Shown here piece after piece: positions 1 to 64,000 of a stretch of DNA of 64,000 nt (its first letter is position 1; each line of letters begins with the position of its first letter). The stretch is taken from contig NZ_MWPH01000001.1 of assembly GCF_002177135.1 (NCBI RefSeq), forward strand, positions 62,001-126,000, written 5' to 3'. The notes beneath the pieces are model-generated. The model saw only the letters and a program-made list of their open reading frames with translations, was not told where the DNA came from and made no database searches. This DNA is from Natronolimnobius baerhuensis (GTDB lineage Archaea > Halobacteriota > Halobacteria > Halobacteriales > Natrialbaceae). The translations under genes were made by a program, and so were the position numbers.

Positions 1-432
1 GGGAATCGTCTCACGAAGCGTGGTCGCGTCCATTGGGTTTCGTTCGGGTTCTGTCGTGTTCGTTCTGACGCCTGCCGGTGGCCGTCGCGCCAGACCCGCT
101 GGCTTGAGGCGACAACCGGGGCGCTGTCTGCTGTTCTGTGTGATCGAATTGGGTGTTTGTCGGGTCCTGAAAGTGGGAATGGAGCCATAGAGCGTGTGAC
201 AGGGTGCCTGGCTCCGGGCAGGTAGTCCACATCGAGCGGTAAAACTGTATTGCCCACCACCATCGCACAGACTGGCCGTTCTCGTCCGTCGCCTCCTCGA
301 TACTCGAGTCCCGGCTGCCTTGCACTGAACTCGGCCGCCTTGCATTGAAACGGACGCCATTGATGCGGTTCCACAGACTGGAATCGCGCGGGCGTCCTCG
401 ATTAATACGGTTGTGTGACCCCCGTTTTGACT
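1..432. other. Region without a confident gene
   Basis: No gene is supported between the left edge and the small gene at 433. The minus strand is open from 325 to 11, but the translation is rich in T, R, H and P, has no recognisable domain and no promoter, so it looks like a chance frame in GC-rich DNA. The end of a gene lying outside the window could also be hidden here. The only interpretable signal is a TATA-like stretch just before 433. Confidence 0.5.
400..410 (+). promoter_or_regulatory. TATA-like element for the gene at 433
   Basis: The sequence gattaatacgg is centred about 28 nt before the ATG at 433. This spacing is what a haloarchaeal promoter driving a leaderless transcript would show. 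No ribosome binding site is visible between the element and the ATG. Confidence 0.5.
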
Positions 433-582
433 ATGACACAGACACTCGAGATCGACGATGAACTGGCGGATCGACTCGACAGCCACTGCGAGCCGGATCA
501 ATCCCGCGTCGAATTCGTCGCGGAACTGGTCGCGATGTACGAAACGGATGGGACATTCCTGCAGGAAGGCTACTCGGAATAG
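433..582 (+). CDS. Small ribbon-helix-helix-like protein (49 aa)
   Basis: A 49-residue acidic protein starting MTQTLEIDDELADRL. The beta-strand-like start (TQTLEID) followed by helices around DELADRLDSHC and VEFVAELVAMYET resembles the CopG/Arc ribbon-helix-helix fold, and short proteins ending in FLQEGYSE are common in haloarchaea (DUF7557-like, from memory). It may bind DNA or act as an antitoxin-type protein, but no toxin gene sits beside it. It has its own TATA-like element and converges on the NrfD gene with only four bases between the stop codons. Function is inferred from the fold pattern only. Confidence 0.7.
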   Translation: MTQTLEIDDELADRLDSHCEPDQSRVEFVAELVAMYETDGTFLQEGYSE

Positions 583-586
583 CGTT

Positions 587-1951
587 TCACTCCGCCCGAC
601 CGCTATCCGTTTCGGGTGTGTGTGATCGGTTTTCGTGTCCGTGGTCAGCCCGCAAGTGCTCAATTGCGTGGAGTTCGACGACCGGAACGATTTTTGCAGC
701 CGTCAGGAAGAACAGCGTCACCATCCCAATCGTGCCGATGATCGAGGAAATCTCGATCAGGCTTGGCACGTATATCCCCGGCGTCGCGTAGTAAATCTCG
801 AAGGAGGGGTGGAGAAAGCCCTCGACCACGAACAACACCTTCTCGAGCAGCGTTGCGGTAAGGACGGCCAGTCCACAGATGATCGCTCGAGCCTTCGTAA
901 ACAGCGCCGGCCGAACCGTCGTCGCGAAGATAAAGGCGAGAACGGCTGCGACCAGCCCCATCGAGAGGAGATAGATCGGATGCTCGAGGGTGGCGACCCA
1001 GGCGACATCGAGGTCGACGGGTGGGAAGAACGAGCCGGTCGTGATCTGCTGGAGTTGGAGCCAGAGAAAGAGCAGACAGAAAAAGCCAAGCCAGAGCAAG
1101 AGCCCGCGGAAGACGTCGTCAGTGATGATGTGATCCCAGTCGTAGGCACGCCGGAACAGTGCGGAGAGGATAATGACGCCGCTGATTGCCGAGGTCAGCG
1201 CAATCGTCAGGAACTGCGGTCCTTGCACCCCGCCGAACCAGCGCGGATATGTCGGTAGGACGGCAAAGAGCCACGGAATCACGCCGCCGTGAAGCAGGAG
1301 TGGTGCCATGATAATGATCGCCAGTGCGAGCCACCAGACCATGCGCTGGACGACCTCGTCTTCGTCCTCGGAGTAGCCAATCGTCAACATGTTGTAGATC
1401 GGGCCAAAGTGATCCGGCAGATCGCCACGAAGGCGTGTAATGTCATATCGCAGTGTCAGTGCCAGATAGGTTGCCGTCAACACGAAATACGCCGTAATGA
1501 CCGTCACGTCCCACACCAGCGGCGAGTTGTTCACCGTGATGTGATAGTGGCCAATGACGCTCGTCACCATCCGATCCGGCCGTCCCATGTGGACGATAAT
1601 GTAAAAGCCCGCGGCCGAAAGCCCAGCGAGCGTTAGCATCTCCGCCAATCGAGCGACTGGCATGTACCGATCCATCCCCAGCAGTCGAACCGCTGCCGAG
1701 AGAATGATCCCGCCGTGTGCGATCCCAACCCACCAGATGAACGCCCCGATGTAGACGCCCCAGGTAACCCCACCGCCGGAGCCCCAATCGGAGAGTCCGG
1801 TGACGACCATCCCCTCGTACAACTGGTACATCCAACCGACGAGGAAGAGCGCAAACGCCAGCCCCGCAATCGCCACGAGGATGTAGTACGTTGTCGAGGT
1901 CTCCTGAATTGGCCGCAGTATATCCGCCTTACTCGGCGTTTTCGTACTCAT
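587..1951 (-). CDS. NrfD/PsrC-family integral membrane subunit
   Basis: A 454-residue polytopic membrane protein with about ten hydrophobic segments, matching the NrfD/PsrC/DmsC family of quinone-interacting membrane anchors of molybdopterin and iron-sulfur oxidoreductases. Typical features include the early helix with WGVYIGAFIWWVGIAHGG and the long hydrophilic loop around residue 200. Start MSTKTPSK was preferred over an upstream ATG at 2023, because the extra 24 residues are not family-like. The usual iron-sulfur and catalytic partner subunits are not next to it; the neighbour on the same strand, 231 nt upstream, is a FAD/NAD(P) oxidoreductase, so an electron-transfer link between the two is possible but inferred. 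A 17-bp palindrome abuts the start codon. Confidence 0.85.
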   Translation of the reverse strand: MSTKTPSKADILRPIQETSTTYYILVAIAGLAFALFLVGWMYQLYEGMVVTGLSDWGSGGGVTWGVYIGAFIWWVGIAHGGIILSAAVRLLGMDRYMPVARLAEMLTLAGLSAAGFYIIVHMGRPDRMVTSVIGHYHITVNNSPLVWDVTVITAYFVLTATYLALTLRYDITRLRGDLPDHFGPIYNMLTIGYSEDEDEVVQRMVWWLALAIIIMAPLLLHGGVIPWLFAVLPTYPRWFGGVQGPQFLTIALTSAISGVIILSALFRRAYDWDHIITDDVFRGLLLWLGFFCLLFLWLQLQQITTGSFFPPVDLDVAWVATLEHPIYLLSMGLVAAVLAFIFATTVRPALFTKARAIICGLAVLTATLLEKVLFVVEGFLHPSFEIYYATPGIYVPSLIEISSIIGTIGMVTLFFLTAAKIVPVVELHAIEHLRADHGHENRSHTPETDSGRAE

Positions 1952-1967
1952 GTGAGAGACTCTCACA
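1951..1967. promoter_or_regulatory. Perfect inverted repeat at the NrfD start codon
   Basis: TGTGAGAG, one base, CTCTCACA. The left edge is the last base of the complementary start codon, so the palindrome lies immediately 5' of the ATG on the minus strand. It could be a repressor operator or a 5' hairpin. Confidence 0.45.
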
Positions 1968-2182
1968 GTTGTACCCCAACCACTCATTTTGAATCCGTGG
2001 TTACTCTTGCAAGGTGTCGACACCTGCCTCGAGTCTGCGAGCGAAACTCCGTCTCACTCGCCTCGCTCAACGTATGCTCGAGAGTCTCTCGCAGGGAACA
2101 AAAACAGCATCATCGGTGTGTGGATGCGACGGCGCACGCAATTCCCAGTCGGAACTCGCCGGCGATCCGAGTCGAGCGTCGG

Positions 2183-3421
2183 TTACTGTTCCTGGGACGG
2201 CGCGAGATTGTCCAGATCGACTTGCTTCTCGAGGAGCACGTCAGCCTGATCGACGACATCACGCTGTTCGCGCATGAGCTGTTTGAACTTGCTCTGTGGG
2301 GAGAGATCGCCGATGAGGACGCCGCCAACGATTTTGCCGTCCTTGAACGCGACACGTCGCCACTCGGTGTCGCTGTAGCGGCGTTCGGCGTGCTCGTCGC
2401 CGAGCGTTGGGTGACCGAACGAGAGGAACGGGAAGTCGAAGTGGGTGATCGAGTAGGAGGAAACCCACTCGAACTCCTCTTCTTTGGTGTCGGCGGCCAT
2501 ATTGACCGCAGCGACGCGACCCTGTTCTTTCGCCGAGCCCCAGGAGCCGTTCTGGGCCTGCTGGCCGAGGAGGACGTCGTAGAACCGGGTGATGTCACCG
2601 GCCGCGTAGACGTCCTCGAGGTTGGTTTGCATGTACTCGTCGACGAGGATGCCGTTGTCCATCTCGAGGTCGACGTCGTGGAGGAACTCCGTGTTGAACG
2701 TCAGCCCGATGGCGACGCCGGCAAAGTCACACTCGAAGCGGTCGCCGTTCGGATCGACAGCGGCGGTGACCGTGCCCTCGTCGTCGGTTTCGAAGTGATC
2801 GACGCCGCTGTCGAAGACGGGTTCGACGCCGACATCGCGCATGGCCTGGTGCATGATCTCTGCACCGTCGCCGGACAGCGCATAGCGCCACCAGCGGTCG
2901 CCGCGCATCAGGTATTTGCCCTCGACGTCCTGTGCGCCACAGATGGCCGCAAAGTCGATGCCGAGCAGTCCGGCACCGACGATGACTGCGTCCTCGGCGT
3001 TCTCCGCGCTTTCGCGGATCCGGCGGGCGTCCTGGAAGGTCCAGAAGTGGTGGACGCCATCAGCGTCGCTGTTCTCGACCGGCAACTGCGTCGGCGTTCC
3101 GCCGGTTGCGATCAGCAGTTTGTCGTAGCTGATATCGTCTCCCTCGTGCGTGCGGACGATCTTGTCGTCGGTATCGACCGTCGTCACGTGGGTGTTCAAC
3201 GAGAGCTCGATGTCTCGCTCGGCGTACCAGTCCTCTTCGTGAATCGAAATCGGTGCTTCGGGAAGCTTTCCTTTCGCGTGCTCTTTGATGAGAATGCGAT
3301 TGTACAGTGCCTCCCCCTCATCGGTGATGACGGTAATCTTCGCGTCCGGGTCTTCTTCCCGGAGGGTCTCGGCGGCCGAACTACCCGAGATCCCGTCACC
3401 GATGATGACGTACTCTGTCAT
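2183..3421 (-). CDS. NAD(P)/FAD-dependent oxidoreductase
   Basis: A 412-residue flavoprotein of the pyridine nucleotide-disulfide oxidoreductase superfamily without the redox-active CxxxxC. The N-terminal FAD-binding motif is VIIGDGISGSSAAETL, the second dinucleotide (NAD) motif is VIVGAGLLGIDFA near residue 150, and the FAD-closing motif is VYAAGDITRF near residue 290. The layout is that of NirB-N-terminal/rubredoxin reductase/NADH oxidase-like enzymes. It probably reduces a small electron carrier, but the substrate cannot be read from sequence. A TATA-like ggttaaagtgg at 3443-3453 lies about 27 nt before the ATG, suggesting a leaderless transcript. The NrfD gene follows on the same strand. 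Confidence 0.88.
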   Translation of the reverse strand: MTEYVIIGDGISGSSAAETLREEDPDAKITVITDEGEALYNRILIKEHAKGKLPEAPISIHEEDWYAERDIELSLNTHVTTVDTDDKIVRTHEGDDISYDKLLIATGGTPTQLPVENSDADGVHHFWTFQDARRIRESAENAEDAVIVGAGLLGIDFAAICGAQDVEGKYLMRGDRWWRYALSGDGAEIMHQAMRDVGVEPVFDSGVDHFETDDEGTVTAAVDPNGDRFECDFAGVAIGLTFNTEFLHDVDLEMDNGILVDEYMQTNLEDVYAAGDITRFYDVLLGQQAQNGSWGSAKEQGRVAAVNMAADTKEEEFEWVSSYSITHFDFPFLSFGHPTLGDEHAERRYSDTEWRRVAFKDGKIVGGVLIGDLSPQSKFKQLMREQRDVVDQADVLLEKQVDLDNLAPSQEQ

Positions 3422-3442
3422 ATTCGGACCGTTCGTAATGCG

Positions 3443-3453
3443 GGTTAAAGTGG
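3443..3453 (-). promoter_or_regulatory. TATA-like element of the FAD oxidoreductase gene
   Basis: On the minus strand it reads CCACTTTAACC, centred about 27 nt upstream of the start codon at 3421. The spacing fits leaderless transcription. Confidence 0.45.
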
Positions 3454-3682
3454 ATTGCTATCTCGTCTATTTTGCCTCACTGTACCATGGTAGTCACACG
3501 ATTGGTCGGTTCGACTGGATATGCTTCCAGAAATACCACCCATTTCGACGATTGACCGAAACTGTTCGGTTCCGACGGCTCATTTAGCACGTTGGTGTCT
3601 CACTCGTGACACTGCAGATCCACAGAACAGGTTTCACTGTTTCCCACATCGCTCATTACCCTCCCCGCCTAACGACCCGGAT

Positions 3683-4282
3683 ATGAAACTCCACCAGAAC
3701 GCACGCCACTTCGCCTCGAGAAAAGCCCTCGAGACGCCGGTCGTCCGTTCGGTCGCCAAATCCGGCCTCGTCCGACTCCACACGCGCATCTTTCTCGGGA
3801 AGGCCGACCCGGACCGCGCCGACGAGCGCGAGGCCCACCTCGACGGCCTCTTCGACGCGACGGTCGACACCTACCTCCGCGCGCTCCAGGACGGCTTCTC
3901 CGAAGCCGAAGCCCGCGAAATCACCCACATCCAGGCCAATTTCGACTTCTACAACCACGGCTGGACCGAAATGATGGAGTTTCCGACTGGGGAACTCGAG
4001 GCCCACTACGAGCGCTATCAGGATTTCTTCGAGACGTGGGAGATCACCATCGACGACCCACTCGGCCAGTTCGCACCGTCGGAAGGACTGCCGGACGCGC
4101 CGTCGACGCCCGAACTGCTCGAGGATCCCGACCACCCCCACGCCGAGGGCGGGTTCGCGGACGACGTATACGTCGAAACCGACGACGGCGAACTGGTCGT
4201 CGGCGGGCAGGACGAACCCGACGACGACGAAGTCGATGTCTCACAGGCGGTCGGCGTGGACGACACTGAGTCGAACGACTAA
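3683..4282 (+). CDS. Conserved haloarchaeal protein (DUF6149-like)
   Basis: A 199-residue soluble protein beginning MKLHQNARHFASRKALETP. The first two thirds are predicted helical with a well-defined segment around EAREITHIQANFDFYNHGWTEMMEFP; the last third is an acidic tail rich in D and E. I recognise it as a protein widespread in haloarchaea (DUF6149-like, from memory) with no established role. The start was placed at MKLHQN rather than at the upstream ATG (3521), because the 54 extra residues are low-quality sequence. It is transcribed away from the FAD oxidoreductase and converges on the lipoprotein gene. Confidence 0.75.
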   Translation: MKLHQNARHFASRKALETPVVRSVAKSGLVRLHTRIFLGKADPDRADEREAHLDGLFDATVDTYLRALQDGFSEAEAREITHIQANFDFYNHGWTEMMEFPTGELEAHYERYQDFFETWEITIDDPLGQFAPSEGLPDAPSTPELLEDPDHPHAEGGFADDVYVETDDGELVVGGQDEPDDDEVDVSQAVGVDDTESND

Positions 4283-4298
4283 CTCGCCCTGCGTTCTC

Positions 4299-4922
4299 TT
4301 ACTCGAAGGCCGCGACGAGTTCCCCATCCTCGAGCGGGTCGGGAGCGTCTGCCGCGATATCCTCCACATCCGGCGAGTCCACCGTGTCGGACTCGGTTCT
4401 TGCGAGTCCTGTGTCGTCGATTGCGTAGACGACGCCGGTGAATCCCAGATCCGCCACCCACTCGCCTCCGCCGTCGTCGATACCGTGCGTTGCGCCGGCC
4501 GCTCGAGAAACGAAGACGTGATCGATTCCCTCTCGACCGAACTGTTCGCGGGTATCGACGCTATAGCCGATCCGGAGAACGTCCCCAGACTGTGATCGGT
4601 CACAGAGGATCGACTGCGTGACGTAGGCGTGGTCGAACTCCTCGACGTACTCGAGAACATCGTCTTCTGAACCTGCTGTCGGCGGATCGGGGTAGGGAAT
4701 CGTCGCGGCTGTGTCGGCCTCGCGCGTTTCGTCGCCGCGTTGGACCTCGATCGTCTCCGAGTTCACCTCACACTCCGGCCGTTCCGGGCCGGTATCGAAG
4801 TGCCCAGCGACTGTGTCGGCCGCGTCGTCTTTGTTACCGGTGTCGCCGTTCAGATCGTCCACACAGCCGGCAGTCACGCCCATCGCTGTCCCGAGCGCGG
4901 CCAGAATCGCTCTGCGCTTCAT
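4299..4922 (-). CDS. Twin-arginine exported lipoprotein, unknown function
   Basis: A 207-residue protein with a short signal MKRRAILAALGTAMGVTAGC: an RR pair, a hydrophobic stretch and a haloarchaeal lipobox ending in Cys at about residue 20. The mature part is acidic and contains PYPDPPTAGSEDDVLEYVEEFDHAY and several Cys residues (C at PECEV and ILCDR) that could form a disulfide outside the cell. No catalytic motif was seen. It is predicted to be exported by Tat and anchored on the outer face of the membrane. The start at 4922 places the RR at residues 3-4. Confidence 0.75.
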   Translation of the reverse strand: MKRRAILAALGTAMGVTAGCVDDLNGDTGNKDDAADTVAGHFDTGPERPECEVNSETIEVQRGDETREADTAATIPYPDPPTAGSEDDVLEYVEEFDHAYVTQSILCDRSQSGDVLRIGYSVDTREQFGREGIDHVFVSRAAGATHGIDDGGGEWVADLGFTGVVYAIDDTGLARTESDTVDSPDVEDIAADAPDPLEDGELVAAFE

Positions 4923-5067
4923 TACTCGCCTCTCTCGGCGCTGATCTAAACAGTGACGCAGGGTCAAACCAGTGTTTCACCTCACTCCTCCCCTCGAGGG
5001 GGTCTGCTGGAACGAGTTCCAAGCCGCTAAGTGCGCAGCGACCGCTCGTTTCGACGAACACTCGAGC

Positions 5068-6333
5068 ATGGACGCAAATGATCGGTCGATAGCTGGCTTT
5101 ACCATGACCGGCCACGCGCTGGTCCACTGGTTCGAAACGTCGATTCCCATCTTGCTCGTCGTCTGGCTCGCGGAATTCGACGTCAGCGTCGCATTGCTGG
5201 GACTCGTCGTTGCACTCGGCTATGCGCCCTTCGGCCTCGGCGCGCTGCCCGGCGGCATCCTCGCGGACCGCTACGGAACGAAGCGCTTGATTCTCTGCTG
5301 TCTCGCGGGCATGAGCCTCGCCTTTCTCATTATCTCGTTCGGCACCTCGATCTACGCCGTCGGCGTCGGACTCGTCCTCTGGGGAATCGCCGCGTCGGTC
5401 TACCACCCCGCCGGACTCTCGCTCATCAGTACCGGCGTCGAAGAGCGCGGCACCGTCTTTGCGTGGCACGGCATCGCCGGCAACGTCGGCATCGCGCTCG
5501 GCCCATTCGTCGCCGCGACGCTGTTGATCTTCCTCGAGTGGCAACTCGTGACTGCCATCCTTGCCGTCCCCGGTATTCTCGCCGTGCTCTACGGACTGAC
5601 CGCTGACTTCGATCCGACCGCAGCCGTCGCCGACGACGTTGCGGCCGGTGCGAACGAGGCACTGTCGCTGTCGGATCTCACTGAAAACTCCCGCGTGCTA
5701 TTCGCCAGCGCCTTCGCGCTCGTGTTCGTCATCGTCACATTCGAGGGGCTGTACTACCGCGGAATGCTGACCTACCTCCCCGAGATTCTGCACGACCTGC
5801 CCGCGATGGACGGGCTGGCTATCCCCGCAGGCCTCGAGGGAATCGAGCCGAGTCACTACATCTACGTCGGGCTGCTCGTTGTCGGGATGGGCGGCCAGTA
5901 CGTCGGCGGGAAGCTGACGGACCGGGTCGAACCTGCACGCGGATTGGTCGCGCTGTTCGCCGTCTTCGTCCTCCTCGCGCTCGCGTTCATCCCCGTCACG
6001 CAGATGGGATTGGGCGCAGTCATCGTCCTCTGTGGCGTCTTCGGTTTCTTCCTCTTTGCCATCCAGCCGTTCTATCAGGACGCTGTCGCCGTCTACACGC
6101 CCCCGGATACGCGCGGGCTCTCGTATGGCTACACCTACCTCGGCGAGTTCGGCCTCGGCTCGGCGAGTATCGCCGTCGGCGGCGTCGTCCTCGGGGAGTT
6201 TTCGATCACCGTGTTCTTCCTCGTGATCGCCGCGTTCGCACTCGCCGGTGCCGTCCTCTCGGTCGGCCTGCTCTCCGGATTCGGCCGATTCAGCGGGCCA
6301 GAACCCCAGTACGAGACGAGCGCGGACGACTGA
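5068..6333 (+). CDS. Major facilitator superfamily transporter
   Basis: A 421-residue protein with about twelve transmembrane segments. The loop between segments 2 and 3 carries the MFS signature (GGILADRYGTKRLI), and a second copy-like loop GGKLTDRVEPARG appears in the C-terminal half. Segments with NVGIALGPF and YLGEFGLGSASIAVGG resemble fosmidomycin-resistance/MFS drug or sugar-phosphate transporter-like members, but no substrate can be assigned. The start MDANDRSIAG was chosen because a helix begins directly after it; the upstream ATG at 4972 would add a 32-residue non-homologous leader. Confidence 0.85.
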   Translation: MDANDRSIAGFTMTGHALVHWFETSIPILLVVWLAEFDVSVALLGLVVALGYAPFGLGALPGGILADRYGTKRLILCCLAGMSLAFLIISFGTSIYAVGVGLVLWGIAASVYHPAGLSLISTGVEERGTVFAWHGIAGNVGIALGPFVAATLLIFLEWQLVTAILAVPGILAVLYGLTADFDPTAAVADDVAAGANEALSLSDLTENSRVLFASAFALVFVIVTFEGLYYRGMLTYLPEILHDLPAMDGLAIPAGLEGIEPSHYIYVGLLVVGMGGQYVGGKLTDRVEPARGLVALFAVFVLLALAFIPVTQMGLGAVIVLCGVFGFFLFAIQPFYQDAVAVYTPPDTRGLSYGYTYLGEFGLGSASIAVGGVVLGEFSITVFFLVIAAFALAGAVLSVGLLSGFGRFSGPEPQYETSADD

Positions 6334-6432
6334 GTCGCTGCCTGCGAGCCGTCGCTCGCTCGTGACTCGAGCGGGCTGGGATAGCCGTCGTCGTTCGCTA
6401 CCTTTTTGCCTGCACTCTGGCAAGAAATCGGC

Positions 6433-7320
6433 ATGCTCACCGTGCGGGCGCCAGCGACGAGTGCGAATCTCGGGAGTGGCTTCGACGTCTTCGGAATCGC
6501 GCTCGGGACGCCCGCCGACGTCGTTCGGGTCGAACGCGCCCCGAAGACGACGATTTCAGTTAGCGGGGCCGGCAGCGAGTACATCCCGGAAGACCCCAAG
6601 AAAAACACCGTTGGGGCCGTCGCGGAGGCGCTCGACGCGCCAGCCCGGATCGAGATCGACAAGGGCGTTCGCCCCTCCTCGGGACTCGGCTCGTCGGCTG
6701 CGAGCGCCGCGGCCGCGGCCGTCGCCCTGAACGAACTGTACGACCGCGGGCTCACGCGCGAGGAACTCGTCCCGATTGCCGCCGAAGGCGAGGCACTCGT
6801 CTCCGGCGAAGCCCACTCAGACAACGTCGCACCCTCGTTGCTCGGCGGCTTTACCGTCGCCACGGCCGACGGCGTCACACAGGTCGATACGCAGATTCCC
6901 GTTGTCGCCTGTCTCCCCGAAACGACCGTCTCGACGCGGGACGCCCGCGGTGTCGTCCCCGACAGCGCACCACTCGGCGATGTCGTCGCCACCGTCGGCA
7001 ACGCCGCCACGCTTTCGGTCGGGATGACGCGCAACGACCCCGAACTCGTCGGCCGCGGCATGGCCGACGAGATCGTCACTCCCAAACGAACCGCGCTGAT
7101 CGACGGCTACGAACGCGTCCGCGAGGCAGCCCTCAAGGCCGGCGCAACTGGCGTCACCGTCAGTGGCGCGGGGCCGGGCGTCCTCGCTGTCTGTTACGAG
7201 GCCGATCAGCGCGCCGTCGCCTCGGCCATGCTCGAGGCCTTTAACGACGTGGGAATCGACAGCCGCGCCTACCAGACTCGCGTCGGCGAGGGCGCGCGGC
7301 TGTACCCCGACGACGCGTAG
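6433..7320 (+). CDS. thrB: Homoserine kinase
   Basis: A 295-residue GHMP-family kinase that phosphorylates homoserine with ATP on the threonine pathway. The N-terminal APATSANLGSGFDVFG is the family signature, and the GHMP phosphate-binding motif is PSSGLGSSAASAAAAA near residue 80. The C-terminal motif GVTVSGAGPGVLAVC is the third GHMP motif. Length fits archaeal ThrB. The start MLTVRAPATSANLGSG is used because the family starts at this strand; an ATG nine codons upstream is unlikely. The next gene begins three bases after its stop. Confidence 0.93.
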   Translation: MLTVRAPATSANLGSGFDVFGIALGTPADVVRVERAPKTTISVSGAGSEYIPEDPKKNTVGAVAEALDAPARIEIDKGVRPSSGLGSSAASAAAAAVALNELYDRGLTREELVPIAAEGEALVSGEAHSDNVAPSLLGGFTVATADGVTQVDTQIPVVACLPETTVSTRDARGVVPDSAPLGDVVATVGNAATLSVGMTRNDPELVGRGMADEIVTPKRTALIDGYERVREAALKAGATGVTVSGAGPGVLAVCYEADQRAVASAMLEAFNDVGIDSRAYQTRVGEGARLYPDDA

Positions 7321-7323
7321 CGG

Positions 7324-7662
7324 ATGGGTGCTCGAACTGACGCCGCGCTTTCCGTCTTCGTTCTCGTCGCCGTCGCTCTCGGATTCGTTTTGACGAACGC
7401 CACGTTTTCAACTCTCGCGTTCGCACTCGGCGGCCTCGCGACGCTCGCATTCGAGGCCGTCGCCACTCGCAACGCCGACGCCGTTCGCGCCTACTGGGAG
7501 CGACGGCCAGTGCAGGCTGTTGCCGTCGCCCTCGCGCTCGTCGGAGTGGTCGTTGGCGCATCCGTCGCCCCCTCGAGCGTGCTTTCAGCGATGGCGGGCG
7601 CGCTGGTGACGTACCTCGGTTTTCTGGCTATCGTAACTGCGACCCGCCGGTCGCGTGCCTGA
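7324..7662 (+). CDS. Small hypothetical membrane protein
   Basis: A 112-residue protein with three or four hydrophobic segments (around residues 8-25, 30-48, 63-82 and 88-106) and short loops. It starts three bases after thrB, so it is probably co-transcribed with it. No family was recognised and no function is proposed. Codon use is like its neighbours, which supports it being a real gene. Confidence 0.65.
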   Translation: MGARTDAALSVFVLVAVALGFVLTNATFSTLAFALGGLATLAFEAVATRNADAVRAYWERRPVQAVAVALALVGVVVGASVAPSSVLSAMAGALVTYLGFLAIVTATRRSRA

Positions 7663-7670
7663 GACACGCT

Positions 7671-7880
7671 CGACGGGCGTCTCGAGGCGGGCGGTTCGGT
7701 CGTCCCGAAGTGAACGCCGAAGTCGACGGCGACCTCGAGGGCGGCGAACACGTCCTGCGTGAACAGGATGCGGAGGTCGCCGGCGAGGTGATCGGGCGGT
7801 CCATAGAAATCAGGAGTGGCGCGGAACTCGACGGGGACGTGAGTGAAACGGGATCGGAGTCGGACTCACAGATCGTTCCC
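7671..7880 (+). pseudogene. Possible bactofilin-like fragment
   Basis: One plus-strand frame reads NAEVDGDLEGGEHVLREQDA followed by EVAGEVIGRSIEIRSGAELD and GDVSE. The spaced V-DG-D-L / V-AG-E-V / L-DG-D-V pattern is that of the right-handed beta-helix repeats of polymer-forming (bactofilin-type) proteins. There is no convincing start codon or ribosome binding site (only a GTG at 7710), and the frame loses the pattern after about residue 60. I read it as a truncated or decayed copy; a chance resemblance is possible. Confidence 0.25.
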
Positions 7881-7921
7881 ATACGGTTTTACTGTCGCGT
7901 AGACTCGGTTTCGACTGCGAC

Positions 7922-8731
7922 TCATTTCGGTTTGTCCGCGCCGACGGTCCGCCAGCGCCGAGCGTAAATGCGCCGCGGTGCGTCGACCGCCGCCCCGCGA
8001 ACGTTCGTTGGGACGGTCGACACCCGGGTCGAGATACTGGCCGGGAGCGGCCCGTGGGGGACCAACGAGACCGCCGTCGGATTCTTCGAGACTGGTCTCC
8101 GGCCGGCGTAGCCCGAGCCGCGTTGGTTCGACTCGTACAGGTCCTCGACTCTCGAGTGCCCTTCGACGACGGCTTTACGAGCCGCCGTCGTGCCCTCCGC
8201 TACTTCTTGCTGGATCGCCGCGTTCGTCGCCTCCGGTTTCACGTCGTCGACGAACTGCTTGACCTCGGCTACGGCGTCGGACTCGCCAGCCCCCGACGAT
8301 GCGAGCGCATCGGGCCCGATCACGTCCTCGAGTTCGTCCTTCAACTGTCGCAGTTCCGATCCGAAGTCGACGAGGTCGACCGCGTTCCAGAGCTCCCGCA
8401 GATGGATGGCGCGTCGGATCTGACTGAGGTCCAACATCAGGTCGGGATCCGACTCGCGGATCGCGGCCGGCAGTTCCGCCAGGTCGATGAGGTCCGGCAG
8501 CGCCGAGACATCGACGGCGTCGGGAAGCTTCTCGAGGTCGACCGTCTCGAGGAGGTCCTCGAATTCGTCTACGACATCCCAGAGTTCGGCTGCCGTTTCC
8601 GATACCGTCTCGTTCGACGCCGACAACGTTCCGTCCGATCCGTCGCCGGCCTCGCGGAGCAGTCGCTCGGTTCCTGCTTCGATCTGACCGGACAGTTTCT
8701 CGAACGGCGTTGGTGACGGCGCGTGACTCAT
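7922..8731 (-). CDS. Conserved hypothetical helical protein
   Basis: A 269-residue acidic protein starting MSHAPSPTPFEKLSGQ. It is largely helical and charged, with a leucine/aspartate-rich segment in which short LP-containing units recur (KLPDAVDV, ALPDLIDL, ELPAAIRE), suggesting a small degenerate repeat. The C-terminal 60 residues are basic and proline/serine-rich. There are no membrane segments or catalytic motifs. I do not recognise a characterised family. The start at 8731 was chosen over 8833 because the upstream residues look non-coding. Confidence 0.65.
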   Translation of the reverse strand: MSHAPSPTPFEKLSGQIEAGTERLLREAGDGSDGTLSASNETVSETAAELWDVVDEFEDLLETVDLEKLPDAVDVSALPDLIDLAELPAAIRESDPDLMLDLSQIRRAIHLRELWNAVDLVDFGSELRQLKDELEDVIGPDALASSGAGESDAVAEVKQFVDDVKPEATNAAIQQEVAEGTTAARKAVVEGHSRVEDLYESNQRGSGYAGRRPVSKNPTAVSLVPHGPLPASISTRVSTVPTNVRGAAVDAPRRIYARRWRTVGADKPK

Positions 8732-9051
8732 GTGGTGGATAGGACGGATGCGGGGAAAACGAGTCGCCTTGCCAATTGGGGCCGTTTCCGATAGGTAGCG
8801 TTCGGACGACGGAGCGGGCGTCGTTACACCCATCCACGGTGGAACATCGACTATAGGTCCGCGTTTGCACGTCCCGGTTCGAAAACGAAGTCAGCAAGTG
8901 CGGGAGTCAGGCTTCGCTCGAGCGAATACGAACTTCGAGGACGCCGTTGTTGAACCAGACGGTGGTCGCCTCGACCGACTCTCACGGGAGAGGCCCGCTC
9001 GAGGACGTTCGCAATCGCGTCGTTCTCGAGCAAACAGAGCGTGGTCCCCGC
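8732..9051. other. Intergenic region with a possible Hsp20-like remnant
   Basis: No intact gene was found. On the minus strand, between about 8975 and 8907, one frame reads ESVEATTVWFNNGVLEVRIRSSEA followed by a stop, which resembles the C-terminal beta-strands of Hsp20/alpha-crystallin proteins, where NGVLEVRI-like strings are common. A stop codon precedes it and the rest of the domain is absent. This is weak evidence for a decayed gene. Confidence 0.2.
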
Positions 9052-9963
9052 TTAGACGCCCCGCCCCTGCATCTTCTCTTCCTCGGGCAGATCGACGTTC
9101 GCGTCGCCTTTCATGCTCTTGCCGAGGTTCTTCGCAATGTCGGCGAGCGTCTCAGGCTCGTCCCAGTTGTTGACGGCTTCGACGATGGCCTCGCCCATTT
9201 CGACAGGATTCTCTGCGCCGAAAATGCCGCTGCCCACGAAGATACCGTCGCACTCGTGGTGCATCATGAGCGCCGCGTCGGCGGGCGTCGCGATGCCGCC
9301 GGCGGCGAAGTTCACGACTGGGAGGCGGCCCATGTCGGCGGTCTCGTGGACCAGTTCCGCGGGCGCTTCGATCTCTCGAGCGTAGGCCTCGCGCTCTTCG
9401 TGGGTCATTCCCTCCAACTTGCGGATCTCGCCTTTGATCGTGCGCTGGTGGTGGACGGCCTGGTTCACGTCGCCGGTGCCGGCCTCGCCTTTGGTGCGGA
9501 TCATCGCTGCGCCTTCTTCGATTCGGCGGAGCGCTTCGCCGAGGTTGCGCGCGCCACAGACGAACGGCGCGGTGAAGTCGCGCTTGTCGATGTGGTAGGC
9601 GTCGTCCGCGGGCGTCAGGACTTCGGACTCGTCGATCATATCGACGCCGACGGCCTCGAGAATTTGGGCCTCTTTCGTGTGGCCGATTCGGGATTTGCCC
9701 ATGACGGGGATCGAGACTTCGTTGACGATCTCCTCGACATCTGCGGGGTCTGCCATTCGGGCGACGCCGCCGCGTTTGCGGATGTCCGCGGGGACGGCCT
9801 CGAGAGCCATGACGGCGACCGCGCCGGCATCCTCGGCGATGCGGGCCTGTTCGGGGTTGACGACGTCCATGATGACGCCGCCTTTTTGCATCTGGGCGAA
9901 GCCGCGCTTGACGAGGTCCGTTCCACGTCGGAGGTCCTCGAGATCGGTTTCGGTTGCAGTCAT
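9052..9963 (-). CDS. pdxS: Pyridoxal 5'-phosphate synthase lyase subunit PdxS
   Basis: A 303-residue (beta/alpha)8 barrel enzyme that makes pyridoxal 5'-phosphate from ribose 5-phosphate, glyceraldehyde 3-phosphate and ammonia supplied by the glutaminase PdxT. Conserved active-site strings are clear: GGVIMDVVN (Asp), [11 protein letters not shown]-type string [14 protein letters not shown] (Schiff-base Lys) and [12 protein letters not shown] (second Lys), plus the phosphate-binding [12 protein letters not shown] and FVGSGIF. The full length matches the family. pdxT is not in this window. The gene is monocistronic in appearance. Confidence 0.96.
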
Positions 9964-10179
9964 GGTCGCGGCTTAGGACCCACCCCACTTACGCGTGTTT
10001 GTTCTGGATGGTACCACGCGGTCATCCTCGCCGAGTCTATTTGGGCCAATTCCTCCGCCTGCCGCCCGATGGCCGTATTCGAAGCGCGACTGAGACGGGC
10101 ATCGGTGAAACAGTTGCACATGCTGTAATTCGGGCTTAGAATACGGATAGTAACGACTGTCTCCGGAATTAATATCGAC

Positions 10180-11853
10180 ATGAACGAATGGCATCGCCGT
10201 TCGGTACTGGCGACTGGTGCAGCGCTTTCGACCGGTGGGATTGCGTCGGCCACTGCGGGTGCCTCCGACGCTGACGAAGACGGCGATGATGACCTTCCTC
10301 ACTCCGACTCGAGAGCAACACCGGAACCGGACGAAGACTGGTCATCGTATCGCGGCGACGCCGGACACGCCAGATACGTCCGCGATGGCCCGCAGTTCGA
10401 GGGCGACTCGCTCGGGGCAGCCTGGTCTCTCGCCTACGACGGCACCGTCGCAATCGCCGATAATATGGTGTACACGACGACTGTAGACGGTGTCGTCGCT
10501 GTCGATGCGACGGACGGGTCGCTCGTCTGGGAGACCGAAGTCGACGCCCGTGACCCCGCAATTGCCGGTGACATGGTCTATCTCGGGGGCGACGAACTCG
10601 TTGCACTTGATCGGTACGACGGGAGCGTTCAGTGGAGCCACGACCTCGAGTCTGACGAGGAGTTGGGTAGTCACACAGTAGCGTACGATGCGGTTTTCGT
10701 CGTCGCTGATGGGACCCTGTCCGCGCTCGAGGCAGCCGATGGATCAGTTCGGTGGCAAACGGATTCAGCCGTCATCGAGACGAACGGCGGAGATGAACTC
10801 GAGTCGGAGTGGACGACGGGCACCGCCGCAGCCAACGGCGTCGTCTACGCCGGTACGCGGCACGGGCTCTGTGCAATCAACCCCGAAACCGGCGATTCGG
10901 TCTGGCAGCGCACGGACGGATATGCGGGTGCGGCGGGCACCGAGATCTACGCGACATCGACCACCGTTCTCGTCGGCAGCCAATCGACCGTCGAATGCGG
11001 ACTCTACGACGCACACACTGGTGAGAACGTGGGGACAATCACCTCGGAGACGCCGTACGAACCGGCGCTGAGCGACGATGCAGCGATCACCGGCACCAAT
11101 CAGTCGTATCACAGTCGGTCGATCAGCGGCGACGACTACGACTGGGACCTCTCCGTGACGTACACCTACGGACAGGCGGTGATCAGCAGCGAAACCGTCT
11201 ACGTCTACTTTGCCACTGACGGGCACAACTACGGCGACCTCGAGTACGATCAAACGCTCGTCGCCCTCGACAGACGCGATGGGAGCGAGCAGTGGTCACT
11301 CTCGAGAGCAGACGCACCTGTTGGCGACGTTCGCGCGATCAGTGGCGAAACCATCTACGTCGATCACGACGGCGACCTCGTCGCGCTCCGTGAACGAACG
11401 GGTGACGAGGACACGAGCGAGGAAGATGATGAGGGTGCACCTGCGGAAGAGGATGAAGACGATGATGACGGCGGTGAGGATGTAGAAGACGGTGGTGAAG
11501 GTGTAGAAGACGGCGAGGACGACGATGCTGAATCCGGTTGTGGCTGTCCGAACGATGGAGACGACGCCACGTACGACGGCGACAACTCGAGCACCGACTC
11601 TCCTGACACGACCGCAGACGAAAGCAGTGACGACTCGAACACGACAACCGATACCGACGCCGAACGCACTGGCGACGACAGCGCCACAGACGACATCGAC
11701 AACGCGAACGAAACGGATCCCGAAACGCCCGCTGCTGAGTCCGAAACCGTCACTGACTCTGTTCCGGGATTCACCGCCGGATCGGGACTCCTTGGTGGTT
11801 CCCTCGGCCTCGAGTGGCTGCGCCGGCGGCAAAACGAAGACGACGTAGAGTAA
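10180..11853 (+). CDS. Exported PQQ-type beta-propeller protein with C-terminal anchor
   Basis: A 557-residue secreted protein. Residues 1-29 form a twin-arginine signal (HRRSVLATGAALSTGG). Residues 50-400 contain repeated PQQ/pyrrolo-quinoline-type blades such as VVAVDATDGSLVWE, LVALDRYDGSVQW, LSALEAADGSVRWQ and LVALDRRDGSEQWS. A very acidic, low-complexity linker of about 140 residues (410-530) includes a CGCPN motif. The C-terminus, VPGFTAGSGLLGGSLGLEWLRRRQ, resembles a degenerate PGF-CTERM sorting signal: PGF, hydrophobic stretch, arginines. It probably sits outside the membrane as a scaffold or binding protein; no enzymatic activity is implied. Confidence 0.82.
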   Translation: MNEWHRRSVLATGAALSTGGIASATAGASDADEDGDDDLPHSDSRATPEPDEDWSSYRGDAGHARYVRDGPQFEGDSLGAAWSLAYDGTVAIADNMVYTTTVDGVVAVDATDGSLVWETEVDARDPAIAGDMVYLGGDELVALDRYDGSVQWSHDLESDEELGSHTVAYDAVFVVADGTLSALEAADGSVRWQTDSAVIETNGGDELESEWTTGTAAANGVVYAGTRHGLCAINPETGDSVWQRTDGYAGAAGTEIYATSTTVLVGSQSTVECGLYDAHTGENVGTITSETPYEPALSDDAAITGTNQSYHSRSISGDDYDWDLSVTYTYGQAVISSETVYVYFATDGHNYGDLEYDQTLVALDRRDGSEQWSLSRADAPVGDVRAISGETIYVDHDGDLVALRERTGDEDTSEEDDEGAPAEEDEDDDDGGEDVEDGGEGVEDGEDDDAESGCGCPNDGDDATYDGDNSSTDSPDTTADESSDDSNTTTDTDAERTGDDSATDDIDNANETDPETPAAESETVTDSVPGFTAGSGLLGGSLGLEWLRRRQNEDDVE

Positions 11854-12026
11854 CCATATCGGCGGTACTAGACGCGACAGCGACGTTTGACGCCCCTCAG
11901 TTTATCGGTCACACTGTCGCGTATGGCGATACTCTCCGCTCGAGACACGCTGGCTCGCACAGGCCGGCACTCGGTAGCGCTAATCGCTACTGTTTTGCGG
12001 GTGTCGGTCGTCACGCCGGACGAACG

Positions 12027-12728
12027 ATGTCTGCGACGACCGGGCTGGCTGACCGTGAGCCGTTGCCGAACTACCTCGCGCCCGTCCCGAAGACCATCGA
12101 GGACCTCGGGCTCCGGTTTGCGTGGCTCGTCGTCGCGATCAACCTTGCGGGGACGGTCTTTGGTTTCTGGTACTACTCCGGGCAGTTCGCGGCGACGCCA
12201 GCTGCGATGTGGCCCTGGGTGCCCGATAGCCCGATGGCGACGCTGTTGATCGCACTCGCGATTGCTGCGTGGAAACTCGGCCACGAACTCCCGTGGCTGA
12301 CCGCGCTCGCCTTTTTCGGGAACATCATCCTCGGGCTGTGGACGCCCTACACGCTGCTCGTCTTCTACGAGACGTATGCCGCTCAGACGCATCCGCTCAT
12401 GTTCCAGTTTCTGTTCTGGAGCCACCTCGCGATGGTCGTCCAGGCCTTTGTCCTTCACCGCATCACCGACTTTCCCGTCTGGGGGGTCGCCGTCGCGACC
12501 GTCTGGTACGCCAGCAATCTGATCGTCGACTACTTTATCCCCGTTCTCGAGGGACCCCACGGCGTCCATCACACGACGATTCCCGTCGCCCAGGATGCAT
12601 CTATGTTCCTCGGCGCGGACGCACTCGGCGTCGTCGCTGCCGGCGAGGTGACGTTTACCCTCCTCGCGCTCTTTCTCGCACTCGCAACGGCCGTCAAAAA
12701 GTGTCAGGTCGCACGCGAACAGTCCTGA
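12027..12728 (+). CDS. DUF1405 integral membrane protein
   Basis: A 233-residue protein with about six transmembrane segments and the recognisable DUF1405 strings FGFWYYSGQF, KLGHELPWLTALAFFGNIILGLWTPY and VDYFIPVLEGPHGVHHTTIPVAQD. The family occurs in haloarchaea and Bacillus-type bacteria; its function is unknown. Conserved His residues in HGVHHT could bind a metal, which is inference. The start MSATTGLADREPLPNYLAP was preferred to the ATG at 11814, which would overlap the end of the upstream propeller gene. Confidence 0.85.
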   Translation: MSATTGLADREPLPNYLAPVPKTIEDLGLRFAWLVVAINLAGTVFGFWYYSGQFAATPAAMWPWVPDSPMATLLIALAIAAWKLGHELPWLTALAFFGNIILGLWTPYTLLVFYETYAAQTHPLMFQFLFWSHLAMVVQAFVLHRITDFPVWGVAVATVWYASNLIVDYFIPVLEGPHGVHHTTIPVAQDASMFLGADALGVVAAGEVTFTLLALFLALATAVKKCQVAREQS

Positions 12729-12748
12729 GGGGGCCCGTTTCTGGGCGA

Positions 12749-13117
12749 TCAGTACTCGCGCTCGTCATCGAACGCGAGCGTCAGGTAGGGATCGAGCGCG
12801 CGAGCGGTTCTCGTCCGCTCGAGCGTCCCTGCATCGGCATCGTACGAGACGACGCCGGTGTCAACCAGCAGCCGACGGTGGTTGTGGTGGAACTCGAGAG
12901 TCAGTTCCTCGAGGAGGGTCTGTGTCGGCGTCTCGCCCGGCCGTTCGTAGTGGGCGAGTTCGTCGATCACGGTATCGACTGAGACTGCACCGACCGTCTG
13001 GGACAGGTAGTACAGTGCGTACCGACGACGGTTGTCGCTGAGCAGCGTAAAGACCGTCTCCGTTGGAAGGATAGCGTCAGTGCTGGTAGACTTGATTGGG
13101 GTGGTTTTCGTTGTCAT
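12749..13117 (-). CDS. DUF7344-type winged-helix protein
   Basis: A 122-residue protein with the haloarchaeal pattern FTLLSDNRRRYALYYLSQ, then DTVIDELAHYE and LTLEFHHNHRRLLVDTGVVSYD, ending with Y-L-type residues. This is the DUF7344 winged-helix arrangement, a very common haloarchaeal transcription-regulator-like domain. It probably binds DNA, but its targets are unknown. It converges on the DUF1405 gene and its 5' side faces an AT-rich, gene-free region. Confidence 0.78.
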   Translation of the reverse strand: MTTKTTPIKSTSTDAILPTETVFTLLSDNRRRYALYYLSQTVGAVSVDTVIDELAHYERPGETPTQTLLEELTLEFHHNHRRLLVDTGVVSYDADAGTLERTRTARALDPYLTLAFDDEREY

Positions 13118-13557
13118 AGTGCTCTGTACTCAGCTTACACGACGATAGGCAACAACTCGGCAGACACCAACTTCAGCAGAGCACAACAGTACATTGTCCA
13201 CATTCTCTATAAACCTTCTCTTAAATGATGGTGTCTCTTCCTATTTCTCGGGCAATATACTGTATTCTAACTCTATTGCAGTAGTATAACCACACTTCCT
13301 GAACGTCTCCCACGGTGATGCATCGTCGCTGGTGCGGTCTCGTGGCCATTCTCGCCGACGAGTCGCCGTTCCTCTCCGCTGTCGGCGGGTAAGCAGTTCT
13401 TACCCACTTCACGAGCGGGATTGCCGAACGCCAAGCACTGATTGCCGGCGCGCGGGTAGCCGTCCTCGAGAAAGCCACCGCTCACACTCGATGAACGTCT
13501 CTGCATGACCAGATCACCAAACTGAGAGACCATTCTCGGTCTCCGTTGTCGGGTGAA
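13118..13557. other. Gene-free region with a hairpin
   Basis: The part from 13118 to about 13300 is clearly richer in A and T than its surroundings and should hold the promoter of the DUF7344 gene. The part from 13300 to 13557 has two short open frames on the minus strand (13221-13478 and 13273-13533) without family resemblance. A perfect hairpin (gggtaag, five-base loop, cttaccc) lies at 13387-13405. I cannot assign a gene or RNA here; a decayed mobile element or a small RNA is possible. Confidence 0.4.
13387..13405. repeat. Perfect 7-bp stem hairpin
   Basis: Stem gggtaag at 13387-13393, loop cagtt, and complementary stem cttaccc at 13399-13405. It lies between convergent and divergent gene ends, about 150 nt downstream of the valS stop on the minus strand, so it could be part of a processing or termination signal or of a decayed element. 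Confidence 0.35.
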
Positions 13558-16254
13558 CTACTCGAGGATGATGACCGCCGAGTCGGTCTCGATCATCTCG
13601 CCATCGCCCGAGTAGGTTCGCTCGCGCTCGAGTTCGAACAGATCGGCCTCGAGTTCTTCGTCACCGACGTGAAGCGCGGTCGCGGTGCCGTCGTCGTCCG
13701 TCTCAATCTCGTACTCGCCGCTGTCGATGCCGGCATCGATGTCGCCGACTTTCGAGCCGAACTTCGGCCCGAGCGTCGAGTAGTCGAGATCGATGGACGC
13801 GATTTCGGTGGTGACCTCGGGTTCCTCGGCGAGAATCTCGAGGTGCTGGACGTGCATCACGTCCTGAATGGCGTCCTCGAAGCCCTCGATAGGGCCGTAG
13901 ACGGCGACCGACTCGAGGTCGGCGTTCAGCGCCAGTTGGTTCTCGCTCTTGTACCGCCGGACCGCGGAGATCACTTCGATTGCCGTCTCGCCAGCCTCGA
14001 GGTCGGCGTCGTAGCCCTGTGGCTCGGGCCACTCGCGCGTATGGATGCTGACGGTCTCGAGGTTGCCGTTGTGCGTTCCGCTGTCTGCGTACACTGCCTG
14101 CCAGATCTCCTCCGTGATGTGGGGCAGGAACGGTGCCCACAACTCGAGGAAGGTTCGGTGGGCCGTCCGCAGCGCGTACTGCGTCGAGGGATTGTCCTCC
14201 CGGCCTTTGGCGATCTCTAAGTAGTCGTCACAGAAGGTGTTCCAGAAGAACGTTCGCAGGCGGTCGCGGGCCTTCGCGAACTCGTACTCCTCGAACTGGG
14301 CAGTGAGTTCGGCGACGGCGTCGTCGAGTTCCGCGAGCAGCCAGCGGTCGATTGGCTCGAGGTCGTCCGGTTCCTCGGGGTGGGCCGGCGCGAGGTTATC
14401 GACGAGTTTCGAGGCGTTCCAGAGCTTCCGCAGGAGTTTCTCGCCGGCGCGGAGATCTTTCTCCTGGTACGGGAAGTCGTCGCCGACAGCGGCGCTTGCG
14501 GCCCAGAATCGGACGGCGTCGACGGGATAGTCGGCGAGCACCTCGTCGGGAGCGACCACGTTGCCCCGCGATTTGGACATCTTCTCGCGGTTCTCGTCTA
14601 AGACGTGGCCGTTGATCAGCGTCGCGTCGAAGGGCACCTCACCGGTGTGTTCGTAGCACTTGACGATGGTGTGGAACAGCCAAAAGGAGATGATGTCGTG
14701 GCCCTGCGGACGCAGATCGAACGGATACAGTTCCGGGCTGTCCATCTGGAACGACTCGCTCTCGTCGTCCCAGTCCCAACCGGCATTGATCAGGGGCGTC
14801 AGCGAGGAGGTCGCCCAGGTGTCGAAGACGTCCTCTTCGGGCTCGAACTCGTCGTGACCGCACTCGGGACAGGCGTCAACTGGCGGCTCGTCGGAAAGCG
14901 GATCGACCGGAAGGTCCGCCTTCTCAGCCATAATCGGGTGGTCACACTCTTCGCAGTACCAGACCGGGAACGGAATTCCCGAGTCGCGCTGGCGCGAGAT
15001 CAGCCAGTCCCACTCGAGGCCTTCGATCCAGTGCTGGTAGCGCGTGAACATCTTCTCGGGGTACCAGTCCATCTCCTGGCCGGCCTCGAGGTACTCGTCT
15101 TTGTGATCGAGAATTTCGACGTACCACTGCTTGGAGACGCGGTACTCGACGGGGGTGTCACAGCGCTCGTGGACGCCGACGGCGTGGGTAATCTCCCAGC
15201 GGTCGCGCAGGTGGCCCGCCTCGTCCAGATCCTCGACGATGGCCTCGCGGGCCTCCTCAGTGGACATGCCCTCGTAGTCGCCGGCGAGGTCGGTCATCGT
15301 CGCGGATTCGTCGATGGCGACGCGCAGCGGCAGGTCGTGGGCCTGATACCACTCGATGTCGTTCTGGTCGCCGAAGGTACAGCACATGACAACGCCGCTG
15401 CCTTTTTCCATGTCGACGCGCTCGTCGGCGATGATCGGCACCTCGTGGCCGAAGATCGGGATCGTGGCCGTCTCGCCGACAAGATCCTGATTCTCCTCGT
15501 CGTCGGGGTGGACGAAGACGGAGACACAGGCCGGGATGAGTTCCGGTCGCGTGGTGGAGATAACGAACTCGTCTCGAGGCGCGTCATCTCCCACGAGTTC
15601 GAACGCGATATCGTTGAAGTGCGAGTGGCGCTCGTCGTCTTCAGTTTCGACCTGCGAAATCGCCGTTTCACACTCTGGACACCAGATTGCGGGCGCTTTC
15701 TTGCGGTACTCGCGGCCCTTCTCGTAGAGATCGAGGAAGGACAGTTGTGAGATGCGCTGGACGCGCGGCTCGATTGTCTTGTACGTCGAGTTCCAGTCGA
15801 TAGAGGTGCCGAGGTTCTGCATCTTGCGGGTGAAGTCGTCCTCGTACTCCGTACAGACCTCGCGACAGAGTTCCTGGAACTCGCGGCGCTCGTAGTCCTG
15901 ATGGCGGATGTCCAGTTCTTCTTCGGTCAGGCGCTCGCTCGCGATGCCGTTGTCGTCGTAGCCAAAGGGAAACAGCACCTCGCCGTCTGCCATGCGCTGG
16001 AATCGGGCGGCGAAATCCTGCAGCGTCGAGCCGTAGAGGTGGCCCATGTGCAGACTGCCCGAGACCGTCGGCGGCGGCGTATCGATTGCGTAGGTCGTGT
16101 TCGGATCCCGCTCGGGATCGCTCTCGTAGGCGTAAACCTCCTCGTCGACCCAGCGATCCTGCCAGCGCGATTCGACTGCCTCGGGCTCGTAGCCACCCTC
16201 GAGGCTGGCTTCCTCGCCCGTCTCGTCGTCCTGTTCGGGTGTGTCCATACTCAT
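13558..16254 (-). CDS. valS: Valyl-tRNA synthetase
   Basis: An 898-residue class I aminoacyl-tRNA synthetase that charges tRNA-Val. The HIGH-type motif is HMGH at residues 69-72 within PPPTVSGSLHMGH, and the KMSKS motif is present exactly at 558-562 (KMSKSRGN). Zinc-type Cys pairs (WCPECE and YCEECDH/ACPECGHDE) match archaeal ValRS insertions. The editing domain is present (STTRPELIPACV). The start at 16254 (MSMDTPEQDD) or two codons later is likely; the ATG at 16359 would add a poorly conserved leader. The acidic N-terminal extension is typical for halophiles. Confidence 0.96.
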   Translation of the reverse strand: MSMDTPEQDDETGEEASLEGGYEPEAVESRWQDRWVDEEVYAYESDPERDPNTTYAIDTPPPTVSGSLHMGHLYGSTLQDFAARFQRMADGEVLFPFGYDDNGIASERLTEEELDIRHQDYERREFQELCREVCTEYEDDFTRKMQNLGTSIDWNSTYKTIEPRVQRISQLSFLDLYEKGREYRKKAPAIWCPECETAISQVETEDDERHSHFNDIAFELVGDDAPRDEFVISTTRPELIPACVSVFVHPDDEENQDLVGETATIPIFGHEVPIIADERVDMEKGSGVVMCCTFGDQNDIEWYQAHDLPLRVAIDESATMTDLAGDYEGMSTEEAREAIVEDLDEAGHLRDRWEITHAVGVHERCDTPVEYRVSKQWYVEILDHKDEYLEAGQEMDWYPEKMFTRYQHWIEGLEWDWLISRQRDSGIPFPVWYCEECDHPIMAEKADLPVDPLSDEPPVDACPECGHDEFEPEEDVFDTWATSSLTPLINAGWDWDDESESFQMDSPELYPFDLRPQGHDIISFWLFHTIVKCYEHTGEVPFDATLINGHVLDENREKMSKSRGNVVAPDEVLADYPVDAVRFWAASAAVGDDFPYQEKDLRAGEKLLRKLWNASKLVDNLAPAHPEEPDDLEPIDRWLLAELDDAVAELTAQFEEYEFAKARDRLRTFFWNTFCDDYLEIAKGREDNPSTQYALRTAHRTFLELWAPFLPHITEEIWQAVYADSGTHNGNLETVSIHTREWPEPQGYDADLEAGETAIEVISAVRRYKSENQLALNADLESVAVYGPIEGFEDAIQDVMHVQHLEILAEEPEVTTEIASIDLDYSTLGPKFGSKVGDIDAGIDSGEYEIETDDDGTATALHVGDEELEADLFELERERTYSGDGEMIETDSAVIILE

Positions 16255-16392
16255 GCTCTCACCGCCCGCGCGGGGCGTCGTCGGTACGTCGTCGTGGTGT
16301 TGTTGTGGTCGGTCATCGAAGATACCGGTCGTTGCTCGGTGAATACTGGTCGCGGACAATACATCCGTCGAAACGGGGTGAAGGAGGTGGGC

Positions 16393-16533
16393 CTAGAGGG
16401 GCCCTACGAAAACGGTGGTACGCGGCCCCTCGAACGCGCCGAGTACGGCGACCGCGACAGCGTCGCTCATACCTACTGTTGTCCCGGCAATCGTGTTAGG
16501 TGTTTCGTCGTCCTCGTCACTCCCGCTGCTCAT
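16393..16533 (-). CDS. Candidate small protein (46 aa) overlapping the upstream gene
   Basis: An open frame on the minus strand encodes 46 residues: an acidic start (MSSGSDEDDETPN) followed by a hydrophobic, alanine/valine-rich middle (GMSDAVAVAVLGAF) and the end PRTTVFVGPL. Its ATG overlaps the last 17 bases of the upstream gene in another frame, as in translationally coupled pairs. Acid-rich composition fits haloarchaeal coding sequence. No homologue was recognised and the opposite strand is also open here, so it may be chance. It would lie just upstream of valS. Confidence 0.4.
   Translation of the reverse strand: MSSGSDEDDETPNTIAGTTVGMSDAVAVAVLGAFEGPRTTVFVGPL
16396..16431. repeat. Inverted repeat upstream of valS
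   Basis: gaggggcc (16396-16403) and ggcccctc (16424-16431) with a 20-base loop. It overlaps the end of the candidate 46-residue gene and lies about 140 nt before the valS start. It could be a transcription terminator for the upstream unit or a leader structure. Confidence 0.35.
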
Positions 16534-17182
16534 ACGCGGGCCCGTCGCTCTCCTCGAGGTCGATAATCACTCTCGAGTTGCTCACGCGCCGAAGCGTGCC
16601 GTCGAGATACGTCGTCATCCGCTCGAGAAATGCCGCGTCGCTCTCGTCGTGGTCGGTGGTGACGAGCGTAATCTGCTCGTGGCCCGCCGGATCGTGCTCG
16701 CCTTGCATGACGACGGTGAACAACTCGCGCGGCGTGACCGGCTCACCGGCCTCGAGTCGGGAGACGACGCCCGAAAGCGAGGATTCGACTGTCGTCTCGA
16801 CCTCGAACGTTACGTCGACCGAGACGGTCTCGTCGTCTTCGGCCGCGAGATACTCCTCACAGCTCCTGACGGCGGGCTCGAGGACCGTTTCGAAGTCGGT
16901 ACCCGATTCCTCGAGGCCGAGGTAGGCGAACGCGACCATCGACCGGACGGCCTCGAGCAGGTCGTCGTCGGCACCTTCCTGCTCGAACACCTGCTTGCGG
17001 TCCTTCTCGGCAAGGGTGTGGACGAACAGGTCGAAGTCGAGAACACCATTATAAATACGACGCCGAATTCGCGCCTCGGCGTTTCGCTTCGATTGCTCGT
17101 GGCTCATCTCGCGTTCGCCGAGCAGGTAGGCCCGGTCGGCGGGACTGAGGATGCCGCGTTCGCGGTCGATGTCGGTATTCAT
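16517..17182 (-). CDS. Conserved haloarchaeal protein, N-terminal RIR-type domain
   Basis: A 221-residue acidic protein. The first 60 residues (RGILSPADRAYLLGERE, then QSKRNAEARIRRRIYNGVLDFDLF) match an N-terminal domain that recurs in many haloarchaeal proteins of unknown function. The rest contains beta-strand-rich segments (SVDVTFEVETTVE and EQITLVTTDHDES). There are no membrane segments or catalytic motifs. The start MNTDIDRERG was chosen because family members begin close to the ILSPADR string; the ATG at 17485 would add about 100 residues of doubtful sequence reading across the promoter of the exporter. Confidence 0.72.
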   Translation of the reverse strand: MNTDIDRERGILSPADRAYLLGEREMSHEQSKRNAEARIRRRIYNGVLDFDLFVHTLAEKDRKQVFEQEGADDDLLEAVRSMVAFAYLGLEESGTDFETVLEPAVRSCEEYLAAEDDETVSVDVTFEVETTVESSLSGVVSRLEAGEPVTPRELFTVVMQGEHDPAGHEQITLVTTDHDESDAAFLERMTTYLDGTLRRVSNSRVIIDLEESDGPAYEQRE

Positions 17183-17351
17183 AATCGGAAATGGATTATA
17201 CAACACCGTGTTTGGCCAAACAGCTATAGTTGTCGGTGCCTGAGTGCCGGACCATGATTCGCAGGTGCAGTCGCCGATGTGTTGGGACGACTCGAGTCGG
17301 GCCAGTTGACGCGACGAATACGAGTACGCGACCGATAGATATCCGCTGCGA

Positions 17352-20003
17352 ATGAGTCGGTCACTCGCGACACGATATGCGGATGCGCTCGTCGAGCACA
17401 GCCGCGTCGTTATCGTGCTCACACTTCTGGTCACCGCGATTGTCGCTGCGGGCGTCGTTATCGGCGACCCCGAAGACGGCGACATCGGCCAGTTCGACGC
17501 CGATTCCGAGGAGACCGAGGCACTCGAGGAAATCGAGGCGACCTACGGCACGGACGACGATATCGTCACCCAGATCGTCATTCGTGGAACTGGCGATAGC
17601 GCAGATTCCAGCACCGGCGACGTACTCACCCGCGAGTCCTTCCTCGAGGGGCTCGAACTCCAGCAGGACATCCGCGACACCGAGTCGCTAAACGCGACGC
17701 TCGCTGACCAGGGCGTTCTCGCCCTCGAGAACGTCGTCGCGACCGGGGCGGTGTTCGAAGACCGCGCCGCCGAGGCGAACGGCCCGCCCGACACCAGCGA
17801 ACCGACACTCGAGGAACAGATCGAGGCGCTCGAGGACCGCTCTGACGAGGAGTTCGAGGAATTGCTCGAGACGGTGCTCGATCCCGACGGTGACGCGGCC
17901 GGCGCGGACGCTGGCAGCGGCGAGGAGGGTGACCCATACGAGTTCCTCCCCACCGACTACGAACCCGGATCGACGACCGCCGACTCGCGCGTCGCGTTCG
18001 TCTTCCAGATCGACGACGGCGGCCCCGACGAGGACCCGGAGGCGGCCTACGCGGCCCAACTCGAGATCGACGCCCTCGTCGATGAACGCTTCGACGACGC
18101 GTTCGTCTTCGGGCAAGGAATCACCGACGAGGCGTCTTCGAACGCCGTCGGCGACAGTTTCGGTCTCATTACACCCGTTGCGCTAATCCTCGTACTCGTC
18201 GCGCTCGGCACCGCCTACCGCGACGTCGTCGACGTGCTCGTCTCCATCTTCGGTATCGCGGTCGTAATGGCCTGGCTCGGCGGCATCCAGGGCTGGCTCG
18301 AGGTGCCCTCGAGTCAACTGCTCATCGCCGTTCCCTTCCTGCTGATCGGGCTGAGCATCGACTACTCGTTGCACGTCATCATGCGCTCGCGCGAGGCTCG
18401 GACGGGCCAACTCGAGGACGATACGGACGCATCGCCACAGCAACGCGGCGTTCGAAACGGAATGCGCCTCGGCCTCGCGGGAGTCGTCCTCGCACTCGCC
18501 GCGGCGACCTTTTCGACCGGCATCGGCTTCCTCTCGAACGTCGTCAGCCCGCTGCCGGCGATTCGTGACTTCGCACTCTTGAGCGCCGGGGGCATCTTCG
18601 CGACGTTCGTCGCCTTCGCCATCCTCGTCCCCGCGCTGAAAGTCGAACTCGACGACCTGCTCGAGTCTCGATTCGGTCGGGATCGGACGAAACAGCCGTT
18701 CGGGCTTGGAACGGGGCCGGTCAACCGCGCGCTCACGGGCGTCGTCTCGCTCGTCCAGCGCGGACCGGTCGTCGTGGTTCTGATCGCCCTGTTGCTCGCC
18801 TCGGGTGGCGTCTACGGCGCGGCTGGCATCGACACGGAGTTCAATCAGGCGGATTTCCTCCCCGAAGATGCCCCTGAGTGGGCGAAGTCCCTCCCCGGAC
18901 CGATTGCACCCGATACGTACACGATCAGCGACGACGCAGCGTATCTCGGCGACAACTTTCAGGAGCGCGGCGAAGGCTCACAGAGCCAGATACTGATACG
19001 CGGGGCGATCACAGATCCGGCCGCGTTGTCGGCCATCGAGTCAGCGACCGACGACATCGCCGCCAGCGACGAGAACACGACGATTTCGATTCGCGCGGAC
19101 GGCGACCCCGCCGTCGAGAGCCCGGTGACGGCGATTCGGACGACCGCCGCGGAGAACGACTCCGTCGCAACCGCACTCGAGGAACGGGATACAACCGACA
19201 ACGACCTGCCCGACGAGGACCTCGAGGGACTGTACGACGAACTGTACGCTGCCGACGAGGACGCCGCATCGTCGGTTATCTACCGGACCGACGACGGTGA
19301 GTACGACACGATGCGGCTACTCTTGACCGTCCGTGGCGACGCCGCGTCTCAGTCGATTGCAGACGATACGCGCGACGTCGCCTCGATGATCGAAACCGAA
19401 AGCGACGGCGCGGTGACGGCCGTCGCCGCTGGTGGCCCCGTCACGACCGCCGTGGTACAGGATGCACTCCTCGAGACGCTCGTGCAGGCGTTCGCGGTGA
19501 CGCTGGTGGTGATTCTGGTCTTCCTCACGATCCTGTACTGGGTTCGCCACCGCAAGCCCGCCTTTGGCGTGCTCACGCTCGCGCCGGTCGTCGCCGCGCT
19601 GGCGTGGCTGCTCGGCACGATGGCCGTCCTCGACGTGCCGTTCAACAGCGAAACGGCCGTCATCACGAGCCTCGCAATCGGGCTCGGCGTCGACTACAGC
19701 ATCCACGTCAGCGAGCGCTTCCTCGACGAACGCGAGCGCCAGAGCGACGCCAACGGCAATCTGGACGCTGGCGCACTCGAGAATACTCTCCGTGCGACGA
19801 TCACCGGCACCGGTGGCGCGCTGTTGGGGAGTGCGTTGACGACGGCGGCGGGCTTTGGGGTGCTTGCGCTCGCGCTGGCCCCGCCGCTGCAGCGCTTCGG
19901 TCTCGTGACTGGCCTGAGCATCATCTTTGCGTTCGTCGCCTGCATGACGGTGTTGCCGTGTCTGCTCGTGTTGCGCGAGCGGGTGCACGCTCGGTTCGCC
20001 TAA
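17352..20003 (+). CDS. RND/MMPL-family exporter
   Basis: An 883-residue transporter with the two-fold RND architecture: an N-terminal transmembrane helix (residues 18-40), a large extracellular acidic loop, a block of five helices containing the sterol-sensing-like region (LLIAVPFLLIGLSIDYSLHVIMRSREAR), then a second helix/loop/five-helix block with the matching SLAIGLGVDYSIHVSERFLDER. The intramembrane Asp residues in GLSIDYS and GLGVDYS are the usual proton/sodium relay positions. Such haloarchaeal proteins are thought to export lipids or small molecules, but the substrate is unknown. It lies next to the peptide/ATP-grasp/M50 locus, which may be coincidence. Confidence 0.88.
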   Translation: MSRSLATRYADALVEHSRVVIVLTLLVTAIVAAGVVIGDPEDGDIGQFDADSEETEALEEIEATYGTDDDIVTQIVIRGTGDSADSSTGDVLTRESFLEGLELQQDIRDTESLNATLADQGVLALENVVATGAVFEDRAAEANGPPDTSEPTLEEQIEALEDRSDEEFEELLETVLDPDGDAAGADAGSGEEGDPYEFLPTDYEPGSTTADSRVAFVFQIDDGGPDEDPEAAYAAQLEIDALVDERFDDAFVFGQGITDEASSNAVGDSFGLITPVALILVLVALGTAYRDVVDVLVSIFGIAVVMAWLGGIQGWLEVPSSQLLIAVPFLLIGLSIDYSLHVIMRSREARTGQLEDDTDASPQQRGVRNGMRLGLAGVVLALAAATFSTGIGFLSNVVSPLPAIRDFALLSAGGIFATFVAFAILVPALKVELDDLLESRFGRDRTKQPFGLGTGPVNRALTGVVSLVQRGPVVVVLIALLLASGGVYGAAGIDTEFNQADFLPEDAPEWAKSLPGPIAPDTYTISDDAAYLGDNFQERGEGSQSQILIRGAITDPAALSAIESATDDIAASDENTTISIRADGDPAVESPVTAIRTTAAENDSVATALEERDTTDNDLPDEDLEGLYDELYAADEDAASSVIYRTDDGEYDTMRLLLTVRGDAASQSIADDTRDVASMIETESDGAVTAVAAGGPVTTAVVQDALLETLVQAFAVTLVVILVFLTILYWVRHRKPAFGVLTLAPVVAALAWLLGTMAVLDVPFNSETAVITSLAIGLGVDYSIHVSERFLDERERQSDANGNLDAGALENTLRATITGTGGALLGSALTTAAGFGVLALALAPPLQRFGLVTGLSIIFAFVACMTVLPCLLVLRERVHARFA

Positions 20004-20069
20004 TGTGACGAACATGGCGATGGCTTGCTCGAGGTCGAACACGCTGCAACAGTAGCGTCGCGCGTCGCT

Positions 20070-20075
20070 AAAAAA
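20070..20075 (-). terminator. T-tract downstream of the 39-residue peptide gene
   Basis: On the minus strand a run of six T (gctttttt) begins 37 nt after the stop codon of the peptide gene, which fits the U-rich archaeal terminators. The same place is the far end of the exporter gene on the other strand. Confidence 0.35.
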
Positions 20076-20111
20076 GCGGATCGAGTGGTGTACGTGGGTA
20101 ATCTACTCGGG

Positions 20112-20231
20112 TTACCAGCACTTCTCCGGACATTCGCCCGTCGCAAGCGTCGTCACGTCTCCGAGTGTCGTTGCGTTCGACCGTTCCTCGAGGTCTTCGA
20201 CGAAGTGTATCGGGTCGTTTGATTGGCTCAT
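20112..20231 (-). CDS. Candidate RiPP precursor peptide (39 aa)
   Basis: A 39-residue peptide: MSQSNDPIHFVEDLEERSNA, then TTLGDVTTLATGECPEKCW. The first half is acidic and leader-like (IHFVEDLEER). The second half has two TTL units each followed by an acidic residue (TTLGD and TTLATGE) and ends CPEKCW with two Cys. It is divergent from an ATP-grasp gene and an M50 protease gene whose N-terminus looks PqqD-like, the arrangement of a ribosomally made, modified peptide locus. A TATA-like ataaata at 20261-20267 sits about 33 nt before the ATG. A competing plus-strand frame (20025-20222) starts with TTG and is less likely. The gene is supported by context, not by a known homologue. Confidence 0.55.
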   Translation of the reverse strand: MSQSNDPIHFVEDLEERSNATTLGDVTTLATGECPEKCW

Positions 20232-20260
20232 AGCCGGTCGTCGATACACCTGCTCGTGGG

Positions 20261-20267
20261 ATAAATA
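20261..20267 (-). promoter_or_regulatory. TATA-like element of the peptide gene
   Basis: ataaata (TATTTAT on the minus strand) lies about 33 nt upstream of the ATG at 20231. It implies a transcript with a leader of only a few bases. The surrounding 20260-20300 is the most A/T-rich stretch near this locus. Confidence 0.45.
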
Positions 20268-20391
20268 CAATACATAATTGTTTAGATTATGGTCTGGGGA
20301 GAGAAACACAAACGTCAATTTCTGCGGTAGATGTGCTCTAATTCGATGGTACTGGGTCTATAGGACATACTTGCTTGTTGAATGGCTTGAA

Positions 20392-20402
20392 ACAAACTTA
20401 TG
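20392..20402 (+). promoter_or_regulatory. TATA-like element of the ATP-grasp operon
   Basis: caaacttatgg is centred about 29 nt before the ATG at 20427, the spacing expected for a leaderless haloarchaeal transcript. The divergent peptide promoter lies 125 nt away on the other strand. Confidence 0.4.
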
Positions 20403-20426
20403 GTCGCTGCGAACGAATGGTTCGCT

Positions 20427-21377
20427 ATGAGTGTGTTACTCCTTGGCCCTCGATCAGATCCGCAACTCGCTGCCGTCGAGCGTGCACTCGAGACTCGAGG
20501 CGTCGACACGTGCGTGTGGGATGCCGACGACTGGCCGGGTGCGGGCGCGCTGACGTACCACCAGGGCGACCAGACGCGCCTGACGGTCGACGGGATGCCC
20601 GCTGACGGCGTTCACACAACCTATCTCCGGAACTTCGCGCTCAACCCGCGACTGTCCGAGTACCGGGACGACCTCGAGGATCACCCGTTCGCCTTGCTAA
20701 ATCAACTGCGGGAGTATCAGGCCACCCTCGAGTCGATGCTCTACTCGCTTGCGGCCCGTGGCGTGCGGATGGTGAATCCACTCGAGACGCAGGACCTGCA
20801 CACCCGCAAGCCCTGGCAACTCGAGCGACTCGACGCTGCCGGCGTGCCAGTTCCGGAGACGCTGACAACGACCGACCCCGAGGCAGTGCGTTCGTTCGCA
20901 GATCGACTGGGTGCAATCGTCTACAAACCGGTCAGTGGGGGCGGCCACGCGGCGGTGCTTACCCCCGACGATCTCGACGCTGACCGGCTCTCGTTGCTGG
21001 CAAACTCACCCGTACAGTTCCAGGAGTACGTCGACGGCGAGGATATTCGCGTCTTCGTCGTCGACGGCGAGGTCGTCGCCGCCGCCCGGATCGTCTCCGA
21101 CGAACTCGACTATCGAACAGCCGACCACGACGTCGAACGGATTCCACTCTCCGCGCTCGAGCCCGAGATTTCTGAGGCCGCCGTTACCGCGACAGACTGC
21201 CTCGGACTGGCGTTTTCGGGCATCGACGTTATCGACACCGACGGCGGCTGTACCGTCCTCGAGGCGAATCCGTCGCCGATGTTCGCGGCGTTCGACGAGA
21301 AGGCGGGGACGGACGTTGCCGGCGCGCTCGCAGACCACCTCGCGACGCCCGCCGAAACGGAACCGGCCGCTGCGTGA
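20427..21377 (+). CDS. RimK/graspetide-maturase-like ATP-grasp ligase
   Basis: A 316-residue ATP-grasp enzyme. The N-terminal domain (1-120) ends in VRMVNPLETQDLHTRKPWQL, and the ATP-grasp core has YKPVSGGG (166-173), QEYVDGEDIRVFVVDGEVVA (199-218) and the metal/ATP motif GCTVLEANPSPMF (274-286, with E279 and N281). The order YLRNF, then VNP, then KPWQL and VPETLTTTDPEA matches the layout of peptide-modifying ATP-grasp ligases (MvdC/MvdD/TgmB-like) as well as RimK. These couple ATP to formation of an amide or ester bond. It is followed two bases later by the M50 protease gene. The start MSVLLLGP fits the Rossmann-like first strand and the TATA spacing. A role in modifying the neighbouring peptide is inferred. 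Confidence 0.85.
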   Translation: MSVLLLGPRSDPQLAAVERALETRGVDTCVWDADDWPGAGALTYHQGDQTRLTVDGMPADGVHTTYLRNFALNPRLSEYRDDLEDHPFALLNQLREYQATLESMLYSLAARGVRMVNPLETQDLHTRKPWQLERLDAAGVPVPETLTTTDPEAVRSFADRLGAIVYKPVSGGGHAAVLTPDDLDADRLSLLANSPVQFQEYVDGEDIRVFVVDGEVVAAARIVSDELDYRTADHDVERIPLSALEPEISEAAVTATDCLGLAFSGIDVIDTDGGCTVLEANPSPMFAAFDEKAGTDVAGALADHLATPAETEPAAA

Positions 21378-21379
21378 CC

Positions 21380-22309
21380 ATGTCCGCTGCGCACGACGGC
21401 GACGGCGACGGATCGCCCGCCCTCGAGTCGCTCTTTCGCGAGCCGTTCGGCTTTACGTGGGGCGACACGGACGGCACGATCTGGCTGCGGAGTGACGAGG
21501 GGTCGTACAAGCGCGTCCATCCGGTCTTCTTCGAGCAACTGCGTGAGATTGCGACTGGCTCGAGCGACCCCGCCGACCACGACGAGCGCGTCCGCGAGAC
21601 GGTCGCGTTACTGGCTGCGGAGGGCTACCTCGAGTCCGGAAGTGAAATCGTCCGCGAGGAACCACCGCCGGATATCCGACTGTGGCCCCGACTCGGCGCG
21701 GTCGCCGGCGTCGTTGTGCTGTTCGTTGGCTGTCTCGCAGTCCGCTGGCCCGAACTCCGACAACTGCCCGCCGACCTCGAGTTCGGCCTCGGACTCGCGC
21801 TGATCGTCCTGCCCGTCTTACTCGGCTCGATTGCGCTCCACGAACTCGGCCACTACGTTCCGAGTCGGCGCTACTTCGACCCACAGCTCCGAATCGGGCT
21901 TCTCAACAGGGTTATCCCCGCGATCATCACGCGGACGACTGACGCCTGGCGCTGCCCGCGAAACGTCCGTCTCTGGATCAGTCTCGCGGGGCCGGTCGTC
22001 GATCTGCTCGTCGCGACCGGCTTCGCCGTCGCGTTCGTCGTCTTCCCCGACCAGCCCATCGTCGGCTTTCTGGCGCTCCTGATCGCCGCACGCGCCCTGT
22101 TCGTCCTGAACCCGCTCATCGAAGGCGACGGCTACTGGGCGCTCGTCGATGCCTTCGGTTGGCACAACCTGCGCACGCGTGGCTTTCGCGACCTCGAGCG
22201 CCGCGTCCTCTCGGGACCGGCGGTGTACGCAGTCTCGAGTGTCGTCTTTACCGTCGGATTCGTCGCCGTCATGCTGGCCGTGTTGACGAGCGCGATTGGC
22301 CTCCGATGA
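21380..22309 (+). CDS. Membrane M50/site-2-type metalloprotease with PqqD-like N-terminus
   Basis: A 309-residue protein. Residues about 20-86 form a winged-helix-like domain (TIWLRSDEGSYKRVHPVFFEQL, then AEGYLESG) that resembles PqqD/RiPP-recognition elements. The C-terminal half is a membrane protein with zinc ligands in HELGH (154-158) and a second site in NPLIEGDGYWALVDA (about 244-258), as in site-2 proteases. The combination is known in loci that modify and mature peptides. The gene starts two bases after the ATP-grasp stop; a GTG at 21374 is an alternative start that would overlap it. Its substrate is unknown; the peptide at 20112 is the obvious candidate. Confidence 0.83.
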   Translation: MSAAHDGDGDGSPALESLFREPFGFTWGDTDGTIWLRSDEGSYKRVHPVFFEQLREIATGSSDPADHDERVRETVALLAAEGYLESGSEIVREEPPPDIRLWPRLGAVAGVVVLFVGCLAVRWPELRQLPADLEFGLGLALIVLPVLLGSIALHELGHYVPSRRYFDPQLRIGLLNRVIPAIITRTTDAWRCPRNVRLWISLAGPVVDLLVATGFAVAFVVFPDQPIVGFLALLIAARALFVLNPLIEGDGYWALVDAFGWHNLRTRGFRDLERRVLSGPAVYAVSSVVFTVGFVAVMLAVLTSAIGLR

Positions 22310-22342
22310 GCCTTCCGGTGCGGTCGAGTTGATTTCGAGTTC

Positions 22343-23260
22343 TTACGGCGACCCTGGCTCGTCCGAGTGCGCTCGCACCCACAACTCACCGATTCGAGAG
22401 AGGCGCGTCCGATACGATTTGCCGTGTTCTTCGCGCTCGATGTAGCCCTTGCCCCCCGGCCCAAGCCGGTCGACGTTGTAGATGACTTTCGAGCGGAAAC
22501 TATCGGTGTACTCCTCGTTGAGTTCACTCGAGAGCGATTCTGCAAGTTCGGAGACGGAGTCGAACTCCCCGTCCTCGCCTAACTTGTAGAGAATCAACTC
22601 CTCGAAGGGTTTGACGTTCGAAAACGAGGCGACGGGCAACTCGACGATGTGGCGACCGTCGATCTCTTTCGCGCCAATCGTCGTCCCGCGCTCGTCGAAC
22701 TCCGAGAGCAGATCTCGAGCGCTCTCGAGGCGGGTATCGATTCGGTTGTCGTCGATGACGTCGGCGTCTGCATCGCGTTCGTCCTCGAGATCCTCGAGGA
22801 CGGTGATCTGTTCGCGCAGTTCTTCGGCGAGTTCGGTCTCGAGGTACTTTTCGGGAGCGGTGTAGTAGGTGTGGATCTGCTCGCGGTCGTCTTCGCGTTC
22901 GACCATCAGGGAGTTCGCGGCGGTCGCGAACGCGAAACTCACGGTGCGGGGCATCGCGGCGACGTTGACCCAGACTTCGTTGCCGCGATCAAGTTCGGCG
23001 GTAATGAGGTCGTAGGCCTGCTCGAAGGCTTCGTCGTAGTTGTAGACGTCCTCGAGAATGAATCGCTCGGTACTCGCCCCCAACAGGTTCCGAAAGTCCG
23101 TCTCGAGTTTCTCCGAGAGGTGCCGGGAGTACTCGACGTTGGCCTCGCTCCCGACGGCTCCCTCGAGCAAAATGACGCGCTCGACGTCGATCTGATCGCG
23201 GACGAGCGGCGCGATCAGCCGGTCGTAATCGAAGCCGACCGGAACGATGTGGGTCTGCAT
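22343..23260 (-). CDS. HFX_2341-family (CARF-like) transcriptional regulator
   Basis: A 305-residue protein whose N-terminal 140 residues (MQTHIVPVGFDYDRLIAPLV, and VWVNVAAMPRTVSFAFATAAN) match the HFX_2341 domain (DUF6293), which I recall as a CARF-type Rossmann fold that senses nucleotides. A linker of about 40 residues leads to a C-terminal winged helix (ELILYKLGEDGEFDSVSELAESL and GYIEREEHGKSYRTRLSRIG). It is probably a ligand-responsive DNA-binding protein. It is transcribed divergently from rtcA. A TATA-like element, GATTTTTATACC on the minus strand, lies around 23285. No CRISPR genes are present in the window. Confidence 0.83.
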   Translation of the reverse strand: MQTHIVPVGFDYDRLIAPLVRDQIDVERVILLEGAVGSEANVEYSRHLSEKLETDFRNLLGASTERFILEDVYNYDEAFEQAYDLITAELDRGNEVWVNVAAMPRTVSFAFATAANSLMVEREDDREQIHTYYTAPEKYLETELAEELREQITVLEDLEDERDADADVIDDNRIDTRLESARDLLSEFDERGTTIGAKEIDGRHIVELPVASFSNVKPFEELILYKLGEDGEFDSVSELAESLSSELNEEYTDSFRSKVIYNVDRLGPGGKGYIEREEHGKSYRTRLSRIGELWVRAHSDEPGSP

Positions 23261-23373
23261 AGTCAGTACAGTGGGCTGATCGGTATAAAAATCACCAGAC
23301 TTAGGCTCGCACTCGCTACCTGCGCTCGAGTGCGTTCGATACCGGTAGGAGCCTCGAGTCCGTGTGGCCAGCT

Positions 23374-24459
23374 ATGACACTCTCACGTGAGCCGGACCGC
23401 GAACTCGACGGCTCGAGCGCCGGCGGCCAGTTTCTCCGAACCGCACTCGGCCTTGCAGTCCTCCGAAACGAGTCGATTCGGATCGAAAACGTCCGCGGAG
23501 ATCGGCCGAAACCGGGCCTTCGCCACCAGCATCTGGCCGTTCTCGAGACCATGGCTGCGGTCTGTGACGCCGAGGTTTCGGGTGCGGAACTCGGCGCGGA
23601 GACAGTTGCGTTCGATCCGACTCCTGCGAGCGCCGAACCCGACGGCTCGCCCAGTCTGGAGGGCGGCCAGTACGAGGTCGATATCAACACGGCGGGGAGT
23701 ATCACCCTGCTGTTTGATGCCCTCCTTCCACTCGCGCCGATTCTCGAGTCACCGCTTCGCGTGACGGCCACCGGCGGGACGGACGTCGAGTGGTCGCCGC
23801 CGCTTGACTATTTCCACGAGGTCAAACTCCCACTCCTTCGGCGATTCGGCCTCGTTGCGGCCTGTGAGGTCGACCGACGTGGCTTCTATCCGAACGGCGG
23901 CGGGCGGGCGACCCTGCATCTTGGCCCCTCGCAACTCGAGTCACTCGACCTCGAGCGACGCGGGCCGCTCGAGGCCGTGCGATTGTATTCGACCGAATCC
24001 GAATCGCTGGCTGACCGAGACGTGGCGCATCGACAACTCGAGGGCGCACTCGCGCGCCTCGAGGTCGGCGAGGGCGACGCGCCCGCTATCGAGCGCCACG
24101 AGACGACTGCCCCGAGTCCATCGCCCGGCTCAGCGCTCGTGATTCGACTCGACTACGGCACTGGCGTTGCGGGATTTGCTGCCCTCGGCGAGCGCGGGAA
24201 ACCGGCCGAACGAGTCGGCGAAGATGCAGCCGACGGGGCGAATCGTTTTCTCGAGCGCGAGGCGGCAGTCGACCGCCATCTGGCGGACCAGTTACTCGTC
24301 TTCCTCGCGCTCGCGGGCGGGCGAGTTCGGATTCCGGCCATGACCGATCACGTACGCGCCAGCCGCGAGTTGCTCGAGGCGTTCGACATTGCCCTCGAGT
24401 TGGACGAACGCGGAGATGACGTGCTCGTAAGTAGTGGGCCATCAGACAGTTTGTTGTAA
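23374..24459 (+). CDS. rtcA: RNA 3'-terminal phosphate cyclase
   Basis: A 361-residue enzyme that converts RNA 3'-phosphate to 2',3'-cyclic phosphate with ATP. Recognisable strings are ELDGSSAGGQFLRTALGLAVL, RPKPGLRHQHL, YFHEVKLPLLRRFG and PNGGGRATL, and the catalytic His region near the C-terminus (DRHLADQLLVFLALAGG, then MTDHVRASRELL). The gene is divergent from the CARF-type regulator, 113 nt away. The start MTLSREPDREL is preferred to the GTG at 23362. Length fits RtcA. Confidence 0.92.
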   Translation: MTLSREPDRELDGSSAGGQFLRTALGLAVLRNESIRIENVRGDRPKPGLRHQHLAVLETMAAVCDAEVSGAELGAETVAFDPTPASAEPDGSPSLEGGQYEVDINTAGSITLLFDALLPLAPILESPLRVTATGGTDVEWSPPLDYFHEVKLPLLRRFGLVAACEVDRRGFYPNGGGRATLHLGPSQLESLDLERRGPLEAVRLYSTESESLADRDVAHRQLEGALARLEVGEGDAPAIERHETTAPSPSPGSALVIRLDYGTGVAGFAALGERGKPAERVGEDAADGANRFLEREAAVDRHLADQLLVFLALAGGRVRIPAMTDHVRASRELLEAFDIALELDERGDDVLVSSGPSDSLL

Positions 24460-24492
24460 CGAGGTACTGTTCAACTGCGATCTCGAGCGAGA

Positions 24493-24522
24493 CTAATTCC
24501 CGGGGTGAAAACGGCTAATTCC
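24493..24522 (+). repeat. Two direct repeats upstream of kdgK
   Basis: ctaattcc occurs at 24493-24500 and again at 24515-24522, exactly 22 bp apart (two helical turns), just upstream of the TATA-like cttatacc at 24539-24546. This is the arrangement of an operator for a dimeric or tandem-bound regulator. Confidence 0.45.
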
Positions 24523-24538
24523 AACGAGACCGGTACGA

Positions 24539-24546
24539 CTTATACC
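24539..24546 (+). promoter_or_regulatory. TATA-like element of kdgK
   Basis: cttatacc lies about 60 nt before the chosen start codon, giving a leader of roughly 30 nt. The leader ends in a ggggga motif (24590-24595) 8 to 12 bases before the GTG at 24603. Confidence 0.5.
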
Positions 24547-24602
24547 ACACCCGTTCGTGTATCGAGATATGATCGACCGATTCAACAGTGGGGGACTGTC
24601 CC

Positions 24603-25556
24603 GTGAGTGAACTCGTCTCGTTCGGCGAGACCATGTTGCGATTTTCGCCGGGGAAAGACGAGCGCCTCGAGGATGCAGAGGAGTTCGAAGTCCACGTCGG
24701 CGGTGCCGAAAGCAACGTCGCAATTGCGGCCCAGCGACTCGGGACGCCAGCGACCTGGATGTCGAAAGTGCCGGAGAACCCACTCGGGCGACAGGTCGTG
24801 GGTAAACTCCGCCAGTACGGCATCGAGACCGACGTCTCCTGGTGTCATCGCGGCCGACAGGGGACCTATTACATGGAACAGGCCGGCGAACCCCGCGGGA
24901 CGAACGTCATCTACGACCGGCAAGATGCCGCTATTACGACGGCAGAGGCGCGCGAACTGAACCTCGATCTGATTCGCGACGCGACGGTCTTTTTCACGTC
25001 GGGAATCACGCCCGCGCTCTCGCCGACGCTGGCCGAGACAACGATGAACCTCCTGAAAGCAGCCAAAGAGGGCGGGACGACGACGGCCTTCGATTTCAAC
25101 TACCGCGCCAAACTCTGGTCGCCCCAGGAGGCGACGGAGACGCTCACCCAGTTTTTCCCCGGCATCGACGTGCTCGTCATCGCCGCTCGCGACGCTCAGG
25201 ACGTCCTCGGTCTCGAGGGTGACCCGCGCCAGATCGCGCACAACCTTGGCTCGCAGTACGACTTCGAGACCGTCATCGTCACCCGCGGCTCGGAGGGTGC
25301 AATCGGCTGGCACGACAACGTCGTCCACGAACAGGACGTCTACGAAACGGATACCGTCTCGCCGATTGGCACCGGCGACGCGTTTACGGGCACGTTCATC
25401 GCCCGCCGACTCGAGGGCGACGACGTGCCGACCGCACTCGACTACGCCTCCGCTGCGGCCGCACTGAAGCGGACGATTCCGGGTGACGTTGCGCTGCTCA
25501 CTGCAGAGGAGGTCGAATCGGTCGTCAAACACGGCTCGAAAGCGATTTCGCGGTAG
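24603..25556 (+). CDS. kdgK: 2-keto-3-deoxygluconate kinase
   Basis: A 317-residue PfkB-family sugar kinase. The N-terminus SELVSFGETMLRFSP and the PfkB ATP/anion-hole signature IGTGDAFTGTFIARRL (Asp of GTGD is the catalytic base) are clear; the sugar-binding glycine pair is in HVGGAESNVAIAAQRLG. By family it phosphorylates 2-keto-3-deoxygluconate in the haloarchaeal Entner-Doudoroff pathway; other PfkB substrates cannot be excluded. A ggggga motif precedes the GTG start at 24603; the GTG at 24588 is an alternative. The aldolase-type gene at 50398 may act next in the pathway. Confidence 0.85.
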   Translation: MSELVSFGETMLRFSPGKDERLEDAEEFEVHVGGAESNVAIAAQRLGTPATWMSKVPENPLGRQVVGKLRQYGIETDVSWCHRGRQGTYYMEQAGEPRGTNVIYDRQDAAITTAEARELNLDLIRDATVFFTSGITPALSPTLAETTMNLLKAAKEGGTTTAFDFNYRAKLWSPQEATETLTQFFPGIDVLVIAARDAQDVLGLEGDPRQIAHNLGSQYDFETVIVTRGSEGAIGWHDNVVHEQDVYETDTVSPIGTGDAFTGTFIARRLEGDDVPTALDYASAAAALKRTIPGDVALLTAEEVESVVKHGSKAISR

Positions 25557-25667
25557 CGTCTGCGCCCCGTTCTGTTTTGCGCTCGTTTTGAGCACTGTGA
25601 AACTGCCGGCGGTGTCAGGATACGTGATGATCGGTTGTCGTTTGTACGAGTAGCCCGTACGTCCGGT

Positions 25668-26708
25668 ATGGTACGTGTCTACGCCGCACTCCGAGACCGC
25701 TTGCTCGTCTGTCACGGATCAGGGACCGTCCCCGACAACTGGGCGACCGAGACGCGACTCGAGGGCCACGACCTCGAGTGTGTCGCCGCCTCGCCCGATG
25801 CGCCCGAGACTGTCTTCGTCGGCACATTCGAAGATGGTCTGTTCCGCAGTACCGACGGCGGCCAGACGTTCGAGCGCCTCGAGACTGACTTTGTCAGTGA
25901 GGCCGTGATGTCGCTCGCGATCAGCCCGCACGACTCCGACGTGATCTACGCGGGGACCGAGCCGAGTCGCGTCTACCGCAGCACGGACGGCGGCGACTCC
26001 TGGACTCTCCTCGAGGGGCTGACCGACCTGCCCTCCGAATCGGAGTGGTACTTCCCACCGCGGCCGCACACTCATCACGTCCGCTGGCTCGAGGTGGACC
26101 CGTTCGATCCCGACCGCCTGTACGTGGGCGTCGAAGCGGGCGCGTTCGTCTACAGCACAGATGGCGGCGAGACATGGAACGAACGCCCCGAGGGCTCGCG
26201 TCGCGACAATCACAGTCTGGCGACCCACCCCGACCGCGAGGGGCGCGTCTACTCGGCGGCAGGCGACGGCTACGCCGTGAGTGACGACGGCGGCGAGCGC
26301 TGGCGACAGCCACAGCAGGGCCTCGAACACACCTACTGCTGGAGCGTCGTCCCCGATCCTGTCGACCCGGAGCGGGTGCTCGTCTCGAGTGCGAGTGGGG
26401 CCTCGAGCGCCCACACGGCCGAAACCGCGGAGTCGTACGTCTATCGGCGCGAGGGCGACGAGTGGCATCGACTCGATGACCGCGGGATTCCGATGGGCGA
26501 CGGCGTGGTCCGGACAGTGTTCGACGCGCCGGCGACAGCGACCGGTTCTGAGACCGAATCCGAACTCGGAAGCGTCGTCTACGGCGTGAACAATCAGGGC
26601 CTGTTCGTCACCGACGATTTCGGCGACCGCTGGTCACCGGTCACAATTGACTGGGCGGACGCCCTCGAGAGCCAGACGCCCCGCGGACTGGCAGTGATCG
26701 ACGCCTGA
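25668..26708 (+). CDS. Beta-propeller (BNR/sialidase-like repeat) protein
   Basis: A 346-residue protein made of repeated BNR/Asp-box-like blades: DGLFRSTDGGQTFERLE, VYRSTDGGDSWTLLEGL, VYSTDGGETWNERPEG, and AVSDDGGERWRQPQQGLE. It has no signal peptide or membrane segment, so a cytoplasmic beta-propeller is likely. Homologues are annotated as glycosyl-hydrolase-like or photosynthesis-system assembly-like repeats; no catalytic residues were recognised and no reaction is claimed. The start MVRVYAALRDRL was chosen because the first strand starts there. Confidence 0.78.
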   Translation: MVRVYAALRDRLLVCHGSGTVPDNWATETRLEGHDLECVAASPDAPETVFVGTFEDGLFRSTDGGQTFERLETDFVSEAVMSLAISPHDSDVIYAGTEPSRVYRSTDGGDSWTLLEGLTDLPSESEWYFPPRPHTHHVRWLEVDPFDPDRLYVGVEAGAFVYSTDGGETWNERPEGSRRDNHSLATHPDREGRVYSAAGDGYAVSDDGGERWRQPQQGLEHTYCWSVVPDPVDPERVLVSSASGASSAHTAETAESYVYRREGDEWHRLDDRGIPMGDGVVRTVFDAPATATGSETESELGSVVYGVNNQGLFVTDDFGDRWSPVTIDWADALESQTPRGLAVIDA

Positions 26709-26760
26709 GGCGAGTACTGCACTGGGTGGCATTGGCGTAGCTCGTCACGGATGCAGGACC

Positions 26761-27573
26761 TTACTGTGGCCGTGGCTTGGCCGGATCGCTGGTCGTCTCG
26801 AGTACGGCAACGATGAGGGCTGCGTGAAGCGGTGCGACGAGTGCCGTCCCGATGAATGGGCCGACGTGTGGGATGCTCGCGAGCAGCCACGAGAGGAGGC
26901 CAACGACGAGAATAAGGCTGACTATCGTCCAGCCGTGACCTCGCGTTCGACGCCAGCCCTCACGGACGGCAGCGGCCGGCCTCGCGCCGGCGACGAGACA
27001 GCCGGGTACTGCGAACAGGCGCACCAGCACATACGTGTACGTGACAAGCACTGGAACACCGACTACGAGCCCCATTTCTTGGAGCGCCGGAATCTGGCCG
27101 AGTACTCGCTGGCTGAGATCGACGATCACGACGAATCCGATGACTGACCCGAGCGTCTCGAGTCGTGGCGTCACCTCGAGTGCCCATGCCATTGCCAGCC
27201 CACTGGCAACCGCAATAGCGAGCACCGGCAGTCCATACGAGAGGAGTCCCCAGCCGAGAGACAACGGCTCGAGGCCGATCAGTGACTCGAGCGAAACGGC
27301 CGTGTGCCCTATCCCGCGCGGGTAGCCGACGTACTCGATTGAGAGCGCGCTGCGTCCGGCCCCTGCCTCGAGCGTCGGAATCGGGTCCCACTGCCGAATC
27401 TGATCGAGGCCGGCGAGGAAGAGGCCAACGACGACAAACGGCACGAATATGCGGGGATGGCGACGCAGGAGAGCGAGCGCCCGCGGGGCAATACCGGCCG
27501 GTAGGTCAGCGTTGTCTCTGTGCTGAGTGCCACGCTGGCCTGCTGTCGCCGCCGTCGGTGACTCGTCTGTCAT
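26761..27573 (-). CDS. Hypothetical integral membrane protein
   Basis: A 270-residue protein with about six hydrophobic segments after an acidic 30-residue N-terminus. Loops such as PAAAVREGWRRTRGHGW resemble the interior loops of DUF-type membrane proteins that bind or process lipids, but no family is certain. Its ATG overlaps the last four bases of the upstream PQQ-propeller gene, so the two are almost certainly one operon and their products may work together at the membrane. Confidence 0.68.
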   Translation of the reverse strand: MTDESPTAATAGQRGTQHRDNADLPAGIAPRALALLRRHPRIFVPFVVVGLFLAGLDQIRQWDPIPTLEAGAGRSALSIEYVGYPRGIGHTAVSLESLIGLEPLSLGWGLLSYGLPVLAIAVASGLAMAWALEVTPRLETLGSVIGFVVIVDLSQRVLGQIPALQEMGLVVGVPVLVTYTYVLVRLFAVPGCLVAGARPAAAVREGWRRTRGHGWTIVSLILVVGLLSWLLASIPHVGPFIGTALVAPLHAALIVAVLETTSDPAKPRPQ

Positions 27574-28844
27574 TCGTCTTCGCCCTCCGTTGCCTCCTCG
27601 AGTGCAATGACGCGATTCGGGCCGGCGACGTACACCACGCCGTCACCGACGATTGGACTCGAGTAGCCCACTGTCCGGTCGAAGCCGAATTCGTAGCGCC
27701 ATCGCTGGTCACCGGTCTCGGCATCGATTGCGAGCAGTTCGTCGAGCCAATCATAGCTGAGATAGACGACGCCGTCGGCGACCACTGGATTCACCTGCAG
27801 GCCGTACTCGTATCGCCACTCGCGTTCGCCAGTCTCGAGATCGAGCGCGTGCAGCGCCGTTTCGCCGTCCGTAACGAACACCCGGCCGTCGGCGACGGCG
27901 GCCGCACCTGTGATCGGATCAGCGAGTACGGATCCCTCGTGGACGTACTCCCACCTGACGCTGCCATCTGCCGGATCGAGGAGCGAAATTGCCTGTCGGC
28001 GCGGGACGAGTACTCCCTCGCTCGTCGCCGTCGCGCTGAGGACGCTTCCGTAGAGCAACTCGTCGTCTCTGTACTCGAGTTCGACGCTCCAGCGACGGGC
28101 ACCACTCGCTCGCTCGAGTGCAACGACGGTCGTGGGCCCGCTCGCGACGTAGACCGTCTCGTCGGAGACAACCGGCCGCGTCGGCTGACTCGAGCGTTCG
28201 TCGCCGATCTCGTGACTCCAGTCGACGCGGCCGCTGTTCGCCTCGAGGGCGACGACGCGATTCGTCTCCGGGACGATGGCGTAGATCGTGTCGCCGATTG
28301 CAACCGGCGGTGGCCTGTAGGGTGGGGCCGATATTCGTCTGTTCGGCTTCCGGTCGGGTGCGTGCCAGCGCTCGACACCGATGGACCGTCCGAACAGCTC
28401 GTAGCCACCTGCTGCGTTCAGGCCGTAGATCCCGCCCTCGCCTGCGACAGCGAACGTATCCGATCTGTAGGCGCTCGCCCTCGCGGGGGCTGGCGACGAC
28501 TGGTACGATCCCCGGCGCGTAAATCGAACGTCACCGCTTTCGCGCTCGAGTGCAGCAACCCTGTCGCGTCCGACCACGAACAGCGTGTCGCCGACCAGAA
28601 TCGGCGACGATGGGTATCGGAGTCCGTCGATTTCTTCCACCCAGCGGATAGCTGCCTCGTCCGTCGGCCCCGACGCATCAGGGTTGTACCCGGACCCAGC
28701 GCCGTCGGCGCGAGCCATCGGCCACTCGACCGACGCAGTCGCCACACTCGAGGGCTCGACGGGGCCATCGAACGAGCGATACGCGCCGGCGAGAGCCGCC
28801 GCCGTGAGGCCACCGCTGGCGATAACCTGCCGTCTGGAGGGCAT
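27570..28844 (-). CDS. Tat-exported PQQ-type beta-propeller protein
   Basis: A 424-residue protein with a twin-arginine signal (SRRQVIASGGLTAAALAGAY) followed by repeated PQQ blades: VVALEANSGRVDWSHE, VVALERASGARRWSVE, ISLLDPADGSVRWEY, LHALDLETGEREWRY and LLAIDAETGDQRWRY. No Cys-lipobox is seen. It should be secreted and adopt an eight-bladed propeller, acting as a scaffold or binding protein. The downstream membrane-protein gene overlaps by four bases. The start at 28844 was chosen over 28892. An inverted repeat surrounds its start region. Confidence 0.8.
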   Translation of the reverse strand: MPSRRQVIASGGLTAAALAGAYRSFDGPVEPSSVATASVEWPMARADGAGSGYNPDASGPTDEAAIRWVEEIDGLRYPSSPILVGDTLFVVGRDRVAALERESGDVRFTRRGSYQSSPAPARASAYRSDTFAVAGEGGIYGLNAAGGYELFGRSIGVERWHAPDRKPNRRISAPPYRPPPVAIGDTIYAIVPETNRVVALEANSGRVDWSHEIGDERSSQPTRPVVSDETVYVASGPTTVVALERASGARRWSVELEYRDDELLYGSVLSATATSEGVLVPRRQAISLLDPADGSVRWEYVHEGSVLADPITGAAAVADGRVFVTDGETALHALDLETGEREWRYEYGLQVNPVVADGVVYLSYDWLDELLAIDAETGDQRWRYEFGFDRTVGYSSPIVGDGVVYVAGPNRVIALEEATEGEDE

Positions 28845-28870
28845 TACCACCAGTTGTGCAATCGGTGGTA
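28845..28870. promoter_or_regulatory. Inverted repeat at the start of the PQQ-propeller gene
   Basis: taccacc (28845-28851) and ggtggta (28864-28870) flank 12 bases, directly 5' of the ATG on the minus strand. A TATA-like ACATATACC overlaps its outer arm. It could be an operator covering the promoter or a leader hairpin that hides the ribosome binding region. Confidence 0.4.
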
Positions 28871-28999
28871 TATGTTTTCCTATTGTCAACACTGCGCTCG
28901 CTGGCGACTCCGCGAGTCAGCACGGACTCGAGACGACGGTGACCGGTTCGAAATCCTTTTAGGCGCTACAGGGGGATAGTAGAGTAACTGAGTGATATC

Positions 29000-29320
29000 A
29001 TGGACGTCGACATCGTTTCCGAATCAGAGAACCCCATGTTGCATCGAACGGACGTTACCTTCGAACTAACCCACGAAGACGCCACGCCAGAGCGTCTGCA
29101 GGTCCGAGACAGCCTCGCAGCAAAACTCAACAAGAACGCTGACGAAGTCGTCATCCGCAGCCTCAAGACCAAATTCGGCATGCGCAAAACCGTCGGGCAG
29201 GCCAAGGTCTACGACACCGCAGACCACGCCCGCGACGTCGAGCAAGACCACATGCTCGAGCGAAACAAGATCGGTGCTGCCGACGACGCAGATGCAGACG
29301 CCGAAGCGGAGGAGGCCTAA
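29000..29320 (+). CDS. rps24e: Ribosomal protein S24e
   Basis: A 106-residue small-subunit protein. Conserved strings [46 protein letters not shown] match archaeal/eukaryotic S24e, with the usual acidic C-terminal tail of halophiles. The next gene, S27ae, begins two bases after the stop, so the two form a translational unit. Promoter signals lie in the A/T-richer stretch near 28950-28965. Confidence 0.95.
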
Positions 29321-29321
29321 G

Positions 29322-29456
29322 ATGGCACGTCACGAACTCTACAACGACGACGGGAGCACGGACCGCGAACAGTGCCCACGCTGCGGTGACTCGTACCTTG
29401 CCGACCACGGCGACCGCAAACACTGCGGGAAGTGCAGCTACACCGAGTGGGAGTAA
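29322..29456 (+). CDS. rps27ae: Ribosomal protein S27ae
   Basis: A 44-residue protein with the zinc-ribbon [21 protein letters not shown], four Cys ligands, as in S27ae (the ribosomal partner of ubiquitin fusions in eukaryotes). It begins [12 protein letters not shown]. It starts two bases after the S24e stop, the common order in haloarchaea. A short open frame from 29274 that reads through the upstream gene is a shadow. Confidence 0.93.
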
Positions 29457-29573
29457 CGCCGACGCGAGCGTAGCGAGAGGCCCCGACGGGACGACGTGAA
29501 CAACCTGTCTGCTCCCGTTGTAACGCGCCTTGACCGCTCGTTCTACCACAGTTTCAATACAAATTCATAAGTC

Positions 29574-31205
29574 GTGAGTTCTGACACCCGCGTTCTCGGC
29601 ATCGAAGGCACGGCTTGGGCAGCCAGCGCAGCCGTCTACGACGTCGAAAGCGACGACGTATTTATCGAGAGCGACGCCTACCAACCCGAAAGCGGCGGCA
29701 TTCACCCGCGCGAGGCCGCCGAGCACATGCACGAGGCAATTCCGCAGGTCGTCGAATCCGCCCTCGAGTACGCTCGCGAGACCACTGAGCGGCCCGCCAA
29801 TGAGTCGCCCGTCGATGCCGTCGCCTTTGCTCGTGGCCCCGGTCTTGGCCCCTGCCTGCGCATCGTCGGCACGGCTGCTCGAGCACTCGCACAGACGCTC
29901 GAGGTCCCTCTCGTCGGCGTCAATCACATGGTCGCCCACCTCGAGATCGGCCGTCACGCGTCGGGATTCGACTCACCCGTATGCTTGAACGCGAGCGGGG
30001 CGAACGCCCACCTGCTGGCCTACCGCAACGGCCGGTATCAGGTCCTCGGCGAGACGATGGACACCGGCGTCGGCAACTCGATTGATAAGTTCACGCGCCA
30101 CGTCGGCTGGTCTCATCCCGGCGGGCCGAAAGTCGAGGACGCGGCGAAAGACGGCGAGTACGTCGATCTGCCCTACGTCGTCAAAGGAATGGACTTCTCG
30201 TTTTCGGGGATTATGAGCGCGGCGAAACAAGCATACGACGATGGCGTTCCCGTCGAGGACATCTGCTACTCCTTGCAGGAGACAATCTTCAGCATGCTCA
30301 CGGAGGTCTCCGAACGCGCGCTCTCGCTAACCGGCAGCGACGAACTCGTTCTCGGCGGCGGCGTCGGCCAGAACGCCCGGCTCAGGGAGATGCTCGCAGA
30401 GATGTGCGCTCAGCGCGGAGCCGACTTCCACGCGCCCGAACCGCGATTCCTGCGCGACAACGCGGGCATGATCGCCGTCTTGGGTGCCAAAATGTATGAC
30501 GCGGGCGATACGCTCGCACTCGAGGACTCGCGTGTCGATCCGAACTTCCGACCGGATCAGGTGCCGGTAACCTGGAGAACCGACGAACCGGATCTCACCC
30601 TCGGCCGCGAGGAACGTCCGGGAACGGTCCAGGGTGCTGAAGCCCTCGTCACCCTCGACCCCGACGCCGGCCGCGTCACGAAACGTCGCCAGGTAAAGAG
30701 CTACCGCCATCCCCAACTCGACGAGCGCCTGCGAACCGAACGCACGCGACTCGAGGCCCGACTCACGTCGCTTGCGCGCCAGGAAGGTGTACCAACGCCG
30801 GTGCTCTCGGACGTAGATGCGACGGAGGCCCGACTCGAACTCGAGTACGTCGGCGAGTGTGACCTTCGCGAGCGGTTGACGCCCGCGACAGTTCGCGATG
30901 CTGGGCGGCATCTCGCTCGCATCCACACCGCCGGCTTCGTTCATGGCGATCCGACGACGCGAAATGTTCGAGTCGGGTCAGAGCGAACGTACCTCATCGA
31001 CTTCGGCCTCGGCTATCACACCGATCACGTCGAGGATTACGCAATGGACCTGCACGTCTTCGACCAAAGTCTCGTCGGCACCGCGGACGACCCTGCCCCC
31101 TTGCGCGAGGCGGTTCGCGAGGGCTATCTCGAGGTCGGCGAGGAACGCGTTCTCGAGCGCCTTGCGGACGTTGAGGGACGGGGTCGGTACGTCGAAGACA
31201 GCTGA
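29574..31205 (+). CDS. KEOPS Kae1-Bud32 fusion protein
   Basis: A 543-residue fusion. The N-terminal Kae1/Qri7/TsaD domain has the metal ligands HMVAH (H118 and H122 in GVNHMVAHLE) and nucleotide-binding strings (RGPGLGPCLRI, VLGGGVGQNARLREML, NAGMIAVLGAKM). From about residue 345 the protein is Bud32, an atypical kinase (HPQLDERLRTERTRLEARLTS, GDPTTRNVRV, IDFGLGYHTDHVEDYAMDL). Together with other KEOPS subunits it makes N6-threonylcarbamoyladenosine at A37 of ANN-decoding tRNAs. The fusion is normal for haloarchaea. The GTG start at 29574 gives the standard N-terminus (TRVLGIEGTAW). Confidence 0.95.
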   Translation: MSSDTRVLGIEGTAWAASAAVYDVESDDVFIESDAYQPESGGIHPREAAEHMHEAIPQVVESALEYARETTERPANESPVDAVAFARGPGLGPCLRIVGTAARALAQTLEVPLVGVNHMVAHLEIGRHASGFDSPVCLNASGANAHLLAYRNGRYQVLGETMDTGVGNSIDKFTRHVGWSHPGGPKVEDAAKDGEYVDLPYVVKGMDFSFSGIMSAAKQAYDDGVPVEDICYSLQETIFSMLTEVSERALSLTGSDELVLGGGVGQNARLREMLAEMCAQRGADFHAPEPRFLRDNAGMIAVLGAKMYDAGDTLALEDSRVDPNFRPDQVPVTWRTDEPDLTLGREERPGTVQGAEALVTLDPDAGRVTKRRQVKSYRHPQLDERLRTERTRLEARLTSLARQEGVPTPVLSDVDATEARLELEYVGECDLRERLTPATVRDAGRHLARIHTAGFVHGDPTTRNVRVGSERTYLIDFGLGYHTDHVEDYAMDLHVFDQSLVGTADDPAPLREAVREGYLEVGEERVLERLADVEGRGRYVEDS

Positions 31206-31209
31206 CCTG

Positions 31210-31431
31210 TCACTCCGAGTCACGAGAGCCCGCCGTCGTATCGATGCCAAACAGGTCGTTGCCACCACAGTAGCCAAACAGGACGTTCGGGAGCAATCCA
31301 GCGCCGGCGATTCCAGCAATCGCTGCGCGCTCGTACTTGTTGTCTTGATACGCCGATGTCGCGACGACGAGCAGCCAGATTCCGAAGACACCGCGTGCGA
31401 TGCGATCGAGTCTGCCAACGTTTCGGTTCAT
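31210..31431 (-). CDS. DUF2892/YgaP-like small membrane protein
   Basis: A 73-residue protein starting MNRNVGRLDRIARGVFGIWL, with two hydrophobic segments and FGYCGGNDLFGIDT near the end. This is the DUF2892 (YgaP transmembrane) pattern, common as a small inner-membrane protein in archaea and bacteria. Function is unknown. It converges on the Kae1-Bud32 gene. Confidence 0.75.
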   Translation of the reverse strand: MNRNVGRLDRIARGVFGIWLLVVATSAYQDNKYERAAIAGIAGAGLLPNVLFGYCGGNDLFGIDTTAGSRDSE

Positions 31432-31540
31432 TGTACACATTCAGTTGAGAGAACCAACCGGGTAGCAGTAGTGCCGAATATTTCTGCCTCCTTTATATGA
31501 CGGCGGACGGTACGGATCACCAAGATGTCGTTCAATTAGT

Positions 31541-32197
31541 ATGAAACGCGTTCGTATCACACTTCGACCGACTGGCGCGTACGCACCGCCGATCTACGAA
31601 CTCCTCGCGGGCGATGCCGACTACCTCGAACAGACCCACATCGTCAACTGGAACGTAGCGACCCCGCCGACGACGTTTTTGCTGTGGCTTCGTGGCGACT
31701 ATCGGCGGTTCGGCGACGTCCTCGAGACCCACGAGACCGTTCACGACTACGAGATTCTCCCACTCTCGGCGCGGGAGTGTCACTGCTTCTTCCAAGGGGA
31801 AGTTGCCACGGCTGCGCGAGCTCTGTTCAAGAACTTTACGCAGGGGAGTCTCATGACGGTGCCACCGATTGAGTGCAACGACGACGGGAGCAACACGTTC
31901 ACACTCATCGGCTCGGACACGGACATCCAGGCCGCAGTTGATGGGGTGCCCGACGGCGTCAGCGTGACGGTCGACGCCGTCGGCGGCGCAGGAGTCGCGC
32001 CCGAACGCGTGCTCGACCGTCTCGCGCCGCGCCAACGAGAGGCGATCAAAATTGCACTCGAGCGCGGGTACTACGACGCGCCCCGCCGAGCCACGATCGA
32101 CGAAATCGCCGAGGAACTGGAGTGTGCAACCGCGACCGCAGCAGAGCACCTCCAGAAAGGCGAATCTGTTGTGATCGCTGCGCTGTTCGACGGCTAA
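31541..32197 (+). CDS. Bat-type helix-turn-helix transcriptional regulator
   Basis: A 218-residue protein of the bacterio-opsin-activator family. The N-terminal 120 residues are a sensor-like domain with FLLWLRGDYRRFGDVLE. The C-terminal HTH_10 helix-turn-helix is clear: LAPRQREAIKIALERGYYDAPRRATIDEIAEELECATATAAEHLQKGES, with the typical recognition helix and HLQK-type loop. It regulates unknown genes. It has its own TATA-like ctttatatga at 31491-31500. Confidence 0.83.
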   Translation: MKRVRITLRPTGAYAPPIYELLAGDADYLEQTHIVNWNVATPPTTFLLWLRGDYRRFGDVLETHETVHDYEILPLSARECHCFFQGEVATAARALFKNFTQGSLMTVPPIECNDDGSNTFTLIGSDTDIQAAVDGVPDGVSVTVDAVGGAGVAPERVLDRLAPRQREAIKIALERGYYDAPRRATIDEIAEELECATATAAEHLQKGESVVIAALFDG

Positions 32198-32225
32198 GGT
32201 TGTCCAACGGTGGACTCTGACGAGG

Positions 32226-32921
32226 CTACGGCCTACACCGCTGGCTCGTCTCGGCGACGACCTCGAGCCCCGGACTGTAGTAGTAGGTAGGCTCTGACTC
32301 CGGCCGCGCGAACCCGTTCGCTGCTAACAGCGTGTTCCGCTCGACGGTCGCGGTCGCCGGATACAGCGTCCACGGCTCGTGGGCAACGTCGGTGTAGCGG
32401 AGCGAGCCGTCCGGTGCCTCCGTGTAGAACCGGTAGCGTTCGACGAGAAACTGGGCGAGCGGGTCCTCGACTGCAGAGAAAGATTCACCTGTCGGCCGAT
32501 AGGTGGCCTCGTAAACGCCAGGTCGATCGCCGGGATGTCGCCGTCGGCTTTCGAACCGGATCTGATTGCCCGTCGACTCGAGCGAGATACGCGCGTAGTA
32601 GTACGGAAGGTGGTGGAATGCTCGAGCGCCGAGTACGCTCGCGATGCCCTGTGCGTCGAGGCTGAAGAAGTAGACCGCCGGTTCGCCATCGCGAGTGACG
32701 TACGTCCGAACGTTGATCTCCGGCAGGGGGATCCCCAGTCGTCTCGGGACACGGCGGGGCCGCACGTCGACGTTAGTAAACGGAATAATCGACAGCCAGC
32801 CCGACCCGTCGTACGTATCGACAGCGAGCATGTCGGGAAGGTGTGCCTCGAGCACAGTTTCGTCGACCGGCCAATTCTGAAATAGGAGGTGACGCCAGCC
32901 CATCTCGAGAGGGAAGACCAT
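32226..32921 (-). CDS. DUF2071/YqjF-family protein
   Basis: A 231-residue protein matching YqjF/DUF2071: GWRHLLFQNWPVDETVLEAHLPDMLAVDTYDGSGWLSIIPF, then LPEINVRTYVTRDGEPAVYFFSLDA and PYYYARISL. The family has an acetoacetate-decarboxylase-like fold; a catalytic lysine is not evident, so enzymatic activity is uncertain. It converges on the Bat-type regulator gene. Confidence 0.82.
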   Translation of the reverse strand: MVFPLEMGWRHLLFQNWPVDETVLEAHLPDMLAVDTYDGSGWLSIIPFTNVDVRPRRVPRRLGIPLPEINVRTYVTRDGEPAVYFFSLDAQGIASVLGARAFHHLPYYYARISLESTGNQIRFESRRRHPGDRPGVYEATYRPTGESFSAVEDPLAQFLVERYRFYTEAPDGSLRYTDVAHEPWTLYPATATVERNTLLAANGFARPESEPTYYYSPGLEVVAETSQRCRP

Positions 32922-33117
32922 ACAGAACGATTCGCAAGAAGACGTGAAACGTGTTGTCGTCCGGTTCTCCGCCCGCAGTGCCGGTCTCGGTGTCCGAACC
33001 CACCGTTCGCGGCTGTTTCGAGATAATCGATCGCAGCGTCACGTCGCGTCCGGCCCTGCTTTCGGTTGGCGAGACGAGCACACAATACTCTTGGGAGGGG
33101 AGGTTGTATCACCGCAC

Positions 33118-33399
33118 ATGGCAGACAAACCGACCGCCGGAGAGATCCTCGGTGTGCCGTATAATTTCGAACGCCCAAGCATCAGCCGCATGCTGTCGGC
33201 CCACTGGGAGCCCGGTGAAGGGATGCTCGTCGAGAAACCGTTCGGCATCGGCTACACGCTGAATCTGGCGAACTGGCGCTCGTGGCTCGTCCTCGCCGTC
33301 GCCGGTATCCTCCTCTGGCAGCAAGAACAAAGTTCGGCCAGCGCTGAGAATACTGAGACCGAAGACGAACCGGTCGAAGTCATCGTCGACGACGAGTAA
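33118..33399 (+). CDS. DUF5808-like small membrane protein
   Basis: A 93-residue protein beginning MADKPTAGEILGVPYNFERPS and continuing LVEKPFGIGYTLNLANWRSW, the string I associate with DUF5808. One clear transmembrane helix follows (WLVLAVAGILLW), then an acidic tail. The start at 33118 is supported by the family N-terminus; the ATG at 32944 would add 58 residues that cross the promoter. Function is unknown. Confidence 0.78.
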   Translation: MADKPTAGEILGVPYNFERPSISRMLSAHWEPGEGMLVEKPFGIGYTLNLANWRSWLVLAVAGILLWQQEQSSASAENTETEDEPVEVIVDDE

Positions 33400-33522
33400 C
33401 GACTCGAGTCATAGCCGACTCACATTCTCGAGAGCCGTATGGACTATTCGAGGCGGACTCGAGTCGGGCAGACTCCCATAGGCAACGCGAACGCTTTTTT
33501 ATCGATTCGTGATACGACCGGT

Positions 33523-33729
33523 ATGGGAGCTGATCGTGGCACCGTCTGGGAGTACGAGACGGTTCGCCCACCTCGTGAGGCGACGATGCGGGAGGCGAGT
33601 GATCCGACGAAAAAACTGAACGAACTCGGCGCGGATGGGTGGGAACTGGTCACGACGGTGGAGTACACCGGTGGTGGAACCAAGTATCTCGTGTTCAAAC
33701 GGCCAGCGAGCGGTGAGACCGATGAGTGA
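33523..33729 (+). CDS. DUF4177-like small protein
   Basis: A 68-residue protein with WEYETVRPPREATMREASDP and GADGWELVTTVEYTGGGTKYLVFKRP. The WEL-V and LVFKRP strings are the DUF4177 signature of a small beta-rich fold. Its stop overlaps the start of the following gene by eight bases, so the two are co-translated. A TATA-like acttttttatcg lies about 25-30 nt upstream. Confidence 0.75.
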   Translation: MGADRGTVWEYETVRPPREATMREASDPTKKLNELGADGWELVTTVEYTGGGTKYLVFKRPASGETDE

Positions 33730-34738
33730 GAGTGACGATCAGGTTTCCACCGCAGACACGATGCGCGAGCGGTCAGACGAAAGCCGACTCAAACTCTGGC
33801 TGCTCGTTGGAGCGAACCGCCAGTTGGTGACGGCCGTGCTCACACTGTCGTTTTTCGGGCTGTTCATGCTTGGGGCGCTGCTCGATCCGACGCTCTCGAG
33901 TCTGTTGCAGGATCGAACCGTCATCGAATCGCTGTACGCCCAGATGGTCGGTGCGCTCATCACTGGCGTCACACTGGTCGTCACCATCAGTCAGCTCATT
34001 ATCTCACAGGAAAACGGCCCACTCGGCGAGCAACGGTCTCGAATGAGTGAAACGCTCGATTTTCGCTCGTACATTCACGAACTGACCGACAAACCGGCAC
34101 CGGCCGACCCGTCAGCGTTTCTGCAGGAAATCGTCGACGCAACCCAGGAACGGGCCAATGCCCTCGAGGACGAAGTCGAACGATCCGACAACGAGGAACT
34201 CACGGGCGAGGTCGAGGAGTTCGTCGACAGCATCACGGGCAACGCAGAGACCGTCCGTGAGAAACTCGAGGGCGCGTCGTTCGGCACGTTCGAGGTCGTT
34301 TACGCGTCGATGGACTACAACTACTCGTGGAAGATTTTCCAGATCGAGCGGCTCAAAGCCGAGTACGGCGACGAACTTGACGACGATCAGCACGAAGCAC
34401 TTGACAACCTCCGGTCGTCGTTCGCCATGTTCGGTCCCGCACGCGAACACATCAAGACGCTGTATTTCCAGTGGGAACTCATCAATCTCTCCCGATACAT
34501 CCTCTATGCGGCGATTCCGTCGCTGCTCGTCTCAGGGATGATGATGACGTTCGTCGATACGACGACGATCACCGGGACAATTCTCGGCGTCGAGGTGTTG
34601 CTCTGGCTCGTCGCCGTGACGTTTACGTTCACGCTGATCCCCTTCTTCCTGTTGACGTCCTACATCCTGCGAGTCGCAACGACCGCAAAGCGAACGCTCG
34701 CAATCGGCCCGCTGATCCTCCGGGATTCACAGCGCTGA
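33722..34738 (+). CDS. Conserved haloarchaeal membrane protein
   Basis: A 338-residue protein with four transmembrane segments: two near the N-terminus (AVLTLSFFGLFMLGALL and MVGALITGVTLVVTISQLIIS) and two at the C-terminus (YILYAAIPSLLVSGMMMTFV and LLWLVAVTFTFTLIPFFLLTSY). Between them is a long acidic cytoplasmic region (about residues 125-260) predicted to be helical. The overall plan resembles bestrophin-like or sensor-type membrane proteins, but I cannot place it in a family. It overlaps the DUF4177 gene by eight bases, implying a shared role. Confidence 0.7.
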   Translation: MSESDDQVSTADTMRERSDESRLKLWLLVGANRQLVTAVLTLSFFGLFMLGALLDPTLSSLLQDRTVIESLYAQMVGALITGVTLVVTISQLIISQENGPLGEQRSRMSETLDFRSYIHELTDKPAPADPSAFLQEIVDATQERANALEDEVERSDNEELTGEVEEFVDSITGNAETVREKLEGASFGTFEVVYASMDYNYSWKIFQIERLKAEYGDELDDDQHEALDNLRSSFAMFGPAREHIKTLYFQWELINLSRYILYAAIPSLLVSGMMMTFVDTTTITGTILGVEVLLWLVAVTFTFTLIPFFLLTSYILRVATTAKRTLAIGPLILRDSQR

Positions 34739-34764
34739 GTCGCTGTTTCTCCCGTTTTGGTGCC

Positions 34765-35838
34765 TCACTCGAGTGCAACCGACTCGCCCGCTTCGGCGGA
34801 GCGATAGATCGCATCGATGACGCGCTGGACGGTCAGCCCCTGTTCGACGGTGTTCAGTTCGGGGGCCTCGCCCGCGGCGACGGCCTCGAGGAAGCGCTCG
34901 TCGCTGCCGGCCCAGCCGGTGCGCTCGAGTGCGCCGTCGGCGAGCGTCACGTCGAGCGTGTGGTCTGTGCCCTGCGTTCCGCTCTGGAACATCGTCAACT
35001 CCTCGCCGCCGAGATCGAGCGCCGCGCCAGCCTCAGTGCCGCGGGCGACGAACGCCTGTGTGTCGGGTTGGTTTGCAGCCCAGGTGACCTCGAGCGAAAT
35101 CGTTCGGTCGTCTGCACAGCGGATCATTGCGGTTGCGGAGTCTTCGACGTCGAAAACGGCGTCGTCGGTTTCGTCGTACCAGTCGCCGGGGTCGACGTAG
35201 TCGTCGCGGTGGCCGAACTCGGTTCGCGTGACGGCGAAGACGTCCTCGACGGCGGGGTAGTCCATGAGATACAGCGCGAAGTCGATGGCGTGGACGCCGA
35301 TGTCGACGACTGCGCCGCCACCGGACAGTTCTTTTTCGGTGAACCACGAGCCGACACCCGGGATTCCTCGGCGGCGGACGTAGTTCGCGTCGACGTGGGT
35401 AATGTCGCCGAAGTGGCCCGCTCGCTGGTACTCTTTGAACACTTCCGTGGCGGTCGAGACGCGGTTGTGGAAGTTTACCATGCAGAACCCGTCCGAAGCC
35501 GAAGCCGCCGCGGCGATCCGCTCGGCGCTTGCGAGGTCGTTCGCGAGTGGCTTCTCACAGAGCACGTCGTAGCCTCGCTCGAGGGCGGCGACGACAGCGT
35601 CCTCGTGGAACGCGTTCGGCGTCGAGACAGCGACTGCGTCGAGGTCCTCGCCGTCGTACATCGACGCAAAGTCCTCGTAGGTCGTCGCGCCGTAGGACTG
35701 GGCGAACTTCTCGCGCGTTTCGGGGACGATATCTGCACCGGCGACGACCTCGTGGCCGAGTTCCGTGGCGTTCGTTGCGTGGGTCTGGCCCATAAATCCG
35801 AGGCCGACGACACCGAGTCTGACTGTCTTAGAACGCAT
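34765..35838 (-). CDS. Gfo/Idh/MocA-family oxidoreductase
   Basis: A 357-residue NAD(P)-dependent sugar dehydrogenase-type enzyme. The Rossmann motif is RLGVVGLGFMGQTHA, the catalytic-lysine motif is EKPLAND (with Lys), and the second half is the usual beta-sheet domain (TEKELSGGGAVVDIGVHAIDF, where the His/Asp pair lies). Haloarchaeal members oxidise sugars such as xylose or inositol-type substrates, but the substrate here is unknown. The start MRSKTVRLGVVG was used; an upstream ATG at 35865 would add nine residues. A TATA-like TTTTTATAC on the minus strand lies near 35960. Confidence 0.83.
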   Translation of the reverse strand: MRSKTVRLGVVGLGFMGQTHATNATELGHEVVAGADIVPETREKFAQSYGATTYEDFASMYDGEDLDAVAVSTPNAFHEDAVVAALERGYDVLCEKPLANDLASAERIAAAASASDGFCMVNFHNRVSTATEVFKEYQRAGHFGDITHVDANYVRRRGIPGVGSWFTEKELSGGGAVVDIGVHAIDFALYLMDYPAVEDVFAVTRTEFGHRDDYVDPGDWYDETDDAVFDVEDSATAMIRCADDRTISLEVTWAANQPDTQAFVARGTEAGAALDLGGEELTMFQSGTQGTDHTLDVTLADGALERTGWAGSDERFLEAVAAGEAPELNTVEQGLTVQRVIDAIYRSAEAGESVALE

Positions 35839-35975
35839 ACACTGACCAATCATAGCAGTGCTCATACGATTTACTGTCTATCATTTCCGGCATACCCGCT
35901 GTCTGGGTCGCTGGAACTGATCAATGTGCCCGATAGACTGCAGGCGGATTCCTCGAGTATGTATAAAAATCGATG

Positions 35976-36152
35976 TTAGCAGAAGTACACCCAGAAGGTG
36001 TGATCGTTCGCGCAGTCGATTGTCCGGTACTCCCCGAATGCAGCGACGTACGGTCTGACCTGTAGATCCACGTCCGCCGTTGGAACCGGGATTGTACTGG
36101 TGTCTCCGCAGTGTGGGCACGCCACCGCTTGGGTTTCTGTCACCTGTTCCAT
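35976..36152 (-). CDS. Small zinc-ribbon protein (58 aa)
   Basis: A 58-residue protein starting MEQVTETQAVACPHCGDTS, with a further Cys at RTIDCAND and Cys at the C-terminus (VYFC): a CPHC knuckle followed by a second Cys/His pair is the plan of a single zinc ribbon. Its promoter region is A/T-rich and contains a TATA-like taaaaataa about 30-40 nt upstream. It is too small to be obvious among the open frames but has good coding structure. It may bind a nucleic acid or protein; no function is known. Confidence 0.65.
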   Translation of the reverse strand: MEQVTETQAVACPHCGDTSTIPVPTADVDLQVRPYVAAFGEYRTIDCANDHTFWVYFC

Positions 36153-36307
36153 TGTGAATCAGTGCATGTACAACACGAACAATAATGAATTATTTTTAGC
36201 TCGAGGTGATAACTCTGGACTGCCGACGTAAGTGGTGACTGGCGGGAGTCTCGTTGCTTTCGAACTCGAGTCCACTACTATAATCGTTCAGCGAGAACCG
36301 AACGCGT

Positions 36308-36523
36308 ATGGACAGATCCAGACTTGCACTGGCAGCACTCGCAGTCTTCGCCTGGTGTGTGACCCTCGCTTCCCACCTCATTACACGCGTGACGACCACT
36401 GAATCCGAGCGAATTGAGTGGACCGAACGACGGAACCTTTTCTTGCTCGTCTCGAGTCTCGCGACGAACACGCTGGTGTTTACTACCATTTGTCGAGTGC
36501 TCCAGCGGCGACTACGTCGCTGA
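36308..36523 (+). CDS. Small hypothetical membrane protein
   Basis: A 71-residue protein with two hydrophobic stretches (LALAALAVFAWCVTLASHL and LFLLVSSLATNTLVFTTI) joined by a short charged loop, and a basic C-terminus. It ends 58 nt before the NTP pyrophosphatase gene, which may be co-transcribed. Part of its sequence also appears in another frame of a longer open frame beginning at 36414, which is a shadow. Confidence 0.6.
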   Translation: MDRSRLALAALAVFAWCVTLASHLITRVTTTESERIEWTERRNLFLLVSSLATNTLVFTTICRVLQRRLRR

Positions 36524-36581
36524 CTCGACCGCATCGCCAGCAACCGACGCCTATTTTCCCATAGCGCACCCCAACGCAGAC

Positions 36582-37130
36582 ATGTCTGTCCGCTTTGTCA
36601 CCGGGAACGAGGGGAAAGCACGCGAGGCCCAGACCTATCTCGAGGGCATCACGAGCGTCGAACAAATCGAGTACGATTACACCGAAATCCAGAGTGACTC
36701 GCTCGAGGAAATTGCCGCCCACGGCGCGCGCGAGGCCTACGAGGAACTGGGCGCGACAGACCCCGTCCTCGTCGGCGACGCCGGCCTGTTCGTCGACGCA
36801 CTCGAGGGATTCCCCGGTCCCTACTCGGCCTATGTTGAGGATACAGTCGGCCTCGAGCGCCTCTGGCGACTGGTCAGCGAGGAGGAGAACAATCGCGCCC
36901 ACTTCAAGACAGTGCTCGCGTTCGCTGACGGCGAGCGAACGGAGACCTTCGAGGGCCGCGTTAGCGGGACGATTGTTGCCCCGCGCGGCGAAGGCGGGTT
37001 CGGCTACGATCCGATCTTCGAGTACAACGGCCAGACGTTCGCGGAAATGAGCACCGAGGAGAAAAACGCGATTTCACACCGTGGCCGTGCACTCGCTGAG
37101 TTTTCGGAGTGGCTCGCGGCGCAGGAGTAA
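36582..37130 (+). CDS. Non-canonical purine NTP pyrophosphatase (RdgB/HAM1-like)
   Basis: A 182-residue house-cleaning enzyme that hydrolyses dITP, ITP and XTP to monophosphates. The N-terminal VRFVTGNEGKAREAQTYL is the nucleotide-binding signature, and the catalytic/metal region is seen in VGDAGLFVDALEGFPGPYSAYVEDTVG and GEGGFGYDPIFEYNGQTFAEMS. Length and motifs fit the archaeal family. The start MSVRFVTGNEG was chosen because the family begins at the first strand; the ATG at 36414 adds sequence from the upstream gene's frame. Confidence 0.9.
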   Translation: MSVRFVTGNEGKAREAQTYLEGITSVEQIEYDYTEIQSDSLEEIAAHGAREAYEELGATDPVLVGDAGLFVDALEGFPGPYSAYVEDTVGLERLWRLVSEEENNRAHFKTVLAFADGERTETFEGRVSGTIVAPRGEGGFGYDPIFEYNGQTFAEMSTEEKNAISHRGRALAEFSEWLAAQE

Positions 37131-37458
37131 GTACTCGAATCGAACTTTGTCGATCTGTAGTAACAACTGAAACTGGTTACATACCAATCGCATCGCTGTC
37201 GTGCAATTAGGTGTGCACTGCCGTTCAGTGGCACTATAATCCTTGTTTTTGCTTCTCTAGACCACCTCGCATTACGCTTTGAGCTCCCTTTGTCTGTCTC
37301 TGCGAAATACTTATATCGTAAAATCCCAATACTAGATTTGCTACGATCACGTCGGTGTGTCGACGTATGGGCTGATTCGAGACTGGCTATCGATAAAGCG
37401 TCGATATATGGCCCAACGAAGACACTGCTGGCCACCAACCAAATCTAAAAATCCAACT
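37131..37458. other. Gene-free region upstream of arsR
   Basis: No gene was seen. The 328 bases are noticeably poorer in GC than the neighbours. A TATA-like tacttatatcg occurs near 37306 and another at about 37407 (gatatatgg), and an A-rich string (aaatctaaaaatc) lies just before the arsR start, so more than one promoter element may exist. No conserved inverted repeat of the ArsR type was recognised with confidence. Confidence 0.45.
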
Positions 37459-37860
37459 ATGACGAATGACACTAACATGCCCGACACGCTCGAGGATGCG
37501 TGCCAAACCCTCGAGCAACTGTACGACGGTACTGATTCGGACCCAATCGCGGGCCTCGAGGAACGACGACCGGCTGATGACGCGGTTGGGACGCAAGCGA
37601 CCGTTTTCGGCGCGCTTGCGAACGAGCATCGCGTTCGACTGCTCGAGGCGCTTCGGGACGGCGAACTCTGTGCCTGTGAATTGCAGGTCGTCCTCGAGGC
37701 ACCCCAGTCGACGGTCGCAACGCACCTTCGAACGCTTCGGGAAGTCGGACTCGTCAAGACTCGCAAGAAAGGCAAGTGGACGTACTACCGAGTCGCCGAT
37801 ACGGCGGTCTTCGAACTCCTCGATATTGCGGCCGCCGTTGATGTCCCGACCGATGCCTAA
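37459..37860 (+). CDS. arsR: ArsR-family metalloid-sensing repressor
   Basis: A 133-residue winged-helix repressor. The core is ATVFGALANEHRVRLLEAL, the metal-sensing motif in alpha-3 is ELCACEL with C71 and C73, and the recognition helix is APQSTVATHLRTLREVGLV, followed by the wing KKGKWTYYRV. Two vicinal Cys are the usual As(III)/Sb(III) ligands. The gene is followed after 18 bases by arsM, so it is expected to repress that operon until arsenite binds. The start MTNDTNMPDTLED is likely; MPDTLED at 37477 is possible. Confidence 0.88.
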   Translation: MTNDTNMPDTLEDACQTLEQLYDGTDSDPIAGLEERRPADDAVGTQATVFGALANEHRVRLLEALRDGELCACELQVVLEAPQSTVATHLRTLREVGLVKTRKKGKWTYYRVADTAVFELLDIAAAVDVPTDA

Positions 37861-37878
37861 CCGATACCCCTCATTCCC

Positions 37879-38706
37879 ATGACAGACTCATCCACGAACG
37901 ACGACTCGACGGATCGACGTGCAAGTGTCCGCGAAACATACGGCACCCTCGCGGAAGTTGGCGAGAGTTGCTGTGAGACTGACTCACCAGACGATCACTC
38001 GTGTTCGACGGCATCCGAAAACGAGATGGCCGGAGACGAACGTGCAAACGCGAACCCCGTTGCCGACGCATCTCGATCTCTGGCACTCGGTTACGACGGC
38101 GACGATCTTGAGGAGGTACCCGACGGGTCGAACCTTGGACTCGGCTGTGGTAACCCGGTCGCAGTGGCTGCGCTCGAGGCGGGTGAGTCCGTCCTCGACC
38201 TCGGTTCTGGTGGCGGGTTCGACTGCTTCCTCGCGGCACAGGAAGTCGGTCCCGAGGGGCAGGTAATCGGCGTCGACATGACGCCCGAAATGATTGATCG
38301 AGCCCGCGAGAACGCTCGAGAGAGCGAGTTTGACCACGTTGAGTTTCGCCTCGGTGAGATTGAACACCTGCCGGTGGCCAACGAGACTATCGACGTCATC
38401 CTCTCGAACTGCGTTGTCAACCTCTCATCGGCGAAGCCGCAGGTATTCAGAGAGGCCTTCAGAGTCCTCCGTCCTGGCGGGAAGCTGGCGATTTCTGACC
38501 TCGTTGCAACCGAGCCGTTGCCCCCAGCGGTTCGAGACGACCCCGAGAAAATCGACGCCTGCGTTGGCGGCGCAGCAACAATTGATGAACTCGAACGCTG
38601 GCTCGCAGCCGCCGGATTCGTCGACGGTTCGATTACTGTCGACGGCGAGTGGACCGAGGACTTGCCGATTGTCTCTGCGCGTATCAACGCCAGAAAACCA
38701 GCCTGA
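37879..38706 (+). CDS. arsM: Arsenite methyltransferase ArsM
   Basis: A 275-residue SAM-dependent methyltransferase. The SAM motif is VLDLGSGGGFDC (about 106-116) and VIGVDMTPEMID is motif II. The three arsenic-binding Cys of ArsM are found in equivalent places: a Cys pair C31-C32 in GESCCETD, C178 in LSNCVVN and C228 in KIDACVGGA. It methylates arsenite to volatile or less toxic forms. It lies 18 bases after arsR. The strongly acidic, Cys-containing N-terminus is typical. No arsenite exporter (arsB/acr3) was found in the window. Confidence 0.9.
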   Translation: MTDSSTNDDSTDRRASVRETYGTLAEVGESCCETDSPDDHSCSTASENEMAGDERANANPVADASRSLALGYDGDDLEEVPDGSNLGLGCGNPVAVAALEAGESVLDLGSGGGFDCFLAAQEVGPEGQVIGVDMTPEMIDRARENARESEFDHVEFRLGEIEHLPVANETIDVILSNCVVNLSSAKPQVFREAFRVLRPGGKLAISDLVATEPLPPAVRDDPEKIDACVGGAATIDELERWLAAAGFVDGSITVDGEWTEDLPIVSARINARKPA

Positions 38707-38721
38707 ACGACTCAGCTACCC

Positions 38722-39207
38722 TTACGCTCGTGGATCGCGGTCCGGCCCCGGATACGCGCCGCCTTCGACCGCCTCGTACAGACTCTCCGGATCGAACAGC
38801 AGCGTGAACGCATCCGGCGGGCGGACGCTCACCGAAAGCCGAGGCTGCATCGACAGTCCCGCTTTCGCCGAATTCAGGTGTTCGTCGTCACTGAGCAGGT
38901 GCGCCGCCTCGCCGCGGTAGGCCGACGCCAGCGCCGGGTGATCTTCCGGCGGGTGCTCGACCGCGACGCGCTCGGCCTCGAGTCGCTCCCGATGTGCGGC
39001 CGCGAGGTCTTCGTCCGCGAGCGTTGCCACGAGTTGTTCCGTGCGCTCGAGGAGGTGATCGCTCGCGACGAGTTCAACCCAGTCGTGCCGGCGGACGTGA
39101 TCGAGTGCCGCGCGGGCGTCACCGTCGACGAACAGGTCTTCGGCGAGCACCGCTGCGTCGGCGACCACACGGGCGGGATTCGGCTGCTCTATGTCTCGCT
39201 CAGCCAT
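38722..39207 (-). CDS. PIN-like protein (DUF7384-like)
   Basis: A 161-residue acidic protein. The start MAERDIEQPNPARVVADAAVLAEDLF has the pattern of the first beta-strand/helix of PIN-domain RNases (acidic residue, then LAEDLF), and AHLLSDDEHL near residue 120 is like the last PIN acidic motif. It is a recurrent haloarchaeal family (DUF7384-like, from memory). It lies between arsM and mutS and is overlapped at its start by a 40-residue open frame, an arrangement like a small toxin-antitoxin pair, but no activity is known. An ATG one codon upstream is also possible. Confidence 0.68.
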   Translation of the reverse strand: MAERDIEQPNPARVVADAAVLAEDLFVDGDARAALDHVRRHDWVELVASDHLLERTEQLVATLADEDLAAAHRERLEAERVAVEHPPEDHPALASAYRGEAAHLLSDDEHLNSAKAGLSMQPRLSVSVRPPDAFTLLFDPESLYEAVEGGAYPGPDRDPRA

Positions 39208-39322
39208 CATTGCCCTCCTGTTCGTCGTTCTCGCTCTCGAGGTCGTCGGCCGTCGCACGAATCTCCTCGCGGTCGATGTCGTACGCCGCGGCTCGCTCGA
39301 ACAGTGTCGCCCAGTCAGTCAT
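39200..39322 (-). CDS. Small acidic protein (40 aa) coupled to the PIN-like gene
   Basis: A 40-residue acidic protein MTDWATLFERAAAYDIDREE, then IRATADDLESENDEQEGNDG. It has a helical N-terminal half and an acidic tail. Its stop overlaps the ATG of the PIN-like gene by several bases (ATGATGGCTGA), so the two are translated together. Antitoxin- or cofactor-like role is only inferred from the arrangement. It is located 39 nt beyond the mutS stop codon. Confidence 0.62.
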   Translation of the reverse strand: MTDWATLFERAAAYDIDREEIRATADDLESENDEQEGNDG

Positions 39323-39361
39323 AACCAGACGTTCGAGAGCGAGACAAAAAATACGCGCGTC

Positions 39362-42031
39362 TCAGTCGTCTCTGTCTGTAAGGCGTTGTTGGAGTGTCTG
39401 CACTTTCGAGACCAACTCGATTGGCGGTGTCGTGTTCACGTCGAGGGTCTCGAGATCTTCAAGTACAGCCTTCGCTTCGGGATCGATAGTCTCTCCCTCG
39501 TCGGTTTCGGACTCGCCCGCCGACTGGCCACCGTCCGGGCTCGCTGCACCGCTGAACTGTCCGCTGCCGAGGTCGAACACTGCCTGGACGGGATCGCTCG
39601 AGCCACCGCCTTTCGCTTCGATGGCTTTCTCTTCGCGCAGGCGCTCGAGGACGTCTCTCGAGCGCTCGACGACGGGGTCGGGGACGCCGGCGAGATCGGC
39701 GACGTGAATCCCGTAGGAGCGATCCGTCGGGCCGTCCCGGACGGTTCGCAGAAAGGTCACGTCGCCGTCGCGTTCGTCGGCTGCAATGTGGACGTTGGCG
39801 ACACGCGGGAGGCTGTCTGCGAGGCCGGTCAGTTCGTGGTAGTGGGTCGCAAATAGGGTTTTGGCCTGCACTTCGTTGTGCAGGTACTCCGTGGCCGCCC
39901 AGGCAATCGAGATGCCGTCGTACGTTGCGGTGCCGCGGCCGACTTCGTCCAGAATGACGAGCGACTCCTCGGTCGCGGCGTGCAGGATGTTCGAGAGTTC
40001 GCTCATCTCGACCATAAACGTCGAGCGCCCCTGTGCGAGTTCGTCCAGTGCGCCGACGCGGGTGAAGATGCCGTCCACGAGGCCGATCTCGGCCTCTTTT
40101 GCGGGGACGAAACTGCCGATTTGGGCCAGCAGGGTGATCCCAGCCACCTGGCGCATGTACGTCGATTTGCCGGACATGTTGGGCCCGGTCACGACGAGAA
40201 AGCCGCGATCCTTGTCCATCCGCACGTCGTTCGGCACGAACTCCGTCGTCTGCTCGACGACGGGGTGGCGACCCTGCTCGAGTCGAAGGTCATCGCCCTG
40301 GTGCAGGTCGGGCTTGACCCACCGATTTTCTGCGGCGTGTGAGGCAAGACTCGAGAGCGCATCGACCGTTGCGAGCGCTCGGCCAACGTCTTGCAGCAAC
40401 TCGGCGCGGGCGGCGACCTCCTCGCGGAGTTCTTCGAACAACTCGTACTCGAGTTCGCCGCGTTGTTCCTCGAGTCGGAGGATTTCGCGCTCTTTGTCCT
40501 CGAGTTCGTCGGTCGTGAATCGCTTCGAGTTCTTCAGCGTCTTGATCTGCTCGTAGTGGTCAGGGACGCCGTCAGCGGCGGATTTGCCGACCTGGATGTA
40601 GTAGCCGTCTGTCTTGTTCCGGTCGACGGTGACGTGGCTGAGGCTGTACTTTCCTTTCTCGCGCTCAGCGAGAGTGTCGAGCCACTCTTTGACTTCCTCG
40701 TGTTGGTCGATCACCTCGTCAAGGTCGGGGTCGTAGCCTCGCTGGAAGAGTTCGCCCTGCGTGACCGTCGACGGCGGATCGTCGGCAATGGCCTCTGCGA
40801 GCGTCTCGCGTAACTCGCGGGCGGCCTCGCGATCCGGGCGGTCGACGATTTCCGAAAGCGGTGACTCCGTGAGGTCGGGACTCGAGGCAATCGTCTCCGC
40901 GAGTGCGGGGAGGACGCCGAGCGTCTCCGCTGCTGAGCGCAGATCCCGCGCATCAGCGCTGCCGTGGCTCGCCTTCGATGCCAGTCGCGCCAGATCGTAC
41001 GCCTCTCCGAGTTGGTCCTGTATTTCGTCGCGTGCGAGTGCGGCCGAGGCGAGGGCGTCGACTGACTCCTGCCGGCGCTCGAGGACCTCGAGCGAGCGTC
41101 GCGGGCGCTGGAGCCACTCTTTGAGGAGGCGACCGCCCGCGCTGGTTTCGGTGTGGTCGATAGTCTCGAACAACGAGCCGTCGCGGTCGCCTTGCATCGT
41201 CTCCGTCAACTCGAGATTGCGCTGGGTGGTCGCATCCAGCGTGACGTGATCGTCGCCGTGATGGGCCTGAATGCGGGTCATCGAGGCGAGGACGCCCGCG
41301 CCGGTCTCTGCGACGTACTCGAGGATCGCGCCAGCGGCGGCAATCGTCGGCGTGCCGACTGCGAGTCGGTCGACTGTTTCGCGGCCAAAGTGGTCGCCGA
41401 CGGCGTGGTCCGCGCGTTTGGGTGCGAAGGCCTCGGTATCGTGTAGCGTCAGCGTCGCGTCGAGGCGTTCGCGGATCGTGCTCAACAGTTCGTCGTTCGC
41501 GCGGGCGTCGGGTCCCGGCAGCACCTCGACGGGATCGAATCGGTAGAGTTCGGTCAGCGCGTCGTCTTCGTCTTCGGCGTCGGCGACCAGAAAGCGCCCC
41601 GTGGTCACGTCTGCGAACGCGAGGCCGTAGGCTGTGTCGCCGGCACCAACCGCGTCGCCGTCGACCACCGCCGCGAGGTACTGGGCGTCAGCATCCGTCG
41701 TCTCGAGTAAGGTGCCGGGCGTGACGACGCGGACGATTTCGCGGGCGTGGCCGGAGTCGGTTTCGTACTGGTCGGCGACGGCGACGCGGTAGCCGCGTTC
41801 GACCAGGGCCTTGAGGTAGGGCGTCAGATCCGCAAGCGGGACGCCGGCCATCGGATACGACGAGCCGTGTGAGGACTTCTTCGAGAGTTTGAGATCGAGT
41901 TCGTCAGCGACGAGCTCGGCATCTTCGGCGAAGAATTCGTAGAAATCGCCACACTGCATCGCTAGAATATCGGCGTCGGTGTCTGCTTTGAGCGAGAGAA
42001 ACTCCCCGACGATACCCGTCGCCTCTGTCAT
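39362..42031 (-). CDS. mutS: DNA mismatch repair protein MutS
   Basis: An 889-residue MutS1-type mismatch recognition ATPase. The N-terminal mismatch-binding motif is GDFYEFFAEDAELVADELDLKLS (the F-Y-E type residues), the Walker A loop is GPNMSGKST at about residue 613, and the signature VILDEVGRGTATYDGISIAWAATEYLHN and FATHYHEL is complete. A short acidic tail (QFSGAASPDGGQSAGESETDEGE) precedes the C-terminus. It recognises mismatches and recruits MutL, which is encoded 9 kb away at 51391. Start MTEATGIVGEFLSLKAD is typical. Confidence 0.95.
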   Translation of the reverse strand: MTEATGIVGEFLSLKADTDADILAMQCGDFYEFFAEDAELVADELDLKLSKKSSHGSSYPMAGVPLADLTPYLKALVERGYRVAVADQYETDSGHAREIVRVVTPGTLLETTDADAQYLAAVVDGDAVGAGDTAYGLAFADVTTGRFLVADAEDEDDALTELYRFDPVEVLPGPDARANDELLSTIRERLDATLTLHDTEAFAPKRADHAVGDHFGRETVDRLAVGTPTIAAAGAILEYVAETGAGVLASMTRIQAHHGDDHVTLDATTQRNLELTETMQGDRDGSLFETIDHTETSAGGRLLKEWLQRPRRSLEVLERRQESVDALASAALARDEIQDQLGEAYDLARLASKASHGSADARDLRSAAETLGVLPALAETIASSPDLTESPLSEIVDRPDREAARELRETLAEAIADDPPSTVTQGELFQRGYDPDLDEVIDQHEEVKEWLDTLAEREKGKYSLSHVTVDRNKTDGYYIQVGKSAADGVPDHYEQIKTLKNSKRFTTDELEDKEREILRLEEQRGELEYELFEELREEVAARAELLQDVGRALATVDALSSLASHAAENRWVKPDLHQGDDLRLEQGRHPVVEQTTEFVPNDVRMDKDRGFLVVTGPNMSGKSTYMRQVAGITLLAQIGSFVPAKEAEIGLVDGIFTRVGALDELAQGRSTFMVEMSELSNILHAATEESLVILDEVGRGTATYDGISIAWAATEYLHNEVQAKTLFATHYHELTGLADSLPRVANVHIAADERDGDVTFLRTVRDGPTDRSYGIHVADLAGVPDPVVERSRDVLERLREEKAIEAKGGGSSDPVQAVFDLGSGQFSGAASPDGGQSAGESETDEGETIDPEAKAVLEDLETLDVNTTPPIELVSKVQTLQQRLTDRDD

Positions 42032-42120
42032 ACCCGGTGACTATCCCTCCATCGCAAAAACCCTGCGGGATCCGCAGTGGACGTCATCGGGGCCCATTCG
42101 AGTGTCGTTGGCAACTCGAT

Positions 42121-42180
42121 AACAGGAACGGCGTTCGACTGACGGGAACGGCAATCCGCTGACGGGAGCGCCAATCGACT
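42121..42180 (+). repeat. Three 20-bp tandem direct repeats upstream of uspA
   Basis: Three units begin exactly at 42121, 42141 and 42161. Unit 2 is gacgggaacggcaatccgct; units 2 and 3 share 16 of 20 bases and unit 1 shares 14 of 20 with each. They end eight bases before a TATA-like ctatatta, so they occupy the position of an upstream activator or repressor site array. Confidence 0.55.
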
Positions 42181-42187
42181 GGCGGGG

Positions 42188-42195
42188 CTATATTA
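42188..42195 (+). promoter_or_regulatory. TATA-like element of the uspA gene
   Basis: ctatatta is centred about 24 nt before the ATG at 42215, consistent with a leaderless transcript. Three tandem repeats lie immediately upstream. Confidence 0.55.
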
Positions 42196-42214
42196 CGCTC
42201 ACCGTGGTAGTAGG

Positions 42215-43075
42215 ATGGCGTCTCCAGTCATGTCATCATCCCGCAATCATCGTGTTCTGGTTCCGGTCGACGTCCTCGAGGGAGAATCCGTCCCATCGAC
42301 GGTCGTCGACGCGTTCGCGTCGATTCCGGTCGTCTTGCTCGGCTACCGCGAGATTCCTGACCAGACCGCCCCGGAGCAGGCACGCGACCAGTACGGCGAC
42401 CGCGTGCGAGCCGAACTCGAGGAGCTCCGAACGGTGTTCGAAGACGCGAACTGTGACGTGGCGACGCGACTCGCCTTCACTCACGACCGCCTGAAGACGT
42501 TCGAACGCGTCACCGTGGAGGAATCGTGTGACGCCATCCTGTTGCTCAATCCGGCACCCGTCCTCGAGTCGGTCCTCGTCGCACTTCGAAGCGACGTCAC
42601 CGTCGCCCACATGGCACGACTGCTTCGGACCGTACTCGACGGCACGGATCTCGAGGTGACGCTCTTTCACGTCGCCGCTGACGAGGACGGCCGAAACGCG
42701 GGCACGGAACTGCTCGAGACGGCACGGACCGCGCTGGTCGACGAGGGGGTCGCCGCCAATCGGATCGACAGCAGGGTCGTCGTCGGCGGCTCGCCGACGG
42801 ATGCCATTCTCGAGGCGGCCAACGATCACGACCTGCTGGTCGTCGGCGAGAGTCGGCCGTCGGTCCGTCGCTACGTGTTTCGGGATCGGGCCGAACGGCT
42901 GGCGAAACGGACCGTCGATCCGGTGCTCGTGATTCGTGGCGAGTACCTCGAGTCAGCAACTGAAGCGGCGGAGAACGGGAAGACGGCGGACGAAAACCCG
43001 GGCGAAGTACCAGTGACTGACGTGGTCGAGACGGTCGAGAGGGGCGACGAGAGCGGCGGAGACGAGGGTTCCTAA
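42215..43075 (+). CDS. UspA-domain protein (paralogue A)
   Basis: A 286-residue protein. The first domain has NHRVLVPVDVLEGESVPSTVVDA and LGYREIPDQTAPEQARDQYG, a degenerate UspA-like half, and the second has the nucleotide-binding pattern (VVVGGSPTDAILEAANDHDLLVVGESRPSVRRYVFRD, VDPVLVIRG). The protein binds nucleotide or serves in stress signalling by family. It ends nine bases from the convergent paralogue at 43085. Start at 42215 matches the TATA spacing; ATG at 42230 is possible. Its C-terminal tail is acidic and disordered. Confidence 0.82.
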   Translation: MASPVMSSSRNHRVLVPVDVLEGESVPSTVVDAFASIPVVLLGYREIPDQTAPEQARDQYGDRVRAELEELRTVFEDANCDVATRLAFTHDRLKTFERVTVEESCDAILLLNPAPVLESVLVALRSDVTVAHMARLLRTVLDGTDLEVTLFHVAADEDGRNAGTELLETARTALVDEGVAANRIDSRVVVGGSPTDAILEAANDHDLLVVGESRPSVRRYVFRDRAERLAKRTVDPVLVIRGEYLESATEAAENGKTADENPGEVPVTDVVETVERGDESGGDEGS

Positions 43076-43084
43076 CCGTCGTTC

Positions 43085-43795
43085 TCACGTGTCCGCAGCC
43101 GTCACCGTTTCGTCGAGGTTCCGCACGACGAGCACCGGTGCGACGGATTCGACGGCGATGCGTTCGGCCTCCTCTCCGAACAGCAGCGAGCGAAGCGACG
43201 GAGCCCGTTCGCCAACCACGATAGCGTCGTGGTCGATACCGACCTCGAGCAGCGCCTCGAACGGCGACGTATCGACCGCGAACTCGGTCCTGACATCGAT
43301 CTCGCGGGCGGAAAGGGTGTCGGCGGCCGTCTCGAGCAACTCTCGTCCCCCCGTCTCGTCGTCGGTCGCCAGAAACAGCGTGACGCCGATCTCTCGCGGT
43401 CCAATCAGTTCGCCGACGAACGAGCAGATCCGGTCGACGGCGACGTTACCCGTCAGCGTGACGAGGACCCGCTCGATCTGTCCGCTCGCGCCGGGAATCG
43501 TGTAGGCGTCGGCCGCCGTCTCCGCGGCCACGCGATCGATCGTCTGTTCCCGGTCGTGGGTGAACACCAGCCGGTGGTCGGCCTCGTTGCCGCCGACCCG
43601 GAACGTCTCGACGAGGTCCTCGAGGGCCTCGGTCGCCCGCTCTTCGTACTGTATCCGGGCCTGGTCGGGTGGCGTCTGTTCGGGGAGTTCGTGGTAGCCG
43701 AGCACGGTCACGTCGACTGGCTCGAGCAGCGTCGTCAGCCCGGGGGATACCGATTCACCCTCGAGAATCGCCAGCGGAACGAGGACGCGGGTCAT
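43085..43795 (-). CDS. UspA-domain protein (paralogue B)
   Basis: A 236-residue protein with the same plan as paralogue [47 protein letters not shown] and the C-terminal [19 protein letters not shown]-like nucleotide pattern ([33 protein letters not shown]). It is translated with the upstream amino-acid permease gene (four-base overlap), so it may regulate the transporter, as do UspA proteins fused to APC permeases elsewhere. The two UspA genes converge. Confidence 0.82.
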
Positions 43796-45213
43796 AGTGC
43801 ACCTCGGAGGTTCACGTCCCGAGCGTAATAGACGTACCACCCGGCGGTAGTGAGCATGATTCCGACGCCGACGAGCTGTGAGGTGGGTTGCATGAACCCG
43901 ATCATGGCGAAGCTGGCAATCGCACCGAGAGCCGGCACGATGGGGTAGCCGGGGACCCGGAACTCGGGGTCGTACCACTCCGGCTCGTCCCGGCGCAGTG
44001 CGATCAGCGCGACGCAGATCAGCCCGTACATGATGAGATGTAGAAACGAGGCGACCTCGGCCAGCAGTTCGACACGGCCCGTCGCGGTCAACACGAGAAT
44101 CGGGCCGCCGGCCAACCCGAGCGCGACGTGTGGCGTGCCGTACCGGAGGTTGATCCGGCTCGCCCGCTTGGGCAACAGGGCGTCCCTCGAGACGGCGTAA
44201 ATCGCCCGAGACGTGCTGAGAATTGAGGCGTTGGCGCTGGACATCGTCGCGAGCAGCCCGCCGAAGACGATGGCGAACGCACCGGCGGCGCCGAGGTAGT
44301 GGCGGCCGACCTCGACCATCGCCGTCTCGCCGAAGCCCGCGAGCGCCTCGCTGCCGAACGCGCTCGTCGCGACGAAAATCGTCACGACGTAGAGCACGCC
44401 GACGGCGAGGACCGAGCCGACCATCGCCAGCGGCAGGTTCCGGCCGGGGTCTTTCATCTCGCCGGCGACGGTCGCCACCTGTGCAAAGCCCAAGTAGGAG
44501 GTGAAGACGAGCGCGGCCGTTGTCAGGATCGGCATTGCGCCGAAGGGAGCGAACTGCTCGGGCGCCGCCGATTCGCCGATGAGTCCGACGGCGTCAAGGC
44601 TGCCGTAGCCGAGAAAGACGATGAGGATCGACAGCAGCAGGGCGACGATCCCGTTCTGGAGCTTCGCGGCGTTCTCGGTCCCCGTGACGTTCAGGACGGT
44701 AAAGCCCGCGCCGAACAGCAAGGCGATGGGGATAACCAGTCTGTCGCCGACCGTGACGCCGAGTTCGGCGAGCGTGTCGACGGCGTAGTAGCCGAAGCCG
44801 ACGAGGTAGAAGGCCGTCGCGAACACCAACCCGAACCACAGCGAGAGGCCAACGACGGCGCCGGCCAGCGTGCCGAGCGCCCGCGAGATAAAGTAGTAGC
44901 CGCCACCGCTTTTCGGCATCGCGGTCGCCAGTTCGGAGGTGGGCAACGCGACCAGCAGGGCGACGACGGCACCGATGGCGAACGACGCGGCCGCAGCGGG
45001 GCCGGCCTGGCCCGCGGCCAGTCCCGGAAAAACGAAGATGCCGGCACCGATCATCGTCCCGATTCCGATTGCGAGTCCCCCGGAGAGCCCGAGCGTGCGC
45101 TCGAGTTCGGCGTCGTCGGTGATCGTCGCGTCGTCCGTCTCGACTGTCGGTTCGACCTCCGGGGACTCGCCCTCGATATTGGTCCCCTCGGCCGGCGGCG
45201 GTTCGCCACCCAT
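43792..45213 (-). CDS. APC-superfamily amino-acid permease
   Basis: A 473-residue protein with about twelve transmembrane segments after a 60-residue acidic N-terminus. The motif [35 protein letters not shown] is the APC signature (GxG(I/V)xxG in TM1), and the Y-Y-F-I-S-R loop ([12 protein letters not shown]) follows. The substrate is unknown but is likely an amino acid. Its last four bases overlap the start of UspA paralogue B. Start [10 protein letters not shown] was chosen; a longer ORF from 45249 is possible. A TATA-like TTCATAAAGT lies near 45265 on the minus strand. Confidence 0.86.
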
Positions 45214-45291
45214 AGGGGGCCGTGACGGCCGCCGGACAGATAGTCTCACTGTCAGACTTTATGAATTCCAGCGAGCCGAGACGGTCACCGA

Positions 45292-45621
45292 TCAGAACAG
45301 TAAGCCGTCAAGCGGGACGTTCTCGTCCGGTTCCACGAGCACCGGATACTCTTCTTCACCGGGGACGCAAACCGTCAATGCCTCGGATTTGAATCCTGCG
45401 ATGCGAACCGATCCGAGGTTTGTCGCACAGAGGACCTGCCGTTCCTCGAGTTCCGCCGGATCATAGTGGTGATCCAGTTGCGCAGCGGACTGGATCTCGC
45501 CGTGGTCCTTGCCGAGATCGATCCACAGTTTGGTCATCTTCGGTTTGTTCGCCTCCTCGAATCGCTCGGCTTCCAGCACTTCGCCGACGCGGATCTCCAC
45601 GTCGAAGGGGTTCTCGACCAT
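45292..45621 (-). CDS. tRNA-binding (CsaA/MetRS-beta-like) OB-fold protein
   Basis: A 109-residue protein with the OB-fold tRNA-binding pattern: VEIRVGEVLEAERFEEANKPKMTKLWIDLG, QSAAQLDHHYDPAELEERQVLCATNLGSVRIAGFKSEALTVCV, and VPLDGLLF. It matches the C-terminal domain of methionyl-tRNA synthetase or CsaA/YgjH-type proteins. It may bind tRNA or act as a chaperone; as a stand-alone protein its role is unknown. The start MVENPFDVEIRVG fits the fold. Confidence 0.83.
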   Translation of the reverse strand: MVENPFDVEIRVGEVLEAERFEEANKPKMTKLWIDLGKDHGEIQSAAQLDHHYDPAELEERQVLCATNLGSVRIAGFKSEALTVCVPGEEEYPVLVEPDENVPLDGLLF

Positions 45622-45690
45622 GACTCGTGGTATCTGACCACTCGCCGATAAACCGTCGGGTCGCGGCGGACTATGCGAGTAGTCACCCAC

Positions 45691-47007
45691 TCATGGTCGT
45701 AGTGAGCGCTCGGCGTTGTCGACCGCCTCATCAAGTGTCAACACGCGCTCGAGGAGCGTCTGCAGATCGGGCGCGACGACGTACGCCATCGGCTCTGTGC
45801 CTTCACTCCCAGTCTCGAGGACGACTGCCGGTGGCGCGTCTCGGCCGTCGATCTGCCCGTTCTCGACGATGTCCCACTCGAGGGACTCGAGTGCTTCCCC
45901 AACAGCGTCGTCGTACCGGCAGTTGAGCGCGAACCGCAGGTGGGGGACCGACTCGCGCATCTCGAGCAGCACGCTCGCGACGTGACTCGAGGCCCCGAAT
46001 CGGACGCCGCGGGTTGGCTGGACGCCCGACAGCGTTCGATGCACGCGTCCCTCGACGGCGGCCATCTCGTTGGCGGATTCGGCGTACGGCGTCGCACCGA
46101 CGACATTCATCCCGACTTCGGGGACCAGCGCGCTTACGTCGGTCGCGACGAGGCGCTCGAGGATGACTTCGACCTCCTCGGCGGTCGCTTCTCGAGCGGC
46201 GGCGTTTCGCAGGTCGACAGCGTGGTTGACTGCGCCGGGACCCTCGCCAACGTCGTAGTAGTACCGAACTGCACGCGCGAGAAAGTCGGTCGCACCCGCA
46301 ACGGCGTCCGCGAGTTCGTCGCCGTTCGCCAATCGGGCGGCGATTGCCGCCGCGAGCGAACAGCCCGAGCCGTGGGTCGCCTCGGTGTCGATTCGCGGGT
46401 GTTCGAACGTCTGGCTTCCGTCCGCGGTGACGAGGATGTCCTGTACCTGCTCGCCGGGAACGTGGCCGCCTTTGACGAGCACGGCGTCGACCCCGGTCTC
46501 GAGCAGTGCCGTCCCGGCCTCGGGGGCGCTGTCTGCGTCCTCAACGACGGTGCCGGTCAGCACCTCGGCTTCGTCGGCGTTCGGCGTCGCGAGCGTCGCT
46601 TCAGCAAGTAAATCCTCGTAGGCGCGTTCGGCTGCCGGCTCGAGCAGTCGATCCCCTGTCGTCGCGACCATGACGGGGTCGACGACCAGCGGGAAGTCGA
46701 ACTCGCGGGCGCGCTCGGCGACGGTTTCGACGATCTCGGTCGTCGCGAGCATCCCCGTTTTGGCCGCGCCGACCGAAAAGTCGCCGGTGACGGCGTCGAT
46801 CTGGGCGTCGAGCTCCGCGGTGGGCAGTGCGAACGACGACTCGACGCCGCGGGTGTTCTGGGCGGTGACGGCGGTGATCGCCGACGTGCCGAAGACGCCG
46901 TGGGCGACCATCGTCGCGAGGTCGGCCTGGATGCCAGCGCCGCCGCCGGAGTCGCTGCCGGCAATCGTCAGCGCGACCGGACGCGTCTCGGGTGCTGGGG
47001 TTCGCAT
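45691..47007 (-). CDS. thiDN: Bifunctional hydroxymethylpyrimidine kinase/ThiN thiamine-phosphate synthase
   Basis: A 438-residue fusion. Residues 1-260 are the ribokinase-like HMP/HMP-P kinase ThiD ([63 protein letters not shown] with the GCSLA anion hole). Residues about 275-438 are ThiN ([27 protein letters not shown] and FALNCRYDD), which joins the pyrimidine and thiazole moieties to form thiamine phosphate in archaea. This replaces the bacterial ThiE. The start at 47007 ([19 protein letters not shown]) is usual. Confidence 0.92.
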
Positions 47008-47090
47008 ACACGGCTGTATTCGCCTGTTATACAAATCGATGATGGTCGCACTCGAGGCGGTAACGAGAGACTCGAGAAGCGCTGCGCCAG

Positions 47091-47696
47091 CTATGGCAGC
47101 CGACTCCCGCGGTAGATATCCGCCACGTCTTCGTCAATTTCGTCGTACGTGATGACGTCGTCCTCGTTCAGATCGTCGTACTGGTCGACGTACTCGAGGG
47201 CGAGTTCCTCCTCGGCGTAGACGCGCGGATCGACGCCCATCGGGTCGTCAGCTCGCCGTTCGTCGTGCTCGAGGGCGAAGTATGCCTCCTCGGCGTCGAT
47301 GAGGTCGCCGGTGTCGAAGTCGGTCGTCCAGACGCCGGCAATCTCGCTGTCGGGACCGTCGAAGTGGTCGGGTGCGACGAGGTAGGCAACCAGACAGCCC
47401 GAACTGCAAAACGTCATCCCGTCGCCGCTTTCGTGGGCGACCTGTGCGTTTCGCTCGCTGTAGTCGACGACGCCCATGCCACAGACGCCACAGCCGTGAC
47501 TGCTTTCGAACTCGATTGGCCCGTCGCCGGGGTGATCGATGTACTCGATATCCGCACTGTCGTCCTGCTCGTCGTCCGCCGCGTCGCTGTCGTCGTCATC
47601 GCCGCCGAGACAGCCAGCGAGGCCGACAGCCGTTCCCGCACCGACCGCAGTGAGCAGTCGCCGACGCGACCGCGAGCCGAGGACTGGATCTGTCAT
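47091..47696 (-). CDS. nosL: NosL-family copper lipoprotein
   Basis: A 201-residue protein. The Tat signal has [21 protein letters not shown] with lipobox Cys at residue 29, followed by an acidic linker. The NosL domain holds copper ligands: [11 protein letters not shown] (C69, C72, M74) and [12 protein letters not shown] (C97, C101). NosL delivers copper to nitrous oxide reductase, but no nos genes are present in the window, so it may serve another cuproprotein. It lies between thiDN and an AIR-synthase-like gene. Confidence 0.85.
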
Positions 47697-47760
47697 TGTC
47701 GGATCAAGGGCGCCTCGTTGTATAATCACCACGGTCCGCGACGGTGTTGTCCCACTGCAC

Positions 47761-48798
47761 TCAGTTCGTCTCGTCGTCCGCAGCCGACCCGAGCGCCGCG
47801 TACGCCGCCCACGACGGATCGACGCGCGGATGCTCGAGCGTCTCGCCGTCGACGACAACCCGCCCAGTTTCTCCGGCGGAGTCATCGACACGGCCGATTT
47901 CTGCAACGACTGTGCCGCGGTCCTCGAGTGCCCGACGCACGTCCTCGACACCCTCTGCGTCGACGGCGATCAGCAGCGAGCCACAGCTGGTCGCCGTCCA
48001 GGGATCGATCTCGAGGGCGTCACAGACCGCCTGCACGCCGGGTTGCATCGGGACGGCTGCGCGGTCGATGTCGAATCGCACGCCCGCGCCGTCGGCCATC
48101 TCGTTCAACGCGCCTGCAAGACCGCCTTCGGTCACGTCATGCATCGCCGTTACCGGACCCGACGCGGCCGCCGTGAGCGCATCTCGGACGCAGTGAACGT
48201 CCTCGAGTCGCGCTTGTGCGTCCGCAATCGTCTCGTCTGGGAGGTCAATCTGCTCGCCAAAGAGCGTACTCAGCAGTCCCACGGATTCCGCGGCGGGGCC
48301 GGTCGTCAGCAGGAGTCGGTCGCCGGGCCGTGCGCCGTCGGGGCGGATGATATCCTCGTGGTTGCCGACGCCCATCGCGGTTGCCGCGCCGATCCATGGA
48401 TGGGTGGGATCGGAGTAGCGGGCCGTGTGGCCGGTGACAACGGCAACGCCGAGGTCGGCACACTCCGCGTGGATCGTCTCCCAGACGGTCGCAAAGTCGT
48501 CGTTCGTCATCGACTCCGGTAACGTGAAACAGATCGAGAGATGTGACGGCGCAACGCCGCTGACGGCCACATCGGCAAGGATCAAATCGAGCGCAAACCG
48601 TGCCGCGCGCTCGAGGCCGAGCGCCGGAAGAATCGAGATCGGATCGGTCGCGGTCACGAGCGCCTGCCCGCTCACGTCGATGACGCCGAAGTCGACGCCG
48701 TGCTGGGGACCAATCGCTACATCCTCGCGTTCAGCGCCGAGATTCGGCGCGATATGCTGTTCGAAGAATTGCCGGTCGATTTTCCCGAGGTCGCTCAC
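47761..48798 (-). CDS. AIR-synthase-family protein (PurM/HypE/ThiL-like)
   Basis: A 345-residue protein of the AIR-synthase superfamily, with ATP-binding strings: EDVAIGPQHGVDFGVIDVSG, TDPISILPALGLERAARFALDLILADVAVSGVAPSHL, GLAGALNEMADGAGV and the C-terminal SCGSLLIAVDAEGV. The nearest relatives in haloarchaea are annotated only as AIR-synthase-like (HypE/ThiL-type). Its location beside thiDN could hint at thiamine phosphate metabolism, but the reaction cannot be inferred. Full-length. Confidence 0.82.
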   Translation of the reverse strand: MSDLGKIDRQFFEQHIAPNLGAEREDVAIGPQHGVDFGVIDVSGQALVTATDPISILPALGLERAARFALDLILADVAVSGVAPSHLSICFTLPESMTNDDFATVWETIHAECADLGVAVVTGHTARYSDPTHPWIGAATAMGVGNHEDIIRPDGARPGDRLLLTTGPAAESVGLLSTLFGEQIDLPDETIADAQARLEDVHCVRDALTAAASGPVTAMHDVTEGGLAGALNEMADGAGVRFDIDRAAVPMQPGVQAVCDALEIDPWTATSCGSLLIAVDAEGVEDVRRALEDRGTVVAEIGRVDDSAGETGRVVVDGETLEHPRVDPSWAAYAALGSAADDETN

Positions 48799-48873
48799 GC
48801 TCGAGTGCTCGCAGGGGGCGCTCTTAGCGGTGGTGATCCGTGCTCTCGCCTTGAGTGCGAGGGTCGCTTTCGG

Positions 48874-49041
48874 CTACCAGTTGAGCATCCCACCGATCGT
48901 CAGGCCGATGACGAACCCCATCGGAAGCCACAGTGCGAGATTGTCCGTGAGCAGGCCAATGGACGCTCCAATCGCCAATCCAACGCCGATACCGATCCCG
49001 AGACCATCCTCCTCGTCGCCGCCGTCGGTTGCGACTGGCAT
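48874..49041 (-). CDS. Small glycine-zipper membrane protein (55 aa)
   Basis: A 55-residue protein starting MPVATDGGDEEDGLGIGIGV and continuing GLAIGASIGLLTDNLALWLP, then MGFVIGLTIGGMLNW. The G-I-G-I-G pattern and two hydrophobic segments are those of a small glycine-zipper integral membrane protein. The acidic N-terminus is halophile-like. It lies between the AIR-synthase-like gene and the molybdate-type transporter gene and is divergent from the latter. Function is unknown. Confidence 0.6.
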   Translation of the reverse strand: MPVATDGGDEEDGLGIGIGVGLAIGASIGLLTDNLALWLPMGFVIGLTIGGMLNW

Positions 49042-49220
49042 GCAGAGCGGTGGGCGCTCTGGCAGAATAACTGTATTGCGCCGCCGAACGGAGCCAATTC
49101 GGTACCCTCGTGTTTGCTGGCTCCCGCCTGACGTAACCGAACGTGTTCACACACTGCTCGAGCATAACCGTGGATGGTTACTCACAACAGTAAAACCGTG
49201 TGTTCGCAAAGAGTGGGTAG

Positions 49221-50318
49221 ATGGCGTACTCGTTCCCTCGAGAGACGGATTCTGACCTCGAGTTCTCGACGTCGGAACTGACGGGTGCGCTAGGAGATTC
49301 GGTTACAGTCTTGCCGCTGATCATCGCGCTGGCTGCGACGACGAGTGTCTCCCTCCCCCATGTGCTGGTCGGCTTCGGCGTCTTTCAGATTATCTGGGGA
49401 CTCTACTACGGAATGCCGCTCTCAGTCGAGCCGATGAAGGCGCTCGTGGGGCTGGCCATCGTCGGCTCGCTGTCGTACCCAGAATTCGCCGCCGCCGGTC
49501 TCCTCGCGGGCGGTGTCTTGCTCGTGGTCGGAAAACTCGGCCTCGTCTCCCACCTCGAGCGCGTCGTCGGCGAGCCGGTCATCCGCGGCGTTCAGTTCGC
49601 CGTCGCGCTCCTCCTCCTCGAGTCTGCAGTCGGGCTCTCAGTCGGCAGTCCCGCCGTCGCTGTGGCTGGACTCGCCGTCGTCGGCCTGTTTGCGCTCCGC
49701 GGCTATCGCCAGTCGAGCGTGCTGGTCGTGCTGGCACTCGGTGCCGTTGCGGCCGTCGCTGTTGCTGGCATCCCGACGCCTCGCCTTCCTGAAGCCACGC
49801 TCTTTCCGGCAGGCACGCCAACGGTTTCTGGGGCCGCACTCGAGGGCACTGTCGCCCAACTCGGCATGACGATTGGGAACGCAGCGATTGCGACCGCGCT
49901 GCTGTGTGGTGATCTCTACGACCGAGACGTCTCGCCCGACGCGCTCTCGAAGAGCATGGGCGCGACCTGTCTCGCGGCGATTCCGGTCGGCGGCGTGCCG
50001 ATGTGTCACGGTAGCGGCGGCCTCGCCGGCAAGTACGCCTTCGGCGCGCGAACTGCCGGGGCGAACGTCCTGCTTGGGGTCGGCTACCTCGCGCTCGCGC
50101 TGGTCGCGACCGGCGCACTGCTTGCGGCGTTCCCAACTGCGCTGCTCGGCGTCTTGCTCGCCGTCGTCGCACTCGAGCTTGGCCGGGCTGCGTTCGCCCC
50201 GCTCGAGGGGAGCCGAGCGCTCGTCCTCGTCATCAGTGTCGGCATCATCGGACTCGTCGTCAACGTCGGACTGGCGTTCGTGCTCGGAGCTGTCGTGTTC
50301 TGGCTGCTCTCGAGGTGA
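49221..50318 (+). CDS. MOT1-like molybdate/sulfate transporter
   Basis: A 365-residue protein with ten to eleven hydrophobic segments. Strings LTGALGDSVTVLPLIIALAA, GIFYGMPLSVEPMKALVGLAI-like (YYGMPLSVEPMKALVG) and GGVPMCHGSGGLAGKYAFGARTAGANVLLG are those of the MFS_MOT1/SulP-related family that moves molybdate or sulfate. The substrate is not proven. It has no other partner in the window. A GCGG-rich region precedes the start; no clear TATA was found. Confidence 0.82.
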   Translation: MAYSFPRETDSDLEFSTSELTGALGDSVTVLPLIIALAATTSVSLPHVLVGFGVFQIIWGLYYGMPLSVEPMKALVGLAIVGSLSYPEFAAAGLLAGGVLLVVGKLGLVSHLERVVGEPVIRGVQFAVALLLLESAVGLSVGSPAVAVAGLAVVGLFALRGYRQSSVLVVLALGAVAAVAVAGIPTPRLPEATLFPAGTPTVSGAALEGTVAQLGMTIGNAAIATALLCGDLYDRDVSPDALSKSMGATCLAAIPVGGVPMCHGSGGLAGKYAFGARTAGANVLLGVGYLALALVATGALLAAFPTALLGVLLAVVALELGRAAFAPLEGSRALVLVISVGIIGLVVNVGLAFVLGAVVFWLLSR

Positions 50319-50397
50319 GCCGACAGGTCTGCGAATACTCTCTCTGCAATGAGTCCGAAGTGCATACGTTTTTGCGAGTACCGAGACATGCTTTCAC

Positions 50398-51285
50398 ATG
50401 GCACTCACGCAGGAACTCGCGGGAATCACATGCCCGGTCGTGACACCGTTTGACGAAGCCGAGCAAATCGACGAAGATGCACTCCGAACGCTCGTCAACT
50501 CACTGCAGTCGGCCGGTATTGACGCTGTCTTCCCGAACGGAACGACCGGCGAGTTCGCCAGTCTCTCACCCGACGAACGCCGGCGCGTCCTCGAGATCGT
50601 CGTCGACCAGGTCGACGGCGAACTCCCTGTCGTCGCTGGCGCGGGCGCAACCAGCGTTCCGGAGACTCTCGAGTACATCGACGAGGCCGCCGAAATCGGG
50701 GCCGACGCTGCCGTTATCGTCCCGCCGTACTTCCACACGGCGAACTCGCCAGCGGGCAATGAGCGCTATTTTGAGGCCATCGCCGACGAATCTGCGCTGC
50801 CGCTCCTACTGTACAATATTCCGGCTTGTACCGGCCAAGAAATCGCCATCGACACCGTCAGCGCCGTCGCCGACCACGAGAACATCATCGGGCTGAAGGA
50901 CTCGAGTGGCGACCTCGAGTACTTCCTGGGAGCGATGGGAGCGACACCCGGCGAGTTTCTCCATCTCCAGGGCTACGACTCACTGCTCGTGCCGGCGCTG
51001 CGGATGGGAGCCGACGGCGGCGTGAACGCGCTGTCGAATGCGGTGCCGGGCGCGTTCGCCGAACTGTTCGACACTGCTGAGACTGACCGCGGCGCGACGC
51101 TGCAGGCGGCGATTGCCGACCTCTTCGAGGGCTGTGGCGCGTACGGCTTCGCCCCCGCCTCGAAAGCCGCGCTCGAGTATCGTGGCGTCATTCCGACCGA
51201 TACCGTCCGCCCGCCGCTGATGACGGTTCCCGACGAGGGCCGCGAGACGATTCAGGCTGGCGTCGACGGCGTTCTCGAGCAGTAA
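50398..51285 (+). CDS. KDG/KDPG-aldolase-type enzyme (DapA superfamily)
   Basis: A 295-residue (beta/alpha)8 class I aldolase. Motifs are FPNGTTGE (residues 45-52), Y139 in LLLYNIPACTG, and the Schiff-base Lys K167 in GLKDSSGD. In haloarchaea a DapA-like aldolase of this type (KdgA) cleaves 2-keto-3-deoxy-6-phosphogluconate to pyruvate and glyceraldehyde 3-phosphate, pairing with kdgK. Dihydrodipicolinate synthase is the main alternative, and motifs alone do not separate them. The start MALTQELAGIT is usual. Confidence 0.78.
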   Translation: MALTQELAGITCPVVTPFDEAEQIDEDALRTLVNSLQSAGIDAVFPNGTTGEFASLSPDERRRVLEIVVDQVDGELPVVAGAGATSVPETLEYIDEAAEIGADAAVIVPPYFHTANSPAGNERYFEAIADESALPLLLYNIPACTGQEIAIDTVSAVADHENIIGLKDSSGDLEYFLGAMGATPGEFLHLQGYDSLLVPALRMGADGGVNALSNAVPGAFAELFDTAETDRGATLQAAIADLFEGCGAYGFAPASKAALEYRGVIPTDTVRPPLMTVPDEGRETIQAGVDGVLEQ

Positions 51286-51390
51286 GTCCTCGGGTGACCG
51301 TGGAGTCTCCCGATACGCTTTTGCAGCCCCTCGGGAACGTTCGTGTATGCTGACTCTCGGCGACCGACTGCGAACGGGGTGGTGCGGTCG

Positions 51391-53658
51391 ATGACTGACG
51401 CGCCGGATTCACGCTCACGCGCCGATGCGTCCGACTCTCTCGAGGAGACGGCGATTCGCCAACTCGACGAGAACACCGTCGCTCGGATCGCCGCCGGTGA
51501 GGTCGTCGAACGGCCCGCAAGCGCGGTCAAGGAACTGCTCGAGAACAGTCTCGACGCCGACGCCTCTCGAGTTGATGTGACCGTCGAAGCGGGCGGGACC
51601 GACCTGATCCGCGTCGCCGACGATGGCCACGGAATGAGTGAAGCCGACCTCCGCGCGGCTGTTCGCGAACATACGACGAGTAAGATAGACGGCCTTGAAG
51701 ACCTCGAGTCGGGCGTGTCCACGCTTGGCTTTCGGGGCGAGGCGTTACATACGATTGGCTCCGTCTCGCGATTGACGATCCGGTCGCGACCGCGGGCCGA
51801 CGGCGAGGACGCCACAGCAGGCGCGGGAACGGAACTCGTCTACGACGCCGGCGAGGTCGAGCGCGTCGAACCCACGGGCTGTCCCGAGGGGACCAGCGTC
51901 GAGGTGACAGAACTCTTCGCGAACACGCCTGCCCGCCGGAAGTTCCTGAAAACGACGGCGACGGAGTTCGCCCACGTCAACCGTATCGTCACCCGCTACG
52001 CGCTGGCGAATCCCGACGTGGCGATCTCGCTGACTCACGACGACCGCGAGGTGTTCGCCACGACGGGCCAGGGCGACCTGCAGGCCGCCGTCCTCGCCGT
52101 CTACGGCCGCGAGGTCGCCTCCTCGATGATTCCGGTTGAGGCAACCGGTGACGAACTCCCGCCCGGCCCCCTCGAGTCCGTCTCCGGGCTCGTTTCCCAC
52201 CCCGAAACCAACCGCTCGAGTCGCGAGTACCTCGCGACGTACGTCAACGACCGCGCCGTCACCGCGGATGCGATTCGCGAGGGGATCATGGGTGCCTACG
52301 GCACGCAACTCGGTGGGGATCGCTATCCGTTCGTCGTCTGCTTTCTCGAGGTGCTCGGCGAGGCCGTCGACGTGAACGTCCACCCGCGCAAGCGTGAGGT
52401 GCGCTTCGACGACGACGATGCGGTCCGCCGGCAAGTCGACTCGGCGGTCGAGAGCGCGCTGCTCGAGCACGGACTGCTTCGCTCTGGGGCACCCCGTGGC
52501 CGGTCTGCACCGGATGAAGCACAGATCACCCCTCACCAAACTGCGACTGCTGAGACGACCAGCCAGGAGTCGCTCCCAACGGAGTCAGCGCCGCCGACGG
52601 AGCAAGGCGGCGCGGACGCAGACTCGAGCACTGGTTCGGACGCGGAGTCTGACTCCGACTCGACCTCGCCAACCGACTCAGCGGTGAGTGGAGACACGAC
52701 GGCAGCCTTGAGCGAGACTGCCGATGAGCCGGAGTCAGCGGACGCTGACAACTCGGCAACTGCGACGGCGTCACGCGCTGATCGGACGCCGGAGACGACA
52801 TCGACGGCAGCCACAGAGCCACCAGTCACAGATTCGACAGCTACGGACTCGACAGTTGCAGATCCGGAAGTTGCGGACTCGACAGCCACAAAGCCAACAA
52901 AGGCGGCGACATCCGGGCTCGAGTCGGACTCAGCCTCGGAATCCGAACCGGAACTTGACTCGAGCCGAAAGTTCGACGGGCCAACCGAACAGCAAACGCT
53001 CGCTGGGGACGAACCGGCGAGCGAGGCGGGCGAGTTCGACTCGCTGCCGTCGATGCGCGTACTCGGGCAACTACACGACACCTACCTCGTCTGTGAACTG
53101 CCCGACGGACTCGCACTGATCGACCAACACGCCGCCGACGAGCGGGTGAACTACGAACAACTGCGAGCGGCGTTCGAAGACGAGCCGGCTGCTCAGGCGC
53201 TGGCCTCGCCGGTCGAACTCGAGTTGACGGCGCTCGAGGCCGCGGCGTTCGAAGATGCCGTTGACGCCCTCGAGCGACTCGGTTTTTACGCGAATCGCGT
53301 CGACGACCGAACCGTTGCGGTGACGACCGTCCCGGCAGTGTTTGCAGAAACGCTCGAGCCGGCAACCCTGCGGGACGTTCTGACGTCGGTTATCGATGGC
53401 GACCACGAGGCGGGCGCGGAAACGGTCGACGCACTGGCTGATGAGTTCCTTGGCGACCTGGCCTGCTATCCGTCGGTGACTGGCAACACCTCGCTCACGG
53501 AGGGCTCGGTCGTCGACCTGCTGTCAGCACTGGACGACTGTGAGAATCCGTACGCCTGCCCGCACGGTCGGCCGGTGATCGTCCGGATTGACGGCGACGA
53601 ACTCGAGGATCGGTTCGAACGGGACTATCCCGGCCACGATGCCTCCCACTATCGCTGA
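51391..53658 (+). CDS. mutL: DNA mismatch repair protein MutL
   Basis: A 755-residue protein. The N-terminal GHKL ATPase has VARIAAGEVVERPASAVKELLENSLDA, DDGHGM and GFRGEAL. The long middle region (about residues 375-545) is a low-complexity, acidic linker rich in S, T, D, E and A. The C-terminal dimerisation domain has the endonuclease motif DQHAADERVNYE (D578, fits DQHA-x2-E-x4-E) and CPHGRP at 723. This is the nicking MutL of MutH-lacking organisms. The start MTDAPDSRSRAD was chosen over the upstream ATG at 51343. Confidence 0.93.
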   Translation: MTDAPDSRSRADASDSLEETAIRQLDENTVARIAAGEVVERPASAVKELLENSLDADASRVDVTVEAGGTDLIRVADDGHGMSEADLRAAVREHTTSKIDGLEDLESGVSTLGFRGEALHTIGSVSRLTIRSRPRADGEDATAGAGTELVYDAGEVERVEPTGCPEGTSVEVTELFANTPARRKFLKTTATEFAHVNRIVTRYALANPDVAISLTHDDREVFATTGQGDLQAAVLAVYGREVASSMIPVEATGDELPPGPLESVSGLVSHPETNRSSREYLATYVNDRAVTADAIREGIMGAYGTQLGGDRYPFVVCFLEVLGEAVDVNVHPRKREVRFDDDDAVRRQVDSAVESALLEHGLLRSGAPRGRSAPDEAQITPHQTATAETTSQESLPTESAPPTEQGGADADSSTGSDAESDSDSTSPTDSAVSGDTTAALSETADEPESADADNSATATASRADRTPETTSTAATEPPVTDSTATDSTVADPEVADSTATKPTKAATSGLESDSASESEPELDSSRKFDGPTEQQTLAGDEPASEAGEFDSLPSMRVLGQLHDTYLVCELPDGLALIDQHAADERVNYEQLRAAFEDEPAAQALASPVELELTALEAAAFEDAVDALERLGFYANRVDDRTVAVTTVPAVFAETLEPATLRDVLTSVIDGDHEAGAETVDALADEFLGDLACYPSVTGNTSLTEGSVVDLLSALDDCENPYACPHGRPVIVRIDGDELEDRFERDYPGHDASHYR

Positions 53659-53842
53659 ATTGGATTCCATCGTCTATAGCAATTAGCAATACGATAGGTA
53701 CGCAGGTGTTGTCGCTTCATTTGACACAGGGCCTCCGCTGGAGGCGACATTCGAGAACACACTCTTTTCCCGTGAATTGTCAGAACGCTTTAACACGGGG
53801 CGTTTTATTACTGCTTTCGTTGTTCGTATCCCTACTCTTGCA

Positions 53843-55000
53843 ATGACCAACTCGGACGAGAGCGCCCAGCACGCATTCGAACTTCGCCGTCATCTGGGGG
53901 TTATCCACTCGCAGGCGACGCTGCTCGAGGACGAAGCATTTGGGCCGATCACCGCTGACCAACGCGATGCCCTCGAGGAGATCATCGCAGCGTCGCTGGC
54001 ACTGACCGGCGAGACCGCGACCACGGTTGAGCCTGCTGTCGAGGGATACGTTACCGACCACGACGCACAGATTCTCGAGGAGTCCCCGTCCGAGCTAGCG
54101 TCACCAGTGACTCCGACAGAGATCGTGCTTGCGCTGGACCGCGACGATGAGTTCGTCGACTTGCTGGCGAGACAGTTCGAACGGGCTGGATACACGACAC
54201 AGAGTGTCACAGAGGCTGCTGAACTACCAGCACTGCTCGAGCGGCCGGAGCCACAGCATCTCGTCCTTGACTGTCGGTTCCCGTCTGGGCCATTCCTCGA
54301 GTCACTCGAGCGAACAATCAACGCAACGGACGGTGAGACGGCAGTGACGCTCGTTTCGACCGTCGTTGCACCACTGATGAACGCGGACAGAGGCGGCGAT
54401 GCAGACACGGACGCAGGTACGAATGCGGACGGAGACGCGGATACAAATGTGGACACAGATCAGGTCTCTGTCGCACCAGCCGGAGCAGGGCCGCTGCAGG
54501 GACTCGCTGGCATCCTCTCACCAACTGTTTCGGTGAGAACTCTCGAGGCGCTGTTCGAAGCGCGGTTCGGGCTGACCGCTGCGCTACTTGAGGCTGACAC
54601 GACAGTTGCCGTTGTCGGCGATGTCGACGAGCGGTTTCTCGAGACGCTTGAGGCAGTGACGGATTGCGGACACTCGAACGAACGGGATGCCTACGTCTCT
54701 TCCCGTGCACTCTCGATGGTCGATCCGGCAGCTGTCGACTGTGTCTTTCTCACTAGCGAGGCCGTCGACCGAACCGACGACGCGACGCTGGCTGCGTTTC
54801 GCAGACCGACTGATGACGAAGCGACTCCAGTCGTCGTTGTCGATGAGTTGCCGGTCGAGACGGCGGAGCGACCGGACGACGCGGACAACGAGTGGCTGCC
54901 GATTCGCGGCTATCGAACGCCGCGAGCGACGCCGTTGACAGCAACCGAACTCGCAGCAGTAGTACTGACAGTGATTGAGCCGACTCCAGACACCGAATGA
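53843..55000 (+). CDS. Degenerate kinase/receiver signalling protein
   Basis: A 385-residue protein. Residues 10-50 (ELRRHLGVIHSQATLLEDEAFGPITADQRDALEEII) resemble a histidine-kinase dimerisation helix, but the phospho-accepting His of the SHEL motif is replaced by Phe (AFELRRHL). A receiver-like domain follows (EIVLALDRDDEFVDLLARQFERAGYTTQSVTEAAELPALLERPEPQHLVLD), then an acidic low-complexity insert and a second alpha/beta domain. No HATPase domain was found, so it is unlikely to be a kinase. It overlaps the following response regulator by four bases and is probably the input or scaffold component of that system. Confidence 0.7.
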   Translation: MTNSDESAQHAFELRRHLGVIHSQATLLEDEAFGPITADQRDALEEIIAASLALTGETATTVEPAVEGYVTDHDAQILEESPSELASPVTPTEIVLALDRDDEFVDLLARQFERAGYTTQSVTEAAELPALLERPEPQHLVLDCRFPSGPFLESLERTINATDGETAVTLVSTVVAPLMNADRGGDADTDAGTNADGDADTNVDTDQVSVAPAGAGPLQGLAGILSPTVSVRTLEALFEARFGLTAALLEADTTVAVVGDVDERFLETLEAVTDCGHSNERDAYVSSRALSMVDPAAVDCVFLTSEAVDRTDDATLAAFRRPTDDEATPVVVVDELPVETAERPDDADNEWLPIRGYRTPRATPLTATELAAVVLTVIEPTPDTE

Positions 55001-55368
55001 CCCACCAGATCCTGATCGCCGAAGACGATGAACCAATCATCGAAATTCTTCGCTACCGACTCGAGTCCGATACATTCGACGTCGAAGCCGTTACCGACGG
55101 CGACGACTGCTGGGAGACCTTAGAGGCAGCCGAGGAATTGCCCGACGCGCTCTTGCTCGATGTGATGATGCCAGGGCTCGACGGCTTTACGGTTCTCAAA
55201 CGGATCCGCGATGATTCGCGTTATGACGACCTCGTCGTGATTCTCGTCACCGGACGCGGCCTCGAGGAAGACGTCGTTCGTGGATTCGAACTCGGTGCAG
55301 ATGACTACGTCATGAAACCGTTTAGCCCGTCCGAAATAGCTGTTCGCCTCAAGCGCTCGCTCCGATAA
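54997..55368 (+). CDS. Single-domain response regulator
   Basis: A 123-residue receiver domain (CheY-like): acidic pocket D10-D11, phospho-accepting D55 in LLLDVMMPGLDG, T85 in VTGRG and K107 in YVMKPFSPSE. No output domain. It starts inside the last four bases of the preceding gene and its stop overlaps the next gene's ATG by one base, so it is translated as part of the operon. It should relay phosphorylation to the HEAT protein or synthase, which is inferred from gene order. Confidence 0.9.
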   Translation: MTHQILIAEDDEPIIEILRYRLESDTFDVEAVTDGDDCWETLEAAEELPDALLLDVMMPGLDGFTVLKRIRDDSRYDDLVVILVTGRGLEEDVVRGFELGADDYVMKPFSPSEIAVRLKRSLR

Positions 55369-56444
55369 TGGTCCTGCTGACGATTTTTGTTGTGATCGTC
55401 GCTATCTGTCTGTTCGTCGGGCTGTTCACGCTCGCCCTGTCGATTGCACGATACTGGTTTGACCGCCGCGAGGACGCCACTCGTCCCGAACTTCGTCCGA
55501 AACTGTTCGCTTACCTCGAGGAGCCAGGTCCGGACGCAGCGGCATGGTACGACTCGCTCTCGATCAGCGAGCAGTACGTCGTTCGCCGCCAAATCCTCGA
55601 GTATCTGCGGCGACTCGAGGGGAGCGATCATCGCAAGTTCGTCGCGCTGTCGGCCGCGCTTGGACTCGATGACCGCGCTGTGTCGTTATGTACGCGCCGC
55701 TCGGAGTTTAATACGCTTCGCGGACTGATTTGGTTGACGCTGCTCAAGCAGTCGATGCCCACGGAATTTTTGCGCCGACACTGCATGGCAACCTCGGAGA
55801 CGCGCGCGGCTGCCGCACGATTGCTCTGTGCTGTCGACGAGGAAACGACTGGCATGGACGGCACTGCGTTACTCCTTCAAGACGGAGAGCAATCGCTGTC
55901 GGTGTACGGACTCGATACGCTCTATCAACTCAACCGCTCAGATTCGACGCCGTTGCTGTCGAAGGCGGCAGCCGACGCGAGTTGGTGGAACGACCGGTTG
56001 CTGTTGCAGTGTCTGACCGTTCTCTCACACTGCCAGTCTGCTGAGCGAACCGAGCAGTTCGCGTGGCTTCCACCCCTGCTCGAGGATGAGTCGCCACAGA
56101 TACGGGCCGGCGCGTTGCTGGCGTTCGCACGGCAGGGCTGGCGCGGTGCGTTCCGCGACCACGTCGTCGTCGAACAGGTCCTTTCTGATCCCGAGCCACT
56201 GGTTCGAACGGCTGGCTACGAACTGCTCGGCCAGTGGGGAGACAGCAATGCACTCGAGTGGCTGCGCTATGGTGCCTACAATGATCCGGACGACCGCTCG
56301 CGACTCGCTGCCGCCCGGACGCTACTCGGACATGGATACACGCTTGCGAGTATGCCACCTGCCGAGACCGATGCCGGTCGAACGATTGCGTGGGCCAAAC
56401 GTGAACGCCGATCTAGACGGAGGATTGCAACCGGATGGTCGTAG
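55368..56444 (+). CDS. HEAT-repeat protein with N-terminal membrane anchor
   Basis: A 358-residue protein. Residues 1-30 form a transmembrane helix (LLTIFVVIVAICLFVGLFTLALSIARYWF). The rest consists of helical HEAT-like repeats such as TRAAAARLLCAVDEET, SPQIRAGALLAFARQGW, PEPLVRTAGYELLGQWGD and DDRSRLAAARTLLGHG. The fold suggests a protein-interaction scaffold on the cytoplasmic face. It overlaps the response regulator gene by one base and the synthase gene by ten bases. It probably links signalling to the polysaccharide synthase. Confidence 0.78.
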   Translation: MVLLTIFVVIVAICLFVGLFTLALSIARYWFDRREDATRPELRPKLFAYLEEPGPDAAAWYDSLSISEQYVVRRQILEYLRRLEGSDHRKFVALSAALGLDDRAVSLCTRRSEFNTLRGLIWLTLLKQSMPTEFLRRHCMATSETRAAAARLLCAVDEETTGMDGTALLLQDGEQSLSVYGLDTLYQLNRSDSTPLLSKAAADASWWNDRLLLQCLTVLSHCQSAERTEQFAWLPPLLEDESPQIRAGALLAFARQGWRGAFRDHVVVEQVLSDPEPLVRTAGYELLGQWGDSNALEWLRYGAYNDPDDRSRLAAARTLLGHGYTLASMPPAETDAGRTIAWAKRERRSRRRIATGWS

Positions 56445-57841
56445 CCGCCGACCCCGCGCCGGTCCTCTGGGCGATTAGCTGGTTCTTCTTGCTGTACTTC
56501 GCGCTCGTCAACGGCAGCTACCTGTTCGTTCATCTGGCCTCAATCGTCTCGCTCCAGCGTAACTTTCGTGACTGGCTGCTCGAACCGACGTACAATCCCT
56601 ATCGGTCGCCGTTCCTGCCCGGCATCGCGGTCCTCGTTCCCGCCTACAACGAGGAAGCCGTTATCGTCGACTCCGTGCGCTCCCTGCTCAACCTCGAGTA
56701 TGGCGTCTTCGACGTGGTTGTCATCAATGACGGCTCGACCGATGCGACACTCGAGCAGTTGCTCGAGGAGTTCGACCTTGAACCGGTCGAGGAGGGTGTG
56801 CCGTTCGACCTGCCGTGTGAACCCGTCGATGAGGTCTATCAGTCGACGGAGGTCGACCTCGTCGTGATTGACAAGGCAAACGGCGGGAAAGCAGATGCGC
56901 TCAACGCGGGTGTCTTCTTTACCGATCAGCCACTGTTCTGTGCTATTGACGCCGACAGCATCGTCGAGCGAAACGCGCTTCTTGAGGTGGTCGAACCGTT
57001 CTTAAAGGACCCGGAACGAACCATCGCGACCGGCGGCGCAGTCCGGGTTGCAAACGGGTGTTCGGTCTCCCGCAGCACCGTCACAAAAGTCGGCCTCTCG
57101 AGTAACCGACTCGCGTCGCTGCAGACCGTCGAGTATCTCCGGGCGTTTCTGTCCGGTCGAATTGGTCTCAGTGCGCTCGGTGGCCTCCTCATTATCTCCG
57201 GCGCGTTCGGCGTCTTTCGCACGAGCGCCGTCCGCGAGGTCGGCGGCTACTCGACAGAGACGATCACCGAGGACATGGAACTCATCGTTCGGCTTCATCA
57301 CCACTACGCGGACACGGACTATTCGATCACGTTCGTCCCCTACCCCGTCGTCTGGACCGAAGTGCCTGCCTCCCGGAAAACCCTCGGCCGCCAGCGAATG
57401 CGGTGGTATCAGGGCTTGCTCGAGACGCTCTCGATGCATCGTGGAATGATTGGGAACCCGAAATACGGGTCTATCGGCCTGTTCGCGATGCCCTTTTTCT
57501 TGTTCGTCGAGGCGATTGGCCCGCTCATCGAGGGGCTTGGCTATGTCATCGTTCCGTTTGCGTTCATCCTCGGCGCGTTGAACGTTCCCTTCTTCTTGCT
57601 GTTTCTGGGCGTTGCCGTCGGCATTGGCACCCTGCTGTCGTGGCTGAGCGTCCTCAACGAAGTCCTCAGTTTTCGGCGCTATCGCAACCCCAAAGACATC
57701 GCGATCCTGCTTGGCTACTCACTGCTCGAGCACGCCCCCTACCGGCAGTGGAAATCCCTGATCACGTGGCTCGCGCTGATCCGGTACCTCCGTGGAGAGT
57801 CCGCGTGGGGCGAGATGGTCCGCACCGGATTCGACCGCTAA
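56435..57841 (+). CDS. Processive family 2 glycosyltransferase (BcsA/PgaC-like)
   Basis: A 468-residue membrane glycosyltransferase. Two N-terminal helices precede the catalytic domain with VPAYNEE, ND99GS, DADS (172-175), the TED motif (278-280) and the QRMRW motif (320-324, Q(Q/R)xRW type), as in cellulose, poly-GlcNAc or hyaluronan synthases. Four C-terminal helices form the exit channel. It should extrude an exopolysaccharide; the sugar is unknown. It is the last gene of the signalling operon, suggesting that synthesis is regulated by the response regulator. Confidence 0.87.
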   Translation: MVVAADPAPVLWAISWFFLLYFALVNGSYLFVHLASIVSLQRNFRDWLLEPTYNPYRSPFLPGIAVLVPAYNEEAVIVDSVRSLLNLEYGVFDVVVINDGSTDATLEQLLEEFDLEPVEEGVPFDLPCEPVDEVYQSTEVDLVVIDKANGGKADALNAGVFFTDQPLFCAIDADSIVERNALLEVVEPFLKDPERTIATGGAVRVANGCSVSRSTVTKVGLSSNRLASLQTVEYLRAFLSGRIGLSALGGLLIISGAFGVFRTSAVREVGGYSTETITEDMELIVRLHHHYADTDYSITFVPYPVVWTEVPASRKTLGRQRMRWYQGLLETLSMHRGMIGNPKYGSIGLFAMPFFLFVEAIGPLIEGLGYVIVPFAFILGALNVPFFLLFLGVAVGIGTLLSWLSVLNEVLSFRRYRNPKDIAILLGYSLLEHAPYRQWKSLITWLALIRYLRGESAWGEMVRTGFDR

Positions 57842-57958
57842 GTGTCGCCGTATCGTTTCGGATGAACGTTCGGCGATACTGACAGAAGGACTATCCACCA
57901 CAGCGGTCTATGAGTGGTATGATCGGGGCGATAAATGCACGGCAGCAGGCACCAACGC

Positions 57959-59203
57959 ATGGCTGAGTCGCCGCTCGGTCCGGACGAGGCGCGAGCCGAA
58001 CTGTACGAAATTATGAACGATGAGTGCTCGTTCGAGACGAAAGCCGACCGCGCACTCGAACTCGGGAGACGATATCTTGGGGTCGACAACGGCCACGTGA
58101 CAAAAATCGACGAGCAAAGCGACTACTGGAAGTCAATCGCGAGCACCGATCCCGTCTCCGGGCGGTTCCCGCCCGGGCTCGCCCTCGACTTGCAAACAAC
58201 GTACTGCCGTCGAACGATCCGCGCCGACGAGCCAATCGCGCTCAATAACGTCCCCGAACAGGGCTGGGCGGACGACCCTGCCTACGAGGCCCACGGCCTC
58301 AAGTGCTATCACGGCACGACGATCACGCTCGACGATGGTGTCTACGGCACCGTCTGTTTCGTCTCGACGGACGCACGCTCGGAGCCGTTTTCGAGCGACG
58401 AAACCATGTTCGCGGAACTGATCGCCCGACTCCTCGAGCACGAACTCGAGCGCAAGCGAACCGAGATCCGACTTGAGCACCTCGATACCTTCGCCAGCGT
58501 CGTCAGTCACGATCTCCGAAGTCCGCTGACGGTAATCCAGGGCTGGACCGAGATGGCCGAGGAGTCCGGCGACGTCGAACTCTTAGCACACGTTCATCCG
58601 GCGGTCGACCGAATGCAACACCTGCTCGAAGATGTCCTCCAGGCAGCCAGAAACGGCCAGATCGTCCAGGAAGTGCGCCCGATGCCACTCTCGGGTCTCG
58701 CCTGGGCCGCCTGGGACACTATCGAGACGGGACCACATGACCTCGTCGTCGAGACTGACGCTGTCGTCCGAGCGGGACCGGAGCGACTGCAGGCGCTGCT
58801 CGAGAACCTGTTTCGGAATGCGGTCGAACATGGCGCTCCCGACACGCAGTCTGAATTACCAGCGCCCGCCGATCAGCAGTCACTAACGATCTCAGTCACC
58901 GATCTCGAGGACGAGTACGGTCGTCCGGATGGCTTTGCCGTCGCCGATACCGGCGTCGGCATTCCCGCGGACAGACGCGACTCGATTTTCGACTACGGCT
59001 ATACGACCTCGAGTGAGGGCACTGGGTTCGGGTTGGCAATCGTCGAGGCCATCGTCGACGCACACGAGTGGTCGATTGCGCTCGCCGAGCACGAGGGCGA
59101 GAGCGTCCGTGATGTCGACGGTGACGCCGACAGCGCCGGTGATGAGAGTGGCGCTCGATTCGAAATCCGAGGCGTCGACTTCCAGCCATCGGACCTATCG
59201 TGA
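57959..59203 (+). CDS. GAF-domain histidine kinase
   Basis: A 414-residue kinase without membrane segments. A GAF-like domain (about 15-165) is followed by the dimerisation helix with phospho-accepting H184 (SVVSHDLRSPLTVIQGW) and the HATPase region (NLFRNAVEHG, VADTGVGIP, GTGFGLAIVEAIVDAH). The last 40 residues are acidic. It lies 117 nt after the synthase gene and is a good candidate for phosphorylating the response regulator at 54997, but specificity cannot be read. The start at 57959 (MAESPLG) or 57935 is possible. Confidence 0.86.
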   Translation: MAESPLGPDEARAELYEIMNDECSFETKADRALELGRRYLGVDNGHVTKIDEQSDYWKSIASTDPVSGRFPPGLALDLQTTYCRRTIRADEPIALNNVPEQGWADDPAYEAHGLKCYHGTTITLDDGVYGTVCFVSTDARSEPFSSDETMFAELIARLLEHELERKRTEIRLEHLDTFASVVSHDLRSPLTVIQGWTEMAEESGDVELLAHVHPAVDRMQHLLEDVLQAARNGQIVQEVRPMPLSGLAWAAWDTIETGPHDLVVETDAVVRAGPERLQALLENLFRNAVEHGAPDTQSELPAPADQQSLTISVTDLEDEYGRPDGFAVADTGVGIPADRRDSIFDYGYTTSSEGTGFGLAIVEAIVDAHEWSIALAEHEGESVRDVDGDADSAGDESGARFEIRGVDFQPSDLS

Positions 59204-59284
59204 CGAGTCGCTGAGACACCCGTCGTTTCGCTCGAGTGACATGAACCGTGGAATTATGTGCGATTATCTCGATGTGCTGAGTCA

Positions 59285-60019
59285 ATGGACAGAACAGTGA
59301 AGGCACGGTGGGAACGCACGAGCGACGAGTTCCAGGAGACCGCTGACGTCGACGTTGGCCTCAACTGGGGCTGGGACGACGTCGATAGCGATGCTTTCCT
59401 CGGCGATCTCGAGGGCAAACACGTCCTCGAACTCGGCTGTGGCGGCGGGCAGGATACGGTCGCCCTCGTCGAGCGCGGTGCCAGTGTGACGGGCATTGAC
59501 CTCTCGCGCGAACAACTCGGCCACGCGACGGCGCTGTTCGAGGCACACGACCTCGAGATCGACGTTGCCGAGGGCTCGGTCACGTCGCTGCCGTTCGCCG
59601 CCGACCAGTTCGACCTCGCGTTCAACACGTGGGTGTTCCAGTGGGTGCCCGACCTGCGCGCCTGCTTCGCGGAGGCCCACCGCGTGCTTCGCTCGGGCGG
59701 CCGCCTCGTCTTCTCGATGCCACATCCGTTCTTTTCGCTCGTCGATCCAGATTCGCACGAACTCGAGGAGAGCTACTTCGATACCGGCCGACACGTCGTT
59801 GTCGACCACCGCGAAGACTATCCGAATATGGTCACCTACCGCCGTCGAGTCAGCGACGTGCACACCGCACTGCGGGAGGCGGGATTCGTCGTCGACGAAC
59901 TGAGAGAACCCGGCTCCGCTGATCCGGCCGACCACGAGGCGGGGCCGTGGGGCGAGTCCCCGCCCGAACTGCGCGCGAAACTCCCCCGCGTGCTGATCGT
60001 CGCCGCGACGGCGGAATAA
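59285..60019 (+). CDS. Class I SAM-dependent methyltransferase
   Basis: A 244-residue methyltransferase starting MDRTVKARWERTSDEFQ. Motif I is HVLELGCGGGQDTVALVERG, motif II VTGIDLSREQL, and post-motif LPFAADQFDLAFNTWVFQWVPD. It is most like small-molecule methyltransferases of the UbiE/Tam class. The substrate is not known. It stands alone, converging on the next gene. Confidence 0.84.
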   Translation: MDRTVKARWERTSDEFQETADVDVGLNWGWDDVDSDAFLGDLEGKHVLELGCGGGQDTVALVERGASVTGIDLSREQLGHATALFEAHDLEIDVAEGSVTSLPFAADQFDLAFNTWVFQWVPDLRACFAEAHRVLRSGGRLVFSMPHPFFSLVDPDSHELEESYFDTGRHVVVDHREDYPNMVTYRRRVSDVHTALREAGFVVDELREPGSADPADHEAGPWGESPPELRAKLPRVLIVAATAE

Positions 60020-60030
60020 GTGGGCCGCTG

Positions 60031-60675
60031 TCAGCCGTCGCTCTCGCCGCCCTCGAGATCAAGCGCCTGAATCAGCGTCGAAATCGTGTCTCGAGCCCCG
60101 TCTGGGTCAACGGTCGTCTCGGCTGTGAGTTCCTCCGGCATCGACTCGAGGCCGTCCGGCCGCGGGAGCGTCCCGCCCGCAACGGCGAAACTCGAGTCGG
60201 TCGGCCAGACGGCGACGTGGGCTTCGGCCGGCACGTGGCCGTTCGCCTCAGCCTCGATGTCAGCCTCCGCCTGCACGTCGTCCGAGAGCGGGTGGGTCGT
60301 CTCGAGGACGTACCATCTCCCCTCTGTGCCGTTCGGCGCTTCGAACGCAAGCGTCTCTCGCGTGCCATCGACGGTCAGCCCCTCGCTTTCGACAGTGTCG
60401 ATGAACTGATCTCGAGCTTTGGGTGCGGCCTTTGAGAAGGCGGATTCGGGCGGGATGCCGACCGCCGAGAGCGGCGGTGAGATCGAGAGGTCGACGACGA
60501 ACAGCGAGCGGAGTGGAATTGCACTCGCACTGCGTGCGGCGAGTGCCGTCGGCTCCGTCGGCTCGTACAGCGTCGTCTCGGCGTTGATCGAGGCGATCAG
60601 CACGGTCGACTCGCCGGTTTTCGTTCCGGCGAGTTGCCACGAATCGGCGAGCGACTCCGGCAGAGAGGTTGGCAT
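60031..60675 (-). CDS. Conserved haloarchaeal hypothetical protein
   Basis: A 214-residue acidic soluble protein beginning MPTSLPESLADSWQLAGTKT. It has beta-rich segments (STVLIASINAETTLYEPTEPTALAAR, LRSLFVVDLSISPPL) and a later segment AHVAVWPTDSSFAVAGGTLPRPD. No signal peptide, membrane helix or catalytic motif. It is recognised only as haloarchaeal-type. Shadow frames on both strands overlap it. Confidence 0.62.
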   Translation of the reverse strand: MPTSLPESLADSWQLAGTKTGESTVLIASINAETTLYEPTEPTALAARSASAIPLRSLFVVDLSISPPLSAVGIPPESAFSKAAPKARDQFIDTVESEGLTVDGTRETLAFEAPNGTEGRWYVLETTHPLSDDVQAEADIEAEANGHVPAEAHVAVWPTDSSFAVAGGTLPRPDGLESMPEELTAETTVDPDGARDTISTLIQALDLEGGESDG

Positions 60676-60723
60676 TGACTCCGAGTACGCGGTCGGTCCC
60701 TTTTGGCGTGTCGCTCTGGGTCG

Positions 60724-62277
60724 TCAGTCTGCCCGCAGCCCGTCGAAGTAGATCGCCCGCCGTTCGTCCGCTGCGGGTGTCGTCACCAGCGAAACGCCCA
60801 CGGTGACGATGAGACCCAGCCCCATCCCGACGAGTCCGGCCGTCCAGCCCAGATACGTCGGCTGGAAGACGGTCGTGACGATGGCGATGAGTGTGGGCGT
60901 GAGCGCGCCGAGGATCGGGACGAGTGCGAGCGCCTCGAGGCCGGCCACAATCGTCCCGAGGAACACTGTCGTCAGGTAGAACGCCTGACTCACGAGGATT
61001 CCAGCGGTGATGCCTGCTCTGGTCGTTCGTCGCCAGTAGAGCGCGACTATGACGGGCAGGGCGAGTTGGGCGAAGCCGCTGAAGGCCGCGTCGCCGAGTT
61101 CGAACAGCGTCGCCGGATTCCAAAGGCTGGCGACGAAGGCGGCGGTCGCGAAGACCACGACGCCAATACGGGCGAGCAGGTCCTCTCGGCGCTCGGAGAC
61201 GTTGTAGTCGATGTAGGGTCGGTAGAGGTCCCGCGTGAAGTACGACGAACCGGAGAGCAACATCGAGTCCGAGGAGGACATCATCGCGGCCATCGCCCCC
61301 GCGATGACAAGTGCGGCGAACCAGACCGGCGTGTACTCCGCGAGCACGGCGGGGAGGACGTTCCCACCTTCTGGAATCGTCACCTCGAGGCCGCGCGCCC
61401 ATGCGCCGAGCAGGAACGAGGGGACAAAGAGAAGCACGCACAGAATCGGCCAGAGCGCGAACGACCGTTTGAGGACGGTCTTCGAGCCCGCGGCGAAAAA
61501 GCGCTGGTTCACCTGCGGGAACATCGCCACGCCGAAGCCAATCGTGATCGCCGTCGAGAGCATCCACTGGACGGTGTAAAAGTCGCTGCCGAGGGCGACG
61601 TGCTGGGCGACCTCGGCCTCGAGCGCCGCCGTGGCCGCACTCGGTCCGCCGACGACGGCGAGCAGCCAGACCAGCGCGAGCCACGTCACGACGAGCATGA
61701 ACAGCCCCTGCAGCGTGTCGGTCCAGGCGATGCCGCGCATCCCCGCGAGGACGACGTAGAGGATCATAAACGCTGTAATCAGGCCCGCACCGAGCCAGTA
61801 CGGCAGCGCGCCCTCGGTCAGCGCCTCGAGTGCCGTGCCCGCGCCGACCTGCTGGAGCATGACGTACGGAAAGAGCCAGAGCAGGCTGATTCCGGCGACG
61901 AGTCCGCGCAGGCGTCTCGAGCCGAAGCGGTCGCCGAGCATCTCCCCAAGGGTGACGTAGCCGCGTTGCTGGCCGAGCAGCCACTGTTTGTAGCCGATGA
62001 CGTACCAGAGGATAGCGAAGATGATGCCGTCCATCAGGCCCATCACGAGCACCCATTCGGGGCCTTGCTGGTAGGCGATGTTCGGCCCGGCAAAGAAGGT
62101 AAACGCCGACAGCAGCGTCGCGAAGGTCGTAAAGAGGAGGACGACCGTCCCAAAGGTTCGGCTGGCGAGATAGAAGTCCTCAGCGGTCCGGTCGGTGAGT
62201 CGGTAGGCGAACAGGCCGACGACCAGTGCAAGGACGAGGTAGCCGACGATGATCCCCAACTGCAGTGCCAGCGTCAC
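60724..62277 (-). CDS. SSS-family sodium/solute symporter
   Basis: A 517-residue protein with about thirteen transmembrane helices. The SSS motifs are clear: GGVLAYRL-type start (VGLFAYRLTDRTAEDFYLASRTFG), the LSAFTFFAGPNIAYQQG region, GMRGIAWTDTLQGLFML and MMSSSDSMLLSGSSYFTRDLYRPYI. It resembles pantothenate/monocarboxylate-type members. The GTG start at 62277 overlaps the end of the DUF3311 gene by four bases, so the two are coupled. Two very long frames on the opposite and same strand are shadows of this gene. Confidence 0.9.
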   Translation of the reverse strand: MTLALQLGIIVGYLVLALVVGLFAYRLTDRTAEDFYLASRTFGTVVLLFTTFATLLSAFTFFAGPNIAYQQGPEWVLVMGLMDGIIFAILWYVIGYKQWLLGQQRGYVTLGEMLGDRFGSRRLRGLVAGISLLWLFPYVMLQQVGAGTALEALTEGALPYWLGAGLITAFMILYVVLAGMRGIAWTDTLQGLFMLVVTWLALVWLLAVVGGPSAATAALEAEVAQHVALGSDFYTVQWMLSTAITIGFGVAMFPQVNQRFFAAGSKTVLKRSFALWPILCVLLFVPSFLLGAWARGLEVTIPEGGNVLPAVLAEYTPVWFAALVIAGAMAAMMSSSDSMLLSGSSYFTRDLYRPYIDYNVSERREDLLARIGVVVFATAAFVASLWNPATLFELGDAAFSGFAQLALPVIVALYWRRTTRAGITAGILVSQAFYLTTVFLGTIVAGLEALALVPILGALTPTLIAIVTTVFQPTYLGWTAGLVGMGLGLIVTVGVSLVTTPAADERRAIYFDGLRAD

Positions 62278-62552
62278 CGGGTGTCACCTCCGGCGTACTC
62301 ATTTTGGGGGCGGTCAGGGCGCTCGCTCGAGTTCCCGTCATCTTCACTCTCGGGTTCGATGCCGATTCCCCACGCCGTCTGGGCGAAGTACCAGAAGACG
62401 AGCGATGCGAGGAGCATCCAGCCAACGTGCCACCAGAGCCACAGCGGAATCCCCGCGACGGTCGTGGCGTTGCCCCAGAGAAACCACGGAATCGCGAGCG
62501 CACAGAGGACGACTCCGACGACGATCCAGCCACCGATTTCGAGCCGACGCAT
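62274..62552 (-). CDS. DUF3311 small membrane subunit
   Basis: A 92-residue protein with two hydrophobic segments (WIVVGVVLCALAIPWFLWG and WHVGWMLLASLVFWYFAQTAW), an N-terminus MRRLEIGG and an acidic tail. DUF3311 proteins are typically encoded just before an SSS symporter and are thought to be a small subunit of it. The four-base overlap with the symporter gene supports this. Confidence 0.86.
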   Translation of the reverse strand: MRRLEIGGWIVVGVVLCALAIPWFLWGNATTVAGIPLWLWWHVGWMLLASLVFWYFAQTAWGIGIEPESEDDGNSSERPDRPQNEYAGGDTR

Positions 62553-62796
62553 GTGCGGTGGTTCGGGTCGACGTTGGTAACTGTTTCCCTTCAGAACTCA
62601 CGATTGAAGAGATTCTCTGATCGGTGACGATCTGTGGCCAGTTTTGGACAGTGGTCGCTCCTCGAGCCACACAGTTTCCCGGCCCGCCGATCCACCCGCC
62701 GTCTGCGCATCTAGTCCCTGCGTACCAAACTGAAATCGCTCTTTCAGCGAGGAAAAAGCGTATACGTGTCGGCAGGCGAATGAAAGCAGTAGCCAC

Positions 62797-63705
62797 ATGG
62801 CCCGTCTGTTCCCCTTCCGGTCGGAAACGCCATCACAGGAGGGGCAACCGCGCGTCGTCGATCTCGAGGGTGAGGACGCCGATGCGGTGTTTAGCGCCCT
62901 CTCGTCGACGACGGCCCGCCAGATTTACGCGCGACTCGATGACGAGCCAGGAACGCCGAGCGACATCGCCGACGCCATCGATTCCTCGATTCAGAACGTC
63001 CGCTACCACCTCGAGAATCTCGAGGAGGCGGGCCTCGTCGAGGTCGTCGACACCTGGTACTCCTCACGGGGCAACGAGATGAGCGTCTACGCGACGACAG
63101 ACGGCCCCCTAATCGTCACGAGCGACGAGTCGACGGCGAGCCAGTTGAAAGCCGCCATTTCGCGGCTCATCGGCGGCATTGGCGCGCTCGCTGGCGGCAG
63201 CTTACTCGTCCAGTACGGCGTGACCCAGTGGGCCGGGTCCCACAGCGAGGACGCCGTCTACGGGTCGGCCGCGACGGACGACACTGCTGACGATCAGTCG
63301 GAGACACTCGAGGTGCAAGACGAGTCAGTTGACTCTGGTGCACCCGTGGATGAGACGGATGATAGCACAGACACAACGGAGAGCGAGGATTCCTTCGGTA
63401 CCCAAACTGTTGACGATGACGCGGACTCGAGTGAGGACGACGCGGCCGATGCCGAAGATGATGGTGCGACTGATGCCGAAGATGACACTGCGACCGCCGG
63501 CGACGAGTCATACGACTCTGGCCGCGGCGGTGACGAGGCGGCCGCGGATGATGCGGGTTCCGAGGAGTTCGCGCTCGATGCCGCCGAGGGCGCTGATCCG
63601 GAACTTCTGTCGGTGATTCCGCCAGGATTACTCTTTTTCCTCGGTGGACTGGTTGTTTTGCTCGCCGTCTGGCTCTATTGGTACTGGTATCGTCCAGCAT
63701 ACTGA
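62797..63705 (+). CDS. Membrane-tethered winged-helix (ArsR-like) protein
   Basis: A 302-residue protein. Residues about 25-110 form an ArsR-type winged helix: DADAVFSALSSTTARQIYARL, then SDIADAIDSSIQNVRYHLENLEEAGLVEVV. A hydrophobic helix around 130-150 (LIGGIGALAGGSLLVQYGV) follows. An acidic low-complexity region of about 110 residues leads to a C-terminal helix (LLFFLGGLVVLLAVWLYWYWYRPAY). Two membrane segments bring the DNA-binding domain to the membrane. Targets unknown. The TATA-like gaaaaagcgtatac lies about 30-45 nt before the start. Confidence 0.8.
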   Translation: MARLFPFRSETPSQEGQPRVVDLEGEDADAVFSALSSTTARQIYARLDDEPGTPSDIADAIDSSIQNVRYHLENLEEAGLVEVVDTWYSSRGNEMSVYATTDGPLIVTSDESTASQLKAAISRLIGGIGALAGGSLLVQYGVTQWAGSHSEDAVYGSAATDDTADDQSETLEVQDESVDSGAPVDETDDSTDTTESEDSFGTQTVDDDADSSEDDAADAEDDGATDAEDDTATAGDESYDSGRGGDEAAADDAGSEEFALDAAEGADPELLSVIPPGLLFFLGGLVVLLAVWLYWYWYRPAY

Positions 63706-63832
63706 CATCGGGAGTGTTCATTTCGCCAGTCTCTGCGAGTGAGGTCAACAGCTATTTGCCTGTCACGACCGATATTTACGGTATACGGCTTCGGACGCCT
63801 CTCGCCGTCCCCTCCCCGGGGACAGATCTCCC

Positions 63833-64000
63833 ATGGAAGACACCTCGAAATACCTCATTCACGCCAATGTCACCGCTGACGGTGTCGTCGAGCGCAGCGA
63901 CGTCGTCGGTGCCATCTTCGGCCAGACCGAAGGGCTCCTTGGCGACGAACTCGACCTCCGCGATCTGCGCCAATCTCAGAAGGTCGGACGCATCGACGTC
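63833..64000 (+). CDS. dnaG: Archaeal DnaG primase-like protein (5' part)
   Basis: The first 56 codons of a gene cut by the window end. The N-terminus [20 protein letters not shown] and [20 protein letters not shown], with [16 protein letters not shown], matches the archaeal DnaG TOPRIM-containing protein, which associates with the exosome and may prime replication. The element cgatatttacgg (63769-63780) lies about 55-60 nt upstream. Confidence 0.93.

Follow-up and report, generated by a model that had tools for sequence, protein, structure and literature searches.

We describe a three-gene locus of haloarchaea whose product is most likely a graspetide, a peptide stapled through its side chains. 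Genes for a small precursor peptide, an ATP-grasp ligase and an M50 membrane protease were read directly in the window (the whole stretch of 64,000 nucleotides of Natronolimnobius baerhuensis DNA that was analysed; Table 1). We conclude that the locus is genuine, because each intact enzyme pair that we found has the peptide gene next to it. Gene conservation, linkage, selection, the families of both enzymes and the spacing of donor and acceptor residues were computed; the product is predicted.

Layout and distribution of the locus

The peptide gene and the ATP-grasp gene are divergent, and the start codon of the protease lies two bases past the ligase stop. Direct reading bore out the coordinates of this arrangement (a 39-residue peptide divergent from an ATP-grasp gene, with an M50 gene two bases later) as given in the initial annotation. 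The region between the divergent genes aligned with that of a congener at ~70% identity, and its best-kept block adjoins the ATG of the peptide.

Table 1. Features of the locus in window coordinates
Feature	Position	Strand	Basis
Precursor peptide gene, MSQSNDPIHFVEDLEERSNATTLGDVTTLATGECPEKCW, 39 codons + stop	20112-20231	-	Direct reading; homologues beside enzymes
C-terminal CPEKCW, residues 34-39, two Cys; Glu36 possible second acceptor	20115-20132	-	
Core motif TTLATGE, residues 27-33, predicted ester Thr28-Glu33 (i, i+5)	20133-20153	-	Alignment and spacing test
Leader segment HFVEDLEERSNA, conserved, residues 9-20	20172-20207	-	Alignment of 12 loci
AT-rich divergent intergenic region, presumed promoters	20232-20426	.	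Function inferred
ATP-grasp ligase gene, predicted graspetide synthetase	20427-21377 (ATG at 20427)	+	Profile matches, nearest solved structure
M50 (site-2 type) membrane metalloprotease, predicted leader peptidase	21380-22309 (ATG at 21380)	+	AlphaFold, Foldseek
Protease N-terminal domain, residues 13-96, presumed cytosolic	21416-21667	+	AlphaFold model
Zinc motif HELGH (HExxH)	21839-21853	+	H154, E155, H158 invariant in M50 alignment
Second metal motif NPLIEGDG	22109-22132	+	P245, G249, D250, G251 invariant in M50 alignment

Among 392 haloarchaeal genomes, the ligase family occurred in 14 and the M50 family in 14; 13 held the ligase together with an intact M50 protein, confirming that the two co-occur. 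The remaining ligase genome (G385) carries a distant solo relative, and the remaining M50 match (G382) is a C-terminal fragment. Plasmids of Halocatena and Halorussus, and genomes of other families, also carry loci with ligase, protease and peptide. A search of the contig collection returned nine haloarchaea and one weak bacterial M50 match, in a genome with no such ligase. A phylum-wide draw of 295 genomes yielded no match besides the window's own, and a search for viral carriage of the locus yielded none.

A precursor was present at all 25 adjacent ligase/M50 pairs (the window and 24 other loci), so that the recurrence of a short gene beside orthologous enzymes, on which the initial annotation had staked its proposal, was indeed found. 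With the window peptide as sole query, homologues adjoining orthologous enzymes were retrieved at E-values from 3e-23 to 5e-7 (L028, 3e-18; L029, 5e-17; L031, 3e-8; L033, 3e-7; L030, 5e-7). A regular expression for the leader matched at 25/25 pairs, 24 of the precursors lying no more than 300 bp from the enzymes and the other slightly farther away (~320 bp), and gave zero further matches in ~304 kb of flanking DNA; as it was built from these same precursors, its weight lies in the lack of matches elsewhere. A peptide-profile search of the 392 genomes gave seven strong matches (E < 1e-18), each adjoining the enzymes and each from a locus that had gone into the profile. The next match was a decayed precursor copy (TNDDVHSVEDLEERSNAPPMATVLAPAKKGRSRCPGK; G210, L118 ~1465-1575) in a genome without ligase and protease, which is a relic of a lost locus.

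Several loci depart from the arrangement in the window. In the assembly of a further genome, the 26th (G489), ligase and M50 gene lie apart, and the ligase has three precursors in tandem (L144:5210-6051). These share a leader and differ in their core modules; TQACYETGC and TTFAIGEE, both in the third, are arranged there in the opposite order to that at other loci. The solo ligase of G154 (L131) also has a precursor. Three Halorussus loci (L039, L074, L075) have two adjacent ATP-grasp ligases, one M50 protease and a 31-residue precursor (FIEALGEEEDLEDREQT...), and are a two-ligase version of the locus.

The adjacent RND exporter had been proposed as a further partner, a role that its distribution speaks against. 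The pump is found with the locus in the window's family alone, in a ValRS/RND/HFX_2341 neighbourhood, and is absent from the loci elsewhere. In G382 (L040:4902-5090), a remnant of the M50 C-terminus follows directly behind the RND gene and the ligase is gone; this is a partial deletion of the cluster, and the pump thus stays where most of the cluster is lost. No transporter, of the NHLM type of the plesiocin group or otherwise, recurred across clustered neighbourhoods of different families. Inside the window's family, the pump and the HFX_2341 regulator do recur beside the locus, as they would if peptide, ligase, protease, pump and regulator were unrelated neighbours in one family. However, the genes for peptide, ligase and protease remain linked where the surroundings are unrelated, on plasmids and in other families without pump and regulator. 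This already rules out mere synteny for the core trio, an explanation to which we give practically no chance.

The precursor peptide and its core

The peptide is under stronger purifying selection than the enzymes. It shares 95% identity with its counterpart in the congener, compared with 85-86% for ligase and protease, and its codons differ by 8.5 synonymous and 2.5 nonsynonymous changes (dN/dS 0.06, lower than the 0.16 and 0.25 of the enzymes). In the alignment of 12 loci, H9, F10, E12, L14, E15, E16, R17, N19 and A20 of the leader and T27, T28, G32 and E33 of the core are invariant. The leader of the window's clade reads HFVEDLEERxNA; other clades have related leaders (HFIEELxE...EERxN, FIEALxEE..LExREQT and KHLIGELEDR..RES) and unrelated short cores. 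CPEKC is retained in five loci (the window, L027, L028, L066 and L029). The precursor matched none of the NCBIfam precursor families and had no meaningful similarity to solved protein chains. On the plasmids of Halocatena salina and Halorussus salilacus, whose gene tables are incomplete, no feature is annotated at the precursor.

A conserved leader and a separate variable core, encoded beside the ligase, were thus found at 25/25 loci, as expected for a graspetide precursor and in support of the leader-and-core RiPP precursor proposed initially. We also considered that the peptide might be a signalling or regulatory small protein that controls or binds the enzymes, whose substrate would lie elsewhere. 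It is on the opposite strand at most loci, carries no known export signal, and varies in gene order and in orientation relative to the enzymes (divergent, convergent or co-directional). Against such a regulator, a conserved leader with a variable core of fixed donor-acceptor spacing is typical of RiPP substrates, as are the three tandem precursors in L144, and we regard a regulatory peptide as very improbable.

The core of the window's clade is TT[LM]AxGE (L066 has TTTVVGE) with C or E as the next residue, which gives the conserved motif TTxxxxE(E) with T27, T28 and E33. The motif of plesiocin is reportedly TTxxxxEE, with nested Thr-Glu esters and an inner pair at i,i+5. Exact TTxxxxEE occurs in the relatives L030, L031, L033, L067-L070 and L144, with varying inner residues (TTLAVGEE, TTMALGEE, TTMAMGEE, TTANHFEE, TTFAIGEE). 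The window peptide itself has TTLATGEC, i.e. TTxxxxEC, and does not carry the second Glu of the plesiocin motif.

A donor five residues before an acceptor, [ST]x4[DE] (i,i+5), was present in 17 of the 21 representative cores, compared with 5.7 expected from shuffles; this spacing rule was first noticed on part of the data and then tested, with core boundaries set by the analyst. The rule also follows as a prediction from the plesiocin motif with its inner ring. Of the 12 cores that lie outside the window's clade, eight had the spacing (1.6 expected), and none of 50,000 shuffles scored as high. An excess at i,i+9 in the same 12 cores (five, with 0.8 expected) may reflect a second pair or a fixed leader-proximal Thr. 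The Ser/Thr/Lys donor that precedes an Asp/Glu acceptor at fixed spacing in graspetide cores was accordingly found, except in five related cores where the spaced pair is absent (L032, L034, L071, L073 and L131).

Four of these cores (L032, from Halorussus amylolyticus, L034, L071 and L073) are free of acidic residues. One leader type and one ligase-protease pair could serve two chemistries, with Thr-x4-Glu staples in most clades and closure through the C-terminal carboxylate in the acid-free sisters; we consider this unlikely. As part of it, and equally doubtful, the acid-free cores TYYTGGCIAYC, TVVSTPITWFGG and TRVTCPLSC would form ATP-driven tail-to-side-chain lactones or thiolactones like autoinducing peptides.

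In the window peptide, Thr28-Glu33, kept in all relatives of the clade, is the first candidate pair, and Thr31-Glu36 or Thr27-Glu36 are further candidates. The initial annotation had placed a staple between repeated Thr-Thr-Leu and a following acid. Conservation of T27, T28 and E33 supports the site as likely; the motif itself is TTxxxxE(E) rather than TTL with an acid after it. We rejected the first TTLGD as a staple because it is not conserved (AATLDS in Halopiger, L029).

The ligase and the protease

The ligase matched the RimK-like ATP-grasp family of Pfam (E = 2e-20). Its best NCBIfam profile was TIGR04187, 'ATP-grasp ribosomal peptide maturase' (GRASP_SAV_5884; E = 1e-30), with 107 bits, far below the curated cut-off of 350 bits. 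This profile matched 15/15 ligase members (best E = 4e-37), and RimK-family profiles likewise matched all of them. The nearest solved ligase was 7drm (250 bits, ~35% identity), which is PsnB, the macrocyclase of plesiocin (PMC10452190); the next solved ligase reached 101 bits, and other graspetide ligases ranked before the RimK/LysX types (69 bits and less). In the reverse search with PsnB against the plasmid collection, haloarchaeal ligases ranked first (161 and 129 bits).

In a tree of 37 ligases, the clades other than the window's united (100/99) and the window's close kin fell into well-supported groups, while LysX, RimK-like and CofF-like proteins of the window's own genome branched apart as a clade of their own (99/99), with a long branch. 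The positions of PsnB, of the other bacterial graspetide ligases and of the base of the window's clade were left unsettled, and long branches meet there; constraining the clade with PsnB cost 1.7 log units (p-AU 0.39). The likeness to PsnB is therefore based on similarity scores and the motif, and not on the tree. With PsnB and other RiPP grasp ligases ahead of RimK/LysX, the ligase belongs to the graspetide-synthetase lineage, its exact branch aside, and the earlier assignment to this kind of ATP-grasp enzyme is supported by the nearest solved structures.

The ligase might instead act like RimK and add an amino acid or small peptide, for example at the C-terminus of the precursor, with the M50 protease releasing the product. 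The matches of all members to RimK-family profiles and the four cores devoid of acidic residues are in line with this, and graspetide synthetases are described as hard to distinguish from RimK without phylogeny (PMC8939145). Yet PsnB is nearest by 150 bits over the next solved ligase and by ~180 over RimK/LysX-type ligases, the genome's own LysX, RimK-like and CofF-like proteins branch separately, and the donor-x4-acceptor spacing would have no reason. We consider RimK-like activity very improbable.

The zinc motifs HELGH and NPLIEGDG proposed for the protease are present, and their key residues are invariant. Pfam Peptidase_M50 matched weakly (0.0017, below cut-off). The best NCBIfam profile was daptide_HExxH (NF041824; E = 1e-19), with 70.9 of the 300 bits required, and the epipeptide (YydH/LiaK) profile gave 27 of 225 bits. 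Among the M50 members, 14/14 matched the daptide and 13/14 the epipeptide maturation protease, the window protein below cut-off. The AlphaFold model (pLDDT 86.6) had as its best PDB match 3b4r, the site-2 protease of Methanocaldococcus (Foldseek probability 1.00, E = 5e-3). The protein thus combines HExxH and NPxxxGDG in a membrane core with the S2P fold.

The protease had also been credited with a PqqD-like winged-helix N-terminus, for which we found no profile or fold match. The PqqD profile of Pfam matched none of 26 protease members. A PF05402 search of the window's own genome, which found a true PqqD clearly elsewhere, did not list the protease at E up to 1, and hhalign of the N-terminal domain against that PqqD gave a probability of 5.9. 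The domain was modelled with good confidence as a helix, three strands and two helices. Three strands followed by helices make the order of elements compatible with an RRE in this model; no PqqD or RRE structure was among the PDB matches listed by Foldseek. The domain may nevertheless bind the leader.

The true PqqD-like protein of this genome (PF05402, 72.5 bits; G000:C2 ~1246000-1246900, L078:938-1791) adjoins a 171-residue protein that by eye resembles lasso-peptide B2 (transglutaminase-like). The pair is probably a second RiPP-type locus of the genome, for a lasso peptide.

Predicted maturation and comparison with known systems

We consider it quite probable that the locus encodes a haloarchaeal graspetide-type RiPP, with an ester formed between Thr28 and Glu33 by the ligase and the leader taken off by the M50 protease; we infer ester chemistry, ring pairs, protease role, export and bioactivity. 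The precursor would be made in the cytosol, where its leader HFVEDLEERxNA would be recognised by the ligase and probably also by the N-terminal domain of the protease. The ligase would phosphorylate the side chain of Glu33 with ATP, and attack of the Thr28 hydroxyl on the activated Glu33 would close an omega-ester macrocycle with loss of 18 Da. A further ring is possible, between Glu36 and either Thr27 or Thr31. Cleavage by the site-2-type protease at the membrane would then remove the leader. The stapled core, which might also contain a Cys34-Cys38 disulfide, would leave the cell and might act as a protease inhibitor or as an antagonist of other haloarchaea.

Expression systems exist for haloarchaea. 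The computed monoisotopic mass (reduced Cys) is 4322.94 Da for the unmodified, untagged peptide with Met kept and 2006.95 for the unmodified tryptic peptide SNATTLGDVTTLATGECPEK; with one or two staples, the calculated values are 4304.93 and 4286.92 for the former and 1988.94 and 1970.93 for the latter. The precursors form a set with predictable ring geometry (donor-x4-acceptor), and this natural series, acid-free cores included, would probe the range of closures open to the ligase. The leader peptidase of graspetides often goes unidentified; the protease is a candidate for this role.

Experimentally known archaeal RiPPs are lanthipeptides as far as the consulted surveys go, and the locus would add graspetides to haloarchaea. 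The haloarchaeal lanthipeptides (PMC10105419, PMC12144867) share the host group and differ in their LanM chemistry. The text of the 2025 survey of archaeal RiPPs (PMC12144867) names neither graspetides nor ATP-grasp, and the main text of two graspetide surveys (PMC8939145, PMC13097080), as far as searched, does not mention haloarchaea. Halobacterial graspetide-type loci that combine a site-2 protease partner with a novel leader family may therefore be new, although the surveys' supplementary tables may already list them. One archaeal graspetide group, group 36, has been predicted in Thermoprotei (Carter et al. 2026, PMC13097080). It resembles our loci as predicted archaeal graspetides but is reported only from Thermoprotei, has a chromosome-segregation-like partner and comes without mention of M50 in the text.

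The TIGR04187-type graspetides (tgmB of Streptomyces, rosaritide MirB) share the best NCBIfam profile of the ligase and the pairing of peptide and ligase genes. Their precursors are unrelated, however, the ligase falls short of the required score (107 of 350), and no methyltransferase or PPIase partner was noticed at the locus. The M50 proteases of daptides and epipeptides (YydH/LiaK) are likewise membrane metalloproteases of RiPP maturation and provide the best profiles of the M50 domain, but the match is limited to the M50 core with the N-terminal domain outside it, and their modifying enzymes differ.

The closest parallel is plesiocin, a group 2 graspetide of Plesiocystis pacifica (PsnA2/PsnB), whose precursor is compared here at the level of the motif. 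PsnB is the nearest solved ligase, TTxxxxEE recurs in several relatives, the window's clade has a single ligase, and donors precede acceptors. In contrast to plesiocin, the window core is TTxxxxEC, with one motif rather than repeats, the leader is HFVEDLEER and the host is an archaeon. The window locus also has an M50 protease where an NHLM-type transporter is reported for group 2 (PMC13097080), and this membrane protease would stand in for the peptidase-transporter of the bacterial relatives.
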